Below are positions 1 to 64,000 of a stretch of DNA of 64,000 bases, piece by piece. The notes beneath the pieces are model-generated. The model worked only from the letters and a program-made list of their open reading frames with translations, searched no databases and was not told where the DNA came from. The position numbers and the translations under genes are program-made. The DNA is from Fluviicola sp. (GTDB taxonomy: Bacteria; Bacteroidota; Bacteroidia; Flavobacteriales_D; Crocinitomicaceae): contig NVXU02000025.1 in NCBI GenBank assembly GCA_002734065.2, positions 62,001 to 126,000 of the forward strand, given 5' to 3'. The number at the start of each line of letters is the position of its first letter. The stretch's first letter is position 1.

Positions 1-29
1 TGTATCTTGTCGGAGCAAAAAATAAAACT

Positions 30-1709
30 ATGGGAGAATTCAAATCAGATATTGAGATTGCACAGGCTGCAACGATGCAACACATTAAAACGATTGCAGA
101 GAAATTAAACATTGGAGAAGATGACCTTGAGTTATACGGAAAGTACAAAGCGAAACTTCCTTTGTCACTCATCAATGAGAATAACATTGCGAAGAATCAC
201 TTGGTTCTTGTAACGGCACTGACACCAACACCTGCAGGTGAAGGCAAAACCACAACGTCGATTGGTTTGACCGAAGGAATGAACAAAATTGGAAAGAAAA
301 CGACGGTTGTATTAAGAGAACCTTCTTTAGGTCCTGTTTTTGGAATTAAAGGTGGCGCAGCAGGTGGCGGTTATTCTCAAGTTCTTCCTATGGAGGATAT
401 CAATTTGCATTTTACAGGTGATTTTTCTGCCATTGAGAAAGCTAACAACCTTCTTTCTGCCTTGTTGGATAATAACTTGCAAAGCAAAACAAAGAATTTA
501 GGAATAGACCCAAGAACAGTTGCTTGGAAAAGAGTAATGGACATGAATGACCGTTCTTTGAGAGATATTACCATAGGTTTGGGAGGTGTCTTTAACGGAG
601 TTCCTCGGCAAGATGGATTCAACATTACACCAGCATCAGAAGTGATGGCAATTTTGTGTATGGCAGAGAATTTTGAAGACTTAAAAACGCGTTTAGGTAA
701 TATTTATGTAGGAATGACTTACGATAAAAAACCTGTTTATGCACGTGATTTAAAAGCAGAAAACGCCATGGCAATTCTATTAAAAGATGCCGTGCAACCT
801 AATTTAGTGCAAACAATGGAAGGCAACCCTGCAATTATTCACGGCGGTCCTTTTGCAAATATTGCGCAAGGAACAAATACAATTTTAGCAACCAAAATGG
901 GGCTTTCTCTTTCTGATTATGTTATCACGGAAGCTGGTTTTGGTGCAGATTTAGGAGCAGAAAAATTCTTAGACATTAAATGCGTTTCTGGAGGATTAAA
1001 ACCCGAAACGGTTGTTTTAGTCGCAACAATTAGAGCGCTGCGCCATCATGGAGGAGCAAAAAAAGAGGAATACAACACGGCTAGTGTCGAAAGAGTAACT
1101 ACTGGAATTGTTAACCTCGAAAAACACATTGAAAACATTCAAAAATTTGGGTTGAATCCAGTTGTTGCTATTAATGCTTTTCCAACAGATACGGCAGAAG
1201 AAGTTGAGATTATTGTAAAACATTGCGCTGCAAAAGGGGTGAAAGCAATTCTTGCGAACGGTTTTGCCGATGGCGGAGACGGAATGACAGAATTGGCACA
1301 CGCAGTGGTTGAAGAGGTTGAGTCTGGAAAGAATAACTTCAAGCAACTCTACGATTGGAACTTGCCAATTACAGAAAAAATAGAAATCATTGCCAAAGAA
1401 ATTTATGGTGCTGATGGTGTTGATTATGCGAAGAAAGCAGAGACTGATTTGAAAAAAATTGATGCTTTGGGCTTGAATGCACTGCCTATTTGTATGGCAA
1501 AAACGCAAAAGTCGTTTTCTGATGACGATAAAAAACTTGGACGACCAACAGGATTTAGAGTAACCGTTCGTGAATTTGAATTTGCAGCCGGTGCTGGATT
1601 TATCATTCCGATTTTAGGAAAGATGATGAGAATGCCAGGGTTGCCAGCCACTCCCGCTTCAGAAGGAATGTTTATTGATAATGACGGGAAGATTTCGGGA
1701 CTTTCTTAG
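30..1709 (+). CDS. fhs: Formate-tetrahydrofolate ligase
   Basis: Cytosolic enzyme that makes 10-formyl-THF from formate, THF and ATP, feeding purine and one-carbon metabolism. The whole 559-residue protein matches the usual family length (about 555-560). The nucleotide-binding loop TPAGEGKTTT lies at about residues 67-76, followed by the family segment VVLREPSLGPVFGIKGGAAG at about residues 95-114. The C-terminus has the typical MMRMPGLPATPASEGMFID stretch. The ATG at 30 gives the expected N-terminus. It appears to be a single-gene unit, since the next plus-strand gene is about 150 bases away across a repeat array. The TAG stop codon lies inside the first unit of that array. The identification is secure. 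Confidence 0.97.
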   Translation: MGEFKSDIEIAQAATMQHIKTIAEKLNIGEDDLELYGKYKAKLPLSLINENNIAKNHLVLVTALTPTPAGEGKTTTSIGLTEGMNKIGKKTTVVLREPSLGPVFGIKGGAAGGGYSQVLPMEDINLHFTGDFSAIEKANNLLSALLDNNLQSKTKNLGIDPRTVAWKRVMDMNDRSLRDITIGLGGVFNGVPRQDGFNITPASEVMAILCMAENFEDLKTRLGNIYVGMTYDKKPVYARDLKAENAMAILLKDAVQPNLVQTMEGNPAIIHGGPFANIAQGTNTILATKMGLSLSDYVITEAGFGADLGAEKFLDIKCVSGGLKPETVVLVATIRALRHHGGAKKEEYNTASVERVTTGIVNLEKHIENIQKFGLNPVVAINAFPTDTAEEVEIIVKHCAAKGVKAILANGFADGGDGMTELAHAVVEEVESGKNNFKQLYDWNLPITEKIEIIAKEIYGADGVDYAKKAETDLKKIDALGLNALPICMAKTQKSFSDDDKKLGRPTGFRVTVREFEFAAGAGFIIPILGKMMRMPGLPATPASEGMFIDNDGKISGLS

Positions 1710-1846
1710 AAAATCTCGCTACGCTCGTTTTTAGACACGTCCGCTTTGCGAACTTTTAGACTTATTCGCTTTGCGAATTGTTAGATACGCGCTTTGCCCT
1801 TTAGACACGGTCGTAACCTCCCTATTAGACAGGTCTCGCTATTAAC
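1705..1846 (+). repeat. Degenerate array of ~25-bp TTAGA units
   Basis: Six units beginning TTAGA start at 1705, 1731, 1756, 1781, 1801 and 1825 (spacings 26, 25, 25, 20, 24). The consensus is roughly TTAGACACG followed by a CGCTTTGCGAA-like half-palindrome. The first unit contains the fhs stop codon. A second array with similar units and spacing lies at 32586-32824. The units resemble one another throughout, so there is no repeat/spacer division as in CRISPR. Function is unknown. Confidence 0.75.
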
Positions 1847-1855
1847 ATTAGTAAC

Positions 1856-2896
1856 TTGAAGCAAAAAATCTCCATCATTCTACCCGTAAAAGATACCGCA
1901 AAGTATCTTAAAACTTGCGTAGATTCTATTCTTGCTCAGACTTATGAGAATTGGGAATTGCTTGCTGTGGACGATGCTTCTTCTGATGCTTGTTATTCTA
2001 TTCTGCAAAATTATGCCCAGAAAGATGAGAGAATTAAGGCTTTGCAGAATCCTAATCCGAGGTTATTGAATGCTTTGCGATTTGGATATGCGCATTCTTC
2101 GGGAGAGTTGATTCATAGAATGGATTCTGATGATGTAATGCCGAAGGATAAGTTGGAGATGATGGTGGCTGGTTTCGAGAACCTCAACCGCCACGAGAAC
2201 CTCAACCAGCAAACAACTAATCATAACGTTTTAATTACTGGGGCAACGGAATATTTCTCAGATGAAGGACCGATAGGAGACGGTTTTAAGCGCTACGACA
2301 AATGGTTGATGGAGCTTGCAAAAAAGCAATCTTACCGAGAAGAGGTTTACAAAGAGTGTGTGATTCCTTCTAATTGTTGGTTGGTGCATCGCGATGATTT
2401 TGACAGAATTGGAGCATTTTCTCCAGACACTTTTCCTGAAGATTATGATTTGTGCTTTCGTTTTATTGCCGGAGGATTGAAAATCATTGGTTTACCCAAA
2501 GTTTTGCATCACTGGCGAGACAGAAGTGACAGAATTTCTCGAAATTGGGAGGTATACAAAGACAATCGCTTTTTTGAACTCAAGGTGCACTACTTTTTTA
2601 AGATGGACAGGGATAAATCACGTCCTCTAGTTCTTTGGGGTGCTGGAAAAAATGGCAAAGACTTGGCAAAATTGGTTCTCAAAGAAAATAAAGACCTCCA
2701 TTGGGTCTGTGACAACGAAAAAAAGATAGGCAAGGATATTTATGAGGTCAGAATGCAACATTTTAGTTCTCTTTCTGAACTTAATTCTCCGCAAATTATT
2801 ATTGCTGTCGCATCACCAGAAGGGCAGGTTGAAATTTCGCGGGAATTAGCAAGAATGAACTTTGAGAAGGGAGTGGATTATTGGTTTTTTGCATAG
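1856..2896 (+). CDS. Family 2 glycosyltransferase with C-terminal Rossmann-like domain
   Basis: A GT-A fold glycosyltransferase that probably transfers a sugar from a nucleotide donor to a surface glycan. The N-terminal 230 residues carry the family 2 signatures: an ISIILPVKDTAKYLKTCVDSILAQT opening (only its first part is diagnostic here), a VDDASSD motif and a DSDD metal-binding site. Residues from about 260 onward, starting LVLWGAGKNGKDLAKL, look like a small nucleotide-binding module of the type often fused to such enzymes. The start is TTG: no in-frame ATG precedes the ILPVK strand. Acceptor and donor cannot be told from sequence. It ends 12 bases from a convergent gene. Confidence 0.88.
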   Translation: MKQKISIILPVKDTAKYLKTCVDSILAQTYENWELLAVDDASSDACYSILQNYAQKDERIKALQNPNPRLLNALRFGYAHSSGELIHRMDSDDVMPKDKLEMMVAGFENLNRHENLNQQTTNHNVLITGATEYFSDEGPIGDGFKRYDKWLMELAKKQSYREEVYKECVIPSNCWLVHRDDFDRIGAFSPDTFPEDYDLCFRFIAGGLKIIGLPKVLHHWRDRSDRISRNWEVYKDNRFFELKVHYFFKMDRDKSRPLVLWGAGKNGKDLAKLVLKENKDLHWVCDNEKKIGKDIYEVRMQHFSSLSELNSPQIIIAVASPEGQVEISRELARMNFEKGVDYWFFA

Positions 2897-2908
2897 TAGT
2901 TCTCTATA

Positions 2909-3664
2909 CTATTTCGCCTTCGCTTCTTGCCTCGCCTTTATTTTTGCACGACGCTTTACCCTTCTTTTTTCTCTGCGCATGTAAATCACAACTCCATTCT
3001 TCTCAAAGGCTTCCAGTCCAGCTTGAAATTTACGAATTGGCATATTGTATCTTTTTTTGACTAAACCTAGAGAATGATAAGGAGAATAAAACGGAAAAGG
3101 ATTGCGCAATTGAACCAACGATTGATCCCTTAAAACAAAAGCACTGATTGAATTTTTGCTACTATAATAAACCCAATTACCTGCAGAATCTTTTGAATAT
3201 AGTTGCTCTACATGCCCAAAATTACCTACGAGAAAAAAATCTTCTTGCACTGTAATTGCAGGGTCTAATTTCAGGTTAGGGTTGTAATAAGTCACAGAGT
3301 CAGCATGACCGTTTACAAAATAGTGAAGGTCTTCTACATCAAAAAAATAGACCATGCAAAAGGTAAACAAAGAATCGAAAGAATTAATTATTTGCTGGTT
3401 GGCAAGTAATCGCTCTGAACGAATTTTATTTGCTTCCTTGGTGTTTTCGTACTTTTCAAAGTAGGCAATTTTTTCTTTTTTAAAGTCTAAAGCGACAAGA
3501 ATAGCGCCATTTTTTAGTTTCTTTATCGTTCCTAAGGCCGTTTTCCAGTCAGCATCTTTTTGTAAATTGGCTTTTTCTTGCGTTTCTGCTCTCTTGTATT
3601 TCTTCGTTTGTGAGAATGAGAGCGTTGAAAAAACCAGGCAAAAAAGTAAAATGAAATTTTTCAT
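2909..3664 (-). CDS. Secreted or periplasmic protein of unknown function
   Basis: I do not recognise the family. The N-terminus (MKNFILLFCLVFSTLSFSQ) is a clear signal peptide ending at a Bacteroidota-style SFSQ cleavage site, so the protein is exported. The mature part is about 230 residues. The C-terminal 25 residues are very basic (RREKRRVKRRAKIKARQEAK). No sorting domain, lipobox or transmembrane segment is visible after the signal peptide. It lies 33 bases downstream of xseB on the same strand and may be the tail of that operon. The coding call rests on length, signal peptide and fit between neighbours. Confidence 0.75.
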   Translation of the reverse strand: MKNFILLFCLVFSTLSFSQTKKYKRAETQEKANLQKDADWKTALGTIKKLKNGAILVALDFKKEKIAYFEKYENTKEANKIRSERLLANQQIINSFDSLFTFCMVYFFDVEDLHYFVNGHADSVTYYNPNLKLDPAITVQEDFFLVGNFGHVEQLYSKDSAGNWVYYSSKNSISAFVLRDQSLVQLRNPFPFYSPYHSLGLVKKRYNMPIRKFQAGLEAFEKNGVVIYMRREKRRVKRRAKIKARQEAKAK

Positions 3665-3697
3665 GCGATAAAGATAAGGGTTTTAAAATCGGTCTGT

Positions 3698-3895
3698 CTA
3701 TTCTTCTAACTCTTTCAGAATTTGATTCACATCCTCTTCCGTTGCTGTTAGTTTTTGTTTGCAAACTTTGATCAACTCAGAAGCGCGTTTTACTTTGATG
3801 CTTAATTCGTCAACTGTAATTTCTCCATCCTCAATATCGACAACAATTTGTTGTAATTCATCAAATGCTTCGGTATATTTTATTTCTTTACTCAT
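3698..3895 (-). CDS. xseB: Exodeoxyribonuclease VII small subunit
   Basis: The 65-residue helical small subunit of exonuclease VII, which binds XseA in several copies and is needed for degradation of single-stranded DNA. The sequence opens with the family pattern YTEAFDELQQIVVDIEDGEI and ends in an acidic helix. Length is normal for the family (60-80). Its ATG overlaps the xseA stop by 4 bases, so the two are translationally coupled. The partner gene immediately upstream makes the call firm despite the small size. Confidence 0.93.
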   Translation of the reverse strand: MSKEIKYTEAFDELQQIVVDIEDGEITVDELSIKVKRASELIKVCKQKLTATEEDVNQILKELEE

Positions 3896-5274
3896 GATTT
3901 TTTTGTGTTCACTACTTCTGATTCTACACTAAAAGTAGCCGTTTTTGTTTGAATAACATCTCCTTTTTTGACCTTATTCTTCTCGCCAATCGTTTTTCCA
4001 TTGATTGTGGTGATAGAAAAACCTCTATTCAACACATTAATTGGGTCCATTAAGCGAATAGATTGCGAAAGTTGGTCCAATTTATTATTCTCCAGTAAAA
4101 ATTGTGCTTTTGAGCTTGCCGGTAACAATTCTTGCAATTTTAGCAGTTCATTTTGTTGATTTGCGACCAAAAATTTAGCATTTCGATAAACATTTTGTTC
4201 GCTTTTTCGAATGAGCATCTTGTGATTTAGCAAGGCAAATTTAAAGTTATTCTCCAGCTCTTTTCCATGAGAACGAACCAATTGCTTGTTCATGGAAAGC
4301 ATCTGTTTGGCAACATTCTTAAAAAGTTTAGATGCGTTGTTTAACAACAATTTTTCTTCTGATACAATAGACGAAGCGGATATTTTTAGTCGTTTTACGG
4401 CATCTTTCACGGGAACTGCGAAGTTGTGAAAGGCTTGTATGAGAAAATCACCCAATTCGGTCGGTGTTATCGCATTTCTAAAAGCAACCATTTCTGCCAC
4501 AGTGAGGTTGGTAGAATGTCCTATTCCAGTGAGAATAGGCAACGGGAAAGACGCAATATTTTTGCAAAGCTCGAAATTGTTGTAACAGGAAAGCCCAACT
4601 TCTCCGCCACCGCCGCGCACAATCACCACCAAATCGAAGTGATTTTGAACCTTTTTGATGCGCTTTAATTGCTCACTGATAGAATTTGCTGCATTGTCTC
4701 CTTGCAATTGCGCAGGAAAAATCATGGAGAAAAAACGATAGCCCCAATCGTTGTTCTCAATGACTTGCATAAAATCAGAAAGTCCTTTGCTCGACTCTGC
4801 CGAAATCACTGCTATTCTTTTGGGGAGAACTGGGAAATCCAGTTGTTGATTGCGGTTAATTAACCCTTCTTTTTGGAGACGTTTCAATGATTCTTGTCGT
4901 TCTTTTTGCAATTCTCCCAAAGAATAATTAGGATCAATATCCAAGATGTTTAAGGTCAAACCAAATGTCTCGCTGTACGTTATTTTCACCAAAAGAAGCA
5001 ACATCATGTCATCTTTTAACGGTTCTTTCACCGTCTGAATAAAGCGCTTATTGATTCTATCAAAATTCGTTTGCCAAATCATCGCTCTAATTTCAGCGAC
5101 AATTCTCCCGTCTTGTTTTTCCAATAATTCAGGATAGCAATGCCCTTTTTTGGAAAGGTTTAATTTGTGCATTTCCGCCTTTACCCAATACGTCGAAGTA
5201 TAGCGCTGTTCTATCGTTTTTCGAATAGAAGACAGCACCTGTTTTAGGGTAAATATTTTGGGCGTTTCGGACAT
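3892..5274 (-). CDS. xseA: Exodeoxyribonuclease VII large subunit
   Basis: Catalytic subunit of exonuclease VII, a cytosolic single-strand DNA nuclease acting in mismatch repair and recombination. At 460 residues it is of normal length. An N-terminal OB-fold (about residues 1-110, including the KGHCYPELLEK segment) is followed by the catalytic domain, with VVIVRGGGGEVGLSCYNN at about residues 220 and GIGHSTNLT at about residue 255. A long helical segment follows, and the C-terminus contains the family's NRGFSIT motif. It starts in a TAATG overlap with the diacylglycerol kinase stop and overlaps xseB by 4 bases, so it is part of a coupled operon that begins with a toxin-antitoxin pair. Confidence 0.95.
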   Translation of the reverse strand: MSETPKIFTLKQVLSSIRKTIEQRYTSTYWVKAEMHKLNLSKKGHCYPELLEKQDGRIVAEIRAMIWQTNFDRINKRFIQTVKEPLKDDMMLLLLVKITYSETFGLTLNILDIDPNYSLGELQKERQESLKRLQKEGLINRNQQLDFPVLPKRIAVISAESSKGLSDFMQVIENNDWGYRFFSMIFPAQLQGDNAANSISEQLKRIKKVQNHFDLVVIVRGGGGEVGLSCYNNFELCKNIASFPLPILTGIGHSTNLTVAEMVAFRNAITPTELGDFLIQAFHNFAVPVKDAVKRLKISASSIVSEEKLLLNNASKLFKNVAKQMLSMNKQLVRSHGKELENNFKFALLNHKMLIRKSEQNVYRNAKFLVANQQNELLKLQELLPASSKAQFLLENNKLDQLSQSIRLMDPINVLNRGFSITTINGKTIGEKNKVKKGDVIQTKTATFSVESEVVNTKKS

Positions 5275-5648
5275 TAAAACAAAGCTACGATTTTTGGGAG
5301 AAAAATGATTGCTCCGACAATGAAAGCCGTTATTGCACTGAACAGAACGCCTGCTGCCGCAAGGTCTTTTATTTTGCCTATCACAGTGTTTTTTTCAGGA
5401 GAAATGAAGTCGCAAATATTTTCTATGGCAGAATTAAAAAGCTCTGCAACGAACACAAAGCCAATAGCAAAGACCAAACACACCCATTCTAAAATACTGA
5501 TTCTCAACCAAATACCAAGCACCAAAACAGAGGTTGCCAAAAATAGATGAATCCAAGAATTGTGTTCTTCTTTGAAAAGAACACGAAGACCGCTGAAGGC
5601 AAAAGAGAAACTCGCCAGTCGTTTTGAGAAGGAGAATTTTTGTTTCAT
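5274..5648 (-). CDS. dgkA: Diacylglycerol kinase family integral membrane protein
   Basis: A small (124-residue) inner-membrane kinase that phosphorylates diacylglycerol or undecaprenol, recycling lipid by-products of envelope synthesis. The conserved ELFNSAIENICD motif (about residues 68-79) is the family's active-site signature, and three hydrophobic segments surround it. The start codon overlaps the preceding antitoxin stop as TAATG, and its own stop overlaps the xseA start in the same way. In Gram-positive homologues (UdpK) the substrate is undecaprenol, and sequence alone does not settle which substrate applies here. Confidence 0.93.
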   Translation of the reverse strand: MKQKFSFSKRLASFSFAFSGLRVLFKEEHNSWIHLFLATSVLVLGIWLRISILEWVCLVFAIGFVFVAELFNSAIENICDFISPEKNTVIGKIKDLAAAGVLFSAITAFIVGAIIFLPKIVALF

Positions 5649-5938
5649 TATAGAATGGTAATATTTAATTGCTTGCCTAATCCTATTTCAATTAAACGAT
5701 GGTAAGTTGACAATTGAATGTCGCTCAAACCTCTTTCTATTCGAGAAATATAGCTTTTTTTTGTCCCCGTTTTTTGAGCCAATTCTTCTTGCGTTAAATT
5801 GACTTCCTGTCGTGCTTGCTTTAACATCACGCCAAGTCTGAAAGCCAAAGAATTATTGTCAAATTTATCCCTTTTCTCGGTCCCTTTTTTTCCGTACTTT
5901 TCAGTTAGAATGTTTTCAAATGATTTTGTGTTTTTCAT
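5648..5938 (-). CDS. XRE-family antitoxin (HigA-like)
   Basis: A 96-residue DNA-binding protein with a helix-turn-helix at about residues 38-85 (LTQEELAQKTGTKKSYISRIERG). It follows a RelE/HigB-like gene with a 4-base overlap, the toxin-first order of HigBA systems. It is inferred to neutralise that toxin and repress the operon, probably at the palindrome just upstream of the toxin gene. Its stop overlaps the dgkA start (TAATG), so translation of the pair is coupled to housekeeping genes. The N-terminal 37 residues (basic, NILTEKYGKKGTEKR) may be the toxin-binding part. Confidence 0.85.
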   Translation of the reverse strand: MKNTKSFENILTEKYGKKGTEKRDKFDNNSLAFRLGVMLKQARQEVNLTQEELAQKTGTKKSYISRIERGLSDIQLSTYHRLIEIGLGKQLNITIL

Positions 5939-6279
5939 TTCCCTCCGTCTTTCTCAAAAAAATATTCTCGTTTTAAATGCTCTGCTTTTCTAATTTCATT
6001 TCTTGGTGTTTTTTGCGACTTTTTCAAAAAACAATTGACAAGAACCACGAGGCTCTCCTCTTCTAAAAAGCACAGTATGCGAATACTTTTGAATGTTGTT
6101 ACAATTCTTATTTCATAAATACCATCTGTACCACTTAAATGTTTGAAAAATTTGTTTGGCACTCGTTTTTCAAAGCGAATTAAGTCTAATACGTATTCAA
6201 CTTTAAGCTGTGTTTTATTGTCTAATTTGCTATAAAATTCAATAAAGTGTTGCTTGTACACAATAATGTTCCTTTCCAT
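5935..6279 (-). CDS. RelE/HigB-like toxin (phage-derived Gp49-like family)
   Basis: A 114-residue basic protein resembling type II toxins of the Gp49-like/HigB group, which cleave mRNA on the ribosome. Typical features are the LDLIRFEKRVPNKFFKHL segment (target-site helix followed by the first strand), GIYEIRI and the late FLKKSQKTP stretch that in this family is followed by a helix rich in E and K. It overlaps the XRE antitoxin gene by 4 bases and is the first gene of a five-gene coupled run. Its translation start lies about 10 bases downstream of a candidate -7 box that overlaps a perfect palindrome. Toxin activity is inferred, not shown. Confidence 0.83.
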   Translation of the reverse strand: MERNIIVYKQHFIEFYSKLDNKTQLKVEYVLDLIRFEKRVPNKFFKHLSGTDGIYEIRIVTTFKSIRILCFLEEESLVVLVNCFLKKSQKTPRNEIRKAEHLKREYFFEKDGGK

Positions 6280-6288
6280 TACTTATTA

Positions 6289-6310
6289 CAAAGTTAACTA
6301 ATTAGTTAAC
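6289..6310 (-). promoter_or_regulatory. Candidate toxin-antitoxin promoter and operator palindrome
   Basis: A perfect 18-bp palindrome, GTTAACTAATTAGTTAAC, occupies 6293-6310, directly upstream of the toxin start. On the minus strand a TAACTTTG sequence (6289-6296) matches the Bacteroidota -7 consensus TAnnTTTG and overlaps the palindrome. A repressor bound there would block this promoter, which is the arrangement expected for autoregulated HigBA-type operons. The predicted transcript would have a leader of only a few bases. Confidence 0.6.
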
Positions 6311-6432
6311 ATTTTTCGACTTATTAATACTTATTTTTCGGTTAGGCAGAACAGATTCTCAATTCTCCTCCATATAATTTAAGAAATTTTATTCAAAAAA
6401 ATTAACTTTACTGAATAATAATAAATTCATCG

Positions 6433-7656
6433 ATGCAAAACATTCACACATACGATTTCACCAATAAACGCGCCTTAGTTCGTGTTGATTTTAACGTTCC
6501 TTTGAATAAGGAGACCATGGAAATCACAGACGACACTCGAATCCGAGCAGCGGCTCCCACGATAAAAATGATTCTAGAAAAGGGCGGTTCTGTTGTTTTG
6601 ATGTCGCATTTGGGGAGGCCGAAAAATGGTCCCCAAGATCGTTTTTCATTAAAAAATATCGTTGCACACATTGCAAAAGTGATTGGAACTGACGTGAAAT
6701 TTGGTGGAGATTGCATTGGAAAGAATGCCTTCGAAATGAGTGCTAATTTGCAAGCAGGAGAAGTAATGTTACTGGAGAATGTTCGTTTTTACAAGCAAGA
6801 AACGGCAGGAACGGAAGAATTTGCCAGACAACTGTCTAAACACGGAGATGTCTATGTCAACGATGCATTTGGAACAGCTCATAGAGCGCATGCAAGCACA
6901 ACCGTCGTTGCAAAATTCTTCCCGAACGACAAGATGTTCGGTCTATTAATCGAGGGTGAAATCATCAGCGTTGATAAGGTGCTAAATTCTACCGAAAAAC
7001 CCGTAACAGCGATTGTTGGTGGAGCAAAAGTGTCTTCGAAAATAACAATTATTAAACGCTTGCTCAACACGGTTGACAACCTCATCGTTGGTGGCGGAAT
7101 GGCCTATACTTTTGTAAAAGCACAAGGAGGAAAGGTTGGAAATTCTTTGGTAGAAGACGATTATTTAGACCTCGCAAAAGAGATTATAGCAGAATCACTG
7201 GAGAAGAATATCAACCTCTACATCCCAATAGATTCAGTTATTGCAGACGCTTTCAGTAACGAGGCAAACATTTCTGAAGTGGCAATAAACGCAATTCCTG
7301 ATGGTTGGATGGGTCTAGATGCAGGAACACAAACCAAAAAAGACTGCGCTGAAATTATTCGAACTTCTAAAGTCATTTTATGGAACGGACCAATGGGTGT
7401 TTTTGAAATGGAGAATTTCCAATCAGGAACAAAAGCAGTTGCCGAAGCTATTGTTGAAGCAACCTCGAACGGTGCGTTTTCTTTGATTGGTGGAGGAGAT
7501 TCTGTCGCGGCGATTAATAAGTTTAAGTTGGCAGACAAAGTGAGTTATGTTTCGACTGGTGGTGGCGCAATGTTGGAATATCTGGAAGGAAAGGAGTTGC
7601 CGGGGATAGCAGCGATAAAAAATTCGGATTACTATTTGAACGGTACATTTCAATAA
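6433..7656 (+). CDS. pgk: Phosphoglycerate kinase
   Basis: Cytosolic glycolytic enzyme that converts 1,3-bisphosphoglycerate and ADP to 3-phosphoglycerate and ATP. The protein is full length (407 residues). Substrate-site motifs are present: VRVDFNVPL near residue 17, MSHLGRPKN near residue 57, and the basic-patch segment [13 protein letters not shown] near residue 143. The nucleotide-site GGGDSVAA motif lies near residue 355. The ATG at 6433 gives the canonical N-terminus. A near-consensus -7 box (TAACTTTA, 6403-6410) precedes it. It is divergent from the toxin-antitoxin operon and likely transcribed alone. Confidence 0.97.
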
Positions 7657-7706
7657 ATGAATGCCACTATTCACAATTTTCCTGAAAATCACCAACCCTA
7701 ATGCGT

Positions 7707-7714
7707 TATATTTG
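7707..7714 (+). promoter_or_regulatory. Candidate -7 promoter box (TAnnTTTG)
   Basis: TATATTTG is an exact match to the Bacteroidota -7 consensus and lies 27 bases before the ATG at 7742. It supports that ATG as the true start of the following secreted protein, since the upstream ATG at 7661 would lie outside the transcript. I see no convincing -33 element. Confidence 0.45.
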
Positions 7715-7741
7715 TTAAACACGAATAGAAACTTCTACGCT

Positions 7742-10507
7742 ATGAAATTTATTGTTTTATCTACTATTTTATTGTTTTCAATAAACGTAAATGCACAGTT
7801 CACACGATCATTTTATACATCGTCGTCTGCGAATACAAATCATTCAACCATTGTCACAAACGGAAATGTTGATAAATTTGTAAGCATTAAAGAGTCAACA
7901 ACTGACACCCTCGTTATCATAACTGGAATCATTGATGCTAAAGGAGAAACTTCTGACTACACAAAATTAGTTTATCCTTTACCTTCAAGTTTATACCATT
8001 CTCTGCTAGGAGCTGGGCTTGCTCCAAATGGAAATGTTGTTTTATCAATTCTGTACCAATCTTCTCCTTTCACAAAGCTAATTTGTATAGAAACAGATGG
8101 AACAACAATAAGTCAAGTAAATATAAATGCTGAAATATTCAATAGAGGATTTACAAGATCTGTTTTTTCTTCAGATAGTATTATTACTTATTTAGGGAAA
8201 TCAACGGGTGGCTTATATCGTATCTCAAAGCCACTAAATGATCTAAGTTTAAGTTATGAAGAATTAGTAGATACAGGTAACACTGTTAATGTCGTTATGA
8301 TTCAGTCTAAAAAGTTTGGAGAATTAATAATCGTGAACGACACCGAGTATTTTATTTATCGAACAAGTCTGGTTAAAAGAATTTCTGCTGGAAACTATCA
8401 AAGTAATGCTCTCAGTGTGATTCCAGTTTACCCATTTAATCTTACAATGAATGACAATAATGAATTGGTTGTTTTTTACGGAAATAATTACTTCGTTTTT
8501 GATCAAAATTTTAATCAAATCCAAACAGGAAACTTAGGGATTACACCTATTTCTAGTTCTGTTTGGGAGCTATTCTATGAGAACGGTTATGTTTTATATG
8601 GAATGAATTCTAGTAACTCTGGTAGAATGGTTTTTGATGATTCTTTTTCCTTAATTGACGAACTAGAGTTAAGCAACACTGTTCCTTTTGGTCATAAAAA
8701 AAGAAATGGAATGCATTATATATTCGGAAGAAAAATAGAACCCATACGTATCAATGTAAATTTAGACGGTTTATCTACTGCTCCAATATCAAATTCACTT
8801 TTTTTAATTAAGGAAGACACAACAAGACCTCAAGATTTCATTGAGTATAATAGAACTCTGATTCATAAAAAAATGAAGGCTCACGTAGGTCATCTAGGAA
8901 ATACTTTTTCAAAAGCCTCGCAAAGTTCAGTTACTGCAGGCTTATATTTTCAGAAGCCAGGAGTTGATATACCCATGATTTATTATTCAGCTACTAGTCT
9001 TTTAGGGAAGAACAATGTAGATAGTTTACTTGGATTTATTAACATAAATGACAACACTTATCCACCATCTCTTTTGCCCGGTCCAATAACAAATTCGATT
9101 GATTATTCACACGAGATAATGGATAAATACAATCGTGGTTATTTGGTGACAAGAACAATGATTGAAGACCACATCACAGCAATTGGAAACTCAACTCAAA
9201 ATTATAATATACCTTTTGCAATAGAATTTTGGCCTGCTCATGGAGATGTTTCTATTGGACAAAGTCAAAATTTAGCCCCTTATATAGACAGAAACTTAAA
9301 TGGTATTTATGACCCTGAAAATGGCGATTATCCAAAAATTATAGGTGACAGATGTCTTTTATACATATCTCATCAATCTGAGTCTTCAACAAATTCTGCT
9401 GTATATGAATTATTGCAATACATCTATACTTTTAACTGCGAGACGAGTAAGTTTTTAAAAAACACCATTTTCGTCCAAAGTGACTTTATTGGAAGAGGGG
9501 TTGACTTAGACTCTGTTTACTTAAGTTCCTTTTTGGATTTTGATATCGGTTCTCCTTATGATGATTATATTGGAACGAATGTAGATTTAGGTTTATCTTA
9601 TGGATACAATGGTGACCCTTATGATGAAAATTCTGCACCTTTTGGGTTTGGGTTTGGAGATACAATTCCTGCTGTTGGGGCAATGATTCTTTCAGGTGTA
9701 AAAGGCATAGCTGATGGTATTGACAATAATTTTGGTCCTTATCTAAACGAATCTACTAACGGTATTGGATTTGGAGATGCTATTAGTGACAATGAAAAAT
9801 TTGGTCTAACGTCTTCTCTTAACATTTCTTCTGCCATTGTAAATTTACCGACTAGTTTGTCAGGAGTCTACTTTATTTATCAAGGACTAGACACTCTTGG
9901 AAACGCTCAAACAAATGGGAATGGTGTAGAAATAAAACATTCTTATTATGGTCAAAGTGACCCCTTATTTTATTCTTCAGGAGGAGTGAATCATGGAAAT
10001 AACTTATCAGAATCTAATTCTTCAAACCAACCTGGAGACAGACGAATGCTTTCAAACTCTGGACCTGGAACTTTAAACATTGGTGATACACTTAGTATTA
10101 CTTCTGCTTACCTTGTAGGTTTAGACACTATCAACATTAGTAACAACGCTAGTGTTAATAGATTGTTTTCTTTAGCATCAGATTTAAAAATAGCTTTCGC
10201 AAACAACTCTTTGGGTTGTAACAACAGTTTTGACCCTTACATCTCTACCAATGAAGCATCTCTTAGTGAAAATGAAATAAACTATTTTAACCTATTTCCA
10301 AACCCAACAACAGGTAAAATTACAGTTAGCGGAACTATAGGTGAATCTTCAATTAAAGTATTGGACACAAAAGGGAGTATATTGTTTGAGAAGACTTTTA
10401 ATTCTGAAGTTCCAGAATTAGATTTATCACATCTAGAGAATGCAGTCTATTTCCTAATTGTTACAGATGAAAATAATTCTCAGGTTTTTAGAATTGTGAA
10501 ACGTTAA
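7742..10507 (+). CDS. Large secreted protein with T9SS type A sorting domain
   Basis: A 921-residue exported protein of unknown function. The ATG at 7742 is preferred to an in-frame ATG 27 codons upstream because it begins a clean signal peptide (MKFIVLSTILLFSINVNAQ) and follows a promoter box. The middle contains an acidic, possibly calcium-binding stretch (DRNLNGIYDPENGDYP) and glycine/aspartate-rich segments. The last 75 or so residues, from FNLFPNPTTGKITVSG to the basic terminus FRIVKR, form a type A C-terminal domain that directs export through the type IX system and surface attachment or release. No enzymatic motif was seen. Confidence 0.88.
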   Translation: MKFIVLSTILLFSINVNAQFTRSFYTSSSANTNHSTIVTNGNVDKFVSIKESTTDTLVIITGIIDAKGETSDYTKLVYPLPSSLYHSLLGAGLAPNGNVVLSILYQSSPFTKLICIETDGTTISQVNINAEIFNRGFTRSVFSSDSIITYLGKSTGGLYRISKPLNDLSLSYEELVDTGNTVNVVMIQSKKFGELIIVNDTEYFIYRTSLVKRISAGNYQSNALSVIPVYPFNLTMNDNNELVVFYGNNYFVFDQNFNQIQTGNLGITPISSSVWELFYENGYVLYGMNSSNSGRMVFDDSFSLIDELELSNTVPFGHKKRNGMHYIFGRKIEPIRINVNLDGLSTAPISNSLFLIKEDTTRPQDFIEYNRTLIHKKMKAHVGHLGNTFSKASQSSVTAGLYFQKPGVDIPMIYYSATSLLGKNNVDSLLGFININDNTYPPSLLPGPITNSIDYSHEIMDKYNRGYLVTRTMIEDHITAIGNSTQNYNIPFAIEFWPAHGDVSIGQSQNLAPYIDRNLNGIYDPENGDYPKIIGDRCLLYISHQSESSTNSAVYELLQYIYTFNCETSKFLKNTIFVQSDFIGRGVDLDSVYLSSFLDFDIGSPYDDYIGTNVDLGLSYGYNGDPYDENSAPFGFGFGDTIPAVGAMILSGVKGIADGIDNNFGPYLNESTNGIGFGDAISDNEKFGLTSSLNISSAIVNLPTSLSGVYFIYQGLDTLGNAQTNGNGVEIKHSYYGQSDPLFYSSGGVNHGNNLSESNSSNQPGDRRMLSNSGPGTLNIGDTLSITSAYLVGLDTINISNNASVNRLFSLASDLKIAFANNSLGCNNSFDPYISTNEASLSENEINYFNLFPNPTTGKITVSGTIGESSIKVLDTKGSILFEKTFNSEVPELDLSHLENAVYFLIVTDENNSQVFRIVKR

Positions 10508-10533
10508 CTTTTCTTGGTAAGTTAAAAACAATA

Positions 10534-11400
10534 TCATTCCTCAATCAACACTCCCATTTTTCCCATCTGATAATCGCGCATTGCTTCCATTATTTCTGTC
10601 TCTGTATTCATCACAAAAGGTCCGTGTTGCACAACATTCTCCTTTATCGGAACGCCGGCAAGAACTAGATATTCTGCGTCAGAATTAGCCGTTATTTCAA
10701 CTTTTGCTCCACTATTTTCAAATAGAACCAGTGATTCTGGGTCAACAACCCCATGACCAGCTACACGAATTTCTCCACTAATAATGTATATCATCAGATG
10801 ATACTTGTCGTCAATGGTCAGGTTTTGCTTGCCCTCTTTTTTGGCATTGTTCCAAAGAATTAGCAAGTCTGAATCGCCTTTCATGGCGCCAGAAATGTTA
10901 TTGTATTCTCCTGTGATTAATTTACTGCGCACCAATTTGTCTTCAGAGAAGAAAGTAGGTAAATTCTTTTCTGATACATGGTTATAATAAGGTGCTTCCT
11001 TTTTAGTGACAGCAGGGGAATTAATCCACAATTGAATAATTTTTGTTGAACCGGCAGCCTTTGCAATCGCATCTGACGGTCGTTCACTGTGCACAATCCC
11101 AGAACCAGAATTCATCCATTGAACCTCCCCTTTTTTGGCTACTTGGTTGTTCCCACGACTATCACGATGATGAATTTCTCCATCAATCACAAAAGTCACA
11201 GGACTAAACCCACTGTGTGGATGCGGCCCAATTCCTTGCTGAATAGCTGGTTTTCTGTCCGTGTATTTGAAACTCCCGTGATGCAAGAGCAAAAAAGGAT
11301 CAAAATTCGGCACATTATTGGTTGGAAGTGCTTGTTTAAGCGGAATTCCACCCATGTCTATGTCAAATGCGGGGATGATTCGTTCTACTTTTCGTAACAT
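10534..11400 (-). CDS. Pirin family protein
   Basis: A 288-residue bicupin of the pirin family. Some bacterial members have quercetin 2,3-dioxygenase activity and others bind metabolic enzymes. The metal ligands of the N-terminal cupin are all present: His60 and His62 in GPHPHSGF, and His104 and Glu106 in GIVHSERP. The C-terminal cupin (about residues 180-270) lacks an obvious metal site, as is usual. Nine bases separate it from the FMN reductase gene upstream on the same strand, and the two probably form one operon. The substrate cannot be predicted. Confidence 0.93.
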   Translation of the reverse strand: MLRKVERIIPAFDIDMGGIPLKQALPTNNVPNFDPFLLLHHGSFKYTDRKPAIQQGIGPHPHSGFSPVTFVIDGEIHHRDSRGNNQVAKKGEVQWMNSGSGIVHSERPSDAIAKAAGSTKIIQLWINSPAVTKKEAPYYNHVSEKNLPTFFSEDKLVRSKLITGEYNNISGAMKGDSDLLILWNNAKKEGKQNLTIDDKYHLMIYIISGEIRVAGHGVVDPESLVLFENSGAKVEITANSDAEYLVLAGVPIKENVVQHGPFVMNTETEIMEAMRDYQMGKMGVLIEE

Positions 11401-11409
11401 AATTAAAAT

Positions 11410-11940
11410 TTAAAGTGCGCTCTGAAATAACGCTATTTTTTCATTCAAAGTATTGTTCAACTCTTCGTCTTTGATGCCATTCTCTGAAAAATTATCATTG
11501 AAACTGGGCAAAGAAAAAGTGGCAATGACATTTGCTCCCAAGTGTGGAAAGGAACTTGCCGCAAAATTTAAAACGGTCTGTCCGCCTCTACCTCCAGGAG
11601 AAGTTGCCATCAATAACATGGGTTTTTCTCCCCACAATTTTGGGTTGATTCTTGACATCCAATCCATGGCGTTTTTAAATGCTGCAGAATACGAACCGTT
11701 GTGCTCTGCCAATGAAAGAACCACTCCGTCAGAGGATGTAACTGTATCAATTAGTCGTTGGGCATCTTTTGGAATTCCGTTTTCATTCTCAAAATCAATC
11801 CCATATAAAGGAAGATCAAAGTCGTTCAAGTCAAAAACAATTACTTCCGAATTTTCTATTTTGTTTGCGGTGTAAACAGCCAATCGTTTGTTGATTGATT
11901 TTTCACTGTTGCTTCCACCTAGTGCGATTATTTTTTTCAT
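11410..11940 (-). CDS. NAD(P)H-dependent FMN reductase family protein
   Basis: A 176-residue flavodoxin-like oxidoreductase. The N-terminal phosphate-binding loop GGSNSEKSINKRLA (residues 8-21) and the LSLAEHNGSYSAAFKNAMDW stretch, which contacts the flavin and dimer partner, identify the FMN_red family. A second flavin-contact loop SPGGRGGQ lies near residue 114. It probably reduces quinones, flavins or azo compounds in the cytosol. It is the first gene of a two-gene unit with the pirin, a pairing that suggests a redox or aromatic-compound stress response, though that is inference. Confidence 0.9.
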   Translation of the reverse strand: MKKIIALGGSNSEKSINKRLAVYTANKIENSEVIVFDLNDFDLPLYGIDFENENGIPKDAQRLIDTVTSSDGVVLSLAEHNGSYSAAFKNAMDWMSRINPKLWGEKPMLLMATSPGGRGGQTVLNFAASSFPHLGANVIATFSLPSFNDNFSENGIKDEELNNTLNEKIALFQSAL

Positions 11941-12244
11941 ACTGTAAAATTAAGATGTTTGTTGTCGTTAGACGTTAATCTAAATTAAGATGTATAAAAT
12001 TCAACAATTTATTCTTGTACAGAGCTGTCTGCCGATAGGTAGGGTCGAATACACTTCATCATTTCTCGGTTGAATGTTAAGTATTAAGTATTAAAAAAAA
12101 TGTAAAATATTGAATAATCAATATTAAATGTAAAAGTAAATGGCTCTCGTTTTCAAATTTCGTCTACAAACCGCTTCAGTCGAAAACTCGAAAACTCGAA
12201 AAGCGTAGCGAATCGAACAATCAAACAGCGAGGCACGAGCGCAT
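11941..12244. other. Intergenic stretch with short repeats, no gene seen
   Basis: About 300 bases between two same-strand transcription units, with no supported ORF. It holds a decayed copy of the CTGCCTGCCGATGGCAGG hairpin family at 12025-12042 (an intact copy is at 16624-16642). It also holds three tandem copies of TCGAAAAC at 12180-12202, followed by AGCGTAGCGAATCGAAC-like sequence. The middle is very AT-rich. A promoter for the FMN reductase gene must lie at its left end, but no exact TAnnTTTG box was found. Confidence 0.5.
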
Positions 12245-12811
12245 CTATTTAAACCTCATCCCTTTCACTTTGCTCAATGCTTCTGGTGTAATTCCAAGGT
12301 AGGAGGCAATCATTTTTTGGGGAACTCTCTGAATAACATCTGGATATGTTTTCATAAAATGTTCGTATCGTTCAATGGCACTTGCAGAAATCAGCATGAT
12401 GATTCTTTTTTGCATCACAGACATTCTCCGTAACATGCCTTCTGCTCGATCTGTATCATTAACCGAGGCCAGAGGTAAAAATAATTCGTAGAAATCTTTT
12501 TGGCTAACAACTTCGACTTCGGTGTTTTCTAAAGCATCGATAAATAATTCATTCGTATTATCCAAAGAGCCGTCTGCAATTAGCCAACCTTCTGGAGCAA
12601 ACATGAAGATGTGCTCTTTGCCTTTTTCGTCGATGATGTAACTTCTTAGCATCCCTTTTTTCACGAAATAAAGGTTAGAATTAATGTCGCCTTGTTTTTG
12701 CAGAAGTGTTCCTTTTTTTATTGAGAGAATTTGCACGCTCGCCGTTAATTCTGCCAGTTTTGGAGAATTATTTTTCGTTGCCTCGGTGAGAATTTCTGTA
12801 AACGACCGCAT
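12245..12811 (-). CDS. Crp/Fnr family transcriptional regulator
   Basis: A 188-residue regulator with an N-terminal cyclic-nucleotide-binding-like beta barrel (about residues 25-115, including LLQKQGDINSNLYFVKKGML). The C-terminal DNA-binding region ends in the winged helix-turn-helix sequence VPQKMIASYLGITPEALSKV. No cysteine cluster for an iron-sulfur centre is visible, so an FNR-type oxygen sensor is unlikely. The ligand is unknown. Its ATG overlaps the DinB-family stop (TAATG). It is the last gene of a probable LemA / M48 / DinB / Crp operon. Confidence 0.9.
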   Translation of the reverse strand: MRSFTEILTEATKNNSPKLAELTASVQILSIKKGTLLQKQGDINSNLYFVKKGMLRSYIIDEKGKEHIFMFAPEGWLIADGSLDNTNELFIDALENTEVEVVSQKDFYELFLPLASVNDTDRAEGMLRRMSVMQKRIIMLISASAIERYEHFMKTYPDVIQRVPQKMIASYLGITPEALSKVKGMRFK

Positions 12812-13278
12812 TAAACAAGTTTACTTATCGAAAGCATCACGCCAAAATGTAAAGCTTCGTGCACGTTGTTGAACTCAATAGCATCGTCAACACTATTTAA
12901 TTCGATGTTTAAACCTGTCATAAAGGGAGAATACGGCGTCTTGCTAATTTCGTTATAATCACTGGAGAGTCTTTTTGTAAGCTCTAATGATTTGATTTTT
13001 AGGCTGTTGAATTCATCCTCAGATACAACCTCCTTTCCCGTTGCTCCTTTTTTGAACAAGTGAATAATGCTTTTTTCGAGGTGGACTTCGTTGCCTGACA
13101 AGCCGTAAGTTAGCAACTGTTGCACAACGACTGCATGTCCAAAATTCCACAGCATAGAATTGGAAAATCCTTCTGGAATTTTAGTCAATTGCTCGTAAGA
13201 ATAGTTACTCATGAAGTCATGCATAAACTTCCGCGTGGAAATCAATGACTGTATGCTGAATTGAATATTTTCGCTCAT
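12811..13278 (-). CDS. DinB superfamily protein
   Basis: A 155-residue four-helix-bundle protein of the DinB/YfiT superfamily, often thiol- or metal-dependent transferases. The conserved helix ends are visible: a FGHAVVVQQLL motif near residue 47 supplies the first metal-ligand histidine, and HEALHFGVMLSI near the C-terminus supplies others. Many members are induced by stress, but the substrate here is unknown. It begins two bases after the M48 protease stop and overlaps the Crp/Fnr start by one base, so it is firmly in the operon. Confidence 0.82.
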   Translation of the reverse strand: MSENIQFSIQSLISTRKFMHDFMSNYSYEQLTKIPEGFSNSMLWNFGHAVVVQQLLTYGLSGNEVHLEKSIIHLFKKGATGKEVVSEDEFNSLKIKSLELTKRLSSDYNEISKTPYSPFMTGLNIELNSVDDAIEFNNVHEALHFGVMLSISKLV

Positions 13279-13280
13279 AA

Positions 13281-14204
13281 TTACAACCTTCTTTCTAAAA
13301 TTTCTATCCTTTTTTCAATCGGCGGATGCGTTGCAAAAAGGTTCTTTACGGATGATAGAAATCCTTTTTTCCGCCCACCATTTTCGATGAACATTTGTTT
13401 TACGTCTTCACTTTTGACTTCTACGTCTGAGTTTCCTGAAATTTTGCGCAATGCTGAAGCAAGAGCGTGCGAATTCTTCGTTAATTCTACAGCGCCGGCA
13501 TCCGCTAAATATTCTCGTTTTCTTGACAAGGCAAATCGGAATAGCATGGTTAATAAATAACCTAAAGCTGCTACCGCGATGGCGATAATCATAATTTTCG
13601 GGTCCATTTTGCTGTCTCTTCTCCTCCCTCCAAATAACATAGAACGGAACATAACTTGTATTAAAAAGCCAAAAATGCCGACAAAAATGATGGAAATAAT
13701 GAGTAAACGAACGTCTTTGTTACGAATATGCGTCAATTCATGTGCAATAACTCCTTCTAGTTCTTCATCGTTCAGTCGCTCGATAATTCCCGTTGTGAGT
13801 GTCACAGAAAAGGTTTTTTTATCTAATCCAGATGCAAAAGCATTAAGCCCTGGAGAGTTAATGATGTACAATTTGGGCATTGTCATTCCGACGGACATGC
13901 ATAAATTCTCCGTCATGTTGTATATTTTCAAGTTCTCTTTTCGAGAAAGAGGGTTGGACTTTGTTGTTCTTTTAATAATTGCAGAATGAGAGAAATAGGC
14001 AATCAAAAACCACACACCGACACCAACAAATACAAAAGGAATCACTTCTATAAACGAACGATTAACCAACTCCATATTTGGCTGGTAGCCAATAAAGAAA
14101 ACCAAGTAGGTTCCTCCTAGAATAATGGCAGGAAAGGAAAGCAACAGTAGAATTGACTTAAAGTTATTCTGCCGAATTTGCTTCTGTAATCCGATGAATT
14201 TCAT
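13281..14204 (-). CDS. M48 family membrane metalloprotease (HtpX-like)
   Basis: A 307-residue zinc protease of the inner membrane, probably acting in quality control of membrane proteins. Two hydrophobic segments near residues 18-40 and 53-72 precede the catalytic site HELTH (His155, Glu156, His159), and the third zinc ligand lies in the REYLADAGAVEL motif. Two further hydrophobic segments lie between these motifs. It follows lemA by 25 bases. LemA/M48 pairs are common in bacteria. Whether this is HtpX proper or a paralogue cannot be decided from sequence. Confidence 0.92.
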   Translation of the reverse strand: MKFIGLQKQIRQNNFKSILLLLSFPAIILGGTYLVFFIGYQPNMELVNRSFIEVIPFVFVGVGVWFLIAYFSHSAIIKRTTKSNPLSRKENLKIYNMTENLCMSVGMTMPKLYIINSPGLNAFASGLDKKTFSVTLTTGIIERLNDEELEGVIAHELTHIRNKDVRLLIISIIFVGIFGFLIQVMFRSMLFGGRRRDSKMDPKIMIIAIAVAALGYLLTMLFRFALSRKREYLADAGAVELTKNSHALASALRKISGNSDVEVKSEDVKQMFIENGGRKKGFLSSVKNLFATHPPIEKRIEILERRL

Positions 14205-14229
14205 AGACTAATGCGCTATTTAATGAACT

Positions 14230-14817
14230 CTAAAACTTAATCTCTGGAGCTTTGTCCATCTGAACGCGTTGTGCATCGCCCAAATCAAACATTGGTTGTG
14301 GTGTCATTTTTTTGATGTTCGCCACAATGTTTGTAGGAATTGATTCTATCGCAGTGTTCAATTCTTTGGTTGCAGAATTAAAGAAACGTCTTACGGCCGC
14401 CAATTTATTTTCCACATCAGAAATTTCACCTTGTAATTGCAAAAAGTTGGTGTTGGCTTTCAAGTCTGGGTATGCCTCGACTTGAATGTTGAAACCACTC
14501 ATTGCTGCTCCCAATTCATTGTTTGCTTCCACTTTTTCATTGATGGTTTTTGCTCCCATCGCACGTGTTCTTGCTGCTGTCACTTTTAACAGAACATCAC
14601 TTTCATGATCCATGTATCCTTTTACAGTCGCAATTAACTGTGGAATTAAATCGTAACGTTGTTTTAATTGCACATCAATGTCTGCAAATGCATTTTCACG
14701 GTTGTTTTTTAATGCAACTAATTTATTGTTCGCAGAAATGTACCATAATATTACCACTGCCCCAATTCCTAATAAAACCCATAATCCTGTCATAACAATT
14801 CTTTTAAATTTTGACAT
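14230..14817 (-). CDS. lemA: LemA family protein
   Basis: A 195-residue membrane-anchored protein with one N-terminal transmembrane helix and a long helical-bundle domain facing the periplasm. The family pattern NNKLVALKNNRENAFADIDV, then LKQRYDLIPQLIATVKGYMDHE, is unmistakable. An upstream in-frame ATG at 14952 would add 45 residues that run into the promoter region of the divergent sigma factor, so the ATG at 14817 (MSKFKRIVMTG) is chosen. The function of LemA is poorly defined. Its pairing with an M48 protease suggests an envelope role. Confidence 0.92.
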   Translation of the reverse strand: MSKFKRIVMTGLWVLLGIGAVVILWYISANNKLVALKNNRENAFADIDVQLKQRYDLIPQLIATVKGYMDHESDVLLKVTAARTRAMGAKTINEKVEANNELGAAMSGFNIQVEAYPDLKANTNFLQLQGEISDVENKLAAVRRFFNSATKELNTAIESIPTNIVANIKKMTPQPMFDLGDAQRVQMDKAPEIKF

Positions 14818-14888
14818 AAAGATATAAAATTTAGTGAGAAGTGTAACTTTTCTGTAACTTGTTGGTCTTACTATTGAAAGAAACCTGA

Positions 14889-15371
14889 ATGACTCAAAAA
14901 GAGTACAATACTGCAGTGGATGATTTTTCGGATAATATTTTCCGATTCGCATTGAAGCACCTTAGAAATGAGATGTCTGCAAAAGATATTGTGCAAGAAA
15001 CATTTGCAAAAGTTTGGGAGAAGCATGAAAGTGTGAATTATGCAAAAGTGAAGTCGTATTTATTTACGACGGCTTACCATGCAATTGTTGATTGGGCAAA
15101 GAAAGAAAAACGGTCTGGCGACATTGAACAAACGGAAGAAAGAGGAGCAACGCAGAGTATGAATTTTGAAGTTCAAGAGGTTCTAACCGAAGCTTTGGCG
15201 AAATTATCGGAGATTCAGAAATCAGTGGTGCTTTTAAGAGATTATGAAGGATATAATTACGCAGAAATTGCTGAAATAACGAAATTGAGTGAATCACAAG
15301 TGAAGGTGTATATTTTTAGAGCGAGAAAGACGTTGAAAGAGTATATAAAGAGGTTGGATTTGGTGGTTTGA
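14889..15371 (+). CDS. RNA polymerase sigma factor, ECF type
   Basis: A 160-residue sigma-70 family factor with only regions 2 and 4. Region 2 (about residues 12-75) contains DIVQETFAKVWEKH for core binding. Region 4 (about residues 100-153) contains the YEGYNYAEIAEITKLSESQV helix-turn-helix for -35 recognition. A near-consensus promoter box (TAACTTTT, 14844-14851) precedes it. It is followed by a membrane protein that is probably its anti-sigma factor, separated by a 7-bp tandem repeat. The regulon is unknown, but envelope stress is the usual theme. Confidence 0.93.
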   Translation: MTQKEYNTAVDDFSDNIFRFALKHLRNEMSAKDIVQETFAKVWEKHESVNYAKVKSYLFTTAYHAIVDWAKKEKRSGDIEQTEERGATQSMNFEVQEVLTEALAKLSEIQKSVVLLRDYEGYNYAEIAEITKLSESQVKVYIFRARKTLKEYIKRLDLVV

Positions 15372-15410
15372 GTGATGAGTGTACCTCGGCTAACGCTCGG
15401 CAACCAGTGA
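15371..15410 (+). repeat. 40-bp dispersed repeat, copy A
   Basis: This 40-base stretch begins at the sigma factor's last base and is 36/40 identical to 29936-29975. Both begin AGTGATGAGTGTAC, continue through a TCGGCT.ACGCTC.G segment and end AACCAGTGA. Here it runs directly into the tandem GTGATGA array. It looks like a decayed non-coding interspersed element. Confidence 0.75.
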
Positions 15411-15455
15411 TGAGTGATGAGTGATGAGTGATGAGTGATGAGTGATGAGTGATGA
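15407..15455 (+). repeat. Seven tandem copies of GTGATGA
   Basis: Seven perfect copies of the heptamer GTGATGA (49 bp) lie between an ECF sigma factor and its putative anti-sigma factor, followed by a partial unit. Each copy contains an ATGA start-stop overlap. Because 7 and 3 are coprime, every reading frame cycles through the same seven codons, including two TGA stops. Such a perfect short tandem array is expected to vary in copy number by slipped-strand mispairing. Confidence 0.9.
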
Positions 15456-15482
15456 GTTTAAATAAAAAAAGATTAGAATAAA

Positions 15483-16550
15483 ATGGGAAAAATAAGTGTT
15501 TTTAATTACGAAGCTTACTACCTTGATTTCCTTGAGGGGAATTTAAACGGGGAAGACACGGCCTTGTTTTTAGAATTCTTAGAAGCGAATCCAGATTTAA
15601 AAATGGACAACGATGTTTTGCCATCTTATTCTGAAGAAAGCATTATTCTCGACAGTGAAACCAAAGAAAAATTGAAGCATCACACGGAGGATGAAGTAAT
15701 CGTTTCGACCAATATTGAACACTTTTTAATTGCACAAGCCGAAGGCATTCTTTCTGAAGAAAAAACAGAAGAAGTGGATAAGTATGTTGCTAAAAATAAT
15801 GGATTAACAAAAGAAAAAGCGGTCTTTAATGCTGTTTACTTTAAAGCCGACACAAGCATCGTTTTTGCAGACAAACAATCGTTGCGAAGAAGAAAAATAA
15901 TCTTTGCTCCGTCCTGGAGGCTAATGCCATACTATGCTGCAGCCGCCAGTGTGATTCTTATATTGTTGGTCTGGTATTCTAATACAGATATAGAGATAAC
16001 TCAAAAACAGTACTTCACAGAAGATAATAAAAAGACAATTCCGGGCAACAAGGAGGAGCCTTTTTCGTTGGAGGATAATGTCGCCAAAAATGAAACGCAA
16101 GTTGAGGGAAATCGACATGACTACATCTCGACTCCGCTCGATGAGCAACTCGATAACAGTTTAACAATTGCTAATCATTCTCCAATAGATGATAGGGACA
16201 AAAAACAAAACAATAATTCCTCTAACGTTGCTGAGAATACAGAAAAAGAACCGATTAAGAAAAGAGAATATAAAAAGAAGTCCGGTGTTAATTCTTTAGA
16301 GAATTTTGAATTGCAACCAACCGTTGGTGAACAAACAATGGCGACAATTGAACCTAAAAACGAGCAAAACAACGATTATGCATCTGTACATTTCGGTGAT
16401 GTTCAAAATCCGATAGAACAGATTACGAGTTTCATTGCGAAAAAGACAAAAACAACGGTCGATTATAGAAGACAAAAGAAAACAAAGACAAAACCAAGTA
16501 GCATTTTTGTAAAAATCGGCAAGTTTGAATTTTCGAGAAAAAAACATTGA
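15483..16550 (+). CDS. Probable membrane anti-sigma factor
   Basis: A 355-residue single-pass membrane protein directly downstream of the ECF sigma factor. The N-terminal YEAYYLDFLEGNLNGEDTAL stretch resembles the N-terminal zinc-finger-like region found in Bacteroidota anti-sigma proteins, although the Cys/His zinc ligands are absent. One transmembrane helix lies at about residues 145-163 (YYAAAASVILILLVWY). The C-terminal half is low-complexity, rich in Asn, Lys and Glu, and would be periplasmic, ending in a basic tail. Assignment as an anti-sigma factor rests on position and topology. No enzymatic motif was seen. Confidence 0.7.
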   Translation: MGKISVFNYEAYYLDFLEGNLNGEDTALFLEFLEANPDLKMDNDVLPSYSEESIILDSETKEKLKHHTEDEVIVSTNIEHFLIAQAEGILSEEKTEEVDKYVAKNNGLTKEKAVFNAVYFKADTSIVFADKQSLRRRKIIFAPSWRLMPYYAAAASVILILLVWYSNTDIEITQKQYFTEDNKKTIPGNKEEPFSLEDNVAKNETQVEGNRHDYISTPLDEQLDNSLTIANHSPIDDRDKKQNNNSSNVAENTEKEPIKKREYKKKSGVNSLENFELQPTVGEQTMATIEPKNEQNNDYASVHFGDVQNPIEQITSFIAKKTKTTVDYRRQKKTKTKPSSIFVKIGKFEFSRKKH

Positions 16551-16625
16551 TAATGAGTGATGAGTGAGAAACGATGAGTGTGGAGTGTCAACTCGTCTAA
16601 AATGACGATAGTCCGTTTCTAAACT

Positions 16626-16642
16626 GCCTGCCGATGGCAGGC
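16626..16642. terminator. GCCTGCC/GGCAGGC hairpin between convergent genes
   Basis: A perfect 7-bp GC-rich stem with a GAT loop lies between two convergent genes and is followed on the plus strand by TTTCT. It may act as a bidirectional terminator. The motif also resembles a dispersed palindromic family (a decayed copy lies at 12025-12042), so its role as a terminator is not certain. The preceding 16553-16600 holds degenerate GAGTGATGAGT-type repeat sequence. Confidence 0.45.
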
Positions 16643-16668
16643 TTTCTAATAATCTAACGCGCAGCTTT

Positions 16669-17403
16669 CTATTCTACTACAATCACCACTTCCACCCTTC
16701 TGTTTATTTGTTTATTCGCCTCACCATTCTGAGGCACTCTTGGTTGAAAATTGGAATGACCATAACTCGTTATCTTATCAGCATCAACGCCATGTCTTAT
16801 GAGATACTTCTGTATTCTACTTGCTCTGTCTTGAGACAATTTCATACCTGATCCACAACAAATATGTCCGTGTATTTGAATAGAGATATAGTTCGTAGAA
16901 TCCACTAATGCGTACAATCTATCAACTTCTGGTCGTGATTCTGGCAGCAGTATGTCTTTATTTCGTATAAAAATGAGATTCAATATTAGTGTATCCAAGG
17001 TTTTAATCAACGGGACTTCTTTTTTCTTGGCTATCTCTTTTTTATCATAAATCAAAATGACACATCTATTATTGGCCTGTTCTCCATAAACACTTGTTTC
17101 ACCAACAATAGTCGTTTTTATCGTGTTAAAATCGCTTCCAATAGACGTCAAAACACTTTGAATTCTTTGGTCGGCGAGATTCTTGTTGTATATTTTCGTT
17201 CCAAGGGTGTCGGCAAATCCAATTAGTTCAACATTCTGCCCTAAATCTATTGTTTTGGCTTTTTCTAATGCTTTTTTGTTGATGGTAAGGGTACTAACAT
17301 CAGAATCATTTAAGGTGAAGTAAAAAACTAACGTATCCTTTTGAAATTGGCCAAAAGCGCACATCGAAAACACAGATGTTAGCAAAGAGAAGATAATTTT
17401 CAT
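16669..17403 (-). CDS. OmpA-like protein with two OmpA domains
   Basis: A 244-residue exported protein (signal peptide MKIIFSLLTSVFSMCAFGQ). The C-terminal half is a standard OmpA peptidoglycan-binding domain: IQIHGHICCGSGMKLSQDRA, then the SYGHSNFQPRVPQNGEANKQ and INRRVEV elements. The N-terminal half looks like a second, diverged copy: VELIGFADTLGTKIYNKNLA, then QRIQSVL and NRCVILI. No beta barrel is present, so the protein is probably periplasmic and attached to the cell wall. It is convergent with the anti-sigma gene and divergent from the protease gene. Confidence 0.85.
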   Translation of the reverse strand: MKIIFSLLTSVFSMCAFGQFQKDTLVFYFTLNDSDVSTLTINKKALEKAKTIDLGQNVELIGFADTLGTKIYNKNLADQRIQSVLTSIGSDFNTIKTTIVGETSVYGEQANNRCVILIYDKKEIAKKKEVPLIKTLDTLILNLIFIRNKDILLPESRPEVDRLYALVDSTNYISIQIHGHICCGSGMKLSQDRASRIQKYLIRHGVDADKITSYGHSNFQPRVPQNGEANKQINRRVEVVIVVE

Positions 17404-17522
17404 ACCTAACGAACGCGCGGAATAGTATTATGTTACATCATCGCAATTAAAAGCAAGGCGACTCTGCTCATTTCATCCATTTTCTTTTTTGTATATTTAC
17501 TTACAATAAAAAACGTACTCTT

Positions 17523-20500
17523 ATGAAAACCCTTGTCGCACTAGTTGTCACACTTTGTTTTACTGTTTCTTTCGGTCAGAATTTACGACTTAAATCAGGA
17601 AACTACCCCATTGATAAAATGGTTGATTTACGAGAAAACTCAAGCTCTTTCGATGATCAATTCGCAATCATAGTGTTCAACGAAACGCCCACTTCCATTG
17701 ACAAAGAGCGCTTAGCAAGTCTTGGCGTAACACTTTTTAGCTATCTGCCAGAGCGTTCTTTTTACGCAAAACTGAACACGGACAATAATTTAAAGAATCT
17801 TGGAATCTTAAACATCAATCGTATAGTTGAAATAAAGTCCAACTATAAGTTGACAAAGGAATTGAACGAAGGAATTTATGCTGCTCATGCTATTTCGAGC
17901 GGCGATCGCGTTGATTTAATTTGCAATTACTTTAAAGGAGTAAAAACGGAGGCTTTGTTTCCTGAGAATTTGAAAGTAGAGGTTCTTGAATCAAATCCAA
18001 GCATACAGCAATTGACTATTCGAGTGAATTTAGCTCAACTGGAAGAACTGTATGTAATTCCTGGTATTTATTCTTTTGAAAGCATCCCAGAAGAAAGCAA
18101 ACCTGAGAACAAAGTAGAAAGAACAAATCACCGAGCTAATTTTCTTCGTTCAAGTGATGCGACAGGTTTATTCTACAGAGGAACTGGAGTAAAAGTAATG
18201 ATGCAAGATGATGGATACATCAGTCATATAGATCATATCGGTCGAGTTGATCAATCAATGTGCTCTGGTTGTAGTTCCAGTGCTTCGAATAGTCATGGGG
18301 ATCACGTCTCAGGGACGATAATGGGTGCAGGTAATTTAGACCCAAAAGGACGTGGGATGGCAGACGGCGTGGATTTACTCGTTTTTAATTCTTCAGACGC
18401 AGGTTATAACTCTGTGCCGAGCTTATATGCAAATGACAGTCTTGTTATAACTTCTAAAAGCTACAGTGGTGGGTGTAATTCTGGATATACCAGCCTTTCA
18501 CGTCAATTGGATCAACAAATACGACAAATGCCCGCCCTAATTCATGTGTTTTCTGCCGGAAATTCTGGAACCAGCAACTGTGGCTACGGTGCTGGATCAG
18601 GTTGGGGAAACATTACTGGAGGACACAAAGCAGGAAAGAATGTAATCGCCGTCGGTAACCTTTCTCGATACGACGGAATTGCAAATTCAAGCAGCAGAGG
18701 TCCTGCAGAAGACGGGAGAATAAAGCCTGATATTTGTGGAGTTGGATCAAGTGTTTTTTCAACGTATCCTAATAATACCTACGCAACGATAAGTGGTACA
18801 TCTATGTCCTGCCCAGGTGTTGCGGGAACGATCGCTCTTCTTTACGAAGCGTACAGAGACAACTTTGGAACAAACCCTCTTTCTGGCCTTATTAAAGCAA
18901 GTATTCTAAATACAGGAGAAGATTTGGGTAATGCAGGTCCTGATTTTACCTATGGCTGGGGGAGAATCAACGCAAGACGCGCCTATGAAACGTTTGCAAA
19001 CAATCAATTCATTTATGATTCTATAGCACAAGGCAATTCTAATTCTCATGTTATTAATGTGCCTGCAGGTGTGCAAGAATTGAGGGTGATGGTTTATTGG
19101 ATGGATTATGAAGGTTCGACAACTTCAGCTCTTGCTCTTGTCAATGACATAAACATGATCGTTACAGATCCAGTGGCTGCGACTTTTCAACCGTGGATTT
19201 TAGATCCTACACCAAATGCAACAACCTTAAACAACCCTGCTGTTAGAGGAACGGATAACCTCAACAACATGGAGCAGGTGACGATTTTGAATCCAACGGC
19301 TGGTAATTATACCATAGATGTTGATGGTTTTAACATTCCGCAAGGACCGCAAACCTATCATTTGGTTTATTATTTCGTGTTGGATGACATTACTGTAATT
19401 TATCCAAACGGTGGAGAGCCTTTTGAGCCTTCTACAACAGAAATTATCCGTTGGGATGCGTTGGAGAATGGAAGCGATTATACCGTTGAATACACCGAAG
19501 ACAATGGAGCAACATGGAATTCTATCGGAACGGCACCAGCCAATCGTTTGTATCACAACTGGAGTGTTCCGAGTACATTAACTGGTTTGGCAAAGGTACG
19601 TATCACACGTGGAGGAATTTCTGATGAAAGTGATCGAATTTTTGACATCATTGATGTTCCCAACAATCTTAGCTTCGGTTGGGCTTGTCCTGACTCAGCT
19701 CGATTAGTTTGGGACTCAGTTCCTGGAGCATTGTACTACGAAGTGAGTATGCTAGGAAACAAATACATGGATTCTATCGGAACTTCTGTAATCAATAGTT
19801 TTACAATGATACAACCCGCAAACAATACAGGTTGGTACAGCGTTATTGCTGTTGGTGCCGACGATGCTCGAAGTGAGCGACACATTGCTATTCAAAAATC
19901 AGGCAGTGAGTTTGCGTGCCTTTGGAGTACTCCTATGGCTGTTTTCTCTGTTGATTGTGACGATGCAGGAACGGGCTATTGCGTTAATTTAACCAACCAA
20001 AGTATCAATGCAGATGCAACTTCCACTTATACGTGGTATTTCCCAGGAGGGACGCCTGCAACAGCAACTGGAGAAAATCCAAACGTTTGTTACGCGACTT
20101 CTGGTTTTTATGATGTTGCGCTAGTCGTTGACAACGGTTTTGCAATAGATTCTGTTTACACTACAAATGCTTTGCGTATTAAAGACACAAAAACACTGCC
20201 TTATTTTGAGGGATTTGAGAATTACACTTCTTTTAATGGTCTCGATGAATGGAGCATAACAAACCCTGATGGCAACGCCGGTTGGTCGGTTTTTCCAAAT
20301 GCTGCATTGTCTGGAACAAAGTCGGCAAGGCTCTATAATTACAGCCAGAATGGTAATTATACCGATGAATTAATTTCAGGGCCACTTGATTTGTCAACGC
20401 TCGCTGCGACGGCTTCTATGACTTTAAGTTTTCGGTATTCTTACAGAAAGAAGAATATTAGTAATACAGAGTGGTTACGTATTTACGTTACAAAAAATTG

Positions 20501-21014
20501 CGCAGATAATTGGGTCTTACGAAAAACAGTTAGTGGTAATAATTTATCCAGCTTAACTTCGAATAGCAATTGGGTACCTACTGATTCTTCAGATTGGACA
20601 ACTGTTCACATGACGAACATTACCAACATTTTCTACACAGGTGACTTTAGATTTAAGTTCTCATTTGAAAGCGATGCAGGAAACTCCATTTACCTTGATG
20701 ACATTAACATTTATGAAGGAGCACCATCAGATGAAATTGTTGGTTTAACAGAAGGTTCACTGTTGTCAGGTTTGGAAATCTATCCTAATCCCGCGGAGAA
20801 TGAAGTGAATATTAGCTATTCTTTGGAGAATGCGCAACAAACGAGCGTTTATCTACTTGGTTTGACGGGTAATGTCATTGATGTTGTTACTGTGAATAGT
20901 AATTCTGGTAAGAATTTAATAATCATGGATCTTTCCAATTACGCTTCAGGGGTTTATTTCTTAAAAATTGGTGGTGGAGAATCGCAAGTAACGAAGAAGA
21001 TGGTGATTAAGTAG
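17523..21014 (+). CDS. T9SS-exported subtilisin-like serine protease (S8)
   Basis: A 1163-residue secreted protease. The signal peptide (MKTLVALVVTLCFTVSFGQ) is followed by a roughly 190-residue propeptide-like region. The S8 catalytic domain has Asp229 (MMQDDGYISH), His258 (NSHGDHVSGT) and Ser427 (GTSMSCPGVAG). Downstream are beta-rich modules, including a PKD-like segment (WYFPGGTPATATGENP, about residue 840) and a jelly-roll-like region around residues 890-1070. The type A T9SS sorting domain (LEIYPNPAENEVNISY to the KKMVIK terminus) predicts export across the outer membrane. A near-consensus promoter box (TATATTTA) lies at 17492-17499. It probably degrades external protein as a nutrient source. 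Confidence 0.95.
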   Translation: MKTLVALVVTLCFTVSFGQNLRLKSGNYPIDKMVDLRENSSSFDDQFAIIVFNETPTSIDKERLASLGVTLFSYLPERSFYAKLNTDNNLKNLGILNINRIVEIKSNYKLTKELNEGIYAAHAISSGDRVDLICNYFKGVKTEALFPENLKVEVLESNPSIQQLTIRVNLAQLEELYVIPGIYSFESIPEESKPENKVERTNHRANFLRSSDATGLFYRGTGVKVMMQDDGYISHIDHIGRVDQSMCSGCSSSASNSHGDHVSGTIMGAGNLDPKGRGMADGVDLLVFNSSDAGYNSVPSLYANDSLVITSKSYSGGCNSGYTSLSRQLDQQIRQMPALIHVFSAGNSGTSNCGYGAGSGWGNITGGHKAGKNVIAVGNLSRYDGIANSSSRGPAEDGRIKPDICGVGSSVFSTYPNNTYATISGTSMSCPGVAGTIALLYEAYRDNFGTNPLSGLIKASILNTGEDLGNAGPDFTYGWGRINARRAYETFANNQFIYDSIAQGNSNSHVINVPAGVQELRVMVYWMDYEGSTTSALALVNDINMIVTDPVAATFQPWILDPTPNATTLNNPAVRGTDNLNNMEQVTILNPTAGNYTIDVDGFNIPQGPQTYHLVYYFVLDDITVIYPNGGEPFEPSTTEIIRWDALENGSDYTVEYTEDNGATWNSIGTAPANRLYHNWSVPSTLTGLAKVRITRGGISDESDRIFDIIDVPNNLSFGWACPDSARLVWDSVPGALYYEVSMLGNKYMDSIGTSVINSFTMIQPANNTGWYSVIAVGADDARSERHIAIQKSGSEFACLWSTPMAVFSVDCDDAGTGYCVNLTNQSINADATSTYTWYFPGGTPATATGENPNVCYATSGFYDVALVVDNGFAIDSVYTTNALRIKDTKTLPYFEGFENYTSFNGLDEWSITNPDGNAGWSVFPNAALSGTKSARLYNYSQNGNYTDELISGPLDLSTLAATASMTLSFRYSYRKKNISNTEWLRIYVTKNCADNWVLRKTVSGNNLSSLTSNSNWVPTDSSDWTTVHMTNITNIFYTGDFRFKFSFESDAGNSIYLDDINIYEGAPSDEIVGLTEGSLLSGLEIYPNPAENEVNISYSLENAQQTSVYLLGLTGNVIDVVTVNSNSGKNLIIMDLSNYASGVYFLKIGGGESQVTKKMVIK

Positions 21015-21059
21015 TTGTCGATTAAACACAACAACCTTGTGAAACTTAACATTTACCCA

Positions 21060-21086
21060 CTTTCTTTTTTCCCGAAAAAAAGAAAG
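21060..21086. terminator. A/T-rich hairpin between convergent genes
   Basis: CTTTCTTTTTT, a CCCG turn, then AAAAAAAGAAAG forms a near-perfect stem 46 bases after the protease stop. It could terminate the protease transcript, although the stem is almost all A-T and lacks a clear following T-run on the plus strand. The rest of the 244-base gap to the next gene holds no supported ORF. Confidence 0.4.
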
Positions 21087-21258
21087 TTCGCAAAGAAAAA
21101 TCTCGTGGCTGCCAGTTAATCATTTCAAAAATCTTTCTGAAATGCGACATTGTCGGGGGTCTTCTCGTACCTCAAAGCCACCTCCAATGTTCTCCCATTT
21201 CAGTGCAGTTTTCTTACTCATAACTGAATGCCACAGTAAACACTTCTGAATGATTATT

Positions 21259-21735
21259 CTACATTTCAATAACAAACCGAAAGATTACATTCGACTTTTT
21301 TTCTATTAAGATAATCATTACCTGCTGAGTTAAAACATCTGTTTGTGGTAATATAGGTGTGATTATGCTTATTTCAATATAATCCCCTCCTTTCGTCCGA
21401 GTAGCATTTTTTGCTGTCAAAGAATAACCTCCGGTTGATCTTACCTCATCGGTCACAAGGAACAAGCTGTGCGTAGAAAAATCAATGTTATTGATGTCGA
21501 AAGTTGTTGTAAATGGATTGATTTTGCTCAGTTGAGTTTCCGTTTTCTTCCATTCTGCAATGCTTGTTATTTCCTTAAAACCTTGTTCAAACCCTTCTTC
21601 TCCCACGCCAAATAAAACCGCTTTTTGAAGTGTTTCAACCTGTAATTCAGGAACTACGACTTCACTTTCTTTCACTGTTGAACAAGAACTTGCGATAATT
21701 AAAAAAGTTATTAAAAAAAGAGCGTTCTTCATCAA
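21259..21735 (-). CDS. PrcB-like domain lipoprotein
   Basis: A 158-residue lipoprotein: the N-terminus MMKNALFLITFLIIASSC ends in a lipobox with Cys18 as the acylation site. The C-terminal half contains STGGYSLTAKNATRTKGGDY, the characteristic GGYS-type motif of the PrcB domain, first described in a protease-complex lipoprotein of Treponema denticola. Its start overlaps the stop of the GH113-like gene by 4 bases, so the two are co-translated. A role in assembling or holding an envelope enzyme is inferred. The domain match is by motif and overall pattern only. Confidence 0.7.
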   Translation of the reverse strand: MMKNALFLITFLIIASSCSTVKESEVVVPELQVETLQKAVLFGVGEEGFEQGFKEITSIAEWKKTETQLSKINPFTTTFDINNIDFSTHSLFLVTDEVRSTGGYSLTAKNATRTKGGDYIEISIITPILPQTDVLTQQVMIILIEKKSNVIFRFVIEM

Positions 21736-22736
21736 TTGTTGTCGTTTTTATAGGTTAAACCAACCAATTTCTCTGCCAATTTATTCTGAACCGTATATTT
21801 TATGTCATTTTCTCCGCCAGAATTTGGGTGATAAGGGTACCAACGCCATAAAAATCCCCCGGCAATAAACTCTTTTTTCCAAACAGCTGCATATAGCGCA
21901 GCCAAAGAATTGAATTGAGAATCTTCATCAAAAACTGCATCGGATGTATGCACCCAAGGTTTAGCAGCGCTCTTTTTTACACTTCGGTAGCCGTATTCTG
22001 TCAACAGGATTTTTTTGCAATTTTCTTCGCTGACTGTTTTCATTTTTGCAAGAATTGCTTGCCAACCTTCAACTAATTCTTCACTTGTCGGCGCATCTTT
22101 CTTCGAAATTGGAAAATAGGCATCAATACCTATGAAATCTAATTCTTTCCAATAGGGAAACTCGTCGTAGTCGTCCCAATTGGCAGCATAAGTCATTTTT
22201 CCAGAATAAATCGCTCTGATTTCTTTTATTAATTTCTTCCAGAATTTCGGGCGCGATTTTACAAACTTTCGCAATTCTGTTCCGATGCAAAAAAGTTCTA
22301 CATTCTCTTCTTCTGCCAACTTTACAAAGGCAAGAATGTAACTTTTATAAGATTGCTCAAACGTTTTCCAATCCTTTTTTTTTGCAAAATTAATGTCACC
22401 AACGTAACGACCGTCTTTTTCTCTAATTTGCGGTTTTAACATCACAGAAAGTCCAGATTTTCTAATTTCTTTAACCATTTGTCGCACTCCTTCTAACCTC
22501 TCTCCATAGTATTCCCATTCTTTATCATAAATCAATTTTGCGTCATTGATAGAGTCAAAATCGCAGAAAGGGACAACGGAAACCCAATTGGCAGAAATAT
22601 TTTTAATGGGCGCAATGTGAGAGGCTTTCAACTCGACTTTTACCGAAACCAGACTCACTCCTGCTATTTTATTCTGAGAAAATGAAAGGGCAGAGAATAG
22701 TGAAATAATTAGGTATGATAAGATCGTTTTTTTCAT
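21732..22736 (-). CDS. GH113-like TIM-barrel glycosidase
   Basis: A 334-residue exported protein resembling glycoside hydrolase family 113 (beta-mannanase-like). The ATG at 22736 (MKKTILSYLIISLFSALSFSQ) is chosen over an upstream in-frame ATG at 22769 because it begins a proper signal peptide, and the upstream one overlaps a 54-bp palindrome. Glu154 in FCIGTELRKF and Glu247 in ILLTEYGYRS fit the acid/base and nucleophile positions. AANWDDYDEF and FIGIDAYFPI are further family-like strands. It would act in the periplasm or outside. Homologues without demonstrated activity are common, so the substrate is open. Confidence 0.82.
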   Translation of the reverse strand: MKKTILSYLIISLFSALSFSQNKIAGVSLVSVKVELKASHIAPIKNISANWVSVVPFCDFDSINDAKLIYDKEWEYYGERLEGVRQMVKEIRKSGLSVMLKPQIREKDGRYVGDINFAKKKDWKTFEQSYKSYILAFVKLAEEENVELFCIGTELRKFVKSRPKFWKKLIKEIRAIYSGKMTYAANWDDYDEFPYWKELDFIGIDAYFPISKKDAPTSEELVEGWQAILAKMKTVSEENCKKILLTEYGYRSVKKSAAKPWVHTSDAVFDEDSQFNSLAALYAAVWKKEFIAGGFLWRWYPYHPNSGGENDIKYTVQNKLAEKLVGLTYKNDNN

Positions 22737-22762
22737 TCGAGGGTTAAAGATAGTAATAATTG

Positions 22763-22816
22763 GCATCATAATTCAGTACGGGCGAGTCGCGACTCGCCCG
22801 TACTGAATTATGATGC
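22763..22816. repeat. Perfect 54-bp palindrome, copy 1
   Basis: Each arm is exactly 27 bases with no mismatch and no loop. The inner 14 bases of the left arm are GTACGGGCGAGTCG, and the outer 13 are GCATCATAATTCA. It lies in the divergent region between the GH113-like gene and the SpoIIM operon. A further direct copy of the outer arm (CTCAATTATGATGC) occurs at 22825-22838. A second palindrome of the same length and related core lies at 36514-36567. Confidence 0.95.
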
Positions 22817-22891
22817 TGCCTGAACTCAATTATGATGCTTATACTAAATACTTTTTACTATATTTACTCTTCTTAAAAACCAACCATAGAA

Positions 22892-24811
22892 TTGAAGGAA
22901 ACTAAATTTATAGAGCAAAACAAAAAAAAGTGGAATCGCTTTGAGCAACTCTATGAATCCAAATCCAATGACCCTGATGAGTTGAGTGATTTGTACATGG
23001 ACATCACCGATGACCTCAGTTACTCTCAAACATTCTATCGAAGAAGAACCGTTCGTGTTTATTTGAACAAATTAGCGCAAACAGTTTATACAGGAGTTCA
23101 CAAGCAAAAAGGAGAATCAATAAGGCGTTTTATAGACGTTTGGAGAGTTTCTTTGCCTTTGGAGATTTATCGTTCACGAAAAAACTTGCTCTTTGCGCTG
23201 GTTGCGTTTACTATTTACGCATTAATTGGTGTGGTGACCACAATGATAGACCCGGATTTTCCACGTGTGGTGATGGGTGATTATTATGTGGACATGACCA
23301 TTGAGAATATCCAAAACGGAAATCCACTAAAGGTTTACGAGACCACTGATCAGATGGCGATGTTTGTGAATATCACAACCAACAATATGAAGGTTGCATT
23401 TCTGACCTTTTTTGTCGGCTTCTTTTTCACCATCGGAACACACATGTTGCTGTTCTATAACGGTGTCATGTTGGGTGCGTTTCAATACTTTTTCCATGCA
23501 AAAGGCTTGCTAATTACCAGTTTTCTCGGAATCTGGATACACGGTGCTTTTGAAATATCTGCCATCGTTCTAGCTGGTGGTGCAGGAATTACAGCAGGAA
23601 ATGGTTTGCTTTTTCCGGGTAGTTACACCCGTTTGCAGTCCTTGCAACTTTCTACAAAAAGAGGCTTGAAAATAATGATGAGTTTAGTACCTTTTATCGT
23701 TGCCGCGGGATTTTTAGAAAGCTACGTGACGCACAATTATCAAAACTTGCCAGAATGGTCAAAATGGACCTTGATTCTTTTCTCTTTTGCACTTATTCTC
23801 TTTTTCTATGTCTTTTACCCCATTTATGTGGCAAGAAAGCACCCCGAATTGATAGACAAGGAAGAAGTCGGAAATTTTGAAGACAGAAAAATTTTCGATT
23901 TACATAAAATCAGAGGTTCAGGACAAGTAATGGCAGATTCTTTTAGAATGTATCGGGTCATTTTTCAAAAAATAGCGCGCGTATTTCTGTTGATCGTTCT
24001 CCCTATCATCGCTGTTTTAGTGATTCTGCAAGATTTCAATCATTATGAATTACAAAAGACACAATATTGGTACGATTGGTCGGCGCAACTCGAATTTATG
24101 ATAGGTTATGGCTTCAGAAACACGCAAGATATAATTGTCTTCACGATTTGGACTTTTGTCTTCGCGTTGATTTTCTCCACACTATTTTGGGCGATTCAAA
24201 ATTACGAAAAGACATTCTCTTGGAAAGATTTTTTCTCCTACCTCAAACAACGCTTCTTTGGAATCTGGGTAGGTAATTTATTCTTTGCTCTAATTTGCCT
24301 GTTGTTGCCATGGTATTTACTGCTTTTTGCCATTTTCTTACTCCCCTTCTTTTACCTAAATGCGGCCGCAATGGGCATCAGTAAAGGCAAGTTCAAAGAA
24401 CGATTTAGAAAAGGATTTAAGTACAGTAAACAACATTATGGAAAATCACTGGTGCTTCTACTTGTCTTGATAGGCCTAACCTCCATCATTTTGCAACCTG
24501 TAGCATTTGTATTTAGCATCCACGATACATGGAGTGATGAACCTCAAATGAGAGACCTTTTGGACATGACCGCAGACTTCGTGAAAAGGATAGGACAAAT
24601 CTATTCAACCGACTACATGGTTTGGGCAAATGTTTTAAGACAAATCGTCTATGTAATTTTTATGTTAGGCTTACTTCCATTGTTGGTGATTACGATGGCA
24701 TTTGGGTATTTTTCTGAACGAGAAGAAACAGAAGCATTAGGTTTAAGAAAGCAATTTGAAAAGTTTGGAAAGAGAAGTAACACACAAGAAACTCCCGTAG
24801 ATTTTGATTAA
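22892..24811 (+). CDS. SpoIIM-family (stage II sporulation protein M) membrane protein
   Basis: A 639-residue multi-pass membrane protein. The first 330 residues match the SpoIIM/DUF95 family found in many non-sporulating bacteria, including the MVNITTNNMKVAFLTFFVGF-like segment (here MFVNITTNNMKVAF), GTHMLLFYNGVMLGAF and WIHGAFEISAI. The second half has about six more hydrophobic helices not typical of the family core. The start is TTG (22892). It heads a coupled five-gene operon with MoxR and DUF58, overlapping the next gene by 8 bases. The function in this setting is unknown. Membrane assembly or stress is the usual suggestion. Confidence 0.88.
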   Translation: MKETKFIEQNKKKWNRFEQLYESKSNDPDELSDLYMDITDDLSYSQTFYRRRTVRVYLNKLAQTVYTGVHKQKGESIRRFIDVWRVSLPLEIYRSRKNLLFALVAFTIYALIGVVTTMIDPDFPRVVMGDYYVDMTIENIQNGNPLKVYETTDQMAMFVNITTNNMKVAFLTFFVGFFFTIGTHMLLFYNGVMLGAFQYFFHAKGLLITSFLGIWIHGAFEISAIVLAGGAGITAGNGLLFPGSYTRLQSLQLSTKRGLKIMMSLVPFIVAAGFLESYVTHNYQNLPEWSKWTLILFSFALILFFYVFYPIYVARKHPELIDKEEVGNFEDRKIFDLHKIRGSGQVMADSFRMYRVIFQKIARVFLLIVLPIIAVLVILQDFNHYELQKTQYWYDWSAQLEFMIGYGFRNTQDIIVFTIWTFVFALIFSTLFWAIQNYEKTFSWKDFFSYLKQRFFGIWVGNLFFALICLLLPWYLLLFAIFLLPFFYLNAAAMGISKGKFKERFRKGFKYSKQHYGKSLVLLLVLIGLTSIILQPVAFVFSIHDTWSDEPQMRDLLDMTADFVKRIGQIYSTDYMVWANVLRQIVYVIFMLGLLPLLVITMAFGYFSEREETEALGLRKQFEKFGKRSNTQETPVDFD

Positions 24812-25682
24812 ATTCTGTCTATATATCGCTCTTTTTCTATTCTCATTTAACCTGACAGGTCAAGTAGAGGATAAGAAAGAAAAAGTCTGGAAATCAGAAA
24901 AAGAATACCTCCAATACAAAAAGAAAGACAAGTACAACGGCCCCGATGACTGGGGAGGCTCTTACCCGACGGAGATAGAAAAAGATGAATACAACGATGA
25001 TTATGTCAGCACAAGTTCTGGAGGTAACCGAAGGCTCAACTATAATCCGCAACAAATTAAAAGAGACAGAGAAAAACGCAATGGATTTGACCGAGGCGGA
25101 GGAAATGGAGGCCTTCCTTTCGACCCGACAGTAGAACGTCCCGACCCTCTTGAAATTCCAGACATTGACCCCATTGACATTGATACGCCAGACATTGATT
25201 TGCCCGACGTTGATTTAACATTCTCACAAAGTCTCTGGAGAGTATTGCTCTTTATTCTGCTGTTTGCCGTTATTTTTGTGGTGGCTTATTTGATTATTAA
25301 GAATCACAAACCGGCGGATAAAAAAGTGCTGATTGAGGTAGAAGATGAATGGAATCCGGAGGTTATCACCAAGACAGAATTAGAACTCCGTCTCGAAGAA
25401 GCCATGGAGAAAGAGGACTATCGCGAGTGCATTCGCATCTATTTTACCTTTATTCTCAAAGAATTAATCCGAAAATCATGGATTCACTGGAAAAAAGAGA
25501 AAACAAACCACCATTACGTTCTTGAAATGAGCAAGCAAAAGAGTGCGCTTTCCTTCAATGAATGCGTAAGAATTTATGACCTTGTTTGGTACGGAGAATA
25601 TAACATCGACAGTGATATTTACGAACTTTTGAAGCCCAGTTTGAACGATTATTATCAATCACTAAATCCTGTGAATGAATAA
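24804..25682 (+). CDS. DUF4129 domain membrane protein
   Basis: A 292-residue protein with a signal peptide (IKFCLYIALFLFSFNLTGQ), a hydrophilic region of about 120 residues, one transmembrane helix at about residues 145-163 (RVLLFILLFAVIFVVAYLII) and a C-terminal DUF4129-type helical domain. Just before the membrane is a striking acidic Pro-Asp-Ile stretch (IPDIDPIDIDTPDIDLPDVD). The start is TTG, inside the end of the SpoIIM-like gene. In MoxR/DUF58 operons DUF4129 proteins are regular companions, but no biochemical role is known to me. Confidence 0.82.
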   Translation: MIKFCLYIALFLFSFNLTGQVEDKKEKVWKSEKEYLQYKKKDKYNGPDDWGGSYPTEIEKDEYNDDYVSTSSGGNRRLNYNPQQIKRDREKRNGFDRGGGNGGLPFDPTVERPDPLEIPDIDPIDIDTPDIDLPDVDLTFSQSLWRVLLFILLFAVIFVVAYLIIKNHKPADKKVLIEVEDEWNPEVITKTELELRLEEAMEKEDYRECIRIYFTFILKELIRKSWIHWKKEKTNHHYVLEMSKQKSALSFNECVRIYDLVWYGEYNIDSDIYELLKPSLNDYYQSLNPVNE

Positions 25683-27375
25683 TAAGACAAAAATAGGATT
25701 GGTTGGTGGCATCATTTTATTGATGGTGCTCATGGTGTGGATGTTCTCGGCGAGCGATAATTCCGTTGGAAAGGATGGAAAAGGACGAAAACCTTATGTT
25801 TCTTCCAATTGGTCGAACAAATTTCAGGTGTATGATAAAAAACCGCTGGGACTTTTTCTATTTACGTCTCTGGCGCAAGCGCATATTGACACTTCACATA
25901 ATGTAAGCATCGCTTACAATTGGGATGTTTTGGACTCACTTGTTTACAGAACAGAAGACCCTAAAACCTATCTTTTTGTAGGAAACAACTTTGGACTTTA
26001 CACCAATGAGTTTTTGGAAATCTTGCGCGAAGTTGGAAACGGTTCCGACCTGTTTTTGTCCTACAACATCCTCACAGATAACTTGGTTGAAGAACTTTTT
26101 GTAGAATCTGACCCACTTTTTGACTATGCAGAATCCATCAACCTGTTTGCTGGGCAAAAGAAATACAGTATGATTAATCTTTTCCAAAACGACACCATTT
26201 CATGCAATTGGAATGCTTTTGGAGACATCCAAACTGTTGACAGCAGCTACACCACGCTTTCTTCTTTTATGGAAATGAGTAATTTCATTAGAATTGAGCA
26301 CGGAGAAGGGAATATTTACCTAAACACGACTCCTGCGGCATTCTATAATTACCAAATCAAGCGAAATCCGGGTTATAAATACACCGAATTTGTGCTCAAT
26401 CAATTGCCCAAAGACCAAGACATTATTCTCCTCGAATTGGGACGATTAACAGACAATTATGGGGATGCTGACACAGATGATCAGGACGGTGAGAACCTAA
26501 AACGAGACGACAGTTATTTGACCCTCATTTTCGAGAATCCAACCTTGTTGAAGGCGATGCTATTGTCTATTCTAGGCATCATTCTTTTTGTTATTTTCAG
26601 GTCCAAAAGAACGCGCCCCGTTGTCCCTTATATTGGTGAAAAGAAGAATATGACCTTAGCTTTTGCTGAGACGATAACCTCCATTTATTACGCAAAACGG
26701 AATCCTTATGGTTTGTTGCAAGTGCAGAAAAAGAATTTCTATACAATGGTGCAAAAGCATTTTTTCATCGACCTCAACAGAAAAGATAAAGACAATGCTT
26801 TGAATTCTCTGGCAGAAAAAAGCAATAGAAGTCGCCAAGAAATTGACGAATTGGTCAATTCTTATGAAACGAAAGAAGCATTCTCCGTTTCTGACCAATA
26901 TGTTGCCAAAGTGCTTACAAAACAGCAAGATTTTTACCGTTCTGTCGGCATTATTTCTGAAAAAACATCAGAGAGAATAAAGGGGAGAGAGCTCGTTTTT
27001 AGACGGTCATTGTTACTGCCTTCCGTGTTTATTCTCAGCGGATTATTCTTGTTCTTCTTTGGTTTGTACTATCTTGTTAGCGCAATCGGAATTGGAATCA
27101 TTTTCTGGCCTGTCGGGATTTTACTTGTGAGTTTAGGAATCATTCGCTTATCAAAACCCTATTTACTCATTAAAGATAAGGAATGGACGCATTATTCTGC
27201 TTACGGTAGAAAGAAAGAATTCAAGGAGAATGACATCACACACATTGAAATTTTAGCCTCTGGAACGGTCATCAGCTTCGGAGAAAATGAAAAGTTAATT
27301 ATTAATTACTGGGATTTAAGCCGCTTTGATCAAAAGCAATTTAAGCGGCACATCTCTAAACTTCATACACTATAA
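25675..27375 (+). CDS. DUF4350-like membrane protein
   Basis: A 566-residue membrane protein. One N-terminal transmembrane helix (about residues 7-26) is followed by a domain of about 250 residues that resembles DUF4350, including the ILLELGRLTDNYGDADTD stretch, then a helix at about residues 300-315. A cytosolic segment follows with many Lys and Arg. Two more helices lie near residues 450-495, with a beta-rich C-terminal tail after them. It overlaps the previous gene by 8 bases and precedes the MoxR gene by 2. Members of this group accompany MoxR ATPases and may form part of a membrane complex with them. Confidence 0.75.
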   Translation: MNNKTKIGLVGGIILLMVLMVWMFSASDNSVGKDGKGRKPYVSSNWSNKFQVYDKKPLGLFLFTSLAQAHIDTSHNVSIAYNWDVLDSLVYRTEDPKTYLFVGNNFGLYTNEFLEILREVGNGSDLFLSYNILTDNLVEELFVESDPLFDYAESINLFAGQKKYSMINLFQNDTISCNWNAFGDIQTVDSSYTTLSSFMEMSNFIRIEHGEGNIYLNTTPAAFYNYQIKRNPGYKYTEFVLNQLPKDQDIILLELGRLTDNYGDADTDDQDGENLKRDDSYLTLIFENPTLLKAMLLSILGIILFVIFRSKRTRPVVPYIGEKKNMTLAFAETITSIYYAKRNPYGLLQVQKKNFYTMVQKHFFIDLNRKDKDNALNSLAEKSNRSRQEIDELVNSYETKEAFSVSDQYVAKVLTKQQDFYRSVGIISEKTSERIKGRELVFRRSLLLPSVFILSGLFLFFFGLYYLVSAIGIGIIFWPVGILLVSLGIIRLSKPYLLIKDKEWTHYSAYGRKKEFKENDITHIEILASGTVISFGENEKLIINYWDLSRFDQKQFKRHISKLHTL

Positions 27376-27377
27376 TT

Positions 27378-28562
27378 ATGAGCACAACAAATGAAGATTA
27401 CATGCCAAAAGACGGCAACGAGGAAGTAAATTCTCCCGACAACACAAAGGCTACTTCGATAGACTCAGCAACCGAAGAAACAAAACAAGAAATCACAGCG
27501 AACGAGGAAACTCAATCAGAGAAAGGCGCTGAAGAGCTTGCAAAGGTTGAGTCAGCACCTGAAGCAACACCACAAGCACCCGCAAAAGGGTTTGATTTTG
27601 AAAGAAAGAACGATGAGCTCATCTGGGTTTCTCAGAAAGTAAGCGAGGTAAGAACTGAACTTAGTAAATACATCATCGGGCAAACGCAAATGGTCGATTT
27701 ACTAATGACAGGCATCTTCTCTAACGGACATATTTTGTTGGAAGGAGTTCCAGGAGTGGCAAAAACGCTTTCTGCAAAAGTGCTTTCAAAATCGTTGAAT
27801 GTGGGCTTTTCAAGGATTCAATTCACGCCAGACATGATGCCGTCAGATGTCATCGGAACTTCCGTTTTTAATTCTAAAGATGCCACTTTTACCTTTAGAA
27901 AAGGTCCTATTTTTTCCAATATCGTTTTGATTGATGAAATAAATCGTGCCCCTGCAAAAACACAAGCAGCACTTTTTGAGGTCATGGAAGAACGACAAAT
28001 TACTTATGACGGAACACGCTACCCGATGACTTTTCCGTTCATTGTTATTGCGACGCAAAACCCGATTGACCAAGAAGGAACATACAACCTTCCAGAAGCA
28101 CAATTGGATAGATTCTTATTCAAAATAAAACTGGATTACCCAGAATTGCACGAAGAAGAAGAAATTTTACATCGCTATAAAAACGATATTCAATCCCCAA
28201 GTTTAGATGATATTGTGGCGGTATTTGATGCGAAAGAAATCGCAAAAATTCAAGAAGCCGTCGGAAAAGTAATTGTTGAGGATAATTTGGTGAAATACAT
28301 TGCCGCAATTACGCACAAAACACGAAATCACGGGAAAATTTACTTGGGAGGCTCTCCAAGAGCATCTCTTTCTATTATTAAAGCGGCGAAATCCATGGCA
28401 GCTATCAGAGGTCGTGATTTTGTAACACCAGAGGACATCCAATTTGTGGCTCCTCACGTTTTAAATCATCGATTAATTATGACACCTGAAGCAGAAATGG
28501 AAGGAGTTCGCGTAGAAGATGTCATCGAAGAGATTGTGAAAACATTAGAAGTTCCAAGGTAG
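27378..28562 (+). CDS. MoxR-family AAA+ ATPase
   Basis: A 394-residue AAA+ ATPase. After an unusually acidic, low-complexity N-terminal extension of about 75 residues, the core shows Walker A GVPGVAKT (residues 123-130) and Walker B VLIDEINR. The sensor-type segment VIATQNPIDQEGTYNLPEAQ and the arginine-finger region LDRFLFKI complete it. MoxR proteins act as chaperone-like remodelers, often with a DUF58/VWA partner, here encoded one base downstream. The N-terminal extension is absent from typical members (about 320-330 residues) and may mediate docking. Confidence 0.95.
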   Translation: MSTTNEDYMPKDGNEEVNSPDNTKATSIDSATEETKQEITANEETQSEKGAEELAKVESAPEATPQAPAKGFDFERKNDELIWVSQKVSEVRTELSKYIIGQTQMVDLLMTGIFSNGHILLEGVPGVAKTLSAKVLSKSLNVGFSRIQFTPDMMPSDVIGTSVFNSKDATFTFRKGPIFSNIVLIDEINRAPAKTQAALFEVMEERQITYDGTRYPMTFPFIVIATQNPIDQEGTYNLPEAQLDRFLFKIKLDYPELHEEEEILHRYKNDIQSPSLDDIVAVFDAKEIAKIQEAVGKVIVEDNLVKYIAAITHKTRNHGKIYLGGSPRASLSIIKAAKSMAAIRGRDFVTPEDIQFVAPHVLNHRLIMTPEAEMEGVRVEDVIEEIVKTLEVPR

Positions 28563-28563
28563 G

Positions 28564-29895
28564 TTGAAGGTCATTCAAAACATATATTTAACCAAATGGT
28601 TTTTTGCGCTCTTCGTTGGGGTGATTTTGCTCTATGTTTTGGCATTTTCTATTCCGTCTATGGAGTTTATTGCCAACATCATCTTGGCTTCTTTGCTTGC
28701 CGTAACGATGCTCGATATTTTATTCGTTTTTAGCAGCAAACAACCCATAAAAGTAACTCGAAACGTCAGTACACGACTGAACTTGGGCGACGAGAATCAT
28801 ATCAAATTGGCGGTAGAGAATCAAACGGGATCAATGATTAATTTTTCTCTCATAGAGGGTTACCCCGTAGAAATGCAAGACAGATCCTCCGTTTTGAAAG
28901 GTATTTTATCCGGTCATTCGAAAAAAGAATTTGATTACACGTTTACGCCTAAAAAAAGGGGCGAATATAAATTCGGAGATGTCTTTATCATCATCCGATC
29001 TATGTTTTTCTTAGCTTCTCGGAGAATTGATCTTCCCCTTGAAGAAACCATCCATGTTTACCCTTCTGTTTTGCAAATGAGAAAGTATGAATTGCTCGTT
29101 TTTCAACAACAGAAAACAAGTGCAGGCATCAAAAAAATTCGCCGTTTGGGGAACAACAGTGAGTTTGAGCAAATAAAAAACTACGTTCAAGGAGACGAGG
29201 TAAAGTCAATCAACTGGAAGGCAACGAGTCGTCGTAATGAGCTGATGATTAATCAATACCAAGAAGAAAAATCACAGAGCATCTACTGCATCATTGACAA
29301 AAGTCGCAGCATGCAAATGGAATTCGACCACCTTTCAATGTTGGATTATTCGATTAATTCATCCTTGGTTTTTACCAACATTGCCTTGAAAAAAGGCGAT
29401 AAAGCAGGATTGATTACCTTCTCCAATAAGATAGGAAGCGTTTTGCCTGCGGATAAGTCGAGCGGGCAAATGCGAAGAATTCAGAACGTTCTTTACAATC
29501 AACAATCTTTGTTTCATGAGGCAAACTATGAATTGCTTTACCAGACGATTCGAAGAACGGTGAAGCAACGATCGTTATTGGTCCTATTTACCAATTTTGA
29601 GACAGAATTTGCCATGCGCAGAGCGATGCCTATGTTGAGAAGATTGAACCAAAAGCACATCTTGGTGGTTGTCTTTTTTCAGAACAGTGAATTGCAAGAA
29701 TTGGCGTTTCAACCTTCAAAAACAGTGCATGAAGTTTATCAAGCAACCGTGGCAGAGAAACTAATCTCTATGAAGTCAAAAATTGCACGGGAATTGAAGC
29801 AAAATGGTATTCAAACAGTGTTAACCTTGCCTGAGGAACTGTCGATTAATACGATTAATAAATATTTAGAATTGAAAGCGAAGGGGGCGGTTTAA
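28564..29895 (+). CDS. DUF58 domain protein (VWA-like MoxR partner)
   Basis: A 443-residue protein with two N-terminal transmembrane helices (about residues 10-60), a beta-rich domain, and the DUF58 core QIKNYVQGDEVKSINWKATS, followed by a VWA-like segment with IIDKSRSM as the metal-site motif. The start is TTG, one base after the MoxR stop. MoxR/DUF58 pairs are widespread and thought to act together in assembling or activating protein complexes. The last codons and stop of this gene are duplicated, with decay, about 0.9 kb downstream (30779-30811). Confidence 0.93.
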   Translation: MKVIQNIYLTKWFFALFVGVILLYVLAFSIPSMEFIANIILASLLAVTMLDILFVFSSKQPIKVTRNVSTRLNLGDENHIKLAVENQTGSMINFSLIEGYPVEMQDRSSVLKGILSGHSKKEFDYTFTPKKRGEYKFGDVFIIIRSMFFLASRRIDLPLEETIHVYPSVLQMRKYELLVFQQQKTSAGIKKIRRLGNNSEFEQIKNYVQGDEVKSINWKATSRRNELMINQYQEEKSQSIYCIIDKSRSMQMEFDHLSMLDYSINSSLVFTNIALKKGDKAGLITFSNKIGSVLPADKSSGQMRRIQNVLYNQQSLFHEANYELLYQTIRRTVKQRSLLVLFTNFETEFAMRRAMPMLRRLNQKHILVVVFFQNSELQELAFQPSKTVHEVYQATVAEKLISMKSKIARELKQNGIQTVLTLPEELSINTINKYLELKAKGAV

Positions 29896-30146
29896 AAGGG
29901 GGGTGTTATTAGCACTTCGACAAGCTCAGTGTAAAAGTGATGAGTGTACTTCGGCTGACGCTCAGTAACCAGTGAGGAGTGTGGAGTTGAAGTAGTCTGG
30001 TGTTAGCAACTTCGGGACTTCAAAAGCGGTGCTTTTTCTTGCTCAGTGTAAAAAATGTATAGCGGATAATTGAAGCTTATTTTCAACTGATGTTCGGAAT
30101 CAAACTCTAGTTATATCAATCGTGCGCGACTCTGTGGTTCTCTGTG
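29869..30146 (+). repeat. Direct repeat copy 1, overlapping DUF58 3' end
   Basis: The segment 29869-29902 (DUF58 tail plus stop) matches 30779-30811, and 29997-30146 matches 30827-30983 at roughly 95 percent apart from one short indel. Copy 1 carries about 80 extra bases between these blocks. That extra part includes a CTTCGACAAGCTCAG motif and the second copy (29936-29975) of the 40-bp dispersed repeat seen at 15371. No gene was seen in 29896-30224. The remaining 30147-30224 is AT-rich and featureless. Confidence 0.85.
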
Positions 30147-30224
30147 TAATTAGTATGTTCCTCACATCGCTCAAAGTTGAATCCGTTAAAATCGCTCAGA
30201 AAGATTCCTTTAAAAGGTCGAAGG

Positions 30225-30692
30225 TTATTTATATGAAGTGAAAGTGAGTATTAAGTCCTCTAAATAATAGATTTCGACGCTCTCATTAAATAAAATAGAG
30301 TAATGCCCCAGATATCTAGAACAATTCCACTTATCTTCATATTCTAAACTATAATCAGTGTGAACGTTCAATTTATATCCATTCTCAATATTGCTGATCT
30401 TATCAAACAGAAGACTAAAAACAAGATTCTCATTCTTTTCAAAGTTCAAACATATAAAATTGGTCGTATCAGAATCATTAATAAAAACAATTAAATCTTT
30501 TACTATTTTTTCTCCATCATACAGTCCTGACAACCAAACAAATTCATTTGTATCTATCCAAAATTGATGAAAAGGATTTCTATAACAAGAGAAATAGTCT
30601 TTATCTATGATAGCCACGTCGCTATACTTTTCTTGTGAAAAACAAGGGAAACTAAACCAAAAGAAAAACAATAAATATAAATAATTTCGCAT
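30225..30692 (-). CDS. Small secreted protein of unknown function
   Basis: I do not recognise the family. It is a 155-residue protein with a good signal peptide (MRNYLYLLFFFWFSFPCFSQ) and a mature part rich in aromatic and acidic residues (FVWLSGLYDGEKIVKDLIVF is typical). It carries no sorting domain or lipobox. It sits alone between the two copies of a long direct repeat, on the strand opposite to the flanking DUF58 gene. This suggests it arrived or was rearranged with that duplication. It may be a real gene or an orphan. The signal peptide is the main evidence. Confidence 0.6.
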   Translation of the reverse strand: MRNYLYLLFFFWFSFPCFSQEKYSDVAIIDKDYFSCYRNPFHQFWIDTNEFVWLSGLYDGEKIVKDLIVFINDSDTTNFICLNFEKNENLVFSLLFDKISNIENGYKLNVHTDYSLEYEDKWNCSRYLGHYSILFNESVEIYYLEDLILTFTSYK

Positions 30693-30778
30693 ACTTACTT
30701 CTATTAAATCCCCGCCTCCTGATTTTCAATTCTGCGGAACTCAATCCAAATATACACTATAATTTTATACCTTCTTTG

Positions 30779-30983
30779 GAATTGAAACGAAAGGGGCGTT
30801 TTAAAAGGGGAGTGATGAGTTGATGGCTGGTGTTAGCAACTTCGGGACTTCAAAAGCGGTCCTTTTTCTTGCTCAGTGTAAAAATGTCTAGCGTATAATG
30901 TATAATTGAAGCTTATTTTTCAACTGATGTTCGGAATCAAACTCTAGTTATATCAATCGTGCGCGACTCTGTGGTTCTCTGTG
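30779..30983 (+). repeat. Direct repeat copy 2, with decayed DUF58 tail
   Basis: Starts with a degraded copy of the DUF58 final codons and stop (GAATTGAAACGAAAGGGG against GAATTGAAAGCGAAGGGG). After a 15-base junction it continues as a near copy of 29997-30146. The TGTGGTTCTCTGTG end is itself doubled in this copy. No gene was seen in 30693-31033. The part before the repeat (30693-30778) is AT-rich, without recognisable signals. Confidence 0.85.
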
Positions 30984-31033
30984 CCTTCTTTGTGGTTCTC
31001 TGTGCAATTACCCCAACGTTTCTTAAAAAAAAC

Positions 31034-31690
31034 CTACCTTCTTCTATAAACCGTCAATGCTTTAGACACTTTATTCTCAAACTCGTCTTTTACGACAACC
31101 AAATACTTGCCTCCGTTGAGATTCTTTATGTTCAGCACAAGGCGATTATACCCTTCGGATAAGTGTACAATTTTTTGAATGACTACTGTTCCATTTTCAT
31201 CCATTACTGTGATTTTGCCTTCAGAACAAATGAGAGAATCGTAGGAAAGTATCATTGATTTATTCGCCTTTCCTTTAACGGATAATAACAGCATGTTTGT
31301 CAAGATAGGCTGATTGATTTCAACCACGTCTAAGATTTCTTGTTTGTTGTACTTATCTACACGAACAATACGAAAATATTCTTCTGCGCTTTCGGCAAAA
31401 TTAATCTCAGAAATAGCATACGTATGTCGCTCCTTGTGGTCTTCCAATGACTTTACTTTCGTTACTTTTTTCCAAGTAGCACCGTCAAGGGACTTTTCAA
31501 TTAAAAAATAGTCTCCTTTGTTCTCTTTTTCCACTTCCCACTTAAAATGAATGATTTTTTTGGCCAAAGTTGCCTCTAAATGACTAAAAGTGATGGAAGA
31601 AGATAATGAACTGTCCCCGTCTTCTCCAACAGCGAAAGAAACGCTAGAAATCGCTAATATAAAGAATAATATGTATAATCTCTTAATCAA
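31034..31690 (-). CDS. Secreted protein with sorting-domain-like C-terminus
   Basis: A 218-residue exported protein (signal peptide MIKRLYILFFILAISSVSFA). Residues 30-125 look like a fibronectin type III-like beta sandwich (HFKWEVEKENKGDYFLIEKS, then the YFRIVRVDKYNKQEILD strand). The C-terminal part (KITVMDENGTVVIQKIVHLS, then LNGGKYLVVVKDEFENKVSK) resembles a type A T9SS sorting domain, although it lacks the usual YPNP opening. The ligand is unknown. It may be a small cell-surface protein with only the sorting module left, or an independent family. Confidence 0.7.
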   Translation of the reverse strand: MIKRLYILFFILAISSVSFAVGEDGDSSLSSSITFSHLEATLAKKIIHFKWEVEKENKGDYFLIEKSLDGATWKKVTKVKSLEDHKERHTYAISEINFAESAEEYFRIVRVDKYNKQEILDVVEINQPILTNMLLLSVKGKANKSMILSYDSLICSEGKITVMDENGTVVIQKIVHLSEGYNRLVLNIKNLNGGKYLVVVKDEFENKVSKALTVYRRR

Positions 31691-31807
31691 ATTTAGCTTG
31701 TTTTACGAGGAAAATCACCTTTCCACACCATTAAGATAGTGTTTTTTACTGTGTAAGCATAATAAAAAGAGCAAAAGTTATTAACAATGGCGTTTTAATC
31801 CTTGTTA

Positions 31808-32539
31808 TTACACCAAAAGCAGTTTCACCGCTGCCAGTGTCAGCACGAAAGCCAGTAAATACCTCAATCCTTGATTATTCATTTTCTTACTACCAATCAA
31901 TCCGCCTAAATAACCGCCGATAACTGCCAAAAGAACAAACAACCAACTTTGCGCGTTGAGAGTAACTCCTTGCGAAAGTTGTCCTGCCATTCCTGATGCT
32001 GAATTCACCCAAATAAACAAGGCCGAGACTGCAGCAGCTTCTTTCATCTTGCCCCAATGCATTAAGAGAATCACGGGACTGAGGATGATGCCACCACCAA
32101 TGCCAATTAGTCCAGAAAAGAAGCCTATCGCTCCTCCTACAAGAATTCCTTCTGCCCATTTCACCTTTCTGGTTTTAGTCGATTCTTTCCCGAAAAGGTT
32201 GAGCATTTTGGCAATCGCAAAAAGCAAGAGAACACCTAAAATGATTTTATAAATTTTTGGATCAATATCCATTGTGCCTCCCCAAAAAGAAAGTGGAATG
32301 GAACCAATCGCAAAGGCTAAAAACAACTTTCCGTTAAAATGACCTGCTCGGTAATAGTGGAAAAAAGAAATCGCCGCAACAAATAAATTGAGCAACAAGG
32401 CAGTAGGTTTCATTTCTTCAGGTGCAAAGGAAAATAACGCCATCAAGGCAAGATATCCACTTGCGCCACCGTGACCAACTGCCGCATACATGAACGCAAC
32501 GATTGGAAGAATGATGAGGAATATGATTGAGACATCCAT
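31808..32539 (-). CDS. TauE/SafE family anion exporter
   Basis: A 243-residue inner-membrane protein of the sulfite exporter TauE/SafE family, predicted to move sulfite, sulfonates or other organic anions. It has about seven to eight hydrophobic helices. The two family repeats each contain a Gly-rich motif: YAAVGHGGASGYLALMALF near the N-terminus and FFSGLIGIGGGIILSPVILL near residue 140. These are diagnostic. It appears to be monocistronic. The substrate cannot be predicted from sequence. Confidence 0.93.
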   Translation of the reverse strand: MDVSIIFLIILPIVAFMYAAVGHGGASGYLALMALFSFAPEEMKPTALLLNLFVAAISFFHYYRAGHFNGKLFLAFAIGSIPLSFWGGTMDIDPKIYKIILGVLLLFAIAKMLNLFGKESTKTRKVKWAEGILVGGAIGFFSGLIGIGGGIILSPVILLMHWGKMKEAAAVSALFIWVNSASGMAGQLSQGVTLNAQSWLFVLLAVIGGYLGGLIGSKKMNNQGLRYLLAFVLTLAAVKLLLV

Positions 32540-32585
32540 AGGGCAATGTTACTAAAATCTATGGTGATAAAAAAGCTTTGTGATG

Positions 32586-32824
32586 TTAGACACGCTCCTT
32601 CGTCGCTTTTAGATTCATTCGCTGAGCTCATTCTTAGAAACGCTCGCTTCGCTCTCTGTTAGACACGCCTTCGGCTCTTAGACTTGGTTCTTGATGAAAT
32701 TTTAGTTGTGATTTTTTATTCATCACCTTAGGAAGCCGAGCAATCAAAGCGAGATTAACCTCCCTAAAGGAAAACCAAGTCTAAGAGCGACGAAGGAGCG
32801 TGTCTAAAAGCGCAGCGCGTCTAA
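32586..32824. repeat. Second TTAGA-unit array with nested inverted repeats
   Basis: Five TTAGA units start at 32586, 32609, 32634, 32659 and 32678 (spacings 23, 25, 25, 19), close to the array at 1705-1846. The right side carries reverse-oriented units (TCTAA at 32780, 32803, 32820). Two strong inverted pairs result: 32586-32611 with 32782-32807 (25 of 26 paired) and 32675-32689 with 32773-32787 (15 of 15). No gene was seen in 32540-32883, and the inner 32700-32770 is AT-rich. Confidence 0.8.
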
Positions 32825-32872
32825 TTAACAAGTCTTTAACATCATCAATTCCAGTAATCTATCGAAAAAATG

Positions 32873-32880
32873 TACCTTTG
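32873..32880 (+). promoter_or_regulatory. Candidate -7 box abutting a start codon
   Basis: TACCTTTG matches the Bacteroidota -7 consensus exactly and is followed by three bases and then the ATG at 32884. If it is used, the transcript would begin at or very near the start codon (leaderless). The same geometry occurs at 45426-45437. Confidence 0.4.
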
Positions 32881-32883
32881 CGC

Positions 32884-34410
32884 ATGATTTCATCCTTCAT
32901 AAAAAACAGTATCCTAGTTCTCTCGGTGCTTTTTTCGCAGAATTTATTCGCCAATAATGTTGATTCTTTAGACAACTCTTCTGAAAATTCTTCTGAGGAA
33001 ACAATTGATAGTGTTATTGCAACTTCCAAAGAATTATTAGGCAAAGCATACCGTTCTAAAAGCCCAAGTGGCAACCTTTTGGATTGCAGTGGTTTCATCA
33101 AATATGTTTGGTCGGTGCAGAACATTGCTGTTTCAGGTTCTTCGCTGACAATTGCGTCGCAAGTTGATCGAATTGACATAGAAAACGTTCAAAAGGGCGA
33201 CTTTTTATTCTTCACAGGCAGAAATAAGACATCTAAAACGGTGGGGCATTTAAGCATGGTCATCGAAAAAACGGATTCGACATTTAAGATGATTCACAGT
33301 TGCAACAGAGGAGTTGTGATTGATGATTTTCCAAGAAGTTACTACGACGAACGTTTTTTGTTTGCCGGACGATTGAAAGAATTGACACCGATGCAAGAGC
33401 AAAAAACTTCAGATACAATGACCCCACCCGTTGAATCTATTTCAATCATCGGTGTTGGAGACATGATGATAGGAACCAACTTTCCTTCCAACAAATACTT
33501 GCCTCCGAATGACGGAAAGGACATTTTTGCTCCTGTAAAGCACATTTTACAAGACGCAGACCTCACTTTTGGTAACCTCGAGGGAGTTATTCTTACAGGC
33601 AAGGGTACGGTGAAAAGATGCAGTAACCCTGCAGTTTGTTATGCGTTTAAATCGCCTGATCATTACATTCATTACTACAAAGATGCCGGTTTTGATGTCG
33701 TTAGTCTTGCTAATAATCACTCGGGAGATTTTGGGCTGATTGGGAGAAAAAACACGGTCAAAAAATTAGAAGAAGTAGATATTAAATTCGCAGGTTTGGA
33801 GTCATACCCATACTCTATCTTCGAAAAGAAAGGCATAAAGTATGGTTTTTACGCTGTTTCTCCGAATCGGGGTACAGTTAGAATAAACAATTACGCTTTC
33901 CACAAAAAAACGATTGCCCACTTAGACTCTTTGGTCGATATTGTCATTGTATCCTTTCACGGAGGCGCAGAAGGAAGCAAATACACTAACATCACGAAGA
34001 AAACGGAAATGTTTTTGGGAGAAAACAGAGGCAATCCTTATGAGTTTGCTCGCGTTGCCATTGATGCCGGCGCTGATATTATTTTCGGACACGGACCACA
34101 CGTTACAAGAGCTATGGACATCTACAAAGGTCGTTTTATCTCGTACAGTTTGGGGAATTTTGCAACCTATGCTCGTTTTTCTTTATCGGGCGTAAAAGGC
34201 TTGGCTCCTATAGTTAAAGTGAATGTGACCAAAGAAGGAAAGTTCATTGATGCACAAATCACTGCAACGAAACAAACGGGTGAAGGTGGACCTCAATTAG
34301 ATCCAGAAAAACGCGTGATTAAGGAAATTATCCGATTAACAAAGAGTAATGTGCCGAATTCTCCGATTGTTATTTCGGAGGATGGGAGAGTGACGATGAA
34401 GCCGAATTAA
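32884..34410 (+). CDS. Fusion of NlpC/P60 peptidase and CapA-type domains
   Basis: A 508-residue exported protein (signal peptide ISSFIKNSILVLSVLFSQN). The N-terminal domain (about residues 40-165) is an NlpC/P60-type cysteine peptidase with Cys68 in LLDCSGF, His122 in VGHLSMV and His138 in MIHSC, the expected catalytic residues for cutting peptidoglycan stem peptides. The C-terminal domain (about 185-500) is a CapA/poly-gamma-glutamate-synthesis-like metallophosphatase: ISIIGVGDMMIGTNFPS, ADLTFGNLEG, SLANNHSGDFG, FHGGAEG and FGHGPHV. The ATG at 32884 is preferred to one at 32800 because it begins the signal peptide. The pairing suggests cell-wall or gamma-linked peptide processing. Confidence 0.9.
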   Translation: MISSFIKNSILVLSVLFSQNLFANNVDSLDNSSENSSEETIDSVIATSKELLGKAYRSKSPSGNLLDCSGFIKYVWSVQNIAVSGSSLTIASQVDRIDIENVQKGDFLFFTGRNKTSKTVGHLSMVIEKTDSTFKMIHSCNRGVVIDDFPRSYYDERFLFAGRLKELTPMQEQKTSDTMTPPVESISIIGVGDMMIGTNFPSNKYLPPNDGKDIFAPVKHILQDADLTFGNLEGVILTGKGTVKRCSNPAVCYAFKSPDHYIHYYKDAGFDVVSLANNHSGDFGLIGRKNTVKKLEEVDIKFAGLESYPYSIFEKKGIKYGFYAVSPNRGTVRINNYAFHKKTIAHLDSLVDIVIVSFHGGAEGSKYTNITKKTEMFLGENRGNPYEFARVAIDAGADIIFGHGPHVTRAMDIYKGRFISYSLGNFATYARFSLSGVKGLAPIVKVNVTKEGKFIDAQITATKQTGEGGPQLDPEKRVIKEIIRLTKSNVPNSPIVISEDGRVTMKPN

Positions 34411-34424
34411 AATTGTCAGTGAAA

Positions 34425-35519
34425 CTAAAACTGATAAAGTTCTATTAAATTTCCATCTTCTTTTGGCTCTAAACTCTCTAAATAAGATGCTATTTTTTTT
34501 ACTTCTTGATTTTTATTACTCTCCAAGTCTTCATTTGCGACAAAAGCTCTTACAATATGGTACTCTTTTAATGACCCGTCATAGTTTTTCATCACTATTG
34601 TTCTTTTAAAAACGATGCTTTTGACTTCATACTTAGCAGAATCTAGTTGAAAGTCAATTACCATGTCCATTTCTTTGATGGCCATTCCAAACTTCTTTGT
34701 TATAGAGTCCATAGGAGAAGTTAAATCGACTTTTAATTGCCATAAAGTAATCTTGTCGTCAACATGGTTGATTCTATATTCGACATCGCTTTTTGTTTTA
34801 AGCATCCCCTCGTGTTGCTTGCTTAATAGCAAAGAGTTAACTTTTCCGTTATCTCTTCTCGCATTGAAGCTTTCCGTTTTAATTTTGAACATTTTAGGAG
34901 TTGACAAATCATAATTCATCATCTTACTAAAAACTGGAATGAAAGCAACTTGATTCGATATCCTTTCTAAATTTATTTTACTTTCTCCAAATTCGCGATA
35001 GCTTACCTTTCCGTTGCTCGGGTAAACTGAATAGTTAATTTTCTTTTTGGATTTCTCTTTAAGTAAGGTCAAATCACATTTTTTTATCAGCAAAACGGAG
35101 TCTCTTGTTGCTAAGTCTATTTCTAAGGTGGATTCAAAATAGATTCCTTTTAGCATATTTGACTCATCTTTTAATATTGCCTTGTTTGATTTTTTCACCA
35201 ACTTGTCGTAAAACTTTTGCACATCAAAAGGGGCAGCAGAGACTTCTGCTATTTGCTGATAGCTTGCGTTGAGAAATACTGTGTCGGTGTGTTCCTTGAC
35301 CTTTTTAAAATCGTATTCCCAATGTTTTAAAACAAGCGGAAAGTTTTTTACAGAGAACAAACCCGAGCGATTGCTAATTGCGACTAACTCATTTTGGTCA
35401 GAATAGGCTTTTACATCTTCGATGGGTAATTTTGTTGAGCTGTCAACAACAATGAGTGAACTTTGGGAGAAGGTAATTGTTGAAATTAAGAAAATCGATA
35501 AACACAAAGCGTTTTTCAT
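34425..35519 (-). CDS. Exported protein with carboxypeptidase-regulatory-like N-terminus
   Basis: A 364-residue exported protein (signal peptide MKNALCLSIFLISTITFSQ). Residues 22-80 resemble the CarboxypepD_reg-like beta sandwich often found at the start of Bacteroidota outer-membrane proteins (LIVVDSSTKLPIEDVKAYS, then NRSGLFSV). The rest has no recognised domain, no barrel plug and no sorting domain. Such proteins in Bacteroidota are usually uncharacterised. It converges with the CapA-fusion gene at a distance of 14 bases. Confidence 0.72.
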   Translation of the reverse strand: MKNALCLSIFLISTITFSQSSLIVVDSSTKLPIEDVKAYSDQNELVAISNRSGLFSVKNFPLVLKHWEYDFKKVKEHTDTVFLNASYQQIAEVSAAPFDVQKFYDKLVKKSNKAILKDESNMLKGIYFESTLEIDLATRDSVLLIKKCDLTLLKEKSKKKINYSVYPSNGKVSYREFGESKINLERISNQVAFIPVFSKMMNYDLSTPKMFKIKTESFNARRDNGKVNSLLLSKQHEGMLKTKSDVEYRINHVDDKITLWQLKVDLTSPMDSITKKFGMAIKEMDMVIDFQLDSAKYEVKSIVFKRTIVMKNYDGSLKEYHIVRAFVANEDLESNKNQEVKKIASYLESLEPKEDGNLIELYQF

Positions 35520-35571
35520 AAGCTGGAGGTTGATTTCGCTCTAAAGTAGTAAAATATCAAGCGTAATAGAC

Positions 35572-35607
35572 AAAAAAACGCTCACATCTTCCGATGCAAG
35601 CGTTTTT
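35572..35607 (-). terminator. Terminator of the ATP synthase operon
   Basis: AAAAACGCT (35574-35582) pairs with AGCGTTTTT (35599-35607) over a short loop containing a smaller CAT/ATG stem. Read on the minus strand the hairpin ends in a run of seven T, as in an intrinsic terminator. It lies 20 bases after the atpG stop. Confidence 0.8.
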
Positions 35608-35626
35608 AAAAAAGTTTCATCCTCTT

Positions 35627-36502
35627 CTACCCGTTCAATGCTTCTGCACCACCAACAATCTCTAAAATCTCGTTAGTAATCGATGCTTGACGTGCTTTGT
35701 TGTAAGACAATGTCAAGTCATTCTTCATGTCGTTGGCATTATCCGTTGCTTTGTGCATCGCAGTCATTCTTGCTCCGTGTTCAGATGCGTGGGAATCTAA
35801 TAAACCTTTAAACAATTGAATTTTCAATGATTTTGGTATTAAATCGTTCACTATTTCCGATTTTCCTGGTTCAAAGATGTAATCTCCGGCTGCATTCTCT
35901 CCTTCTTGAACCGTTGGAACAATTGGTAAGAAATCTTCTGCCATCACTTCTTGACTCGCTGCATTGATGAACTTATTATAAACAATAATTACCTTGTCAA
36001 AAGACTTATCGGTGAATAAATTCATCAAATTCTCGCCAATAACGGTAACATTATCAAAAGTAAGATCGTTAAAAATGTCTTCAACGGGAGCAAGTGCATC
36101 GTTAATGAAGTACTTGTCCGTTTTCTTGTAAATATCTTTGATTTTCTTCCCTAAGCAAAGAACTTTTGGATTGGCAGAAGAATATTCTTCGTTGACCAAT
36201 TTGTTCACTCGTTTGATGATGTTGTTGTTAAAACCACCACACAAACCTCTGTTAGATGTGATTCCGACGATTAAAACATTCTTTACTTCACGTGCATCAG
36301 AATAGGCATTCTCAGAAAGATCAAGTGTAGCGCTCAGGTTCCCCAAGATTTCTTGCAACTTCTCAGAATAAGGACGCATTTGCGTAATTGCATCTTGCGC
36401 TCGTTTCAATTTTGACGCCGATACCATCTTCATTGCAGAAGTGATTTGCATCGTAGAGCTGATTGAGGTAATTCTGTTACGTATTTCTTTTAAGTTTGCC
36501 AT
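35627..36502 (-). CDS. atpG: ATP synthase F1 subunit gamma
   Basis: The 291-residue rotor subunit of F1 on the cytosolic face of the inner membrane. It opens with the canonical MANLKEIRNRITSISSTMQI and TSAMKMVSASKLKRAQ, with SNRGLCGGFN near residue 83 and the C-terminal SLSYNKARQASITNEILEIV segment. It is the last gene of the operon. Its start lies 11 bases after the edge of a 54-bp palindrome that separates it from atpA, so its translation may depend on unfolding of that structure. Confidence 0.97.
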   Translation of the reverse strand: MANLKEIRNRITSISSTMQITSAMKMVSASKLKRAQDAITQMRPYSEKLQEILGNLSATLDLSENAYSDAREVKNVLIVGITSNRGLCGGFNNNIIKRVNKLVNEEYSSANPKVLCLGKKIKDIYKKTDKYFINDALAPVEDIFNDLTFDNVTVIGENLMNLFTDKSFDKVIIVYNKFINAASQEVMAEDFLPIVPTVQEGENAAGDYIFEPGKSEIVNDLIPKSLKIQLFKGLLDSHASEHGARMTAMHKATDNANDMKNDLTLSYNKARQASITNEILEIVGGAEALNG

Positions 36503-36513
36503 ATCATCAAATT

Positions 36514-36567
36514 AATTTCAAGTATTGTAGGGGTTGGTCGCGACCAACCCCTACAATACTTGAAATT
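36514..36567. repeat. Perfect 54-bp palindrome, copy 2, between atpA and atpG
   Basis: The arms are 27 bases with no mismatch. The inner 14 bases of the left arm are GTAGGGGTTGGTCG and the outer 13 are AATTTCAAGTATT. The right end touches the last base of the atpA stop codon, and the left end is 11 bases from the atpG start. It is related in core and identical in total length to the palindrome at 22763-22816. Transcribed, it would form a very stable hairpin within the operon mRNA. Confidence 0.95.
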
Positions 36568-38141
36568 TAATATTTACTCGCGATTTCTTTTGCAACTGTT
36601 GTTAACACATCTGTTAATTCATCCGTGTATTTACCAGACTTCAACAAGTCCAAAGTATCTCTGTGCTTCGCATCTAAATAATCTAAATATTCTGTTTCAA
36701 AAGCTTTTACTTTATTAATGGGTACATTTTGAATTAATCCTTTTGTTCCCACGTAGATGATTGCAATTTGCTTCTCTACTGGATAAGGATCTCCTTCCAT
36801 TTGCTTTAAAATCTCAACGTTTCTTGCACCTTTATCAAGAACAGACTTCGTTGCAGCATCTAAATCAGAACCAAACTTAGCGAATGCTTCCAATTCTCTG
36901 TATTGCGCTTGATCTAGCTTCAACGTACCAGCCACTTTCTTCATTGATTTAATCTGCGCGTTACCACCCACACGAGATACCGAAATACCTACGTTAATTG
37001 CTGGACGAATACCTGCGTTAAATAAATCTGATTCTAAGAAAATCTGTCCATCCGTAATCGAAATTACGTTGGTTGGAATGTAGGCAGAAACATCTCCTGC
37101 TTGTGTTTCAATAATTGGCAATGCTGTTAATGAACCACCACCTTTTACGATGTCCTTCAGAGAAGGAGGAAGGTCATTCATGTTTTTTGCAATGTTGTCA
37201 TCTGCAATGATTTTTGCAGAACGTTCCAATAATCTCGAGTGTAAATAGAATACATCTCCAGGGTATGCCTCACGTCCCGGAGGTCTTCTTAATAGCAAAG
37301 AAACCTCACGGTAAGCAACTGCTTGTTTTGACAAATCATCAAAAACAATCAATGCTGGACGACCAGTATCTCTGAAGAATTCTCCAATAGCAGCTCCTGT
37401 CATTGGTGCGTAGAATTGCATTGGTGCTGGGTCAGCAGCATTCGATGCAACAACAACTGTGTAAGCCATTGCTCCAGCATCTTCAAATTTCTTAACAATA
37501 CCTGCAACAGTTGAACCTTTCTGTCCAATCGCTACATATATACAAAATACAGGTTCGCCTGCATCGTAAAATTCTTTTTGGTTGATGATTGTATCAATCG
37601 CCACAGTTGTTTTCCCTGTTTGACGGTCACCAATAATCAACTCACGTTGTCCACGACCAACAGGAATCATTGCATCAACAGATTTGATACCTGTTTGCAA
37701 TGGTTCATCCACTGGTTGACGGAAAATAACTCCCGGTGCTTTTCTTTCGATAGGCATTTCGTATAAAGTTCCTTCAATTGGTCCTTTACCATCGATTGGG
37801 TTACCTAGAGTGTCAACAACACGTCCAACCATTCCTTCTCCTACATTCACAGAAGCGATTCGACCAAGACGTTTTACAGTGTCTCCCTCTTTTACTCCTG
37901 AAGAACGTCCTAAAAGCACGGCTCCTACGTTGTCTTCCTCTAAATTCAAAGCAATTCCTTGAAGTCCACCATCGAACTCAATTAATTCTCCGTATTGAAC
38001 TCCATTCAGTCCATAAATACGAGCAATACCATCACCTACTGTTAGTACGGTACCTACTTCTTTCAATTCTGCTTCAGAACGAAAGCCTGAAAGTTGCTCT
38101 CTTAATATTGCAGAAACTTCTGCTGGTTTTACATCTGCCAT
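36567..38141 (-). CDS. atpA: ATP synthase F1 subunit alpha
   Basis: The 524-residue non-catalytic nucleotide-binding subunit (three per F1). The Walker A motif [11 protein letters not shown] (about residues 172-182) and [20 protein letters not shown] (Walker B region) are clear. The alpha signature [14 protein letters not shown] is present near residue 372. The N-terminus ([16 protein letters not shown]) fits the delta-binding region. The family length is about 505-525. The beta and epsilon genes (atpD, atpC) are not in the window, as is usual in Bacteroidota where they form a separate operon. Confidence 0.98.
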
Positions 38142-38192
38142 CTTGTGTCAAATTTAAAATTGGCTCACTTTGCTTTTGCTAATGAGACTGGA

Positions 38193-38726
38193 TTATCGTG
38201 TTAAACGTTGTTTTAAATTATTAAACTGATTAGAAACGGTTGCATCCAATTGTATGTCTCCCATTTTAACCAAAAAACCACCAATCAGTGATTCGTCTAT
38301 TTCTTCTGTTACTTGTAATTTTCCTTCTACTGATGCTTTTACTTTTGCAAGAATTGCATCTTTTGTTGCTTCGTCAAGGTTGGTTGCCGTTACAATTGTA
38401 ACCGGAACAATTCCTCTATGCTCGTTCACTAATTCTTGAAAAGAAGCGGCAATTGCTGGAAGCATATTCTCTCTTCTATTCGTTGTGATTAGTTTAATGA
38501 AATTTGTTGATTCCGCTTCAAATTGCTCAAAAATGGCATTAAAAATCTCGATTTTCTTGTCTGATTTTACAATTGGGCTAGACAGCAACAATTCAAAATC
38601 ACGAGAATCATCGCAGACTTTTGCTAAGAAGTTCATATCTCCCAAAATAGAATCAATCTTCTTTTGGTCGATTGCAATTTCGAGCAATGCTTTTGCGTAA
38701 CGTGATGCTGCTTTTGTACTTTTCAT
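38193..38726 (-). CDS. atpH: ATP synthase F1 subunit delta
   Basis: The 177-residue stator subunit that joins the top of F1 to the b subunits. The N-terminal helical domain begins AASRYAKALLEIAIDQKK, the standard OSCP/delta start, and the C-terminal region has the family motif DESLIGGFLVKMGDIQLDAT. It lies between atpF (12 bases) and atpA (51 bases), the usual order. Confidence 0.95.
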   Translation of the reverse strand: MKSTKAASRYAKALLEIAIDQKKIDSILGDMNFLAKVCDDSRDFELLLSSPIVKSDKKIEIFNAIFEQFEAESTNFIKLITTNRRENMLPAIAASFQELVNEHRGIVPVTIVTATNLDEATKDAILAKVKASVEGKLQVTEEIDESLIGGFLVKMGDIQLDATVSNQFNNLKQRLTR

Positions 38727-38738
38727 CCGAGTATCTTC

Positions 38739-39239
38739 TTAGTTCAAGTTAATGTCTTCTACTAACTTTTCTGCCAATTCTTTTTGCTTTGCATCCGATG
38801 CTAGTTCTACTCGAACCACTTTTTCTGCAATATCAAGAGCAAAACCTGCAACCTCTGTTTTCAATTCTGAAATAGCTGCTGCTTTCTCTGCATTGATAGA
38901 TTTCTTTGCTGAAGCAATCATTTTATTGCCTTCTTCTTTCGCTATTGATTTTGCATCCTCTTTCATTTGAGTCGCCGTTGCTTTCGCATCCTTAATCATT
39001 GCGTCTCTTTCTGCTCTTGCTTCTTTTAACAAATCTGCGTTTTGCGCTTTCAATGTTTCAATTTCAGCCTTTGTTTTGTCAGCTAATTCTAAAGAATCTG
39101 CAATTTTCTCTTCTCTTTCGTTGACTGCATTCAAAATTGGTTTCCACGCATACTTACGAAGTAAGAATAACAATGCTAAGAACAAAACTGTTTGCCAAAA
39201 GAATAATCCAATCGAAAATTCACTTAATAACTTATCCAT
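38739..39239 (-). CDS. atpF: ATP synthase F0 subunit b
   Basis: The 166-residue peripheral stalk subunit. One N-terminal transmembrane helix (about residues 9-27, IGLFFWQTVLFLALLFLL) is followed by a long charged helical region made of Ala, Glu and Lys (YAWKPILNAVNEREEKIADS), suited to a coiled-coil dimer. Two copies per complex are normal. It is preceded by a terminator-like hairpin after atpE, which may lower its expression relative to c. Confidence 0.95.
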   Translation of the reverse strand: MDKLLSEFSIGLFFWQTVLFLALLFLLRKYAWKPILNAVNEREEKIADSLELADKTKAEIETLKAQNADLLKEARAERDAMIKDAKATATQMKEDAKSIAKEEGNKMIASAKKSINAEKAAAISELKTEVAGFALDIAEKVVRVELASDAKQKELAEKLVEDINLN

Positions 39240-39281
39240 TTCTTTTTAATTTATTCTAAATAATACTAATCTGCAAAAACT

Positions 39282-39322
39282 AAAAAACTCTCAGCCGCAA
39301 CCAACCGTTGCGGCATTGAGAG
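39282..39322 (-). terminator. Terminator-like hairpin between atpE and atpF
   Basis: GCCGCAAC (39294-39301) pairs perfectly with GTTGCGGC (39307-39314) over a five-base loop, extended by CTCTCA/TGAGAG with a two-base bulge. In the direction of the operon the stem is followed by TTTTTTAGTTTTTG. This is a convincing intrinsic-terminator or attenuator shape inside the operon, just after the c-subunit gene. Confidence 0.7.
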
Positions 39323-39335
39323 AATTCTGTTTGAA

Positions 39336-39527
39336 TTATGCAGCAAAAATTGCAGCAAATCCAATTCCTTCAATAAGCGCTGCTGCAATAAGCATTGCTG
39401 TTTGAATTTTGTTTGTCGCTTCTGGTTGACGAGCAATAGCGTCCATTGCAGAGCCACCGATACGTCCGATACCGATTCCTACTCCAATTACTACTAAACC
39501 TGCACCTACGATAGTTGGGATTTCCAT
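39336..39527 (-). CDS. atpE: ATP synthase F0 subunit c
   Basis: A 63-residue proteolipid with two transmembrane helices joined by the ARQPE loop (residues 32-36) that contacts F1. The proton-carrying carboxylate is Glu53 in ALIEGIG. The residue after it is Gly rather than Ser/Thr, which argues for a proton- rather than sodium-coupled ring. It is somewhat short (typical 70-80) but complete, like other Bacteroidota c subunits. It lies 33 bases after atpB. Confidence 0.95.
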   Translation of the reverse strand: MEIPTIVGAGLVVIGVGIGIGRIGGSAMDAIARQPEATNKIQTAMLIAAALIEGIGFAAIFAA

Positions 39528-39560
39528 GATATATATTTATTTAGGGTTAAAAAATACTAA

Positions 39561-40691
39561 TTAATGTGCCTCTGCGTGATCGTGTTCATGTTCTGCCGAT
39601 GCAGAACCAAAATACAACGCTGTAAGCATGGTAAAAATATAAGCTTGCAACACGCAAACCAGTAATTCAATAATGTTCATAAAGAAGGTCAATCCTAAGA
39701 AAGCGCCTTTTGCTCCATAATTGGAGAAGTAATATACCGCAGCAATTAAACTTCCTAAGACAATGTGTCCTGCAAGCATGTTTGCATACAAACGAATCAT
39801 CAATGCGAATGGTTTTACGAAAACGCCGATTACTTCAATCGGAGCTAATAAAATTTTCATTGGCCATGGAATTCCAGGCATCCAAAAAATGTGTAACCAG
39901 TAATCTTTCTTTGCCGTTGCGTGTGTTATAATGAATGTAATCATTGCTAAGGCAAAAGTCAACGCGATGTTTCCGGTAACATTTCCTCCTAGCGGTGTCA
40001 TTCCGAAAAGATTTAAGAACCAGATAAAAAAGAACACCGTTAATAGGTAGTTCATGTATTTTTTGTAGTGTTTTTCTCCAATATTAGGGATCGCGATTTC
40101 ATCACGAACAAATATCACTATTGGTTCTAAAAATTTCGCTGGACCAGATGGAGCCAAACCAGATTGGTACGATTTTGCTGTTTTACGAAAAATGAAGAAG
40201 ATGAAAATAACCATTAATAAGGTTACAAAAACGTTTCTTGTAATGGAAAAATCAAGTGGTTTTAATTGTGCAACGATTTCTTCTCCCGATTTTTTATCAA
40301 TGCGTGTTTTCGTTAAAATTGTTCCTTCGGCATCCGTTTTATAGATTTTTCCGTGGTCTAGTTTGTAGAAGTTTCCTTTTGATTCTGCAACTACGTGTCC
40401 GTGCTCAAATTTAGAAGACATAAAGAAATGTAATCCTTCGTCCCAAAGAATCACTGGCAAGGGAAAACCATAATGCTTCCCTGTTGATTGATTCGTGAAA
40501 AGACCAAAATCATGAGAATCTGAGGTGTGATGCTTCACATACTCTGTGTTTTGCTTTCTTTTCTCTGCTGGTGTCAATTCCGCAGAAGGAGAAGTTGCGT
40601 GTTCATCATGTCCGTGCTCTGGTTCATTTGCAAATAAAACCGCTGGACTTAAAACCGCTAAAACAAGTAAAATTCTTACAACTTTGTACAT
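39561..40691 (-). CDS. atpB: ATP synthase F0 subunit a
   Basis: The 376-residue stator channel subunit. A signal-peptide-like N-terminus (MYKVVRILLVLAVLSPAVLF) and an extra hydrophilic region of about 130 residues precede the usual five-helix core, as in other Bacteroidota. The essential Arg lies in LMIRLYANMLAGHIVLGSL. Both ends are His/Glu/Asp-rich (EPEHGHDEH after the signal peptide, AEHEHDHAEAH at the C-terminus). It is the first gene of the atp operon, preceded by a good promoter match. Confidence 0.95.
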   Translation of the reverse strand: MYKVVRILLVLAVLSPAVLFANEPEHGHDEHATSPSAELTPAEKRKQNTEYVKHHTSDSHDFGLFTNQSTGKHYGFPLPVILWDEGLHFFMSSKFEHGHVVAESKGNFYKLDHGKIYKTDAEGTILTKTRIDKKSGEEIVAQLKPLDFSITRNVFVTLLMVIFIFFIFRKTAKSYQSGLAPSGPAKFLEPIVIFVRDEIAIPNIGEKHYKKYMNYLLTVFFFIWFLNLFGMTPLGGNVTGNIALTFALAMITFIITHATAKKDYWLHIFWMPGIPWPMKILLAPIEVIGVFVKPFALMIRLYANMLAGHIVLGSLIAAVYYFSNYGAKGAFLGLTFFMNIIELLVCVLQAYIFTMLTALYFGSASAEHEHDHAEAH

Positions 40692-40724
40692 ATAACTCTG
40701 ATCTTTTATTGACTAAAATCGGGG

Positions 40725-40753
40725 CAAAAGTACGGATTAAATTAGAATACAAA
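40725..40753 (-). promoter_or_regulatory. Promoter of the ATP synthase operon
   Basis: On the minus strand TACTTTTG (40725-40732) matches TAnnTTTG exactly and lies 33 bases before the atpB start. A TTTG (40750-40753) lies 17 bases farther upstream as a -33 element. Both elements are of the Bacteroidota type. Confidence 0.55.
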
Positions 40754-40842
40754 AAACTTTGAGAGATTTATTTTAAGAATGATTTTTTTACTTTCAGAAT
40801 AGATCCTTTTTGAACTGAATTCTTAGCGAAAGGAGTTTTATA

Positions 40843-41226
40843 TTAATCCTGATTCATCAATCTTATCAACGAATTAACCTCCAAGAACAGGCTTACTCCG
40901 TAGGGCACAAAGAACGCTAGAAATTCTGCAATATTGATTCCATTTGAAGTTGTTAAAAAGGGTTTTATGAAGATGAAAAAGAGCAAAAACTTCGTCATAC
41001 TAGAGAATAAGAAGATAAAACCCAGTTGATTGGACTTTTTTTCTTTAAAAATCAACAGTGTGATATAAAACAGAATGGTGAGGATGAAATTAAACACATA
41101 GCAAAGCAGGAGGTGTTTCTCAAAAAAACCGATATCTAGTCGATGTTGAATATAGCCTTGAATGCTAAAAGCAACTGTCAGAATAAGAACAAGCGTAACG
41201 GAAAAACGCAAGGTTTGTTTAATCAT
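40843..41226 (-). CDS. Small membrane protein, ATP synthase-associated locus
   Basis: A 127-residue protein with four predicted transmembrane helices and short loops, placed between atpZ (8-base overlap) and atpB. Similar small membrane proteins occupy this position in many Bacteroidota and are usually annotated as a domain of unknown function (I believe DUF6168). Position suggests an AtpI-like assembly role, but this is inference. The sequence does not match AtpI itself, which has two helices. Confidence 0.72.
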   Translation of the reverse strand: MIKQTLRFSVTLVLILTVAFSIQGYIQHRLDIGFFEKHLLLCYVFNFILTILFYITLLIFKEKKSNQLGFIFLFSSMTKFLLFFIFIKPFLTTSNGINIAEFLAFFVPYGVSLFLEVNSLIRLMNQD

Positions 41227-41452
41227 CTTCTGAATTTAATCTGTTGACTTGTCTTAAGACAATATATAAGGACATTGCTACGGCGAAGAGTGTCAGTCCG
41301 ATGGTGAACCATTTTTTATTGCTTGGGTATTTCTCGTCGAGCATTTTGCCTGCATAAGCACCCAAAAAGATAGTTGCTCCCATTTGAAAGCTAATCGCAG
41401 AAAAGCGGGCGTATTTAATTAATGGGCTTGATTTTGGTTTTTTCTCTTGCAT
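41219..41452 (-). CDS. atpZ: AtpZ/AtpI family protein
   Basis: A 77-residue membrane protein with two helices (ISFQMGATIFLGAYAG and KWFTIGLTLFAVAMSLYIVL). The order and the GKMLDEKYPSNKKWF loop fit the AtpZ/AtpI family, which helps assemble the c ring and may carry magnesium or calcium. It is the link between the bactofilin/porW genes (15-base gap upstream) and the ATP synthase operon. Confidence 0.85.
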   Translation of the reverse strand: MQEKKPKSSPLIKYARFSAISFQMGATIFLGAYAGKMLDEKYPSNKKWFTIGLTLFAVAMSLYIVLRQVNRLNSEDD

Positions 41453-41467
41453 GGAAGATGGTTGACC

Positions 41468-41875
41468 CTAATAAACCAATCCTTCTTCACTTGCAGCAAC
41501 GGGAATTGTTGTCTTCTCAGAAGAAGAATTACTCATTTTGCAATTGCCGGAGAATTCTGCACCTTCCTCTACTTGAAATTTACCCGTTGCAATTTCTCCC
41601 TCAATTTTTGCTGAAGAACGAAGGCTCAACAGTGATTCCACTTTAAGAATTCCTTTTACTTTTCCTTCAATATCTGCTTCTTCGCAGGTTAAGTTTCCAG
41701 AAATAGATCCAGTCTTACCTATTACGACTTTTGAAGCGGAAGTAATATTTCCAACCACTTCTCCATCTATTCTTAAATTCGATTCTGTAATCATGTCTCC
41801 GATTACTTTTGATCCTTCAACGATGATATTTAATCTATCCGGATTGTTTGCTTGCTCATTTCCCTTCTTTCTCAT
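41468..41875 (-). CDS. Bactofilin family cytoskeletal protein
   Basis: A 135-residue polymer-forming protein of the bactofilin family. The central region has the regular Gly/Val/Ile-rich spacing of a beta-helix (NLRIDGEVVGNITSASKVVI, then GSISGNLTCEEADIEGKVKG), the basis of self-assembly into filaments without nucleotide. Charged, flexible ends flank it. It begins two bases after porW. In Bacteroidota bactofilins affect shape, and a link to T9SS or motility is suggested by the operon. Confidence 0.92.
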   Translation of the reverse strand: MRKKGNEQANNPDRLNIIVEGSKVIGDMITESNLRIDGEVVGNITSASKVVIGKTGSISGNLTCEEADIEGKVKGILKVESLLSLRSSAKIEGEIATGKFQVEEGAEFSGNCKMSNSSSEKTTIPVAASEEGLVY

Positions 41876-41877
41876 AA

Positions 41878-44538
41878 CTAATAATATTCGTCGTAATAGT
41901 TCTCGTACACCTCTAAGTTTTGTTTCTGAAATAAGATTTTCATGTTGTCAATTGATATCATAAAAATCTTTGCGTTCTGTAAATCTAGTAAATATTTTCG
42001 TGTTTTCTTATATACTCTAATGTATTCTGTCGCTTTTGCTTCTGTGTCAAAGCTGCTTATTAGAATAATACTCTGGTCTTTATTGTACAGTTTCGAGGAA
42101 ACTTTTAACCTTTCTCTACTAAAGAATTCACGTTGAAAATCAACAATTTTAGACTTTGCTAAATTGGAACTTTGCTTTTTATCTAAAAAGACGATTACCT
42201 GATATTTGGCTCTGTCATTATAAATAAAAGGGTATTTATCCCCAAACTCTGCATCAATGTTCTCAGAATACCCATTTTTAATGATTTCGAGTAGTTCTTT
42301 TGCTCTTGCAGCCTCATCCGTGTCCGGGTATTCAAGAATTAAAGTGTCTAAAATTGGAACGAGCAAGAGTTTATTCTCTTTTAACTGACCAGTAGAAAGT
42401 GCTTTCAGTAACATGAATTTTGCACGGTAAATATTGTCTTTCTCATTATTAATAACGCTATTCGCTTTGCTTATTACCGGGTAATAAATACCTCTATTGT
42501 AACGGTCTAATACACGAACGTATTCTTGCTCTGCCAATTTATCACGCTCTTTCTTCTTAATGAAATAATTGGGGTCCCTTAAATAATTTGCATAATCACT
42601 GTTCGGATAATTATTAAGAATGTAGTCCTTTTGTTTTTGTGCCCCACTAGCGTTTGAACCTCTAAATAATTGATACAATTGATAAGACGACAGCAAATTA
42701 TGCTCATTTTCTATTTGTTTTTTCAGAACAGCTTCGAATTCTTCTTGTGCAATTCCTTTCTCATTTAATTGCTCTTTATAGATAATTCCAGCATTATAAT
42801 GAGCCTGCAACAGGCGCTCATTTGACAGGGCGAGTGCTGAATCTGAAAGGGGTAATTTGCTTGTTAAATATTCTACTGTTAAAGTGTCGTCAACAGTCGC
42901 TAAAGTAGAATCTATTTCTTCTTCTTCACCTTCGATGGTGTTGAAGTTGGCAATCACTGTTTTCTCTGACCTTCTCCAGTCATCTTCATTCTCTCGGGTG
43001 CTCCATAAGCGTTTAAAATCATTAAATCCTTCTGCTCTTGATTTAGCATTATTCCAATACCATTTAGACCCTGAAGCATTTTGCGCAAATAGGTTTTCGT
43101 TTTGTTGCAATTCTCTTAAACGCTCCGCATCACGCTCTTTTTTTCGTTGAGCTTCGTCTTTAACGTTCTTAATATATGACTTTAAAAACTTATTTCTGCT
43201 CGACTCACTCAAGGATGCGATTTGTTGTACACTGTCTTCGTATTCTGCCGTTTCTACAGCCACAACAAGACTGGCCAAATTTTTGGCTTTGTTTCGAATC
43301 GCTTCCGCATTAGGGTAGTCGTCGTTGATTACGGCCGCACAAGAATCATAGTACTTTTGGGCAGGAACATAATCACGCTTTGTGAACTGCATGTCACCTA
43401 GTGTTTCATAAGCCATGCCTTTTTGGCGAGAATTGTTCACCGAGTAAAATGCAGAACTGTGATAATAGGCAACTGCTAAGTCCTCATCTCCTTCTCGTAA
43501 CTCGATTCCTGCGAGTGCATAGTAAATTTGGTCTTTGTATTCTGCATTTTTAGAATCTCGCAACATCTTTTGCAGTGATTTTTTTGTTTTATCACCGCTT
43601 CCTAAGAATGCTTTTTTTAGACGTGCATTAAAACTCATTTCAAAAGGTGCATTTCCTTTCAGAACTTTCCCGTAATGCTCTTGCGCCAGTGCATTTTGTC
43701 CCTCTTGCTCGTATAATTGTCCAAGAATAAAATGAACACGGGTCTTTTCTTTCGATTTTTTCGCAAAATTCAGTGATTCTTCGAGGTAAGCGATTGCATC
43801 TTTCTTTCGGTCTGTTTTTAGCGCTAAATCTGCCTTTGTTTTCTCAAAATCAAAGCGAATTTTTTTTGGAAATTTTGCAACCTTGTCTTCCTTTTTGTTT
43901 TTTTTCTTCGAATACTTTGACCGCTTCTTTTTTGGCTTTTTCTCCTTGCTATCTTTCCTTTCCTCTTCTTCGGTAATTGCTTTATCAAGGTTGTCGAGGT
44001 TGAATTTTGCCTTGGTTAAATCTCCTGTAGCAATATTGGTTTTTGCCATCCATAACTCTCCCACATAAAGTGTTGGGTCGTTCTTATAAAATTTACGAAC
44101 GAACTTAAAGTTCTTCATTGCTCCATCATAATCACGCCTATAATAAGATGCAATACCGATAGTTGTCCAATTTTCATCAATCCATTTATTGTGCTCGTAT
44201 TTTTTTCTTGCCGGTCGTTCATTACTCGGCATACTGTGATTGGTAATCACCTTGGTGCATTTCACAATTGCCGTGTCGATGGCTGGATACATTCCTATAA
44301 CCTCTGTTTCGTCTGGAACTAATTCTATAGGGAGAATTTCATAGTAATCTTCTTTCGCAGAATTTCGGTAGGTGTCCATGGAGACACGAATGAGTTCGTT
44401 GGCATTAAAATAACCATTATAATGTGCTGTCATTCCGTGATAAGAACGACTAAGTAATGTGTTTTTCTCAGTAGAACAAGCAACTATAATTGCCGTTATA
44501 CCCAAGAACAATACTCCTATTTTCAATCCTCTAATCAT
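41878..44538 (-). CDS. porW: T9SS lipoprotein PorW/SprE, TPR-rich
   Basis: An 886-residue periplasmic lipoprotein required for type IX secretion in well-studied Bacteroidota (SprE in Flavobacterium, PorW in Porphyromonas). The N-terminus ends in a lipobox with Cys21 (IVACSTEKNT). The family's SRSYHGMTAHYNGYFNANEL opening is diagnostic. Many TPR units follow, such as IASYYRRDYDGAMKNFKFVR and HFILGQLYEQEGQNALAQEH. A dense lysine patch (about residues 200-230) interrupts the TPR region. It lies two bases upstream of the bactofilin gene. It probably links the PorK/N ring to the translocon. Confidence 0.93.
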   Translation of the reverse strand: MIRGLKIGVLFLGITAIIVACSTEKNTLLSRSYHGMTAHYNGYFNANELIRVSMDTYRNSAKEDYYEILPIELVPDETEVIGMYPAIDTAIVKCTKVITNHSMPSNERPARKKYEHNKWIDENWTTIGIASYYRRDYDGAMKNFKFVRKFYKNDPTLYVGELWMAKTNIATGDLTKAKFNLDNLDKAITEEEERKDSKEKKPKKKRSKYSKKKNKKEDKVAKFPKKIRFDFEKTKADLALKTDRKKDAIAYLEESLNFAKKSKEKTRVHFILGQLYEQEGQNALAQEHYGKVLKGNAPFEMSFNARLKKAFLGSGDKTKKSLQKMLRDSKNAEYKDQIYYALAGIELREGDEDLAVAYYHSSAFYSVNNSRQKGMAYETLGDMQFTKRDYVPAQKYYDSCAAVINDDYPNAEAIRNKAKNLASLVVAVETAEYEDSVQQIASLSESSRNKFLKSYIKNVKDEAQRKKERDAERLRELQQNENLFAQNASGSKWYWNNAKSRAEGFNDFKRLWSTRENEDDWRRSEKTVIANFNTIEGEEEEIDSTLATVDDTLTVEYLTSKLPLSDSALALSNERLLQAHYNAGIIYKEQLNEKGIAQEEFEAVLKKQIENEHNLLSSYQLYQLFRGSNASGAQKQKDYILNNYPNSDYANYLRDPNYFIKKKERDKLAEQEYVRVLDRYNRGIYYPVISKANSVINNEKDNIYRAKFMLLKALSTGQLKENKLLLVPILDTLILEYPDTDEAARAKELLEIIKNGYSENIDAEFGDKYPFIYNDRAKYQVIVFLDKKQSSNLAKSKIVDFQREFFSRERLKVSSKLYNKDQSIILISSFDTEAKATEYIRVYKKTRKYLLDLQNAKIFMISIDNMKILFQKQNLEVYENYYDEYY

Positions 44539-44556
44539 TCAATTATTACTAATAAA

Positions 44557-44571
44557 CTCTTCTGTGAAGAG
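44557..44571 (-). terminator. Hairpin after the YebC-family gene
   Basis: CTCTTC, a TGT loop, then GAAGAG forms a perfect 6-bp stem 53 bases after the YebC stop. In transcript direction it is followed by TTTATT. It is a modest intrinsic-terminator candidate separating that gene from porW. Confidence 0.4.
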
Positions 44572-44624
44572 ATAGAACTCCTTAAAACGTTATTTATTAT
44601 GTCGCAAGGTACAAAATATGCGCT

Positions 44625-45335
44625 TTAGGCGATGTTTGTAAAAACCTGTTGAATGTCATCATCGTCTTCAATCTTGTCAAGCATCTTTTCGATATCAACT
44701 AATTGCTCTTCTGAAAATTCCACTGGCGAAGTTGGAATTCTTTGCAAATTCGACTTTTGTACATCAATATTTAATCCTTCCAGCGCTTCAGAAATAGACC
44801 CAAAGGACGTATATTCTCCGTAAACAAAGACCTTTTCTTCAACCTGTTCAATTTCGTCTAAACCGGCATCAATAAGCTCCAGTTCCATCTCTTCAATGTC
44901 CATTTCTTCTGTTTTCTCAAATTCAAAGACTGCTTTTCTTTTGAACATGAATTCTAACGAACCGTTGGCAACAACTGCTCCGCCTGCTTTGTTGAAGTAA
45001 GACTTTACATTAGCAACTGTTCTTGTAGAGTTGTCCGTTGCGCATTCAACAAAAACCAAAACACCATGAGGTCCTTTCCCTTCATAGTTCATTTCTGAAA
45101 ATGCTTCTGCATCTTTTGCGGTTGCTCTTTTAATTGCCGCTTCTATATTATCCTTGGGCATGTTCTGAGACTTGGCATTTTTTATTGCTGTCCTTAAAGT
45201 AGCGTTCATGCCCGGGTCAGTACCGCCTTCTTTGGCAGCCATCGTTATTTTCTTGCCCAATTTTGGAAATAACTTGGACATTTTGTCCCACCGTTTTTCT
45301 TTTGCTGCTCTGCGATATTCAAATGCTCTACCCAT
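44625..45335 (-). CDS. YebC/PmpR family protein
   Basis: A 236-residue protein of the YebC/PmpR family, first annotated as transcriptional regulators. Recent work on the family points to a role in translation at proline stretches. The opening [20 protein letters not shown] and the segments KIDRAIKRAT-like (here [10 protein letters not shown]), [20 protein letters not shown] and [15 protein letters not shown] are diagnostic. Length is normal. It is probably monocistronic with its own promoter at 45356-45363 and a hairpin downstream. Confidence 0.96.
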
Positions 45336-45355
45336 GATTTTAGTCGAATTTTAAA

Positions 45356-45363
45356 CAAAAATA
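45356..45363 (-). promoter_or_regulatory. Promoter box of the YebC-family gene
   Basis: On the minus strand TATTTTTG matches TAnnTTTG exactly, 20 bases before the start codon. No clear -33 element was seen. Confidence 0.45.
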
Positions 45364-45425
45364 GGAATTAATGCTAAATAATAGTTAAAGTCCTGCGATT
45401 CAATCCTTATTTGCTCTGTTTTTAG

Positions 45426-45433
45426 TATCTTTG
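45426..45433 (+). promoter_or_regulatory. Candidate -7 box three bases before a start codon
   Basis: TATCTTTG is an exact TAnnTTTG match followed by AGT and then the ATG at 45437. If active it would give a leaderless transcript. A TTTG sits 12 bases upstream, closer than usual for a -33 element. Confidence 0.4.
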
Positions 45434-45436
45434 AGT

Positions 45437-46072
45437 ATGAAAAATGTACTGTTCCTATTTTTGCTTTTATCCACTTCCGTTTCCTTTTCCCAACTGGATG
45501 AAGGGGTTATTCAATATTCCATTGATGTTGAGGCAGCGGATACTTCTTTACAAGCAAGACAGAATGCAGGGCTTCTTCATAACAGTATGATGAAAATCTA
45601 TTTTACAAAGGGTTTATTGCGTATTGACTATAAAATGGGGAAGATTACAGATATGAAGATGATCATTGATTATGAAAGAAATGCATCTCTTTCATTGATA
45701 GAAAACACACAAGGGAAGTACGCTATTTTGAAAAAAGCTGATGAATTAGAATACCCTGAAAAAAATGACACTAATTCAACGATTAAGCTATTTAAAGCTA
45801 CAAAAAAAGTCTTGGGATATACTTGCAAAAAGGCAGTTATCACTAATGACGGTGTTGAAACAGTCTATTGGTACACAGAAGAAATAAAAATTGATTTTAA
45901 AGGTCAGCAATTCTTCGATAAAAAGATACCTGGTTTTCCAATGGTTTTCACAACCATTCAAGGAGGCATGAAGATGTCTTATCAAGTTTCAAACTTGGTT
46001 GAATTTGTAGAGGACAAGCAAGAGATTTTTTCAACCATTCCACCATCAGGTTATCAGGTTATTAATCAATAA
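45437..46072 (+). CDS. Exported protein, DUF4412/GLPGLI-like
   Basis: A 211-residue exported protein (signal peptide MKNVLFLFLLLSTSVSFSQ). The ATG at 45437 is taken, because an in-frame TTG two codons upstream lies within the promoter box. The pattern GVIQYSIDVE near the start, VLGYTCKKAVI in the middle and KKIPGFPMVF near the end resembles the DUF4412/GLPGLI group of Bacteroidota periplasmic proteins, whose function is unknown. Its stop codon abuts the stop codon of the convergent response regulator with no base between. Confidence 0.78.
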   Translation: MKNVLFLFLLLSTSVSFSQLDEGVIQYSIDVEAADTSLQARQNAGLLHNSMMKIYFTKGLLRIDYKMGKITDMKMIIDYERNASLSLIENTQGKYAILKKADELEYPEKNDTNSTIKLFKATKKVLGYTCKKAVITNDGVETVYWYTEEIKIDFKGQQFFDKKIPGFPMVFTTIQGGMKMSYQVSNLVEFVEDKQEIFSTIPPSGYQVINQ

Positions 46073-46774
46073 TCACGAGCCTTTTTTAAAAGCTGCATAA
46101 ATTTCATCCTTATATTTTCTAGAAAGGGGAATCATTGTATCATTGACAATCAATTCTAATTGGCTTAAGGTCTGGATGGAATTGACATTTACCGCATAAG
46201 ACCGATGAACTCTTGCAATAGTCTGATCGTTCAGTTCTTCTATAATACTCTCCAGTGAACAACGAGTGACTACTCTTTTCTCCTTTGTAACAATTTCTAA
46301 ATAATTTTTATCCGACTTTATATACAGAATGTCATTTGCCATAATTTTTACGTTATTTCCTCCATCTTTAACAACGATAGAATTGATCATAGATCTTTTG
46401 TTGTTTACTTTCACTAATTCAACCGCTGAGAATAAATCACTTTTTGAAAACGGTTTAAGAAGGTAGGATTGGGGCAGACTATTAACCGCTTCCTTTATCG
46501 TTATAGGGTCTGAATAGGAAGTTAAATAGATAAAAGGCAGGTGGTATTCATCTTTGAGCAAGTATCCAATATCAATCCCCGTTTTTTTTGAAGATATATT
46601 AATGTCTATGAACACCAAATCGATTTTCTTAATATTCTGCAAGCCTGCTATGGCTTCTTGATAATTTTTACAAATCCCAACAACCGAATAGTTTAATTCT
46701 AGAAGCATTTCTTTTAGCATTTCAGCGATAAGAAGATCATCTTCAATGATTAATATTTTATACCTTTTTCCCAT
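46073..46774 (-). CDS. LytTR-family response regulator
   Basis: A 233-residue cytosolic regulator. The receiver domain has the acidic pair Asp12/Asp13, the phosphoacceptor Asp57 (LVFIDINIS) and the LLKPFSKSDL lysine motif. The C-terminal LytTR DNA-binding domain (about residues 133-230) has DILYIKSDKNYLEIVT and IARVHRSYAVNVNSI. Its start lies 17 bases inside the end of the histidine kinase gene, so the two are coupled. It may regulate the adjacent T9SS adhesin operon, by position only. Confidence 0.93.
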   Translation of the reverse strand: MGKRYKILIIEDDLLIAEMLKEMLLELNYSVVGICKNYQEAIAGLQNIKKIDLVFIDINISSKKTGIDIGYLLKDEYHLPFIYLTSYSDPITIKEAVNSLPQSYLLKPFSKSDLFSAVELVKVNNKRSMINSIVVKDGGNNVKIMANDILYIKSDKNYLEIVTKEKRVVTRCSLESIIEELNDQTIARVHRSYAVNVNSIQTLSQLELIVNDTMIPLSRKYKDEIYAAFKKGS

Positions 46775-48491
46775 CCTTGAATTGGATTACAAATACGTTT
46801 ATTGATTTATCATATTCGATGCTCGCATCAATTTGATTGAGCATTATTTTAATCAATTTAAAGCCAAAGCCTGTCAATTTTTCATCGTCAAAATCGATGG
46901 TTAGACCTTTCCCGCTATCGCCATACTTAATTGTATTCAACGAACCTTCTTTTATTACTTTGACATAAATACTATTTTGAGCATTTTCAGAAAATGCGTA
47001 CTTGAAAGAATTCGTTATCAATTCATTCAAAATCAATCCCAAAAAAATTGTTAGTCCCATATCATAAGAGACATCTTCATTTCTTAAATTCAATTGAAAT
47101 TTATCCTGATTGAATATCCTTGCAGATTCATTCACTAATTCCTTTATAAATTTATTCAAATCAACTTTTGAAGCATCTTCGACATCGTATAGATTCTGAT
47201 GAACTAATGCCATCGAGTTAACTCTTGACCGACATTCATCAAGAATAGTTTTAACTTTTTCATCCGGTATCGATTTTGCTTGTAGATATAACAAACTATT
47301 CAAAACAGTAAGATTATTTTTAACTCGATGATGCACTTCTTGAAGCAATGCCTCTTTTTGTCGAATATTTTTTTGAAGCTCCTTGTTATTCTGTTTCGTT
47401 CTGTATAAGAAAAAATAAGTTGTAAATAATACGATAACTAATAGCGAAGTAACTACTAAATAATACCTCAATTTCGATGATTTAATCTTGTTTTCTTGGT
47501 CCAAGAGGTCTCTTTTTCTTTGCTCCAATTCAATTAAATTATCTTTTTCTTGAACAGAAAATCTTGTTTCAACCTCAAATAGTTCTTTATTTTTCTCTAG
47601 CTCTATCTCCCGCACTCGATAGCCTGCAGATTTTTTGACTGCAAGTACAGCTTCTTTATATCGTTCTAATTGAAATAAACTTTCATATTTATAATGGTAG
47701 AGTGAAACCTTGAGTGATGTCCAGTCTGTTGAGTCGATGAGTGCTATTCCTTTATTTGCATACTCTAACGATTTTTCGTGGTTCCAATCAGAAAGGTAGT
47801 ACATTCGTGATATATTTCTAATCGTGTAAGCCAAATCCTGTTTGTTTCCAATCTCTTTGTATAAATTGTAGGCCCTGGTGTAATATTCTATTGCTTTTGG
47901 ATCTCGCTTATTCTCATACACAAAGCCTAACTCATTCAATGAGTTTGCTTCCAGATTTTTGTCTCCGATTTCTTTTGCAAGTACTATGACTACTTCTGAA
48001 TAATGAATTACTTTGTCTGCTTCATCTCCCATCTCGTTATGAACGGCTGCGTATCTGTTGAAAAAATAGATTTTTTGTTGGTTTGACACTGTCTTTTCAG
48101 AAATAGCTTCCTCTGCGAGCTCCAAAAACTCAACTGCTTTACCGAACTGTGTTAAATTCCTGTAAAACTCTGCGATACTAACCAGTGCAAAGACCTCTCC
48201 GTTGAGGTTATTAACCTTACGGTACCTTTTTAATCCTTTTCGGTATTCTGCAATTGCTAAATCGTGTTTATCTAATAACTGATAAGTCTTTCCTTGATAA
48301 ATTCTTATTTCGGCGAGTAAAGTGTCGTGACAAGTATTGATTTTACACTTATTAAGCGCCTTTTCAAAGAGCTCTATTGCAAGATCGAAATCAGAAGTTT
48401 TAAGTGCTTTTTTACCTTTCTCTAAAAAATCATTCGAATAGGCATCGAAAGAGAAAAGCATGATAATTAAAAAAGAAAAGCAAAACCTCAT
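46758..48491 (-). CDS. TPR sensor histidine kinase (HisKA_2 type)
   Basis: A 577-residue membrane kinase. The signal peptide (MRFCFSFLIIMLFSFDAYSN) is followed by a periplasmic region of TPR units (for example LDKHDLAIAEYRKGLKRYRK and AVEFLELAEEAI) to about residue 290, a coiled coil and one transmembrane helix at about residues 345-365. The kinase core has the HisKA_2 phospho-site EVHHRVKNNLTVLNSLLYLQ (about residue 390). The ATPase domain has LNELITNSFKYAF and GDSGKGLTI. It is co-transcribed with the LytTR regulator, and 57 bases separate it from the upstream OmpA-family gene. Confidence 0.93.
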   Translation of the reverse strand: MRFCFSFLIIMLFSFDAYSNDFLEKGKKALKTSDFDLAIELFEKALNKCKINTCHDTLLAEIRIYQGKTYQLLDKHDLAIAEYRKGLKRYRKVNNLNGEVFALVSIAEFYRNLTQFGKAVEFLELAEEAISEKTVSNQQKIYFFNRYAAVHNEMGDEADKVIHYSEVVIVLAKEIGDKNLEANSLNELGFVYENKRDPKAIEYYTRAYNLYKEIGNKQDLAYTIRNISRMYYLSDWNHEKSLEYANKGIALIDSTDWTSLKVSLYHYKYESLFQLERYKEAVLAVKKSAGYRVREIELEKNKELFEVETRFSVQEKDNLIELEQRKRDLLDQENKIKSSKLRYYLVVTSLLVIVLFTTYFFLYRTKQNNKELQKNIRQKEALLQEVHHRVKNNLTVLNSLLYLQAKSIPDEKVKTILDECRSRVNSMALVHQNLYDVEDASKVDLNKFIKELVNESARIFNQDKFQLNLRNEDVSYDMGLTIFLGLILNELITNSFKYAFSENAQNSIYVKVIKEGSLNTIKYGDSGKGLTIDFDDEKLTGFGFKLIKIMLNQIDASIEYDKSINVFVIQFKDGKKV

Positions 48492-48548
48492 ACAGTAAAA
48501 TTAGAAAAAAGATTTCTTACCCGAGTTTTGCCAGTATGAATTCTAAAT

Positions 48549-50159
48549 TTATTTGTTTAAAACAATTCTTGCAAAACGGTTTTTTGCATGGTCTTCTTCG
48601 GTGCAACCTTGTGAACAATCAACCTGAGGTGAGCCTTTGCCTTTTGTGTAAACACTAATTTGTCCTTCATACACTCCTAAACTTATCAATTCATCTCTAA
48701 CTTGATTTGCTCTCTTCAGACCTAACTTGTCGTTATAGTCTAGCGTTCCCCTGTCATCAGCATGACCAGTTACAGCTATGGTAATTCCATTATTTGATTT
48801 TAAGAATTCAATCAATTCATCAATAATTTTATCGCCTCTTTTCAGGGTGAACTTATCAAAGTCGAAATAAATAATTTGATCAACCCAGTTTGCAATAAAT
48901 GGGTTAATTGGAACCACTGTATCAATAATTTTTGGTTCGCTTATTTTAATGAAATAGATGTCGTCATCGCCTGCTCCGTTTGGTCTGTTTGAAGAATATC
49001 TTGCAGAATCAGCTGAATAATAAACAAAATTAAAGTCATCATTCATGCTGTTTATTGGCGTAGAGAAATGAGTTATTTCAGAAATGGTAGATCCGTTTAC
49101 CTTTGCCACGTAAATGTCCAGTCCTCCGTAACCCAATCGTCCGTCAGAGGCAAAAGAAAATAGAGAATCTCCCATAAAAAGTGGAAACATCTCATCCATT
49201 TCAGAATTAACACCCATAAGTTCTTGTGGATTTGACCATCCATTCTGGTTTTTGTCAGAATAATAAAGGTCCGCACCATTTGTTCTACTACCTATTTTTG
49301 AAAAAACTATTCGGTCCCCAGTTGAATTAAGGGCTGCATATCCTGTTGAACTTGTGTCTGCATATCCTGAATACTGCCAAGGCTCCATGTTTAATACGGA
49401 GAATGTTGCAGCATCGTAATCACCTTCATAAATATGAGGAACTGCATCAATTTCTGTCTGCGCCATTGGTTGCATGACTGTAAAATAGACTTTGTTATCA
49501 TTTTCACTTAAAGTGATAGAAGGTACTGAGAAGTTCTTAATAGAATCTGGAAATAAGATTTGATTGTTTGCTCCGTTTGCTGAAATAACAATAGGTCGTA
49601 CTAAAAAGAATTCTGCTTGAGACATATCTCCAGATTCATTCGCGCTACCCAAACTATCCATTCCTAATTCTCTATAGTAAACACTATTTTTACCAAAAGA
49701 ACCTCCGGTAAAGTCAGCCTTACTAGAATTGTTGCCAATTGGTGAGTTCGATACAAACTTCATCGGAACAACTGTAGGCAAATAATCACAAGACGCTATC
49801 TTGTTGGTCACGTTAAATTCATCATCAAGTTCTTGGTATTTGATGTATGACACTTTTGCTTGCGCATATTTTCCCATACCCATGCTTGATTCTGCATGTA
49901 TATAATAGAACATTGGTTCAACATTTGGGGTTCTTAAAATCGAATCGACCAAAGGAAGAGTTTTCGCATATTGACCTGTGATATAATACGAATAGGTCAT
50001 TCGTTTGTAATCTTCTAATGGTAATTCCTTAGACTTTGCATACAAGTCTGCTGCTTTTGCATATTCGTAATTATCGAACCATGCATTTGCTTTTTGCAAA
50101 GACTGTGACCAGGAAATACTCGTAAAAAGTGCGAATAGAAATAAAAATGCTGTTTTCAT
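48549..50159 (-). CDS. OmpA-family protein of a T9SS adhesin operon
   Basis: A 536-residue exported protein. After the signal peptide (MKTAFLFLFALFTSISWSQ) come TPR-like helices (NAWFDNYEYAKAADLYAKSK) and a beta-propeller-like region with PD40-type repeats. These include IVFSKIGSRTNGADLYYSDK and LFSFASDGRLGYGGLDIYVA. The C-terminal OmpA domain is IYFDFDKFTLKRGDKIIDEL, then VTGHADDRGTLDYNDKLGLK. This architecture regularly follows PorP/SprF genes and anchors the complex to peptidoglycan. Its ATG overlaps the PorP/SprF stop by one base. Confidence 0.93.
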   Translation of the reverse strand: MKTAFLFLFALFTSISWSQSLQKANAWFDNYEYAKAADLYAKSKELPLEDYKRMTYSYYITGQYAKTLPLVDSILRTPNVEPMFYYIHAESSMGMGKYAQAKVSYIKYQELDDEFNVTNKIASCDYLPTVVPMKFVSNSPIGNNSSKADFTGGSFGKNSVYYRELGMDSLGSANESGDMSQAEFFLVRPIVISANGANNQILFPDSIKNFSVPSITLSENDNKVYFTVMQPMAQTEIDAVPHIYEGDYDAATFSVLNMEPWQYSGYADTSSTGYAALNSTGDRIVFSKIGSRTNGADLYYSDKNQNGWSNPQELMGVNSEMDEMFPLFMGDSLFSFASDGRLGYGGLDIYVAKVNGSTISEITHFSTPINSMNDDFNFVYYSADSARYSSNRPNGAGDDDIYFIKISEPKIIDTVVPINPFIANWVDQIIYFDFDKFTLKRGDKIIDELIEFLKSNNGITIAVTGHADDRGTLDYNDKLGLKRANQVRDELISLGVYEGQISVYTKGKGSPQVDCSQGCTEEDHAKNRFARIVLNK

Positions 50160-51112
50160 TAAATCTTAGGCTTGTATATTCTGTTTCTTTTTAACCAAGG
50201 AGTTCTAGACTCACCTTTCTTAGCTTGAAACAATTGTAATTCTAAAAACACTTCGTGTGAACCGTAAGAATAATCTGCTATATCAGAAAGTGTGTAATCG
50301 TAAGAGTAACCAAATTTAAAAGGTCCAGCTTGACCGCCAACTAAGAATGCGACAGCATCTTCATGTCTATAAGAAGCACCTAACCAAACATAATCTTTAA
50401 ATGTAAACAGTGCTGTTACATCAAACTGAACTGTTCCTGTCTCAATACCTTGAACGAGAGTTGATGTTTTAAGTCCAAAATTATCACTTAGTCTAAAATT
50501 ATATCCACCTAAGAAGTAATACGTTCTCACTAAAGGATTCCCAACTGAGTTCTCAAAGTCGTAAAGATTTCTTTTCAATTCTACCAAATTGTAAGCAGAA
50601 ATTCCTGCATAAGCTTTGTCTTTGAAATAATAAAACAGTCCAACATTCGCATCTGGAACAATTTGATTGTCAAAACCAGCTGTGACTGCAGGGTCATCCG
50701 GAAGGTAAGTTGTCAAGCGAGTTACATCTATTAAATGTTGCGTCAATGACATTCCAATTCCCATCCCTAACTTGTGGTTGTTTTTAGAATCTAATTGCAA
50801 ATGGTAAGATGTGTTTATATTAACACCTGTTCTTCTACTTGGACCTGCAACATCATTGAACATTGAGCCTCCAAAACCCATTTTCTTACCTACTTTTCCG
50901 TGAGCAGAAATAGCTTGAGTAACTGGAGCTCCCGGGAAATTTGCCCATTGCTTCCTAAAGCTCATTTGAATTGGGATGTAATCTTTAATTCCTGCAGCTC
51001 CAGGGTTCACCAACATCTCGTTAAAAAGATATTGTGAGTTCAGTGCAATCTGTTGTGCTGAAACAAAATTTGAAGCACTAATAATTACGGCAATGATTAA
51101 TAATTTTTTCAT
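50159..51112 (-). CDS. PorP/SprF family T9SS outer-membrane protein
   Basis: A 317-residue beta-barrel-like outer-membrane protein of the PorP/SprF family. After the signal peptide, QIALNSQYLFNEMLVNPGAA and MSFRKQWANFPGAPVTQAIS are diagnostic. Alternating hydrophobic strands follow to the C-terminus. In Flavobacterium SprF is needed for SprB to reach the surface, and type B sorted adhesins are usually encoded beside such proteins. Here two candidates (SprB-like) lie directly upstream. The gene symbol is not given because many paralogues exist. Confidence 0.95.
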   Translation of the reverse strand: MKKLLIIAVIISASNFVSAQQIALNSQYLFNEMLVNPGAAGIKDYIPIQMSFRKQWANFPGAPVTQAISAHGKVGKKMGFGGSMFNDVAGPSRRTGVNINTSYHLQLDSKNNHKLGMGIGMSLTQHLIDVTRLTTYLPDDPAVTAGFDNQIVPDANVGLFYYFKDKAYAGISAYNLVELKRNLYDFENSVGNPLVRTYYFLGGYNFRLSDNFGLKTSTLVQGIETGTVQFDVTALFTFKDYVWLGASYRHEDAVAFLVGGQAGPFKFGYSYDYTLSDIADYSYGSHEVFLELQLFQAKKGESRTPWLKRNRIYKPKI

Positions 51113-51117
51113 CTTTT

Positions 51118-54100
51118 TTATCTTACAATTGTTATGTTACCCTTTAAAGGATCTCTGTTTTCTTGATTCAAATTTAAAATGTAATAGTAGGTCTCTGCAG
51201 GAAGCTGATTCCCGTTAAACGTACCGTCCCAAGGGTAATATTCTCCTTCTTGCTTGTGTATTAAGTTCCCCCACTTATTAAATACTTGCATTTTCATGTT
51301 AGGGTAAAGGTTTAAATTCTCAATAAACCATGTGTCATTATAACTATCTCCGTTAGGAGTAAATGTATTTACTGGAAAGACGCAATCACTGTTGTTTCTG
51401 GGGATATATACCGAATCTGACCCTGTACAACCTAATATGTCCGTTACAAGTATAGAATACCACTGATTACTCAGTCCTGTATTGACGTTGCTCGTTTCAA
51501 AGTTTGACCACAAATAAGTATAACCTCCATTACCTCCATCAGGATAGGCAATTGCCATACCGTCAAACTGGTCATTACAAGAGATTTCCGTAACTACGAA
51601 TTCTATTCTCACTGAATCTGGTTCTGAAATATCTACTTCTATTGAATCTTGACAACCTTGAGAATCTGTATATACCAATTGATAGATATCAGAAGGAACA
51701 TTGGTTAAATCTTCCGTTGCTGCTCCATTCGACCAAGCATATATAGGACCAACATTACCTCCTGTTACTGTAACGTCAATGTTTCCGTCAGAACCATCTT
51801 TACAACTCACCAAATTATATACATAATCAATGTTTATTATTTCTGGTTGATCAACAAGTAAAAACATTTCATAGAAACAACCGTTAGAATCAATAATTTC
51901 TAATTGGTACGTATCTGCTGGGAAATCAACCAAATCTTCTGTTTGTGCAGAAAGAGCAAAGGTTGAATTGTACCAAGTAAAATTGTAAGGAACTGTTCCT
52001 CCAGTTGGTGATATGTCAATGGCTCCATCGGAGAATCCAAAACAGGTCACAGGTGTAATAACTTCTGACAATGTAACATCATCTGGTTGATCCACAAAAA
52101 GTGAATCTGTAATAATACAACCGTTGTTATCCGTTACTAAGAAAGTATAAAAACCAGCCGTTAAAGTTTGAGAAGTAGCCAAAGTATCTCCATTGGACCA
52201 TGCGTAATTATATGGTAATGTTCCTCCTGTTATATCAATATCTAATTCTCCATCAGTTCCATCATTACATTTAACATCTAGCACTGAGAATGTATATCTT
52301 AAACTGTCCATTGGTTCGGTTAGAATGATAGTGTCTGTTATTGTACAGTTATTGTTATCTGTTACTAAAACACCATAAGTTCCTGCGATCAATAAGATTG
52401 GGTCTTGAACGAGTGACCCGTTTGACCAGAGGTAAGTGTACGTCGTTACTCCACCTGATACCGTTAAATCTATTGCGCCGTTATTTCCTCCTTTACAAAG
52501 GATGTCTGTTCCGACAAGTGTAACTTGAAGTTCCGTCGGCTCTAGTATGTCCAATGTGTCTTTCACATTACAACCATTTGCATCTGTAATACTATAGTTA
52601 TACGTGTCTGCAGGGTAGTTAATTAAATCTTGTCCTGTTTCACTTAACAGAAACAAACTGTTCGCCCATTCATAAGCATACGGTGTGGTCCCCCCTACAA
52701 CTGTTAAATCAATTTCTCCGTTTGATTCTCCAAAACAGTTAACAGGTGTGATAATGTTTGTAACAGACAATGGAGCTAAAGGTTGGTTAATCGTTGCTGA
52801 ACCACTGATAAAACATCCATTAGCGTCTGTAACTGTATATCCATAGACGTTCGCTGGAACTCCTGAAATATCTTCGGTCGTTTGGAACGAAGACCATACA
52901 AAAGTAAAAGGAGGTGATCCGCCGAGTACTGTTAAATCAATTGCACCAGTAAGGTCTCCATAACACAACACATCTGTTGTAACTGTAGATGCAGTTACCG
53001 GCGAGTTCGGCTGAGTTACGACTTCGTTTATCACCAAAGTACATAAGTTTAAATCTGTTATTGTAACGGTATAATTATCCGCAACAATATTTGCTAAATC
53101 TTGCGAAGAACCAAAGCTTGCACCTACACCGTTTACCCATGCATAGTCATAAGGCACTGAACCTCCCGAAACCGTTAAGTTAATCGCTCCATCGGTTCCT
53201 CCAAAACAGTTTACGTTTGTAGCAACAGTTGAACCTGTAAGTTCAGAAGGTTGAGCAACCGTAGTTGAAGTCATGTATTGACATCCATTTGCATCTGTGA
53301 CTGTTAATGAATAATTTCCTGCTGGAATATTATTCAAAACATTTGATGTTGTAGAATATAACGTCGTTGCACTCTGCCATATATAAGAGTATGGTGCTGT
53401 TCCTCCAACTGGTGAGAAAGAAACAGATCCGGTAGCATCTCCATAACATAGCACAGGTGTTGAACTTATTGCACCTGCAAGAACATCTGGTTGCGAAATA
53501 AAGTCATTGTATAATCTTATACAACCATTTGCATCAGTAATAGTTAAAGAATAAGACCCTCCGGTAACTCCAGAAATATCTTGCGTTAACTGGCCCGAAG
53601 ACCATACATAAGCATAAGGTGTAGTGCCTCCCCAAACATCAACATTAATAGCTCCTGTTGCACTACCAAAACAATCTGCATTAGTAACAATTGCAGAACG
53701 ATTTAAAGCCTCTATTGGTTGCGTAATTGTGAACACTGAAGAAAAAGTACAATTTGCTGCGTCAGTAATGTTCACTGTATATGTTCCGGCTGGAACACCA
53801 GTCAAGTTTTGGACTGAATCTACGGTGATATTGCCCGCGTTTCTCCAATCGAAATCATACGCTGGTGTACCTCCATTAACAACAATAGAAACACTACCGG
53901 TATTATTTCCAAAGCAATCTACATTTGTAGCAGTTCCTGAAACTGAAATAGGATCTGGAGAACCGACAACAAAAGCACCAACAACTGTACATCCTGAAAC
54001 ATTGTCCAAAACATTAACAGTATATGTCCCTATAGAAAGTCCATTAATTGTGTTTGACGTCGCTGTATTTGACCAATTAATCGTATAACTTCCTGAACCA

Positions 54101-54264
54101 TTAGAAATAGAAACAGTTGCAGAACCGTTTAAACCTCCATTACAAGTAACATTTGTTCCTGACATTGCTATTGTTGGACATGCTGCTGCATTCTCATCAA
54201 AGGCAAAGAGTGATCCGATACATAATATACTAGCGACTATCGCTAAACTCCATTTTTTTATCAT
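51118..54264 (-). CDS. SprB-repeat adhesin with type B sorting domain
   Basis: A 1048-residue surface protein. After the signal peptide (about residues 1-22) there are 12 SprB-type repeats of about 75 residues, each with a CxG...GAIDLTVSGG-like opening and a YLWSNG...TVTDNNGC-like centre (examples LCKGGNNGAIDLTVSGG and NCFGGTDGAINLTVSGG). The last 95 residues are the type B (CHU_C) sorting domain: VNTFTPNGDSYNDTWFIENL, FNKWGNLIH and YYYILNL. It should be secreted by T9SS with the help of the neighbouring PorP/SprF. A role in adhesion or gliding is inferred. Confidence 0.95.
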   Translation of the reverse strand: MIKKWSLAIVASILCIGSLFAFDENAAACPTIAMSGTNVTCNGGLNGSATVSISNGSGSYTINWSNTATSNTINGLSIGTYTVNVLDNVSGCTVVGAFVVGSPDPISVSGTATNVDCFGNNTGSVSIVVNGGTPAYDFDWRNAGNITVDSVQNLTGVPAGTYTVNITDAANCTFSSVFTITQPIEALNRSAIVTNADCFGSATGAINVDVWGGTTPYAYVWSSGQLTQDISGVTGGSYSLTITDANGCIRLYNDFISQPDVLAGAISSTPVLCYGDATGSVSFSPVGGTAPYSYIWQSATTLYSTTSNVLNNIPAGNYSLTVTDANGCQYMTSTTVAQPSELTGSTVATNVNCFGGTDGAINLTVSGGSVPYDYAWVNGVGASFGSSQDLANIVADNYTVTITDLNLCTLVINEVVTQPNSPVTASTVTTDVLCYGDLTGAIDLTVLGGSPPFTFVWSSFQTTEDISGVPANVYGYTVTDANGCFISGSATINQPLAPLSVTNIITPVNCFGESNGEIDLTVVGGTTPYAYEWANSLFLLSETGQDLINYPADTYNYSITDANGCNVKDTLDILEPTELQVTLVGTDILCKGGNNGAIDLTVSGGVTTYTYLWSNGSLVQDPILLIAGTYGVLVTDNNNCTITDTIILTEPMDSLRYTFSVLDVKCNDGTDGELDIDITGGTLPYNYAWSNGDTLATSQTLTAGFYTFLVTDNNGCIITDSLFVDQPDDVTLSEVITPVTCFGFSDGAIDISPTGGTVPYNFTWYNSTFALSAQTEDLVDFPADTYQLEIIDSNGCFYEMFLLVDQPEIINIDYVYNLVSCKDGSDGNIDVTVTGGNVGPIYAWSNGAATEDLTNVPSDIYQLVYTDSQGCQDSIEVDISEPDSVRIEFVVTEISCNDQFDGMAIAYPDGGNGGYTYLWSNFETSNVNTGLSNQWYSILVTDILGCTGSDSVYIPRNNSDCVFPVNTFTPNGDSYNDTWFIENLNLYPNMKMQVFNKWGNLIHKQEGEYYPWDGTFNGNQLPAETYYYILNLNQENRDPLKGNITIVR

Positions 54265-54269
54265 ATCTC

Positions 54270-57200
54270 TTATCTAATAATAGTTATTGTTCCTGTGTAT
54301 TTATTGTCTTGCGTATTGTCAAGAACAATGATGTAATAATAAACTGCGGATGGAAGTGGTTTCCCATTAAATAATCCATCCCAAGGTTTGTACATTCCTT
54401 CGGAAACATAGATTTCATTCCCCCATTTGTTAAACACCTTAACGGTTGCGTTTGGATACAAGTCAATGTTTCTAATTAACCAAGTATCGTTATAAGCATC
54501 TCCGTTTGGCGTAAATGTATTTGGTATTCCTATACACTCATCCTCATTCGCGAAGATTTCAAAGTTGAAAGTCTGATTGCATCCATTAATATCAACAACC
54601 ATCACATCGAACACTCCCGCTGTTAAGTTCTCTATATTCTGAGTGAATTCTCCATTACTCCATGTGTAAGTATATGGTTCTGTCCCTCCATAAGGGTAAA
54701 TCTCAATCGCAGCATCCGACTGATCAATACAAGTCAACTGAGTAACTTGTTCTGATATATCGATAATTGCTGGTTGGTCAATGAATAGCTCTCCGTTAAT
54801 TTCACAACCTTGATTATCTGTTGCTACGTAAGTGTATGTACCTGAAGTAACATTCAAGATGTCTTCCGTTGTCATACCGTTATCCCAAACAATAGAGTAA
54901 GGCATTGTACCTCCAACTAAAATTAAGTCAATTGCTCCTGAAGCACCATTGAAACAAAGTGCATCAGAAATTACAGAGGTCGCAACATAAGGTGCAGGTT
55001 GACCTACTGAAATTATTTGCTCGCTGATGCAATTGTTTTCATCACGAACTCTAATAAAGTAGTCTCCCATTGGCAAGTCAGAAAGTGTTTCACTTGCGTT
55101 GTTCAAGAGTATTTCATTCTGGTTACCCCAATTGAAGTAATAAGGTTGAACACCACCCGTGATAGATATAACTATTTGTCCATCACTGTATTCATAACAA
55201 CTTGCGTCTGTAACCACTGAAGTAAATGTTAATGGTTGAGCAGGCTCTCCCACAACAGTTCCTGTAAATGCTGTACACCCTTGAGCGTCTGTGATGGTTA
55301 AACTGTAAGCTCCGGCAGTTAACGCAATGATTTCATTCGTTGTTGCTCCATTGCTCCATAAATATGTGTAGGCTGCTGTTCCTCCAGACACTTCTGATAG
55401 AATTGACCCGTCAGCTCCGCCATTACATAGAACATCTGTTGGTGTTAACACAATTGCTATCGGTGCTTGAGGTTGTACAACATCAAAAGACATTGTTTCT
55501 ACACACAAGTTATTATCCGTTACTGTTACAGAATAAGAACCTGCAACAAGCGCTGTAATGTCTTGTGTCATTGCTCCATTATTCCATAAGTATGTGTATG
55601 ACATTGTTCCTCCAGATACTGAAATGTCAATCGCTCCATCATTTAATGCGTAACAATTAACATCGTCTACAATTCCTGAAATTAACAAAGGAGCTACTGG
55701 CCCACCAACAACTGTTGACAATGAAGTTGTACAACCATTGGCATCTGTAACCACTGATGTGTAAGTGTCAGCGTACAGACTTGTTATATCTTCGTTAATT
55801 GTGTTCATTATCACCGAACTACCATTTGACCAAACATAACTGTAAGGAAGTGTTCCTCCGTTTGGTGTTAAGTCAATTGAACCTGTGTTGTTTCCGTAAC
55901 AATCAACATCCACAACTGTAGAAGTGCTTGTTAAAGGCAATGCTGGCTCGCCGATGATTACAACAGCCATATCTGTACATCCATTCGCATCCGTAACTAT
56001 TAAAGTGTAAGTGTTTGCAAATAGGTCAGTAATAGATCCTGTTGTTGCTCCATTAGACCAGTTGTAAGAATATGGTTCCGTACCACCAGTAACTGTAGAG
56101 TTAATGAATCCTGTATTTTCTCCATTACAAAGAACATCTGAACCTACTGAAGTAACATTCAATGCAGCTTGAGGCTCTGTTAATGTGTAAGAGAAAGAAG
56201 CCGTACATAAACTAGCATCTGTGATATCTAGCGTATAAGTTCCTGCAATTAAGGTTGCATTCACTGCTGACGTTGCTCCGTTAGACCAAGTATAAGTGTA
56301 AGGGGCAGTTCCTCCAGAAATTACTGGATCAATCACTCCGGTTGCATCACCGAAACAATTGATATGCGTCAATACCTCTGAAGAAGCTAGACTTGCGACA
56401 GGCTCATTGATTACTTGAGAAATTTGAGCAGTACAACCGTTTGCATCTGTTGTAATAACCGTATATGTTTCTGCAGGAATGTTTGATAAATCTTCCGTCA
56501 TGAACGGTAAGACTACACCCGTAGAAGTAAACCATTGGAAAGAATACCCTGGTGTACCACCTGCTACTGTCAAATCAATAGAACCAGTAGAATCATTCTT
56601 ACATAACACATTAACACTTGTTACAGATAGACTAACTGCAGCTGTTGGTTCGGTTACCGAGTAAATTTGTGTAATAACACAACCATTACCATCAGTAATT
56701 GTTAAAGTGTAGTTCCCTCCAGATAGATTCGTTATATCTTCCAATGAAGAAGTGTATCCTGCTGGACCTGTCCAAGAATAACTGTAAGGAAGTACACCTC
56801 CAAAGACATCGACAGCAATAACACCGTCAGCATCTCCATTACAATTAACATTCGTAATTGCACCTACTTGACCCAGAACATTTGGTTCTGTAATGGTCAC
56901 TGAAAGAACTTCTGTACAAAGGTTAGCATCTGTTACTGTAACCGTGTAAGGGCCTGCAGCAATTCCTGTTAAATCTTGTGTTGTAGCTCCATTAGACCAA
57001 ACGTAAGAATACCCAGAAGTTCCTCCTACAACTGTTATGTCAATGGTTCCGTCATCAATTCCTCCATTGCAGTTTTTATTCGTTGAAGAATAAGAAATGC
57101 TGATTGGTTGTTGTGGTTCTGTAATTACTGCACCTGTAAACAACTGGCAATTATTAGCGTCAATGACTGAAACTTGATAAGAACCTGCCGTTAAACCTGT

Positions 57201-58991
57201 AAGATCTTCTGTTGTTGCTCCGTTCGTCCATGTGTATGTGTAAGGCAATGGAGATGTTGAGCCTGCAGTGTTTGATGAAGGCGTTATATCTATTGACCCA
57301 TCATTACCACCATAACAAGAAACAAGTATGGAATCTTTTACTATACTTAGCTGATTCGCACGCATTCTGAAAGAAGACATTGTAATTTCTTGAAAACCTT
57401 CTAAGTTCCATGAATCATTGTACCAATCATATGGAATTGCTGGACCAATAGGAATTGATGTTGACCAAATTGGACCAAAACTAACATTTACCCCTGGAAA
57501 GGCTATTGCAGGAATAGTAAATGCCGGAGTACATGCCGTGTAAGTACACCATCTAAAAGGGTTTGACCAAGTCGGGCAAGGATAAGGAATAGGAATACAA
57601 ATTGCTGGCACGTTAATTTGTGGAATTATAATAACTGAAGGGACGGATATTCCAAACTCTAAAGCACTCATATCAAATGAAAATTGAATTTCATCCCATG
57701 TGTGGTTGGAAAAATTGTTCGTTGATCCATCTATGTAATAAGTCGGAATAATATTAACATTATCAAAATAACAAGGAAATTTAAACCTAATTTCTTGACC
57801 TATTTCAACGTTTATAATAGTACTCGTCTGCATGGCAGAAAGCGAGAGAGAAACGGGATCATATATTTGATAATCGACTGGTACAGGGTACTCAAATCTA
57901 CCCCAGACTGTTGGGGTAAAATCAAAACATTGCCTATTGGTAACTCTTGCAACAATACTCGCGGAAAATATATTCCAATTAATTGTTGCTGGACCGACAT
58001 CGATAGAGCCGCTTAAGTTACCTAACACAAGCCCAATAGCAGGGCCTGGAGGTGGTGCATAGTCTAAAACAGCACCTAACAATTGAAAAAGCTCAAGACC
58101 TGCCTCCAAATAAGTAGAATCACCACAAGCTTGTAAAGTGTCTCCTGAAAGAGTTGTAGTTGTCTCTACATAAGGTAAAGTAATGGATCCAGAAAAACCA
58201 AATGGAGCGCTAAATGTTGCTGGAAAAGCAGGTACATGTACTTGCCAAGGAATCCAGTTCCCAAATGGCGGCGACCCTGCTGGACTCGTTTGCGGAGGCC
58301 AAGAATAAGGCCATCCTGCGATGCCTGGTCCTTGTGCAAAAATATTCGTGTGATCTCCTGCTCCTAGCCACCAAGCTCCTGTTTGACCGCCAGTACTTGC
58401 TCCATTACCACTAACCGTTGCTAGATTAATTGTTTGCAAACCTGTATCAAAGGTTGGAATAATAGGAAAAGTTGTACAGCTGAAAAAACACAATGTAGCA
58501 GAGGCGTTCGCTGCCATTCTAAAATAAACATCCCATTTGAATTCTCCTAACGAAGGATAGAGTGTATTGATTGCATAGCCAGGCTCAACGGTATAACTTG
58601 TCTGTATTCTAACATCATCACCTTGATCATAGGATAAATCCGTATTCATATTAAGCTCTACATCAATCGGGTAATCAACATCTACAGTACCTGTTGTAAA
58701 ACCTTCTAAAGAAATTTGAGAACCAATGACACCTGAAAAACCAGCACTAAGACCGAAACCAAAAGTTTGTCCTGCGAGAGTTGTGTATACACCTTCGTTA
58801 ATGGAAGTGTTCCAAGGCACATCAAATAAAGTAATCGTCTGATCAATTGAAAAGGCACTCCAAGAGTTACCCCACATATTCTGTGTCCCCGAGTCAAAAT
58901 TAACGAGGTGGTTAACTATTTGCTGACTATAAAGTGTTCCTGAAAATAAAATGCCGAGAACGAATAATTTTATTGTTTTACTTATTTTCAT
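54270..58991 (-). CDS. Giant SprB-repeat adhesin with unique N-terminal domain
   Basis: A 1573-residue surface protein. The ATG at 58991 (MKISKTIKLFVLGILFSGTL) is chosen over one ten codons upstream. About 530 residues of unique sequence (rich in Pro, Trp and Tyr, with no family I recognise) come first. Then come 12 SprB-type repeats from about residue 550 to 1470 (such as LCNGGADGSILSEVSGGT and DCYGNNTGSIDLTPNGG) and a type B sorting domain (IPNTFTPNGDAYNDTWLIRN, FNKWGNEIY). The start lies within the last codons of the preceding gene (14-base overlap). The smaller paralogue begins five bases after its stop. Confidence 0.95.
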   Translation of the reverse strand: MKISKTIKLFVLGILFSGTLYSQQIVNHLVNFDSGTQNMWGNSWSAFSIDQTITLFDVPWNTSINEGVYTTLAGQTFGFGLSAGFSGVIGSQISLEGFTTGTVDVDYPIDVELNMNTDLSYDQGDDVRIQTSYTVEPGYAINTLYPSLGEFKWDVYFRMAANASATLCFFSCTTFPIIPTFDTGLQTINLATVSGNGASTGGQTGAWWLGAGDHTNIFAQGPGIAGWPYSWPPQTSPAGSPPFGNWIPWQVHVPAFPATFSAPFGFSGSITLPYVETTTTLSGDTLQACGDSTYLEAGLELFQLLGAVLDYAPPPGPAIGLVLGNLSGSIDVGPATINWNIFSASIVARVTNRQCFDFTPTVWGRFEYPVPVDYQIYDPVSLSLSAMQTSTIINVEIGQEIRFKFPCYFDNVNIIPTYYIDGSTNNFSNHTWDEIQFSFDMSALEFGISVPSVIIIPQINVPAICIPIPYPCPTWSNPFRWCTYTACTPAFTIPAIAFPGVNVSFGPIWSTSIPIGPAIPYDWYNDSWNLEGFQEITMSSFRMRANQLSIVKDSILVSCYGGNDGSIDITPSSNTAGSTSPLPYTYTWTNGATTEDLTGLTAGSYQVSVIDANNCQLFTGAVITEPQQPISISYSSTNKNCNGGIDDGTIDITVVGGTSGYSYVWSNGATTQDLTGIAAGPYTVTVTDANLCTEVLSVTITEPNVLGQVGAITNVNCNGDADGVIAVDVFGGVLPYSYSWTGPAGYTSSLEDITNLSGGNYTLTITDGNGCVITQIYSVTEPTAAVSLSVTSVNVLCKNDSTGSIDLTVAGGTPGYSFQWFTSTGVVLPFMTEDLSNIPAETYTVITTDANGCTAQISQVINEPVASLASSEVLTHINCFGDATGVIDPVISGGTAPYTYTWSNGATSAVNATLIAGTYTLDITDASLCTASFSYTLTEPQAALNVTSVGSDVLCNGENTGFINSTVTGGTEPYSYNWSNGATTGSITDLFANTYTLIVTDANGCTDMAVVIIGEPALPLTSTSTVVDVDCYGNNTGSIDLTPNGGTLPYSYVWSNGSSVIMNTINEDITSLYADTYTSVVTDANGCTTSLSTVVGGPVAPLLISGIVDDVNCYALNDGAIDISVSGGTMSYTYLWNNGAMTQDITALVAGSYSVTVTDNNLCVETMSFDVVQPQAPIAIVLTPTDVLCNGGADGSILSEVSGGTAAYTYLWSNGATTNEIIALTAGAYSLTITDAQGCTAFTGTVVGEPAQPLTFTSVVTDASCYEYSDGQIVISITGGVQPYYFNWGNQNEILLNNASETLSDLPMGDYFIRVRDENNCISEQIISVGQPAPYVATSVISDALCFNGASGAIDLILVGGTMPYSIVWDNGMTTEDILNVTSGTYTYVATDNQGCEINGELFIDQPAIIDISEQVTQLTCIDQSDAAIEIYPYGGTEPYTYTWSNGEFTQNIENLTAGVFDVMVVDINGCNQTFNFEIFANEDECIGIPNTFTPNGDAYNDTWLIRNIDLYPNATVKVFNKWGNEIYVSEGMYKPWDGLFNGKPLPSAVYYYIIVLDNTQDNKYTGTITIIR

Positions 58992-59529
58992 CCTTGTTAA
59001 TTTTAAATTTAACTGATGCAATTGCTTTTACTAACTCGGGCTCCATTAATTCTTGAACCTTTTTAGGATAGGTAATGTTGATCCAAATCGTATTGTTCAA
59101 GTTTCCTATATATACAATCTGTCTTATAAACTCTTCCTCTTCAAGAACGAAAGAAGCCGTGTACCTCATTCCTGAAGTTCCTTCATCTGTCTTTATCTTT
59201 TCTTTAGAAGTGAGGGTTAGTCTATTAGACTTAAAAAACTCATCCGTCATTCCTTCGTCTAACTTTATGTAGTTGACACTTGTAAGAAGCGACATGACGA
59301 TTGCCGTACCATTTTGAAAATCAATATAACCATTGAATGATTCTGAAACTTCAAACCCTTCTGGTGCAGTTAAAATTGCGATGTCAATTTTTTCTTGAGT
59401 TGGAGTAATGTAAATAGTATCTTCTCTTTGTCGTTGAGAGTCTTCTTGCTCAACAGCATCTTCCTGAGAGAAAGATGTTAAACTAAGAAAAACTGAGGCT
59501 AAAAATAATAGAGCTAGTTTCATTTTCAT
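58978..59529 (-). CDS. Exported protein at the head of the adhesin operon
   Basis: A 183-residue exported protein (signal peptide MKMKLALLFLASVFLSLTSFSQ). I do not recognise the family. The mature part has an acidic, Gln-rich N-terminal stretch (EDAVEQEDSQRQRED) and an alpha/beta region with VSESFNGYIDFQNGTAIVM, ending in basic residues. It overlaps the giant adhesin gene by 14 bases, so it belongs to the operon and may assist secretion of the adhesins. A near-consensus promoter box lies about 45 bases upstream. Confidence 0.75.
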   Translation of the reverse strand: MKMKLALLFLASVFLSLTSFSQEDAVEQEDSQRQREDTIYITPTQEKIDIAILTAPEGFEVSESFNGYIDFQNGTAIVMSLLTSVNYIKLDEGMTDEFFKSNRLTLTSKEKIKTDEGTSGMRYTASFVLEEEEFIRQIVYIGNLNNTIWINITYPKKVQELMEPELVKAIASVKFKINKDENK

Positions 59530-59729
59530 AAGTATTTTACCCTAAGAGAATTTCACTATTCTGCGTAGGAATTGACAAAGTAATGTAATTTACACCTAAG
59601 AACAAAATAAAAGGGACGAATGACCAAATTTTGTGTACGAATGACATTTTTCCATTAAAACATGAAGATAGATTTTGTAGTTCTGTTTTTTTCTTTCACA
59701 TTTGTCGAATTACACATTAATTTCTACTT

Positions 59730-62700
59730 ATGAGAATCATTGTCTTATTATCTTTTCTTAGTTCGTTATGCATAGCAAATTATGCTTATTCTGTTGACCA
59801 CTATTGGATAGGTGGCACTGGAAACTGGTCAGCAATTACTAGCTGGTCAGCAACATCTGGTGGCGCGGCAGGCACAACCATACCAACAGCAACGGATAAC
59901 GCAATCTTTGATAACAACTCTGGTCTTGCATCGAATGCAGATATTGTAACGTTGGATGGAACGGTAACAATGGACTCGTTAATTCTTTCTGCCGTTCCAA
60001 ATTCCTTTACAATGAATTCTGTGCTTGCGTCAATCGATGTGAATGGGTCAATCGTTGGGAATGCTTTTGGATTGAACTTCACCTGGGTGGGCGGAATAAT
60101 AAACATGCTCACAACAATACCTGAATCAATTACTTCTGGAGCAATCATTTGGGAACAAGGATTTGTAATTAACGGTGCCGGTGGTAGTGTGACTTTATTG
60201 GACAACTTAAACATCGGTGGAAATACATTTAGTACAATTCAAGGAAGCTTTCTTGCAAATGGCACGACTTTAACTTGTGGAGACTTCACCTCAACTGGAA
60301 CCCTCGTCCGATCAATTGATATTATCAATAGTATTGTAAACTGTAACGGTGCATCATGGCAAATCACAACACCGGCAAACTTGACGTGGCTTTATGCACC
60401 GTCAACTATTAATATTAGCTCCCCTGTTCCTGCCATGACTTTCTCTGGTGGAAGTTTAATGTATGACACGATTAGATCAACAACTCCACAACTTAGTTTT
60501 ATTGCCAATAACACTGTTCAGTTGTTTGATTCTCAAAACAGCTTCAGAATTAACAATAATGATACTTTATATGTTGATTCACTTAGAATAGCGAGCGCTT
60601 GCTTGACTCCTCTGACAATAGAATCTGTAAATCCTCTTGGAGTTTCTGCATACATCCAAAAAATAGGGTTTCCAACGCTTTCTCAAAGTTATTTACTCAT
60701 TAATAATGTAGATGCAGTAACGGTAGGACCAGAAATTTACAACCTCAGCGCGTCAGATACAATTAATGGTGCAGATGGTTGGAATATCATTTCGCAAGAT
60801 TATTATTGGATCAACGGAACAGGAAACTGGTCTGACACCATTCAGTGGTCCTTAACATCTGGAGGTCCAAATACATCTTGTATTCCAACAGTGAATGATA
60901 ATGTCTTTTTTGATGCCAATTCTGGTTTAGCAAGTGTTGCAGACGTTGTCACTTTTGACATCCCTTTTGCTATTCACAATTTTAATTTCCAAGGTGTTCT
61001 TAACCCCTTTGCTTTTGCAGGAGCAGTAGCTTCGGTAGAAATTCAAGGAGATTTAATCGCAAATGGATCGGCAAATTTCACTTACACCGGAGACATCAAC
61101 TTAAACCCTTATGCGGCTATCAATGTATCTTCTATTGGACAGCAATACGACAACAATATTAACGTGATGGGTACAGACACTGTTTTGTTTGTTGATGATT
61201 TTAACACCTTAAGAAACATTAACCTCAGCCAAGGAAATTTGGTGGCAGAAAATATTCAAGTAGATTGCTTTGACTTCTATTCTGATTCAATCAACACAAG
61301 AATTTTTAATATCGACAGTACTTTATTCAACCTTGCGGGAACAGTTTGGAGAATTGACAGTACAGGTTTAGTTTTTAGTGATATTCCTTCCCGAATTAAT
61401 TTGAACAACATTGGTGTTGTCTCTTTTACGGGTGGGCATCAGGCTTATGATACTATTAAGTCTTTCACAACAGAAATTCAACTATTCTCTAACAATTCTA
61501 TTCGATTGTTAGAGTTAGACTCGTCTAACTTAACGTTAGACAATGGTTCTTTACAACAAATTGACTCCTTGATTTCTTTTGGTGATTGTACAAACAAAAC
61601 GATTATTCAAAGTTTAAATCCGGCATTAGCTTCTGCTCAAATTCAAAAAACAGGCTTTAACATTTATACTGGTGTTGGTCTGAGCATCAACAATGTAGAT
61701 GCTCTTTTTACAAGTAACGAAGAATACCACATCGTTTCTTCTGACACTACGAATGGTGCGGACGGTTGGCTTTACAAAGGAGCAAATTTTTATTGGATCG
61801 CTGACGGTGGTAATTGGTCCGATGGAAATCAATGGTCGTTGAGTTCTGGTGGCCTTCCTGCAGGTTGTGTGCCAAGAAGACCTGACACCGTTTACTTTGA
61901 TTTGCTTTCATTTACGCTTGCAGGGCAGGTTGTTTTAGTTGATTCTGTTGCTGAATTCAGTAAAATGGATTGGACATCTACTGCCTTTGCCTCAACCTTA
62001 GATTTAGACACAAATGTGATCAGTTATGGTGATGTAACCTTCTACCCAAGCTTATTAGTTACTAGAGGAGTGTTAAACCACAACTTTAGCTTTAGACAAC
62101 AAGCAGTTCTTGATCCTGATTCAAGTTACATTGATTGTAGTATTGGTGTGAATATGACAAGCGTGACAGACTCGTTATTATTGATTGACTATTTAGAGAT
62201 GAGTGATTCTTCTGGAATCGTGCTTAGAAGTGGTGAATTCTACTCACAAAACAATAATATTATTACAGGAGATATCTATGTTCTTAACGACCCTGCTAGT
62301 GGAAGTGATGCGAGAAAACTAGATTTAGGAAGTTCAACGGTTGACCTCTTTTCAAGTTTCAATTCAGAGACTGACACCACGTTTACATTCTTTGCTGGTA
62401 CGTCAGTTATTAATATTGGTGACACTTTAGGCAAGCAAAACAGTCTTAAAACGCAAGGCTTATCCTTTAATGAGGTTAATCTCGATTTTTCAGAATTAAC
62501 AACGAACTTTCCTACTGCTGGCACACCAGTAATTCAAGAAGTAAAAGGAAACAATGCCTTCAATAAATTACGTGTAGCAAAAGCATCTCACGTTTACTTT
62601 ATGAGTGGATCTACACAAACCATCAATGACAGTTTAATCATGGTTGGTAATTGTAGAGACTCTATCTTCATCTTCTCTTCTGATACAGCAGCTTTTACTG

Positions 62701-64000
62701 CGGCCAACTTCAATAGTGTTGCGGCTTCTCAATTAGAATGTGTTAATTATTCTGGTATGACAAATACAGGTGTTACATTAACAACCTATTTTTCTACCGA
62801 TGTTACCAGTAATACAAACTGGACTTTTGACACAACCGCTCCAGTAGTTGCAGGTTTCACTGCTGATGGTCCTTTCTGTTTTGGAGATACAACATTGTTT
62901 ACCAATACATCTGTTGCATTTTCTGGAAATTCTGCAGATTTTACCTCTCAATGGTATTACAACGACACAACGACGGGTTACTTCTTGAATCCTCCCACTG
63001 ATTCTACATGGATCAACTACGAAGTAGATACACTTCAACATGTTTTTGCCGTTGCAGGAGATATTTATGTTGACTTAGTGACTATTTATGCGAATTTCTG
63101 TACGGATACAATTACAGATACTGTTCACATTAACAACCCTCAAATGGCACTGATTTCTTCTGAAGCACCTGCTATAATTTGCCTTGGAGATTCCGTCGCT
63201 TTTAGTGCTATAAGTTTAAGTTCGGGGTTGGATTTTCAATTTTTCTTAAATGGCACTGCAATTAATGCAATCCCTTCTCCGAATGACACATTATACACAA
63301 CAGATACACTCGCAAATGGAGATGTTGTGGGCCTACTTGCTTACGAAAACGGATGTGTGGCAGACTCAATGGACACAATACAATACACCGTTAATGTTCT
63401 TCCTGTAATTACTTGGTTTTCCAGTGATGTGGACACAAGTATTTGTGCTACGGATAGTGTTTACTTTAGCGCTTTTGGAGGAGATACGTACCAATACAAC
63501 ATCAATGGCACACCTATATCGGGGTTCTTAACTGACAGCTCTTATTCTACCAATAGTTTTATTGATAATGATAGTGTTTCCGTGACGGTTAGAATAGATT
63601 CTACCCAATGTCTCAATGAGACACCACCCATGGTTTTTGAAGTGCTGCCCCTACCAACAACCTCTCTTGCAAGTTCAATTGTAACCACTAACATCTGTGA
63701 TGGAACATCTGTGACCTTTACTGGTTCGGGAGCAAATACTTATGAGTTCTTTATCAATGGTGTTTCTCAAGGAGCAGCAAGTGCAATAACAACTTTGACA
63801 ACAACAACCTTGGTCTCAACCGATACGGTTAGAGTAATGGGCTACAATACGCTGGGCGGGTGTAGCTTTATGGCTCCACAGTCTTATACATTCATCGTAG
63901 ATGGCTTGCCCAATACTATTTTAAACTTTACCGATGCTGATACTTCAATTTGTTCGAATACTTCTACTGTTTTTACAGCATCTGGAGCCTCTTTGTATGA
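59730..64000 (+). CDS. Giant modular surface protein, partial (3' end outside window)
   Basis: The frame from the ATG at 59730 stays open in all segments I translated, giving at least 1423 residues. A signal peptide (MRIIVLLSFLSSLCIANYAYS) is followed by three related modules of about 330 residues. Each opens with a Trp/Gly motif: HYWIGGTGNWSAITSW (Trp26), YYWINGTGNWSDTIQW (Trp360) and FYWIADGGNWSDGNQW (Trp689), then SGG, a Pro and DN/DT.(V/I).FD. From about residue 1030 there are Ig/PKD-like repeats (FCFGDTTLFTNTS, ICLGDSVAFSAIS, ICDGTSVTFTGSG). A T9SS sorting domain is expected beyond the window. It is probably a surface adhesin. Confidence 0.88.
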   Translation, partial: MRIIVLLSFLSSLCIANYAYSVDHYWIGGTGNWSAITSWSATSGGAAGTTIPTATDNAIFDNNSGLASNADIVTLDGTVTMDSLILSAVPNSFTMNSVLASIDVNGSIVGNAFGLNFTWVGGIINMLTTIPESITSGAIIWEQGFVINGAGGSVTLLDNLNIGGNTFSTIQGSFLANGTTLTCGDFTSTGTLVRSIDIINSIVNCNGASWQITTPANLTWLYAPSTINISSPVPAMTFSGGSLMYDTIRSTTPQLSFIANNTVQLFDSQNSFRINNNDTLYVDSLRIASACLTPLTIESVNPLGVSAYIQKIGFPTLSQSYLLINNVDAVTVGPEIYNLSASDTINGADGWNIISQDYYWINGTGNWSDTIQWSLTSGGPNTSCIPTVNDNVFFDANSGLASVADVVTFDIPFAIHNFNFQGVLNPFAFAGAVASVEIQGDLIANGSANFTYTGDINLNPYAAINVSSIGQQYDNNINVMGTDTVLFVDDFNTLRNINLSQGNLVAENIQVDCFDFYSDSINTRIFNIDSTLFNLAGTVWRIDSTGLVFSDIPSRINLNNIGVVSFTGGHQAYDTIKSFTTEIQLFSNNSIRLLELDSSNLTLDNGSLQQIDSLISFGDCTNKTIIQSLNPALASAQIQKTGFNIYTGVGLSINNVDALFTSNEEYHIVSSDTTNGADGWLYKGANFYWIADGGNWSDGNQWSLSSGGLPAGCVPRRPDTVYFDLLSFTLAGQVVLVDSVAEFSKMDWTSTAFASTLDLDTNVISYGDVTFYPSLLVTRGVLNHNFSFRQQAVLDPDSSYIDCSIGVNMTSVTDSLLLIDYLEMSDSSGIVLRSGEFYSQNNNIITGDIYVLNDPASGSDARKLDLGSSTVDLFSSFNSETDTTFTFFAGTSVINIGDTLGKQNSLKTQGLSFNEVNLDFSELTTNFPTAGTPVIQEVKGNNAFNKLRVAKASHVYFMSGSTQTINDSLIMVGNCRDSIFIFSSDTAAFTAANFNSVAASQLECVNYSGMTNTGVTLTTYFSTDVTSNTNWTFDTTAPVVAGFTADGPFCFGDTTLFTNTSVAFSGNSADFTSQWYYNDTTTGYFLNPPTDSTWINYEVDTLQHVFAVAGDIYVDLVTIYANFCTDTITDTVHINNPQMALISSEAPAIICLGDSVAFSAISLSSGLDFQFFLNGTAINAIPSPNDTLYTTDTLANGDVVGLLAYENGCVADSMDTIQYTVNVLPVITWFSSDVDTSICATDSVYFSAFGGDTYQYNINGTPISGFLTDSSYSTNSFIDNDSVSVTVRIDSTQCLNETPPMVFEVLPLPTTSLASSIVTTNICDGTSVTFTGSGANTYEFFINGVSQGAASAITTLTTTTLVSTDTVRVMGYNTLGGCSFMAPQSYTFIVDGLPNTILNFTDADTSICSNTSTVFTASGASLY

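Follow-up and report, generated by a model that had tools for sequence, protein, structure and literature searches.

Locus-specific inverted flank copies around a double-foot-like REP element in Fluviicola

A 28-bp palindromic core dispersed through the genome of Fluviicola sp. is a known kind of element, a REP, and nearly every copy that we checked in the genus is bordered by a short inverted copy of its own flank. It is this regular bordering that leads us to propose that the hairpin primes the copying: the reading we hold to be probable is that a RAYT mobilises the REP and that the end of the REP hairpin serves as primer for a short fold-back synthesis of the adjoining DNA.

Two palindromes in the window and the arms of their genomic relatives

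The window, that is, the whole stretch of 64,000 nt that was analysed, contains two such palindromes. The first (22763-22816) was described in the initial annotation as a perfect 54-bp palindrome between two divergent genes, and this is what we find: its two 27-nt arms (22763-22789 and 22790-22816) are 100% complementary, with no spacer or loop, and it occupies the intergenic space between a GH113 family gene on the minus strand and a SpoIIM-domain gene on the plus strand. The start of the GH113 gene was placed by eye at an MKKT signal peptide near 22736. The second palindrome (36514-36567) is also perfect. The features are as follows.

21732..22736, minus strand: gene for a GH113 family protein, neighbour of the first palindrome, starting at the signal-peptide ATG
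22763..22775, no strand: left outer arm, 13 nt, locus-specific, perfect complement of the right arm
22776..22803, no strand: REP core, 28 bp, GTACGGGCGAGTCG^CGACTCGCCCGTAC, with an architecture like that of the double-foot REPs in extracts of PMC6006769
22804..22816, no strand: right outer arm, 13 nt, reverse complement of the left arm
22824..22838, plus strand: third copy, direct, of the core end and arm, 14/15 identical to 22802-22816
22892..24811, plus strand: gene for a SpoIIM-domain membrane protein, neighbour of the first palindrome
36514..36526, no strand: left outer arm of the second copy
36527..36554, no strand: REP core of the second copy, 28 bp, GTAGGGGTTGGTCG^CGACCAACCCCTAC, between atpA and atpG
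36555..36567, no strand: right outer arm of the second copy, its last base overlapping the atpA stop codon

The two cores share GTANGGGNNNNTCGCGANNNNCCCNTAC, for which 100 dinucleotide shuffles of the window gave 0 matches, and their outer 13 nt are unrelated, as had been noted at the outset. Among the matches listed in a scan of the window for perfect stems (13 nt or longer, loop no longer than 12 nt), these two palindromes were the only ones. No Rfam family matched the window at the gathering score, which rules out an Rfam family as the identity of the palindrome.

Across the 3.49-Mb genome from which the window comes (G000), GTANGGGNNNNTCGCGANNNNCCCNTAC was found at 41 places with at most 3 mismatches, and the reversed pattern at none. 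This number is a lower bound, as the pattern search missed a diverged core with arms; that copy (L242:19733-19788) has the core GTAGTGACAGGTCGCGACCTGTCACTAC and keeps perfect 14-nt arms. Two copies, L014 and L016, represent one locus split over two contig ends and were omitted from the arm counts. In the remaining 39 the arms are perfectly paired over at least 6 nt in 35 and over at least 10 nt in 27, with a median length of 13 nt and a maximum of 19 nt, and the base adjoining the core is paired in 97% of copies. Control pairings of flanks across loci reached at least 6 nt in 20/1482 cases and at least 10 nt in 3/1482, which rules out chance as the origin of the arms. The arms end abruptly: of the ten positions that follow the first mismatch in each copy, 98/350 in total are paired (28%), the level of chance. 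The flanks of all 41 copies were read, and the arm sequence varies from locus to locus; both the further copies in the genome and the locus-specific arms anticipated in the initial annotation are thereby found.

That these arms are an assembly artefact of a fragmented, probably metagenome-derived genome might be suggested by contigs C43 and C45, which both break at one REP, but is extremely improbable, given that only a few copies come within 1 kb of a contig end and that at L021/L206 the separate genome G031 has the same core too, at the corresponding position, with its right arm unchanged and 12 arm bases paired.

The direct third copy of the arm reported for the first palindrome is present with its single mismatch (22802-22816, ACTGAATTATGATGC, against 22824-22838, ACTCAATTATGATGC) and includes the last two core bases. 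Such copies are uncommon, with at least 12 matches on 4/92 sides against 0.68 expected; cases similar to that of the window are L047, L052 and L044, and partial direct copies are likewise seen at L044, L052, L045, L008 and L022. At L047:1513-1659, in the relative G029, tandem units of a half-REP plus TGTTA with a period of about 25 stand next to an arm-bearing full REP. Slippage, or switching repeated at one spot, would suit the third copy in the window. The atpA-atpG spacer (36503-36567 in the window; L055, L062 and L068 are examples from relatives) holds, by eye, unrelated hairpins in several members of the genus, including a stem of 11 in G029, and these stems are wholly different between species although the flanking genes are roughly 80% identical.

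Within the genus almost all copies have arms, whereas copies of the same core elsewhere mostly have none. All ten copies read from the relatives G014 (all 3 of its copies), G029 (6 read out of 8, with records L123 and L153 counted here) and G031 (1) have arms of at least 6 nt, whereas in other taxa of the public collection the same core has them in 9/115 cases among the matches listed. The latter count was 14/120 before five records from the genus (L117, L122, L123, L153 and L164) were removed, and the correction, together with the ten out of ten, makes the contrast between lineages slightly stronger; of the nine, one (L093) comes within 58 bases of the end of its contig and another (L112) is a nest of REP copies. 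In family-level relatives whose REPs share this architecture, 2/14 copies have arms of at least 6 nt, one of them a neighbouring REP copy and the other, with 12 nt, in G050 (one of nine G039 copies was left out of this count). Since the same core is usually armless elsewhere, copying is not obligatory for the element. Nor are arms a general property of palindromes in this genome: a second perfect family, 32 bp long (TTTTCGCAAAATTCAATTGAATTTTGCGAAAA; 27 places, for example L312:1501-1532 and L242:1115-1146), has no locus-specific arms (0-4 nt in 18/18 read) and weakly conserved flanks, with the reservation that this family is AT-rich and less stable.

Identity of the core and its association with RAYT genes

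By architecture and association, the element resembles the double-foot REPs of RAYT (TnpA-REP) subclass 2.4, or group 4 (Quentin et al. 2018, PMC6006769), and we file it by that resemblance. According to extracts of that paper, a double-foot REP is a palindrome that bears GT[AG]G at one terminus and the complement at the opposite one; such REPs occur next to RAYT genes, and within them too, in Cyanobacteria, Bacteroidetes and various other phyla. The long palindrome, the complementary feet, of GT[AG]G type in part of our cores, the adjoining RAYT genes and the spread over many phyla are alike in both; the locus-specific inverted flank arms are peculiar to our case, as far as those extracts go. 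The feet of the exact G000 cores read GTAG in 9/24 and GTAC in 15/24, and the strict combination of a GT[AG]G foot with a C[TC]AC foot is present in the copy at 36527 and absent from that at 22776. The GTAG-tagged REPs of Di Nocera et al. 2013 (PMC3733652) are likewise small extragenic palindromes tied to RAYTs and mostly downstream of genes, but their GTAG is unpaired at one end, whereas both feet are paired here.

A RAYT-like ORF of 162 aa lies 102 bp downstream of core copy L032 in G000. It scores 24.6 bits against Pfam Y1_Tnp (cut-off 23) and 52 bits against NCBIfam REP_Tyr_transpos, below the cut-off of 80, and has no relatives in the PDB at E 0.001. Its motifs read DHVH and YIYQNP, where those given for subclass 2.4 in the extracts of PMC6006769 are NH[IFV]H and YIxNNP, and for this reason the protein is not filed as a member of that subclass.

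Core and RAYT largely occur together within the genus. Among its 34 genomes the core is present, at no more than 1 mismatch, in G000, G014, G029 and G031, and an L032-type RAYT, among the matches listed, in G000 and G029 and as a broken copy in G031; in G014, whose cores have arms, none was detected among the matches listed. With RAYT presence taken from those matches, the Fisher probability, calculated by hand, is 4/5984, or about 0.0007. The broken copy (L328, G031:C61) is 90% identical to the G000 RAYT and has two stop codons, and G031 has a single core at that mismatch level. In the public collection, phmmer with the L032 RAYT found RAYTs in 5/109 core-bearing loci, among the matches listed, against 0/40 stretches of 20 kb from the genus, a weak control in view of the differing taxa. 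Among the matches listed, the core itself is present in public genomes of many phyla. In five loci from other taxa (L108, L110, L111, L134 and L180), four of them Chloroflexi records and the fifth from an unclassified bacterium, the RAYT reading frame contains the core, as described for subclass 2.4, and in L180 this frame ends soon past the core; the G000 gene is not arranged in this way. In a different genus, a double-foot REP adjoining its RAYT (L330/L350, G050:C6:9398) has perfect outer arms of 12 nt.

In titles and the starts of abstracts we found no description of inverted flank arms at REPs, and a search for the core sequence returned, among the matches listed, no paper with a bacterial repeat in its title.

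Direction of copying and joint change of both sides

At two loci the alignments make clear which arm is the copy. The right-hand gene of L031 ends in DYVK* in G000, G014 and G029, and the left arm in G000 is an inverted copy of this gene end that includes the synonymous codons peculiar to G000; as the left arm repeats a conserved gene end in inverted form, the right arm is native and the left arm copied. The left arm of L037 coincides with the end of a methyltransferase-like gene, FGIFK*, which by eye reads FGILRK* or FGVLRK* in relatives. G014 and G031 are 43 nt shorter at this locus, where the core plus one 17-nt arm amounts to 45, with a 2-nt alignment gap in the gene end. The initial annotation had taken the core for a mobile element with arms copied from its flank, and the dispersal of the core, its RAYT association, the inverted gene end at L031 and the relatives lacking core plus one arm at L037 all bear this out.

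The comparison with empty sites that had been recommended alongside that claim was only partly successful. The one-arm state is seen at L037 against G014 and G031 but not against G021 and G033, where the differences are 54 and 18. Two further loci agree more weakly, namely L023 against G031 (33 nt missing, compared with 34 for the core and a single 6-nt arm) and L036 against G021 (40 nt, or 28 + 12), the latter locus differing by 21 and 4 from G033 and G031. For L029 the length difference to the relatives is 53-55 nt, about that of the core with both arms. Over 30 "empty" pairs from 15 loci the median length residuals were +9 for core only, -6.5 for one arm and -20.5 for two arms, with too wide a spread to choose among them. 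L035, L005, L018 and L030, checked in relatives, gave no further clean empty site, nor did the RAYT locus of G031, which lacks a 1.16-kb block that includes the REP. Most of these other sites are too diverged to show a direction. For the first palindrome of the window, alignment with G014 weakly favours the left arm (22763-22775) as the native one, with a score of 55 when the left arm is kept and 50-52 under the other models.

Some of these alignments would also suit a core that entered the centre of loop-less palindromes already present. Keeping both arms was the best model in 17 of 35 pairs (left 8, right 5, neither 5, with ties assigned to the first), 14 of the 17 having a length difference below 28 nt, and the L013 slot of the relative G031 contains a 7-nt stem, a length reached in 0/30 shuffles. 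Against it, we found no empty targets in the window and in 400 kb of G000 taken from stretches away from known copies: the loop-less perfect palindromes there with stems of at least 13 nt were REP-type cores, one of them diverged, and one other repeat family. The 97% pairing next to the core is not what a looped hairpin target would give, and the L037 relatives G014 and G031 lack the core together with one arm. With no such target in the window and those 400 kb, we reject insertion into existing loop-less palindromes, to which we assign a very low probability.

A different kind of evidence comes from orthologous copies, in which arms and variable core positions change together (L021/L206, L026/L214/L213 and L028/L210). 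At L021/L206 two core pairs differ and both partners have changed in each; at L026 the arms differ among three species and are paired over 13, 14 and 8 nt. At L034, between infC and rpmI, the flanks of G000 and G014 are 94-96% identical and the arms differ, each being paired over 12 nt, while by eye the core halves in G014 no longer match fully. The central bases of L027 read GTCACGAC in G000 and GTCGTGAC in G031, as expected for inversion of the spacer, although dissimilar left flanks make the orthology of this pair uncertain. Such concerted changes of both sides would fit template switching, which has been described for other inverted repeats (PMC8794818 and PMC8604942, in extracts) and which, according to the former (Monttinen and Loytynoja 2022), creates and maintains hairpins. 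The likeness to those hairpins lies in a reverse-complement copy of adjacent sequence that makes a perfect stem in one event; the cases in the extracts concern RNA genes, whereas here the copying concerns one mobile element and nearly every copy checked in a genus.

Switching after insertion, unrelated to transposition, might also be the sole cause, extending and homogenising the arms of any stable palindrome. The joint changes, the inverted centre of L027 and the published role of template switching in making and keeping hairpins, as given in extracts of PMC8794818, are all in its favour. But the 32-bp TTTTCGCAAAATTCAATTGAATTTTGCGAAAA family, AT-rich and less stable as it is, is unextended, and nearly all REP copies are armed, including those with identical and presumably young cores. 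We regard this explanation as rather unlikely in its pure form; it is a narrower form of the fold-back reading, and the two are not mutually exclusive.

Gene ends, mechanism and implications

Many of the copies lie at gene ends: 31/41 in G000 are within 40 nt of the 3' end of an ORF of at least 70 codons, 12 of those on both sides. Intrinsic bidirectional terminators combine a GC-rich stem with AT-rich flanks at gene 3' ends. The REPs share these traits, with the difference that not all copies are downstream of genes, and the suggestion that the first palindrome of the window might act as a regulatory or terminator site has therefore to be divided, as it agrees with where copies lie genome-wide and is unlikely, for a terminator, at this copy, which lies upstream of two divergent genes; an ordinary terminator is rejected there. 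The first 13 nt of the 3' arm are 48% T (245/507).

Selection for long hairpins, by which REPs at gene 3' ends are retained as terminators or stabilisers of mRNA 3' ends and their arms come to pair by compensatory substitution, is a partial rival. The gene-end positions speak for it, as do REP-free relatives, in which 16/51 orthologous slots are occupied by another stem of at least 9 nt (2.4 expected) and 8/51 by one of at least 12 nt (0.07 expected), the hairpins at L011 in relatives, terminator-like by eye, and the folding energy of -44.8 kcal/mol calculated for the 54-nt RNA of the first palindrome. Hairpins at these slots are probably useful, and retention of the REPs may be favoured thereby. 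As a source of the arms, selection accounts poorly for their abrupt ends, for the lineage-specific synonymous codons copied into the L031 arm, for the position of the window copy and for perfect arms of 12-19 nt, which would need many coordinated substitutions per locus. Arm mismatches are of G-T/A-C type in 16/52 cases, without enrichment, so that RNA wobble does not explain them, and selection for wobble is unsupported. We consider hairpin selection an improbable explanation overall.

The fold-back reading can be put as a series of steps. A 28-bp double-foot-like REP would have been inserted at the window site by a putative RAYT (HUH tyrosine) transposase. One outer arm would be the original flank and the other its inverted copy, made when the 3' end of the REP hairpin folds back and primes DNA synthesis over up to 19 nt (in G000), either during insertion or soon after, by template switching in replication. 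In the earlier suggestion of fold-back or template-switch synthesis it is the copying of the flank that fits best and is well supported. The family of the core, its RAYT association, the sharply ended locus-specific arms and the direction at two loci are observed, and from them we infer the route, that is, the priming step, its enzyme and timing, and its occurrence at the window locus. A one-ended form of RAYT transposition in the genus, in which the REP is joined to the target 3' end and the free 3' end folds back and copies at most 19 nt before the second joint is made, is a tentative proposal that we think possible but lean against.

To our knowledge, the movement of REPs by RAYTs has never been watched in action. 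Were transposition one-ended, each new insertion would carry its flank duplicated in inverted form, where ordinary transposons leave direct duplications. The inverted target copy beside nearly every REP would be a footprint of the transposition reaction. Near-universal inverted flank copies in one genus are, as far as titles and the starts of abstracts go, a new aspect of a known element. They would show how, at a single stroke, a mobile element can make a long perfect hairpin out of a gene end, and would make the origin and upkeep of perfect RNA and DNA stems testable in bacteria, with about 40 cases and, in the same genome, an armless palindrome family as a control.
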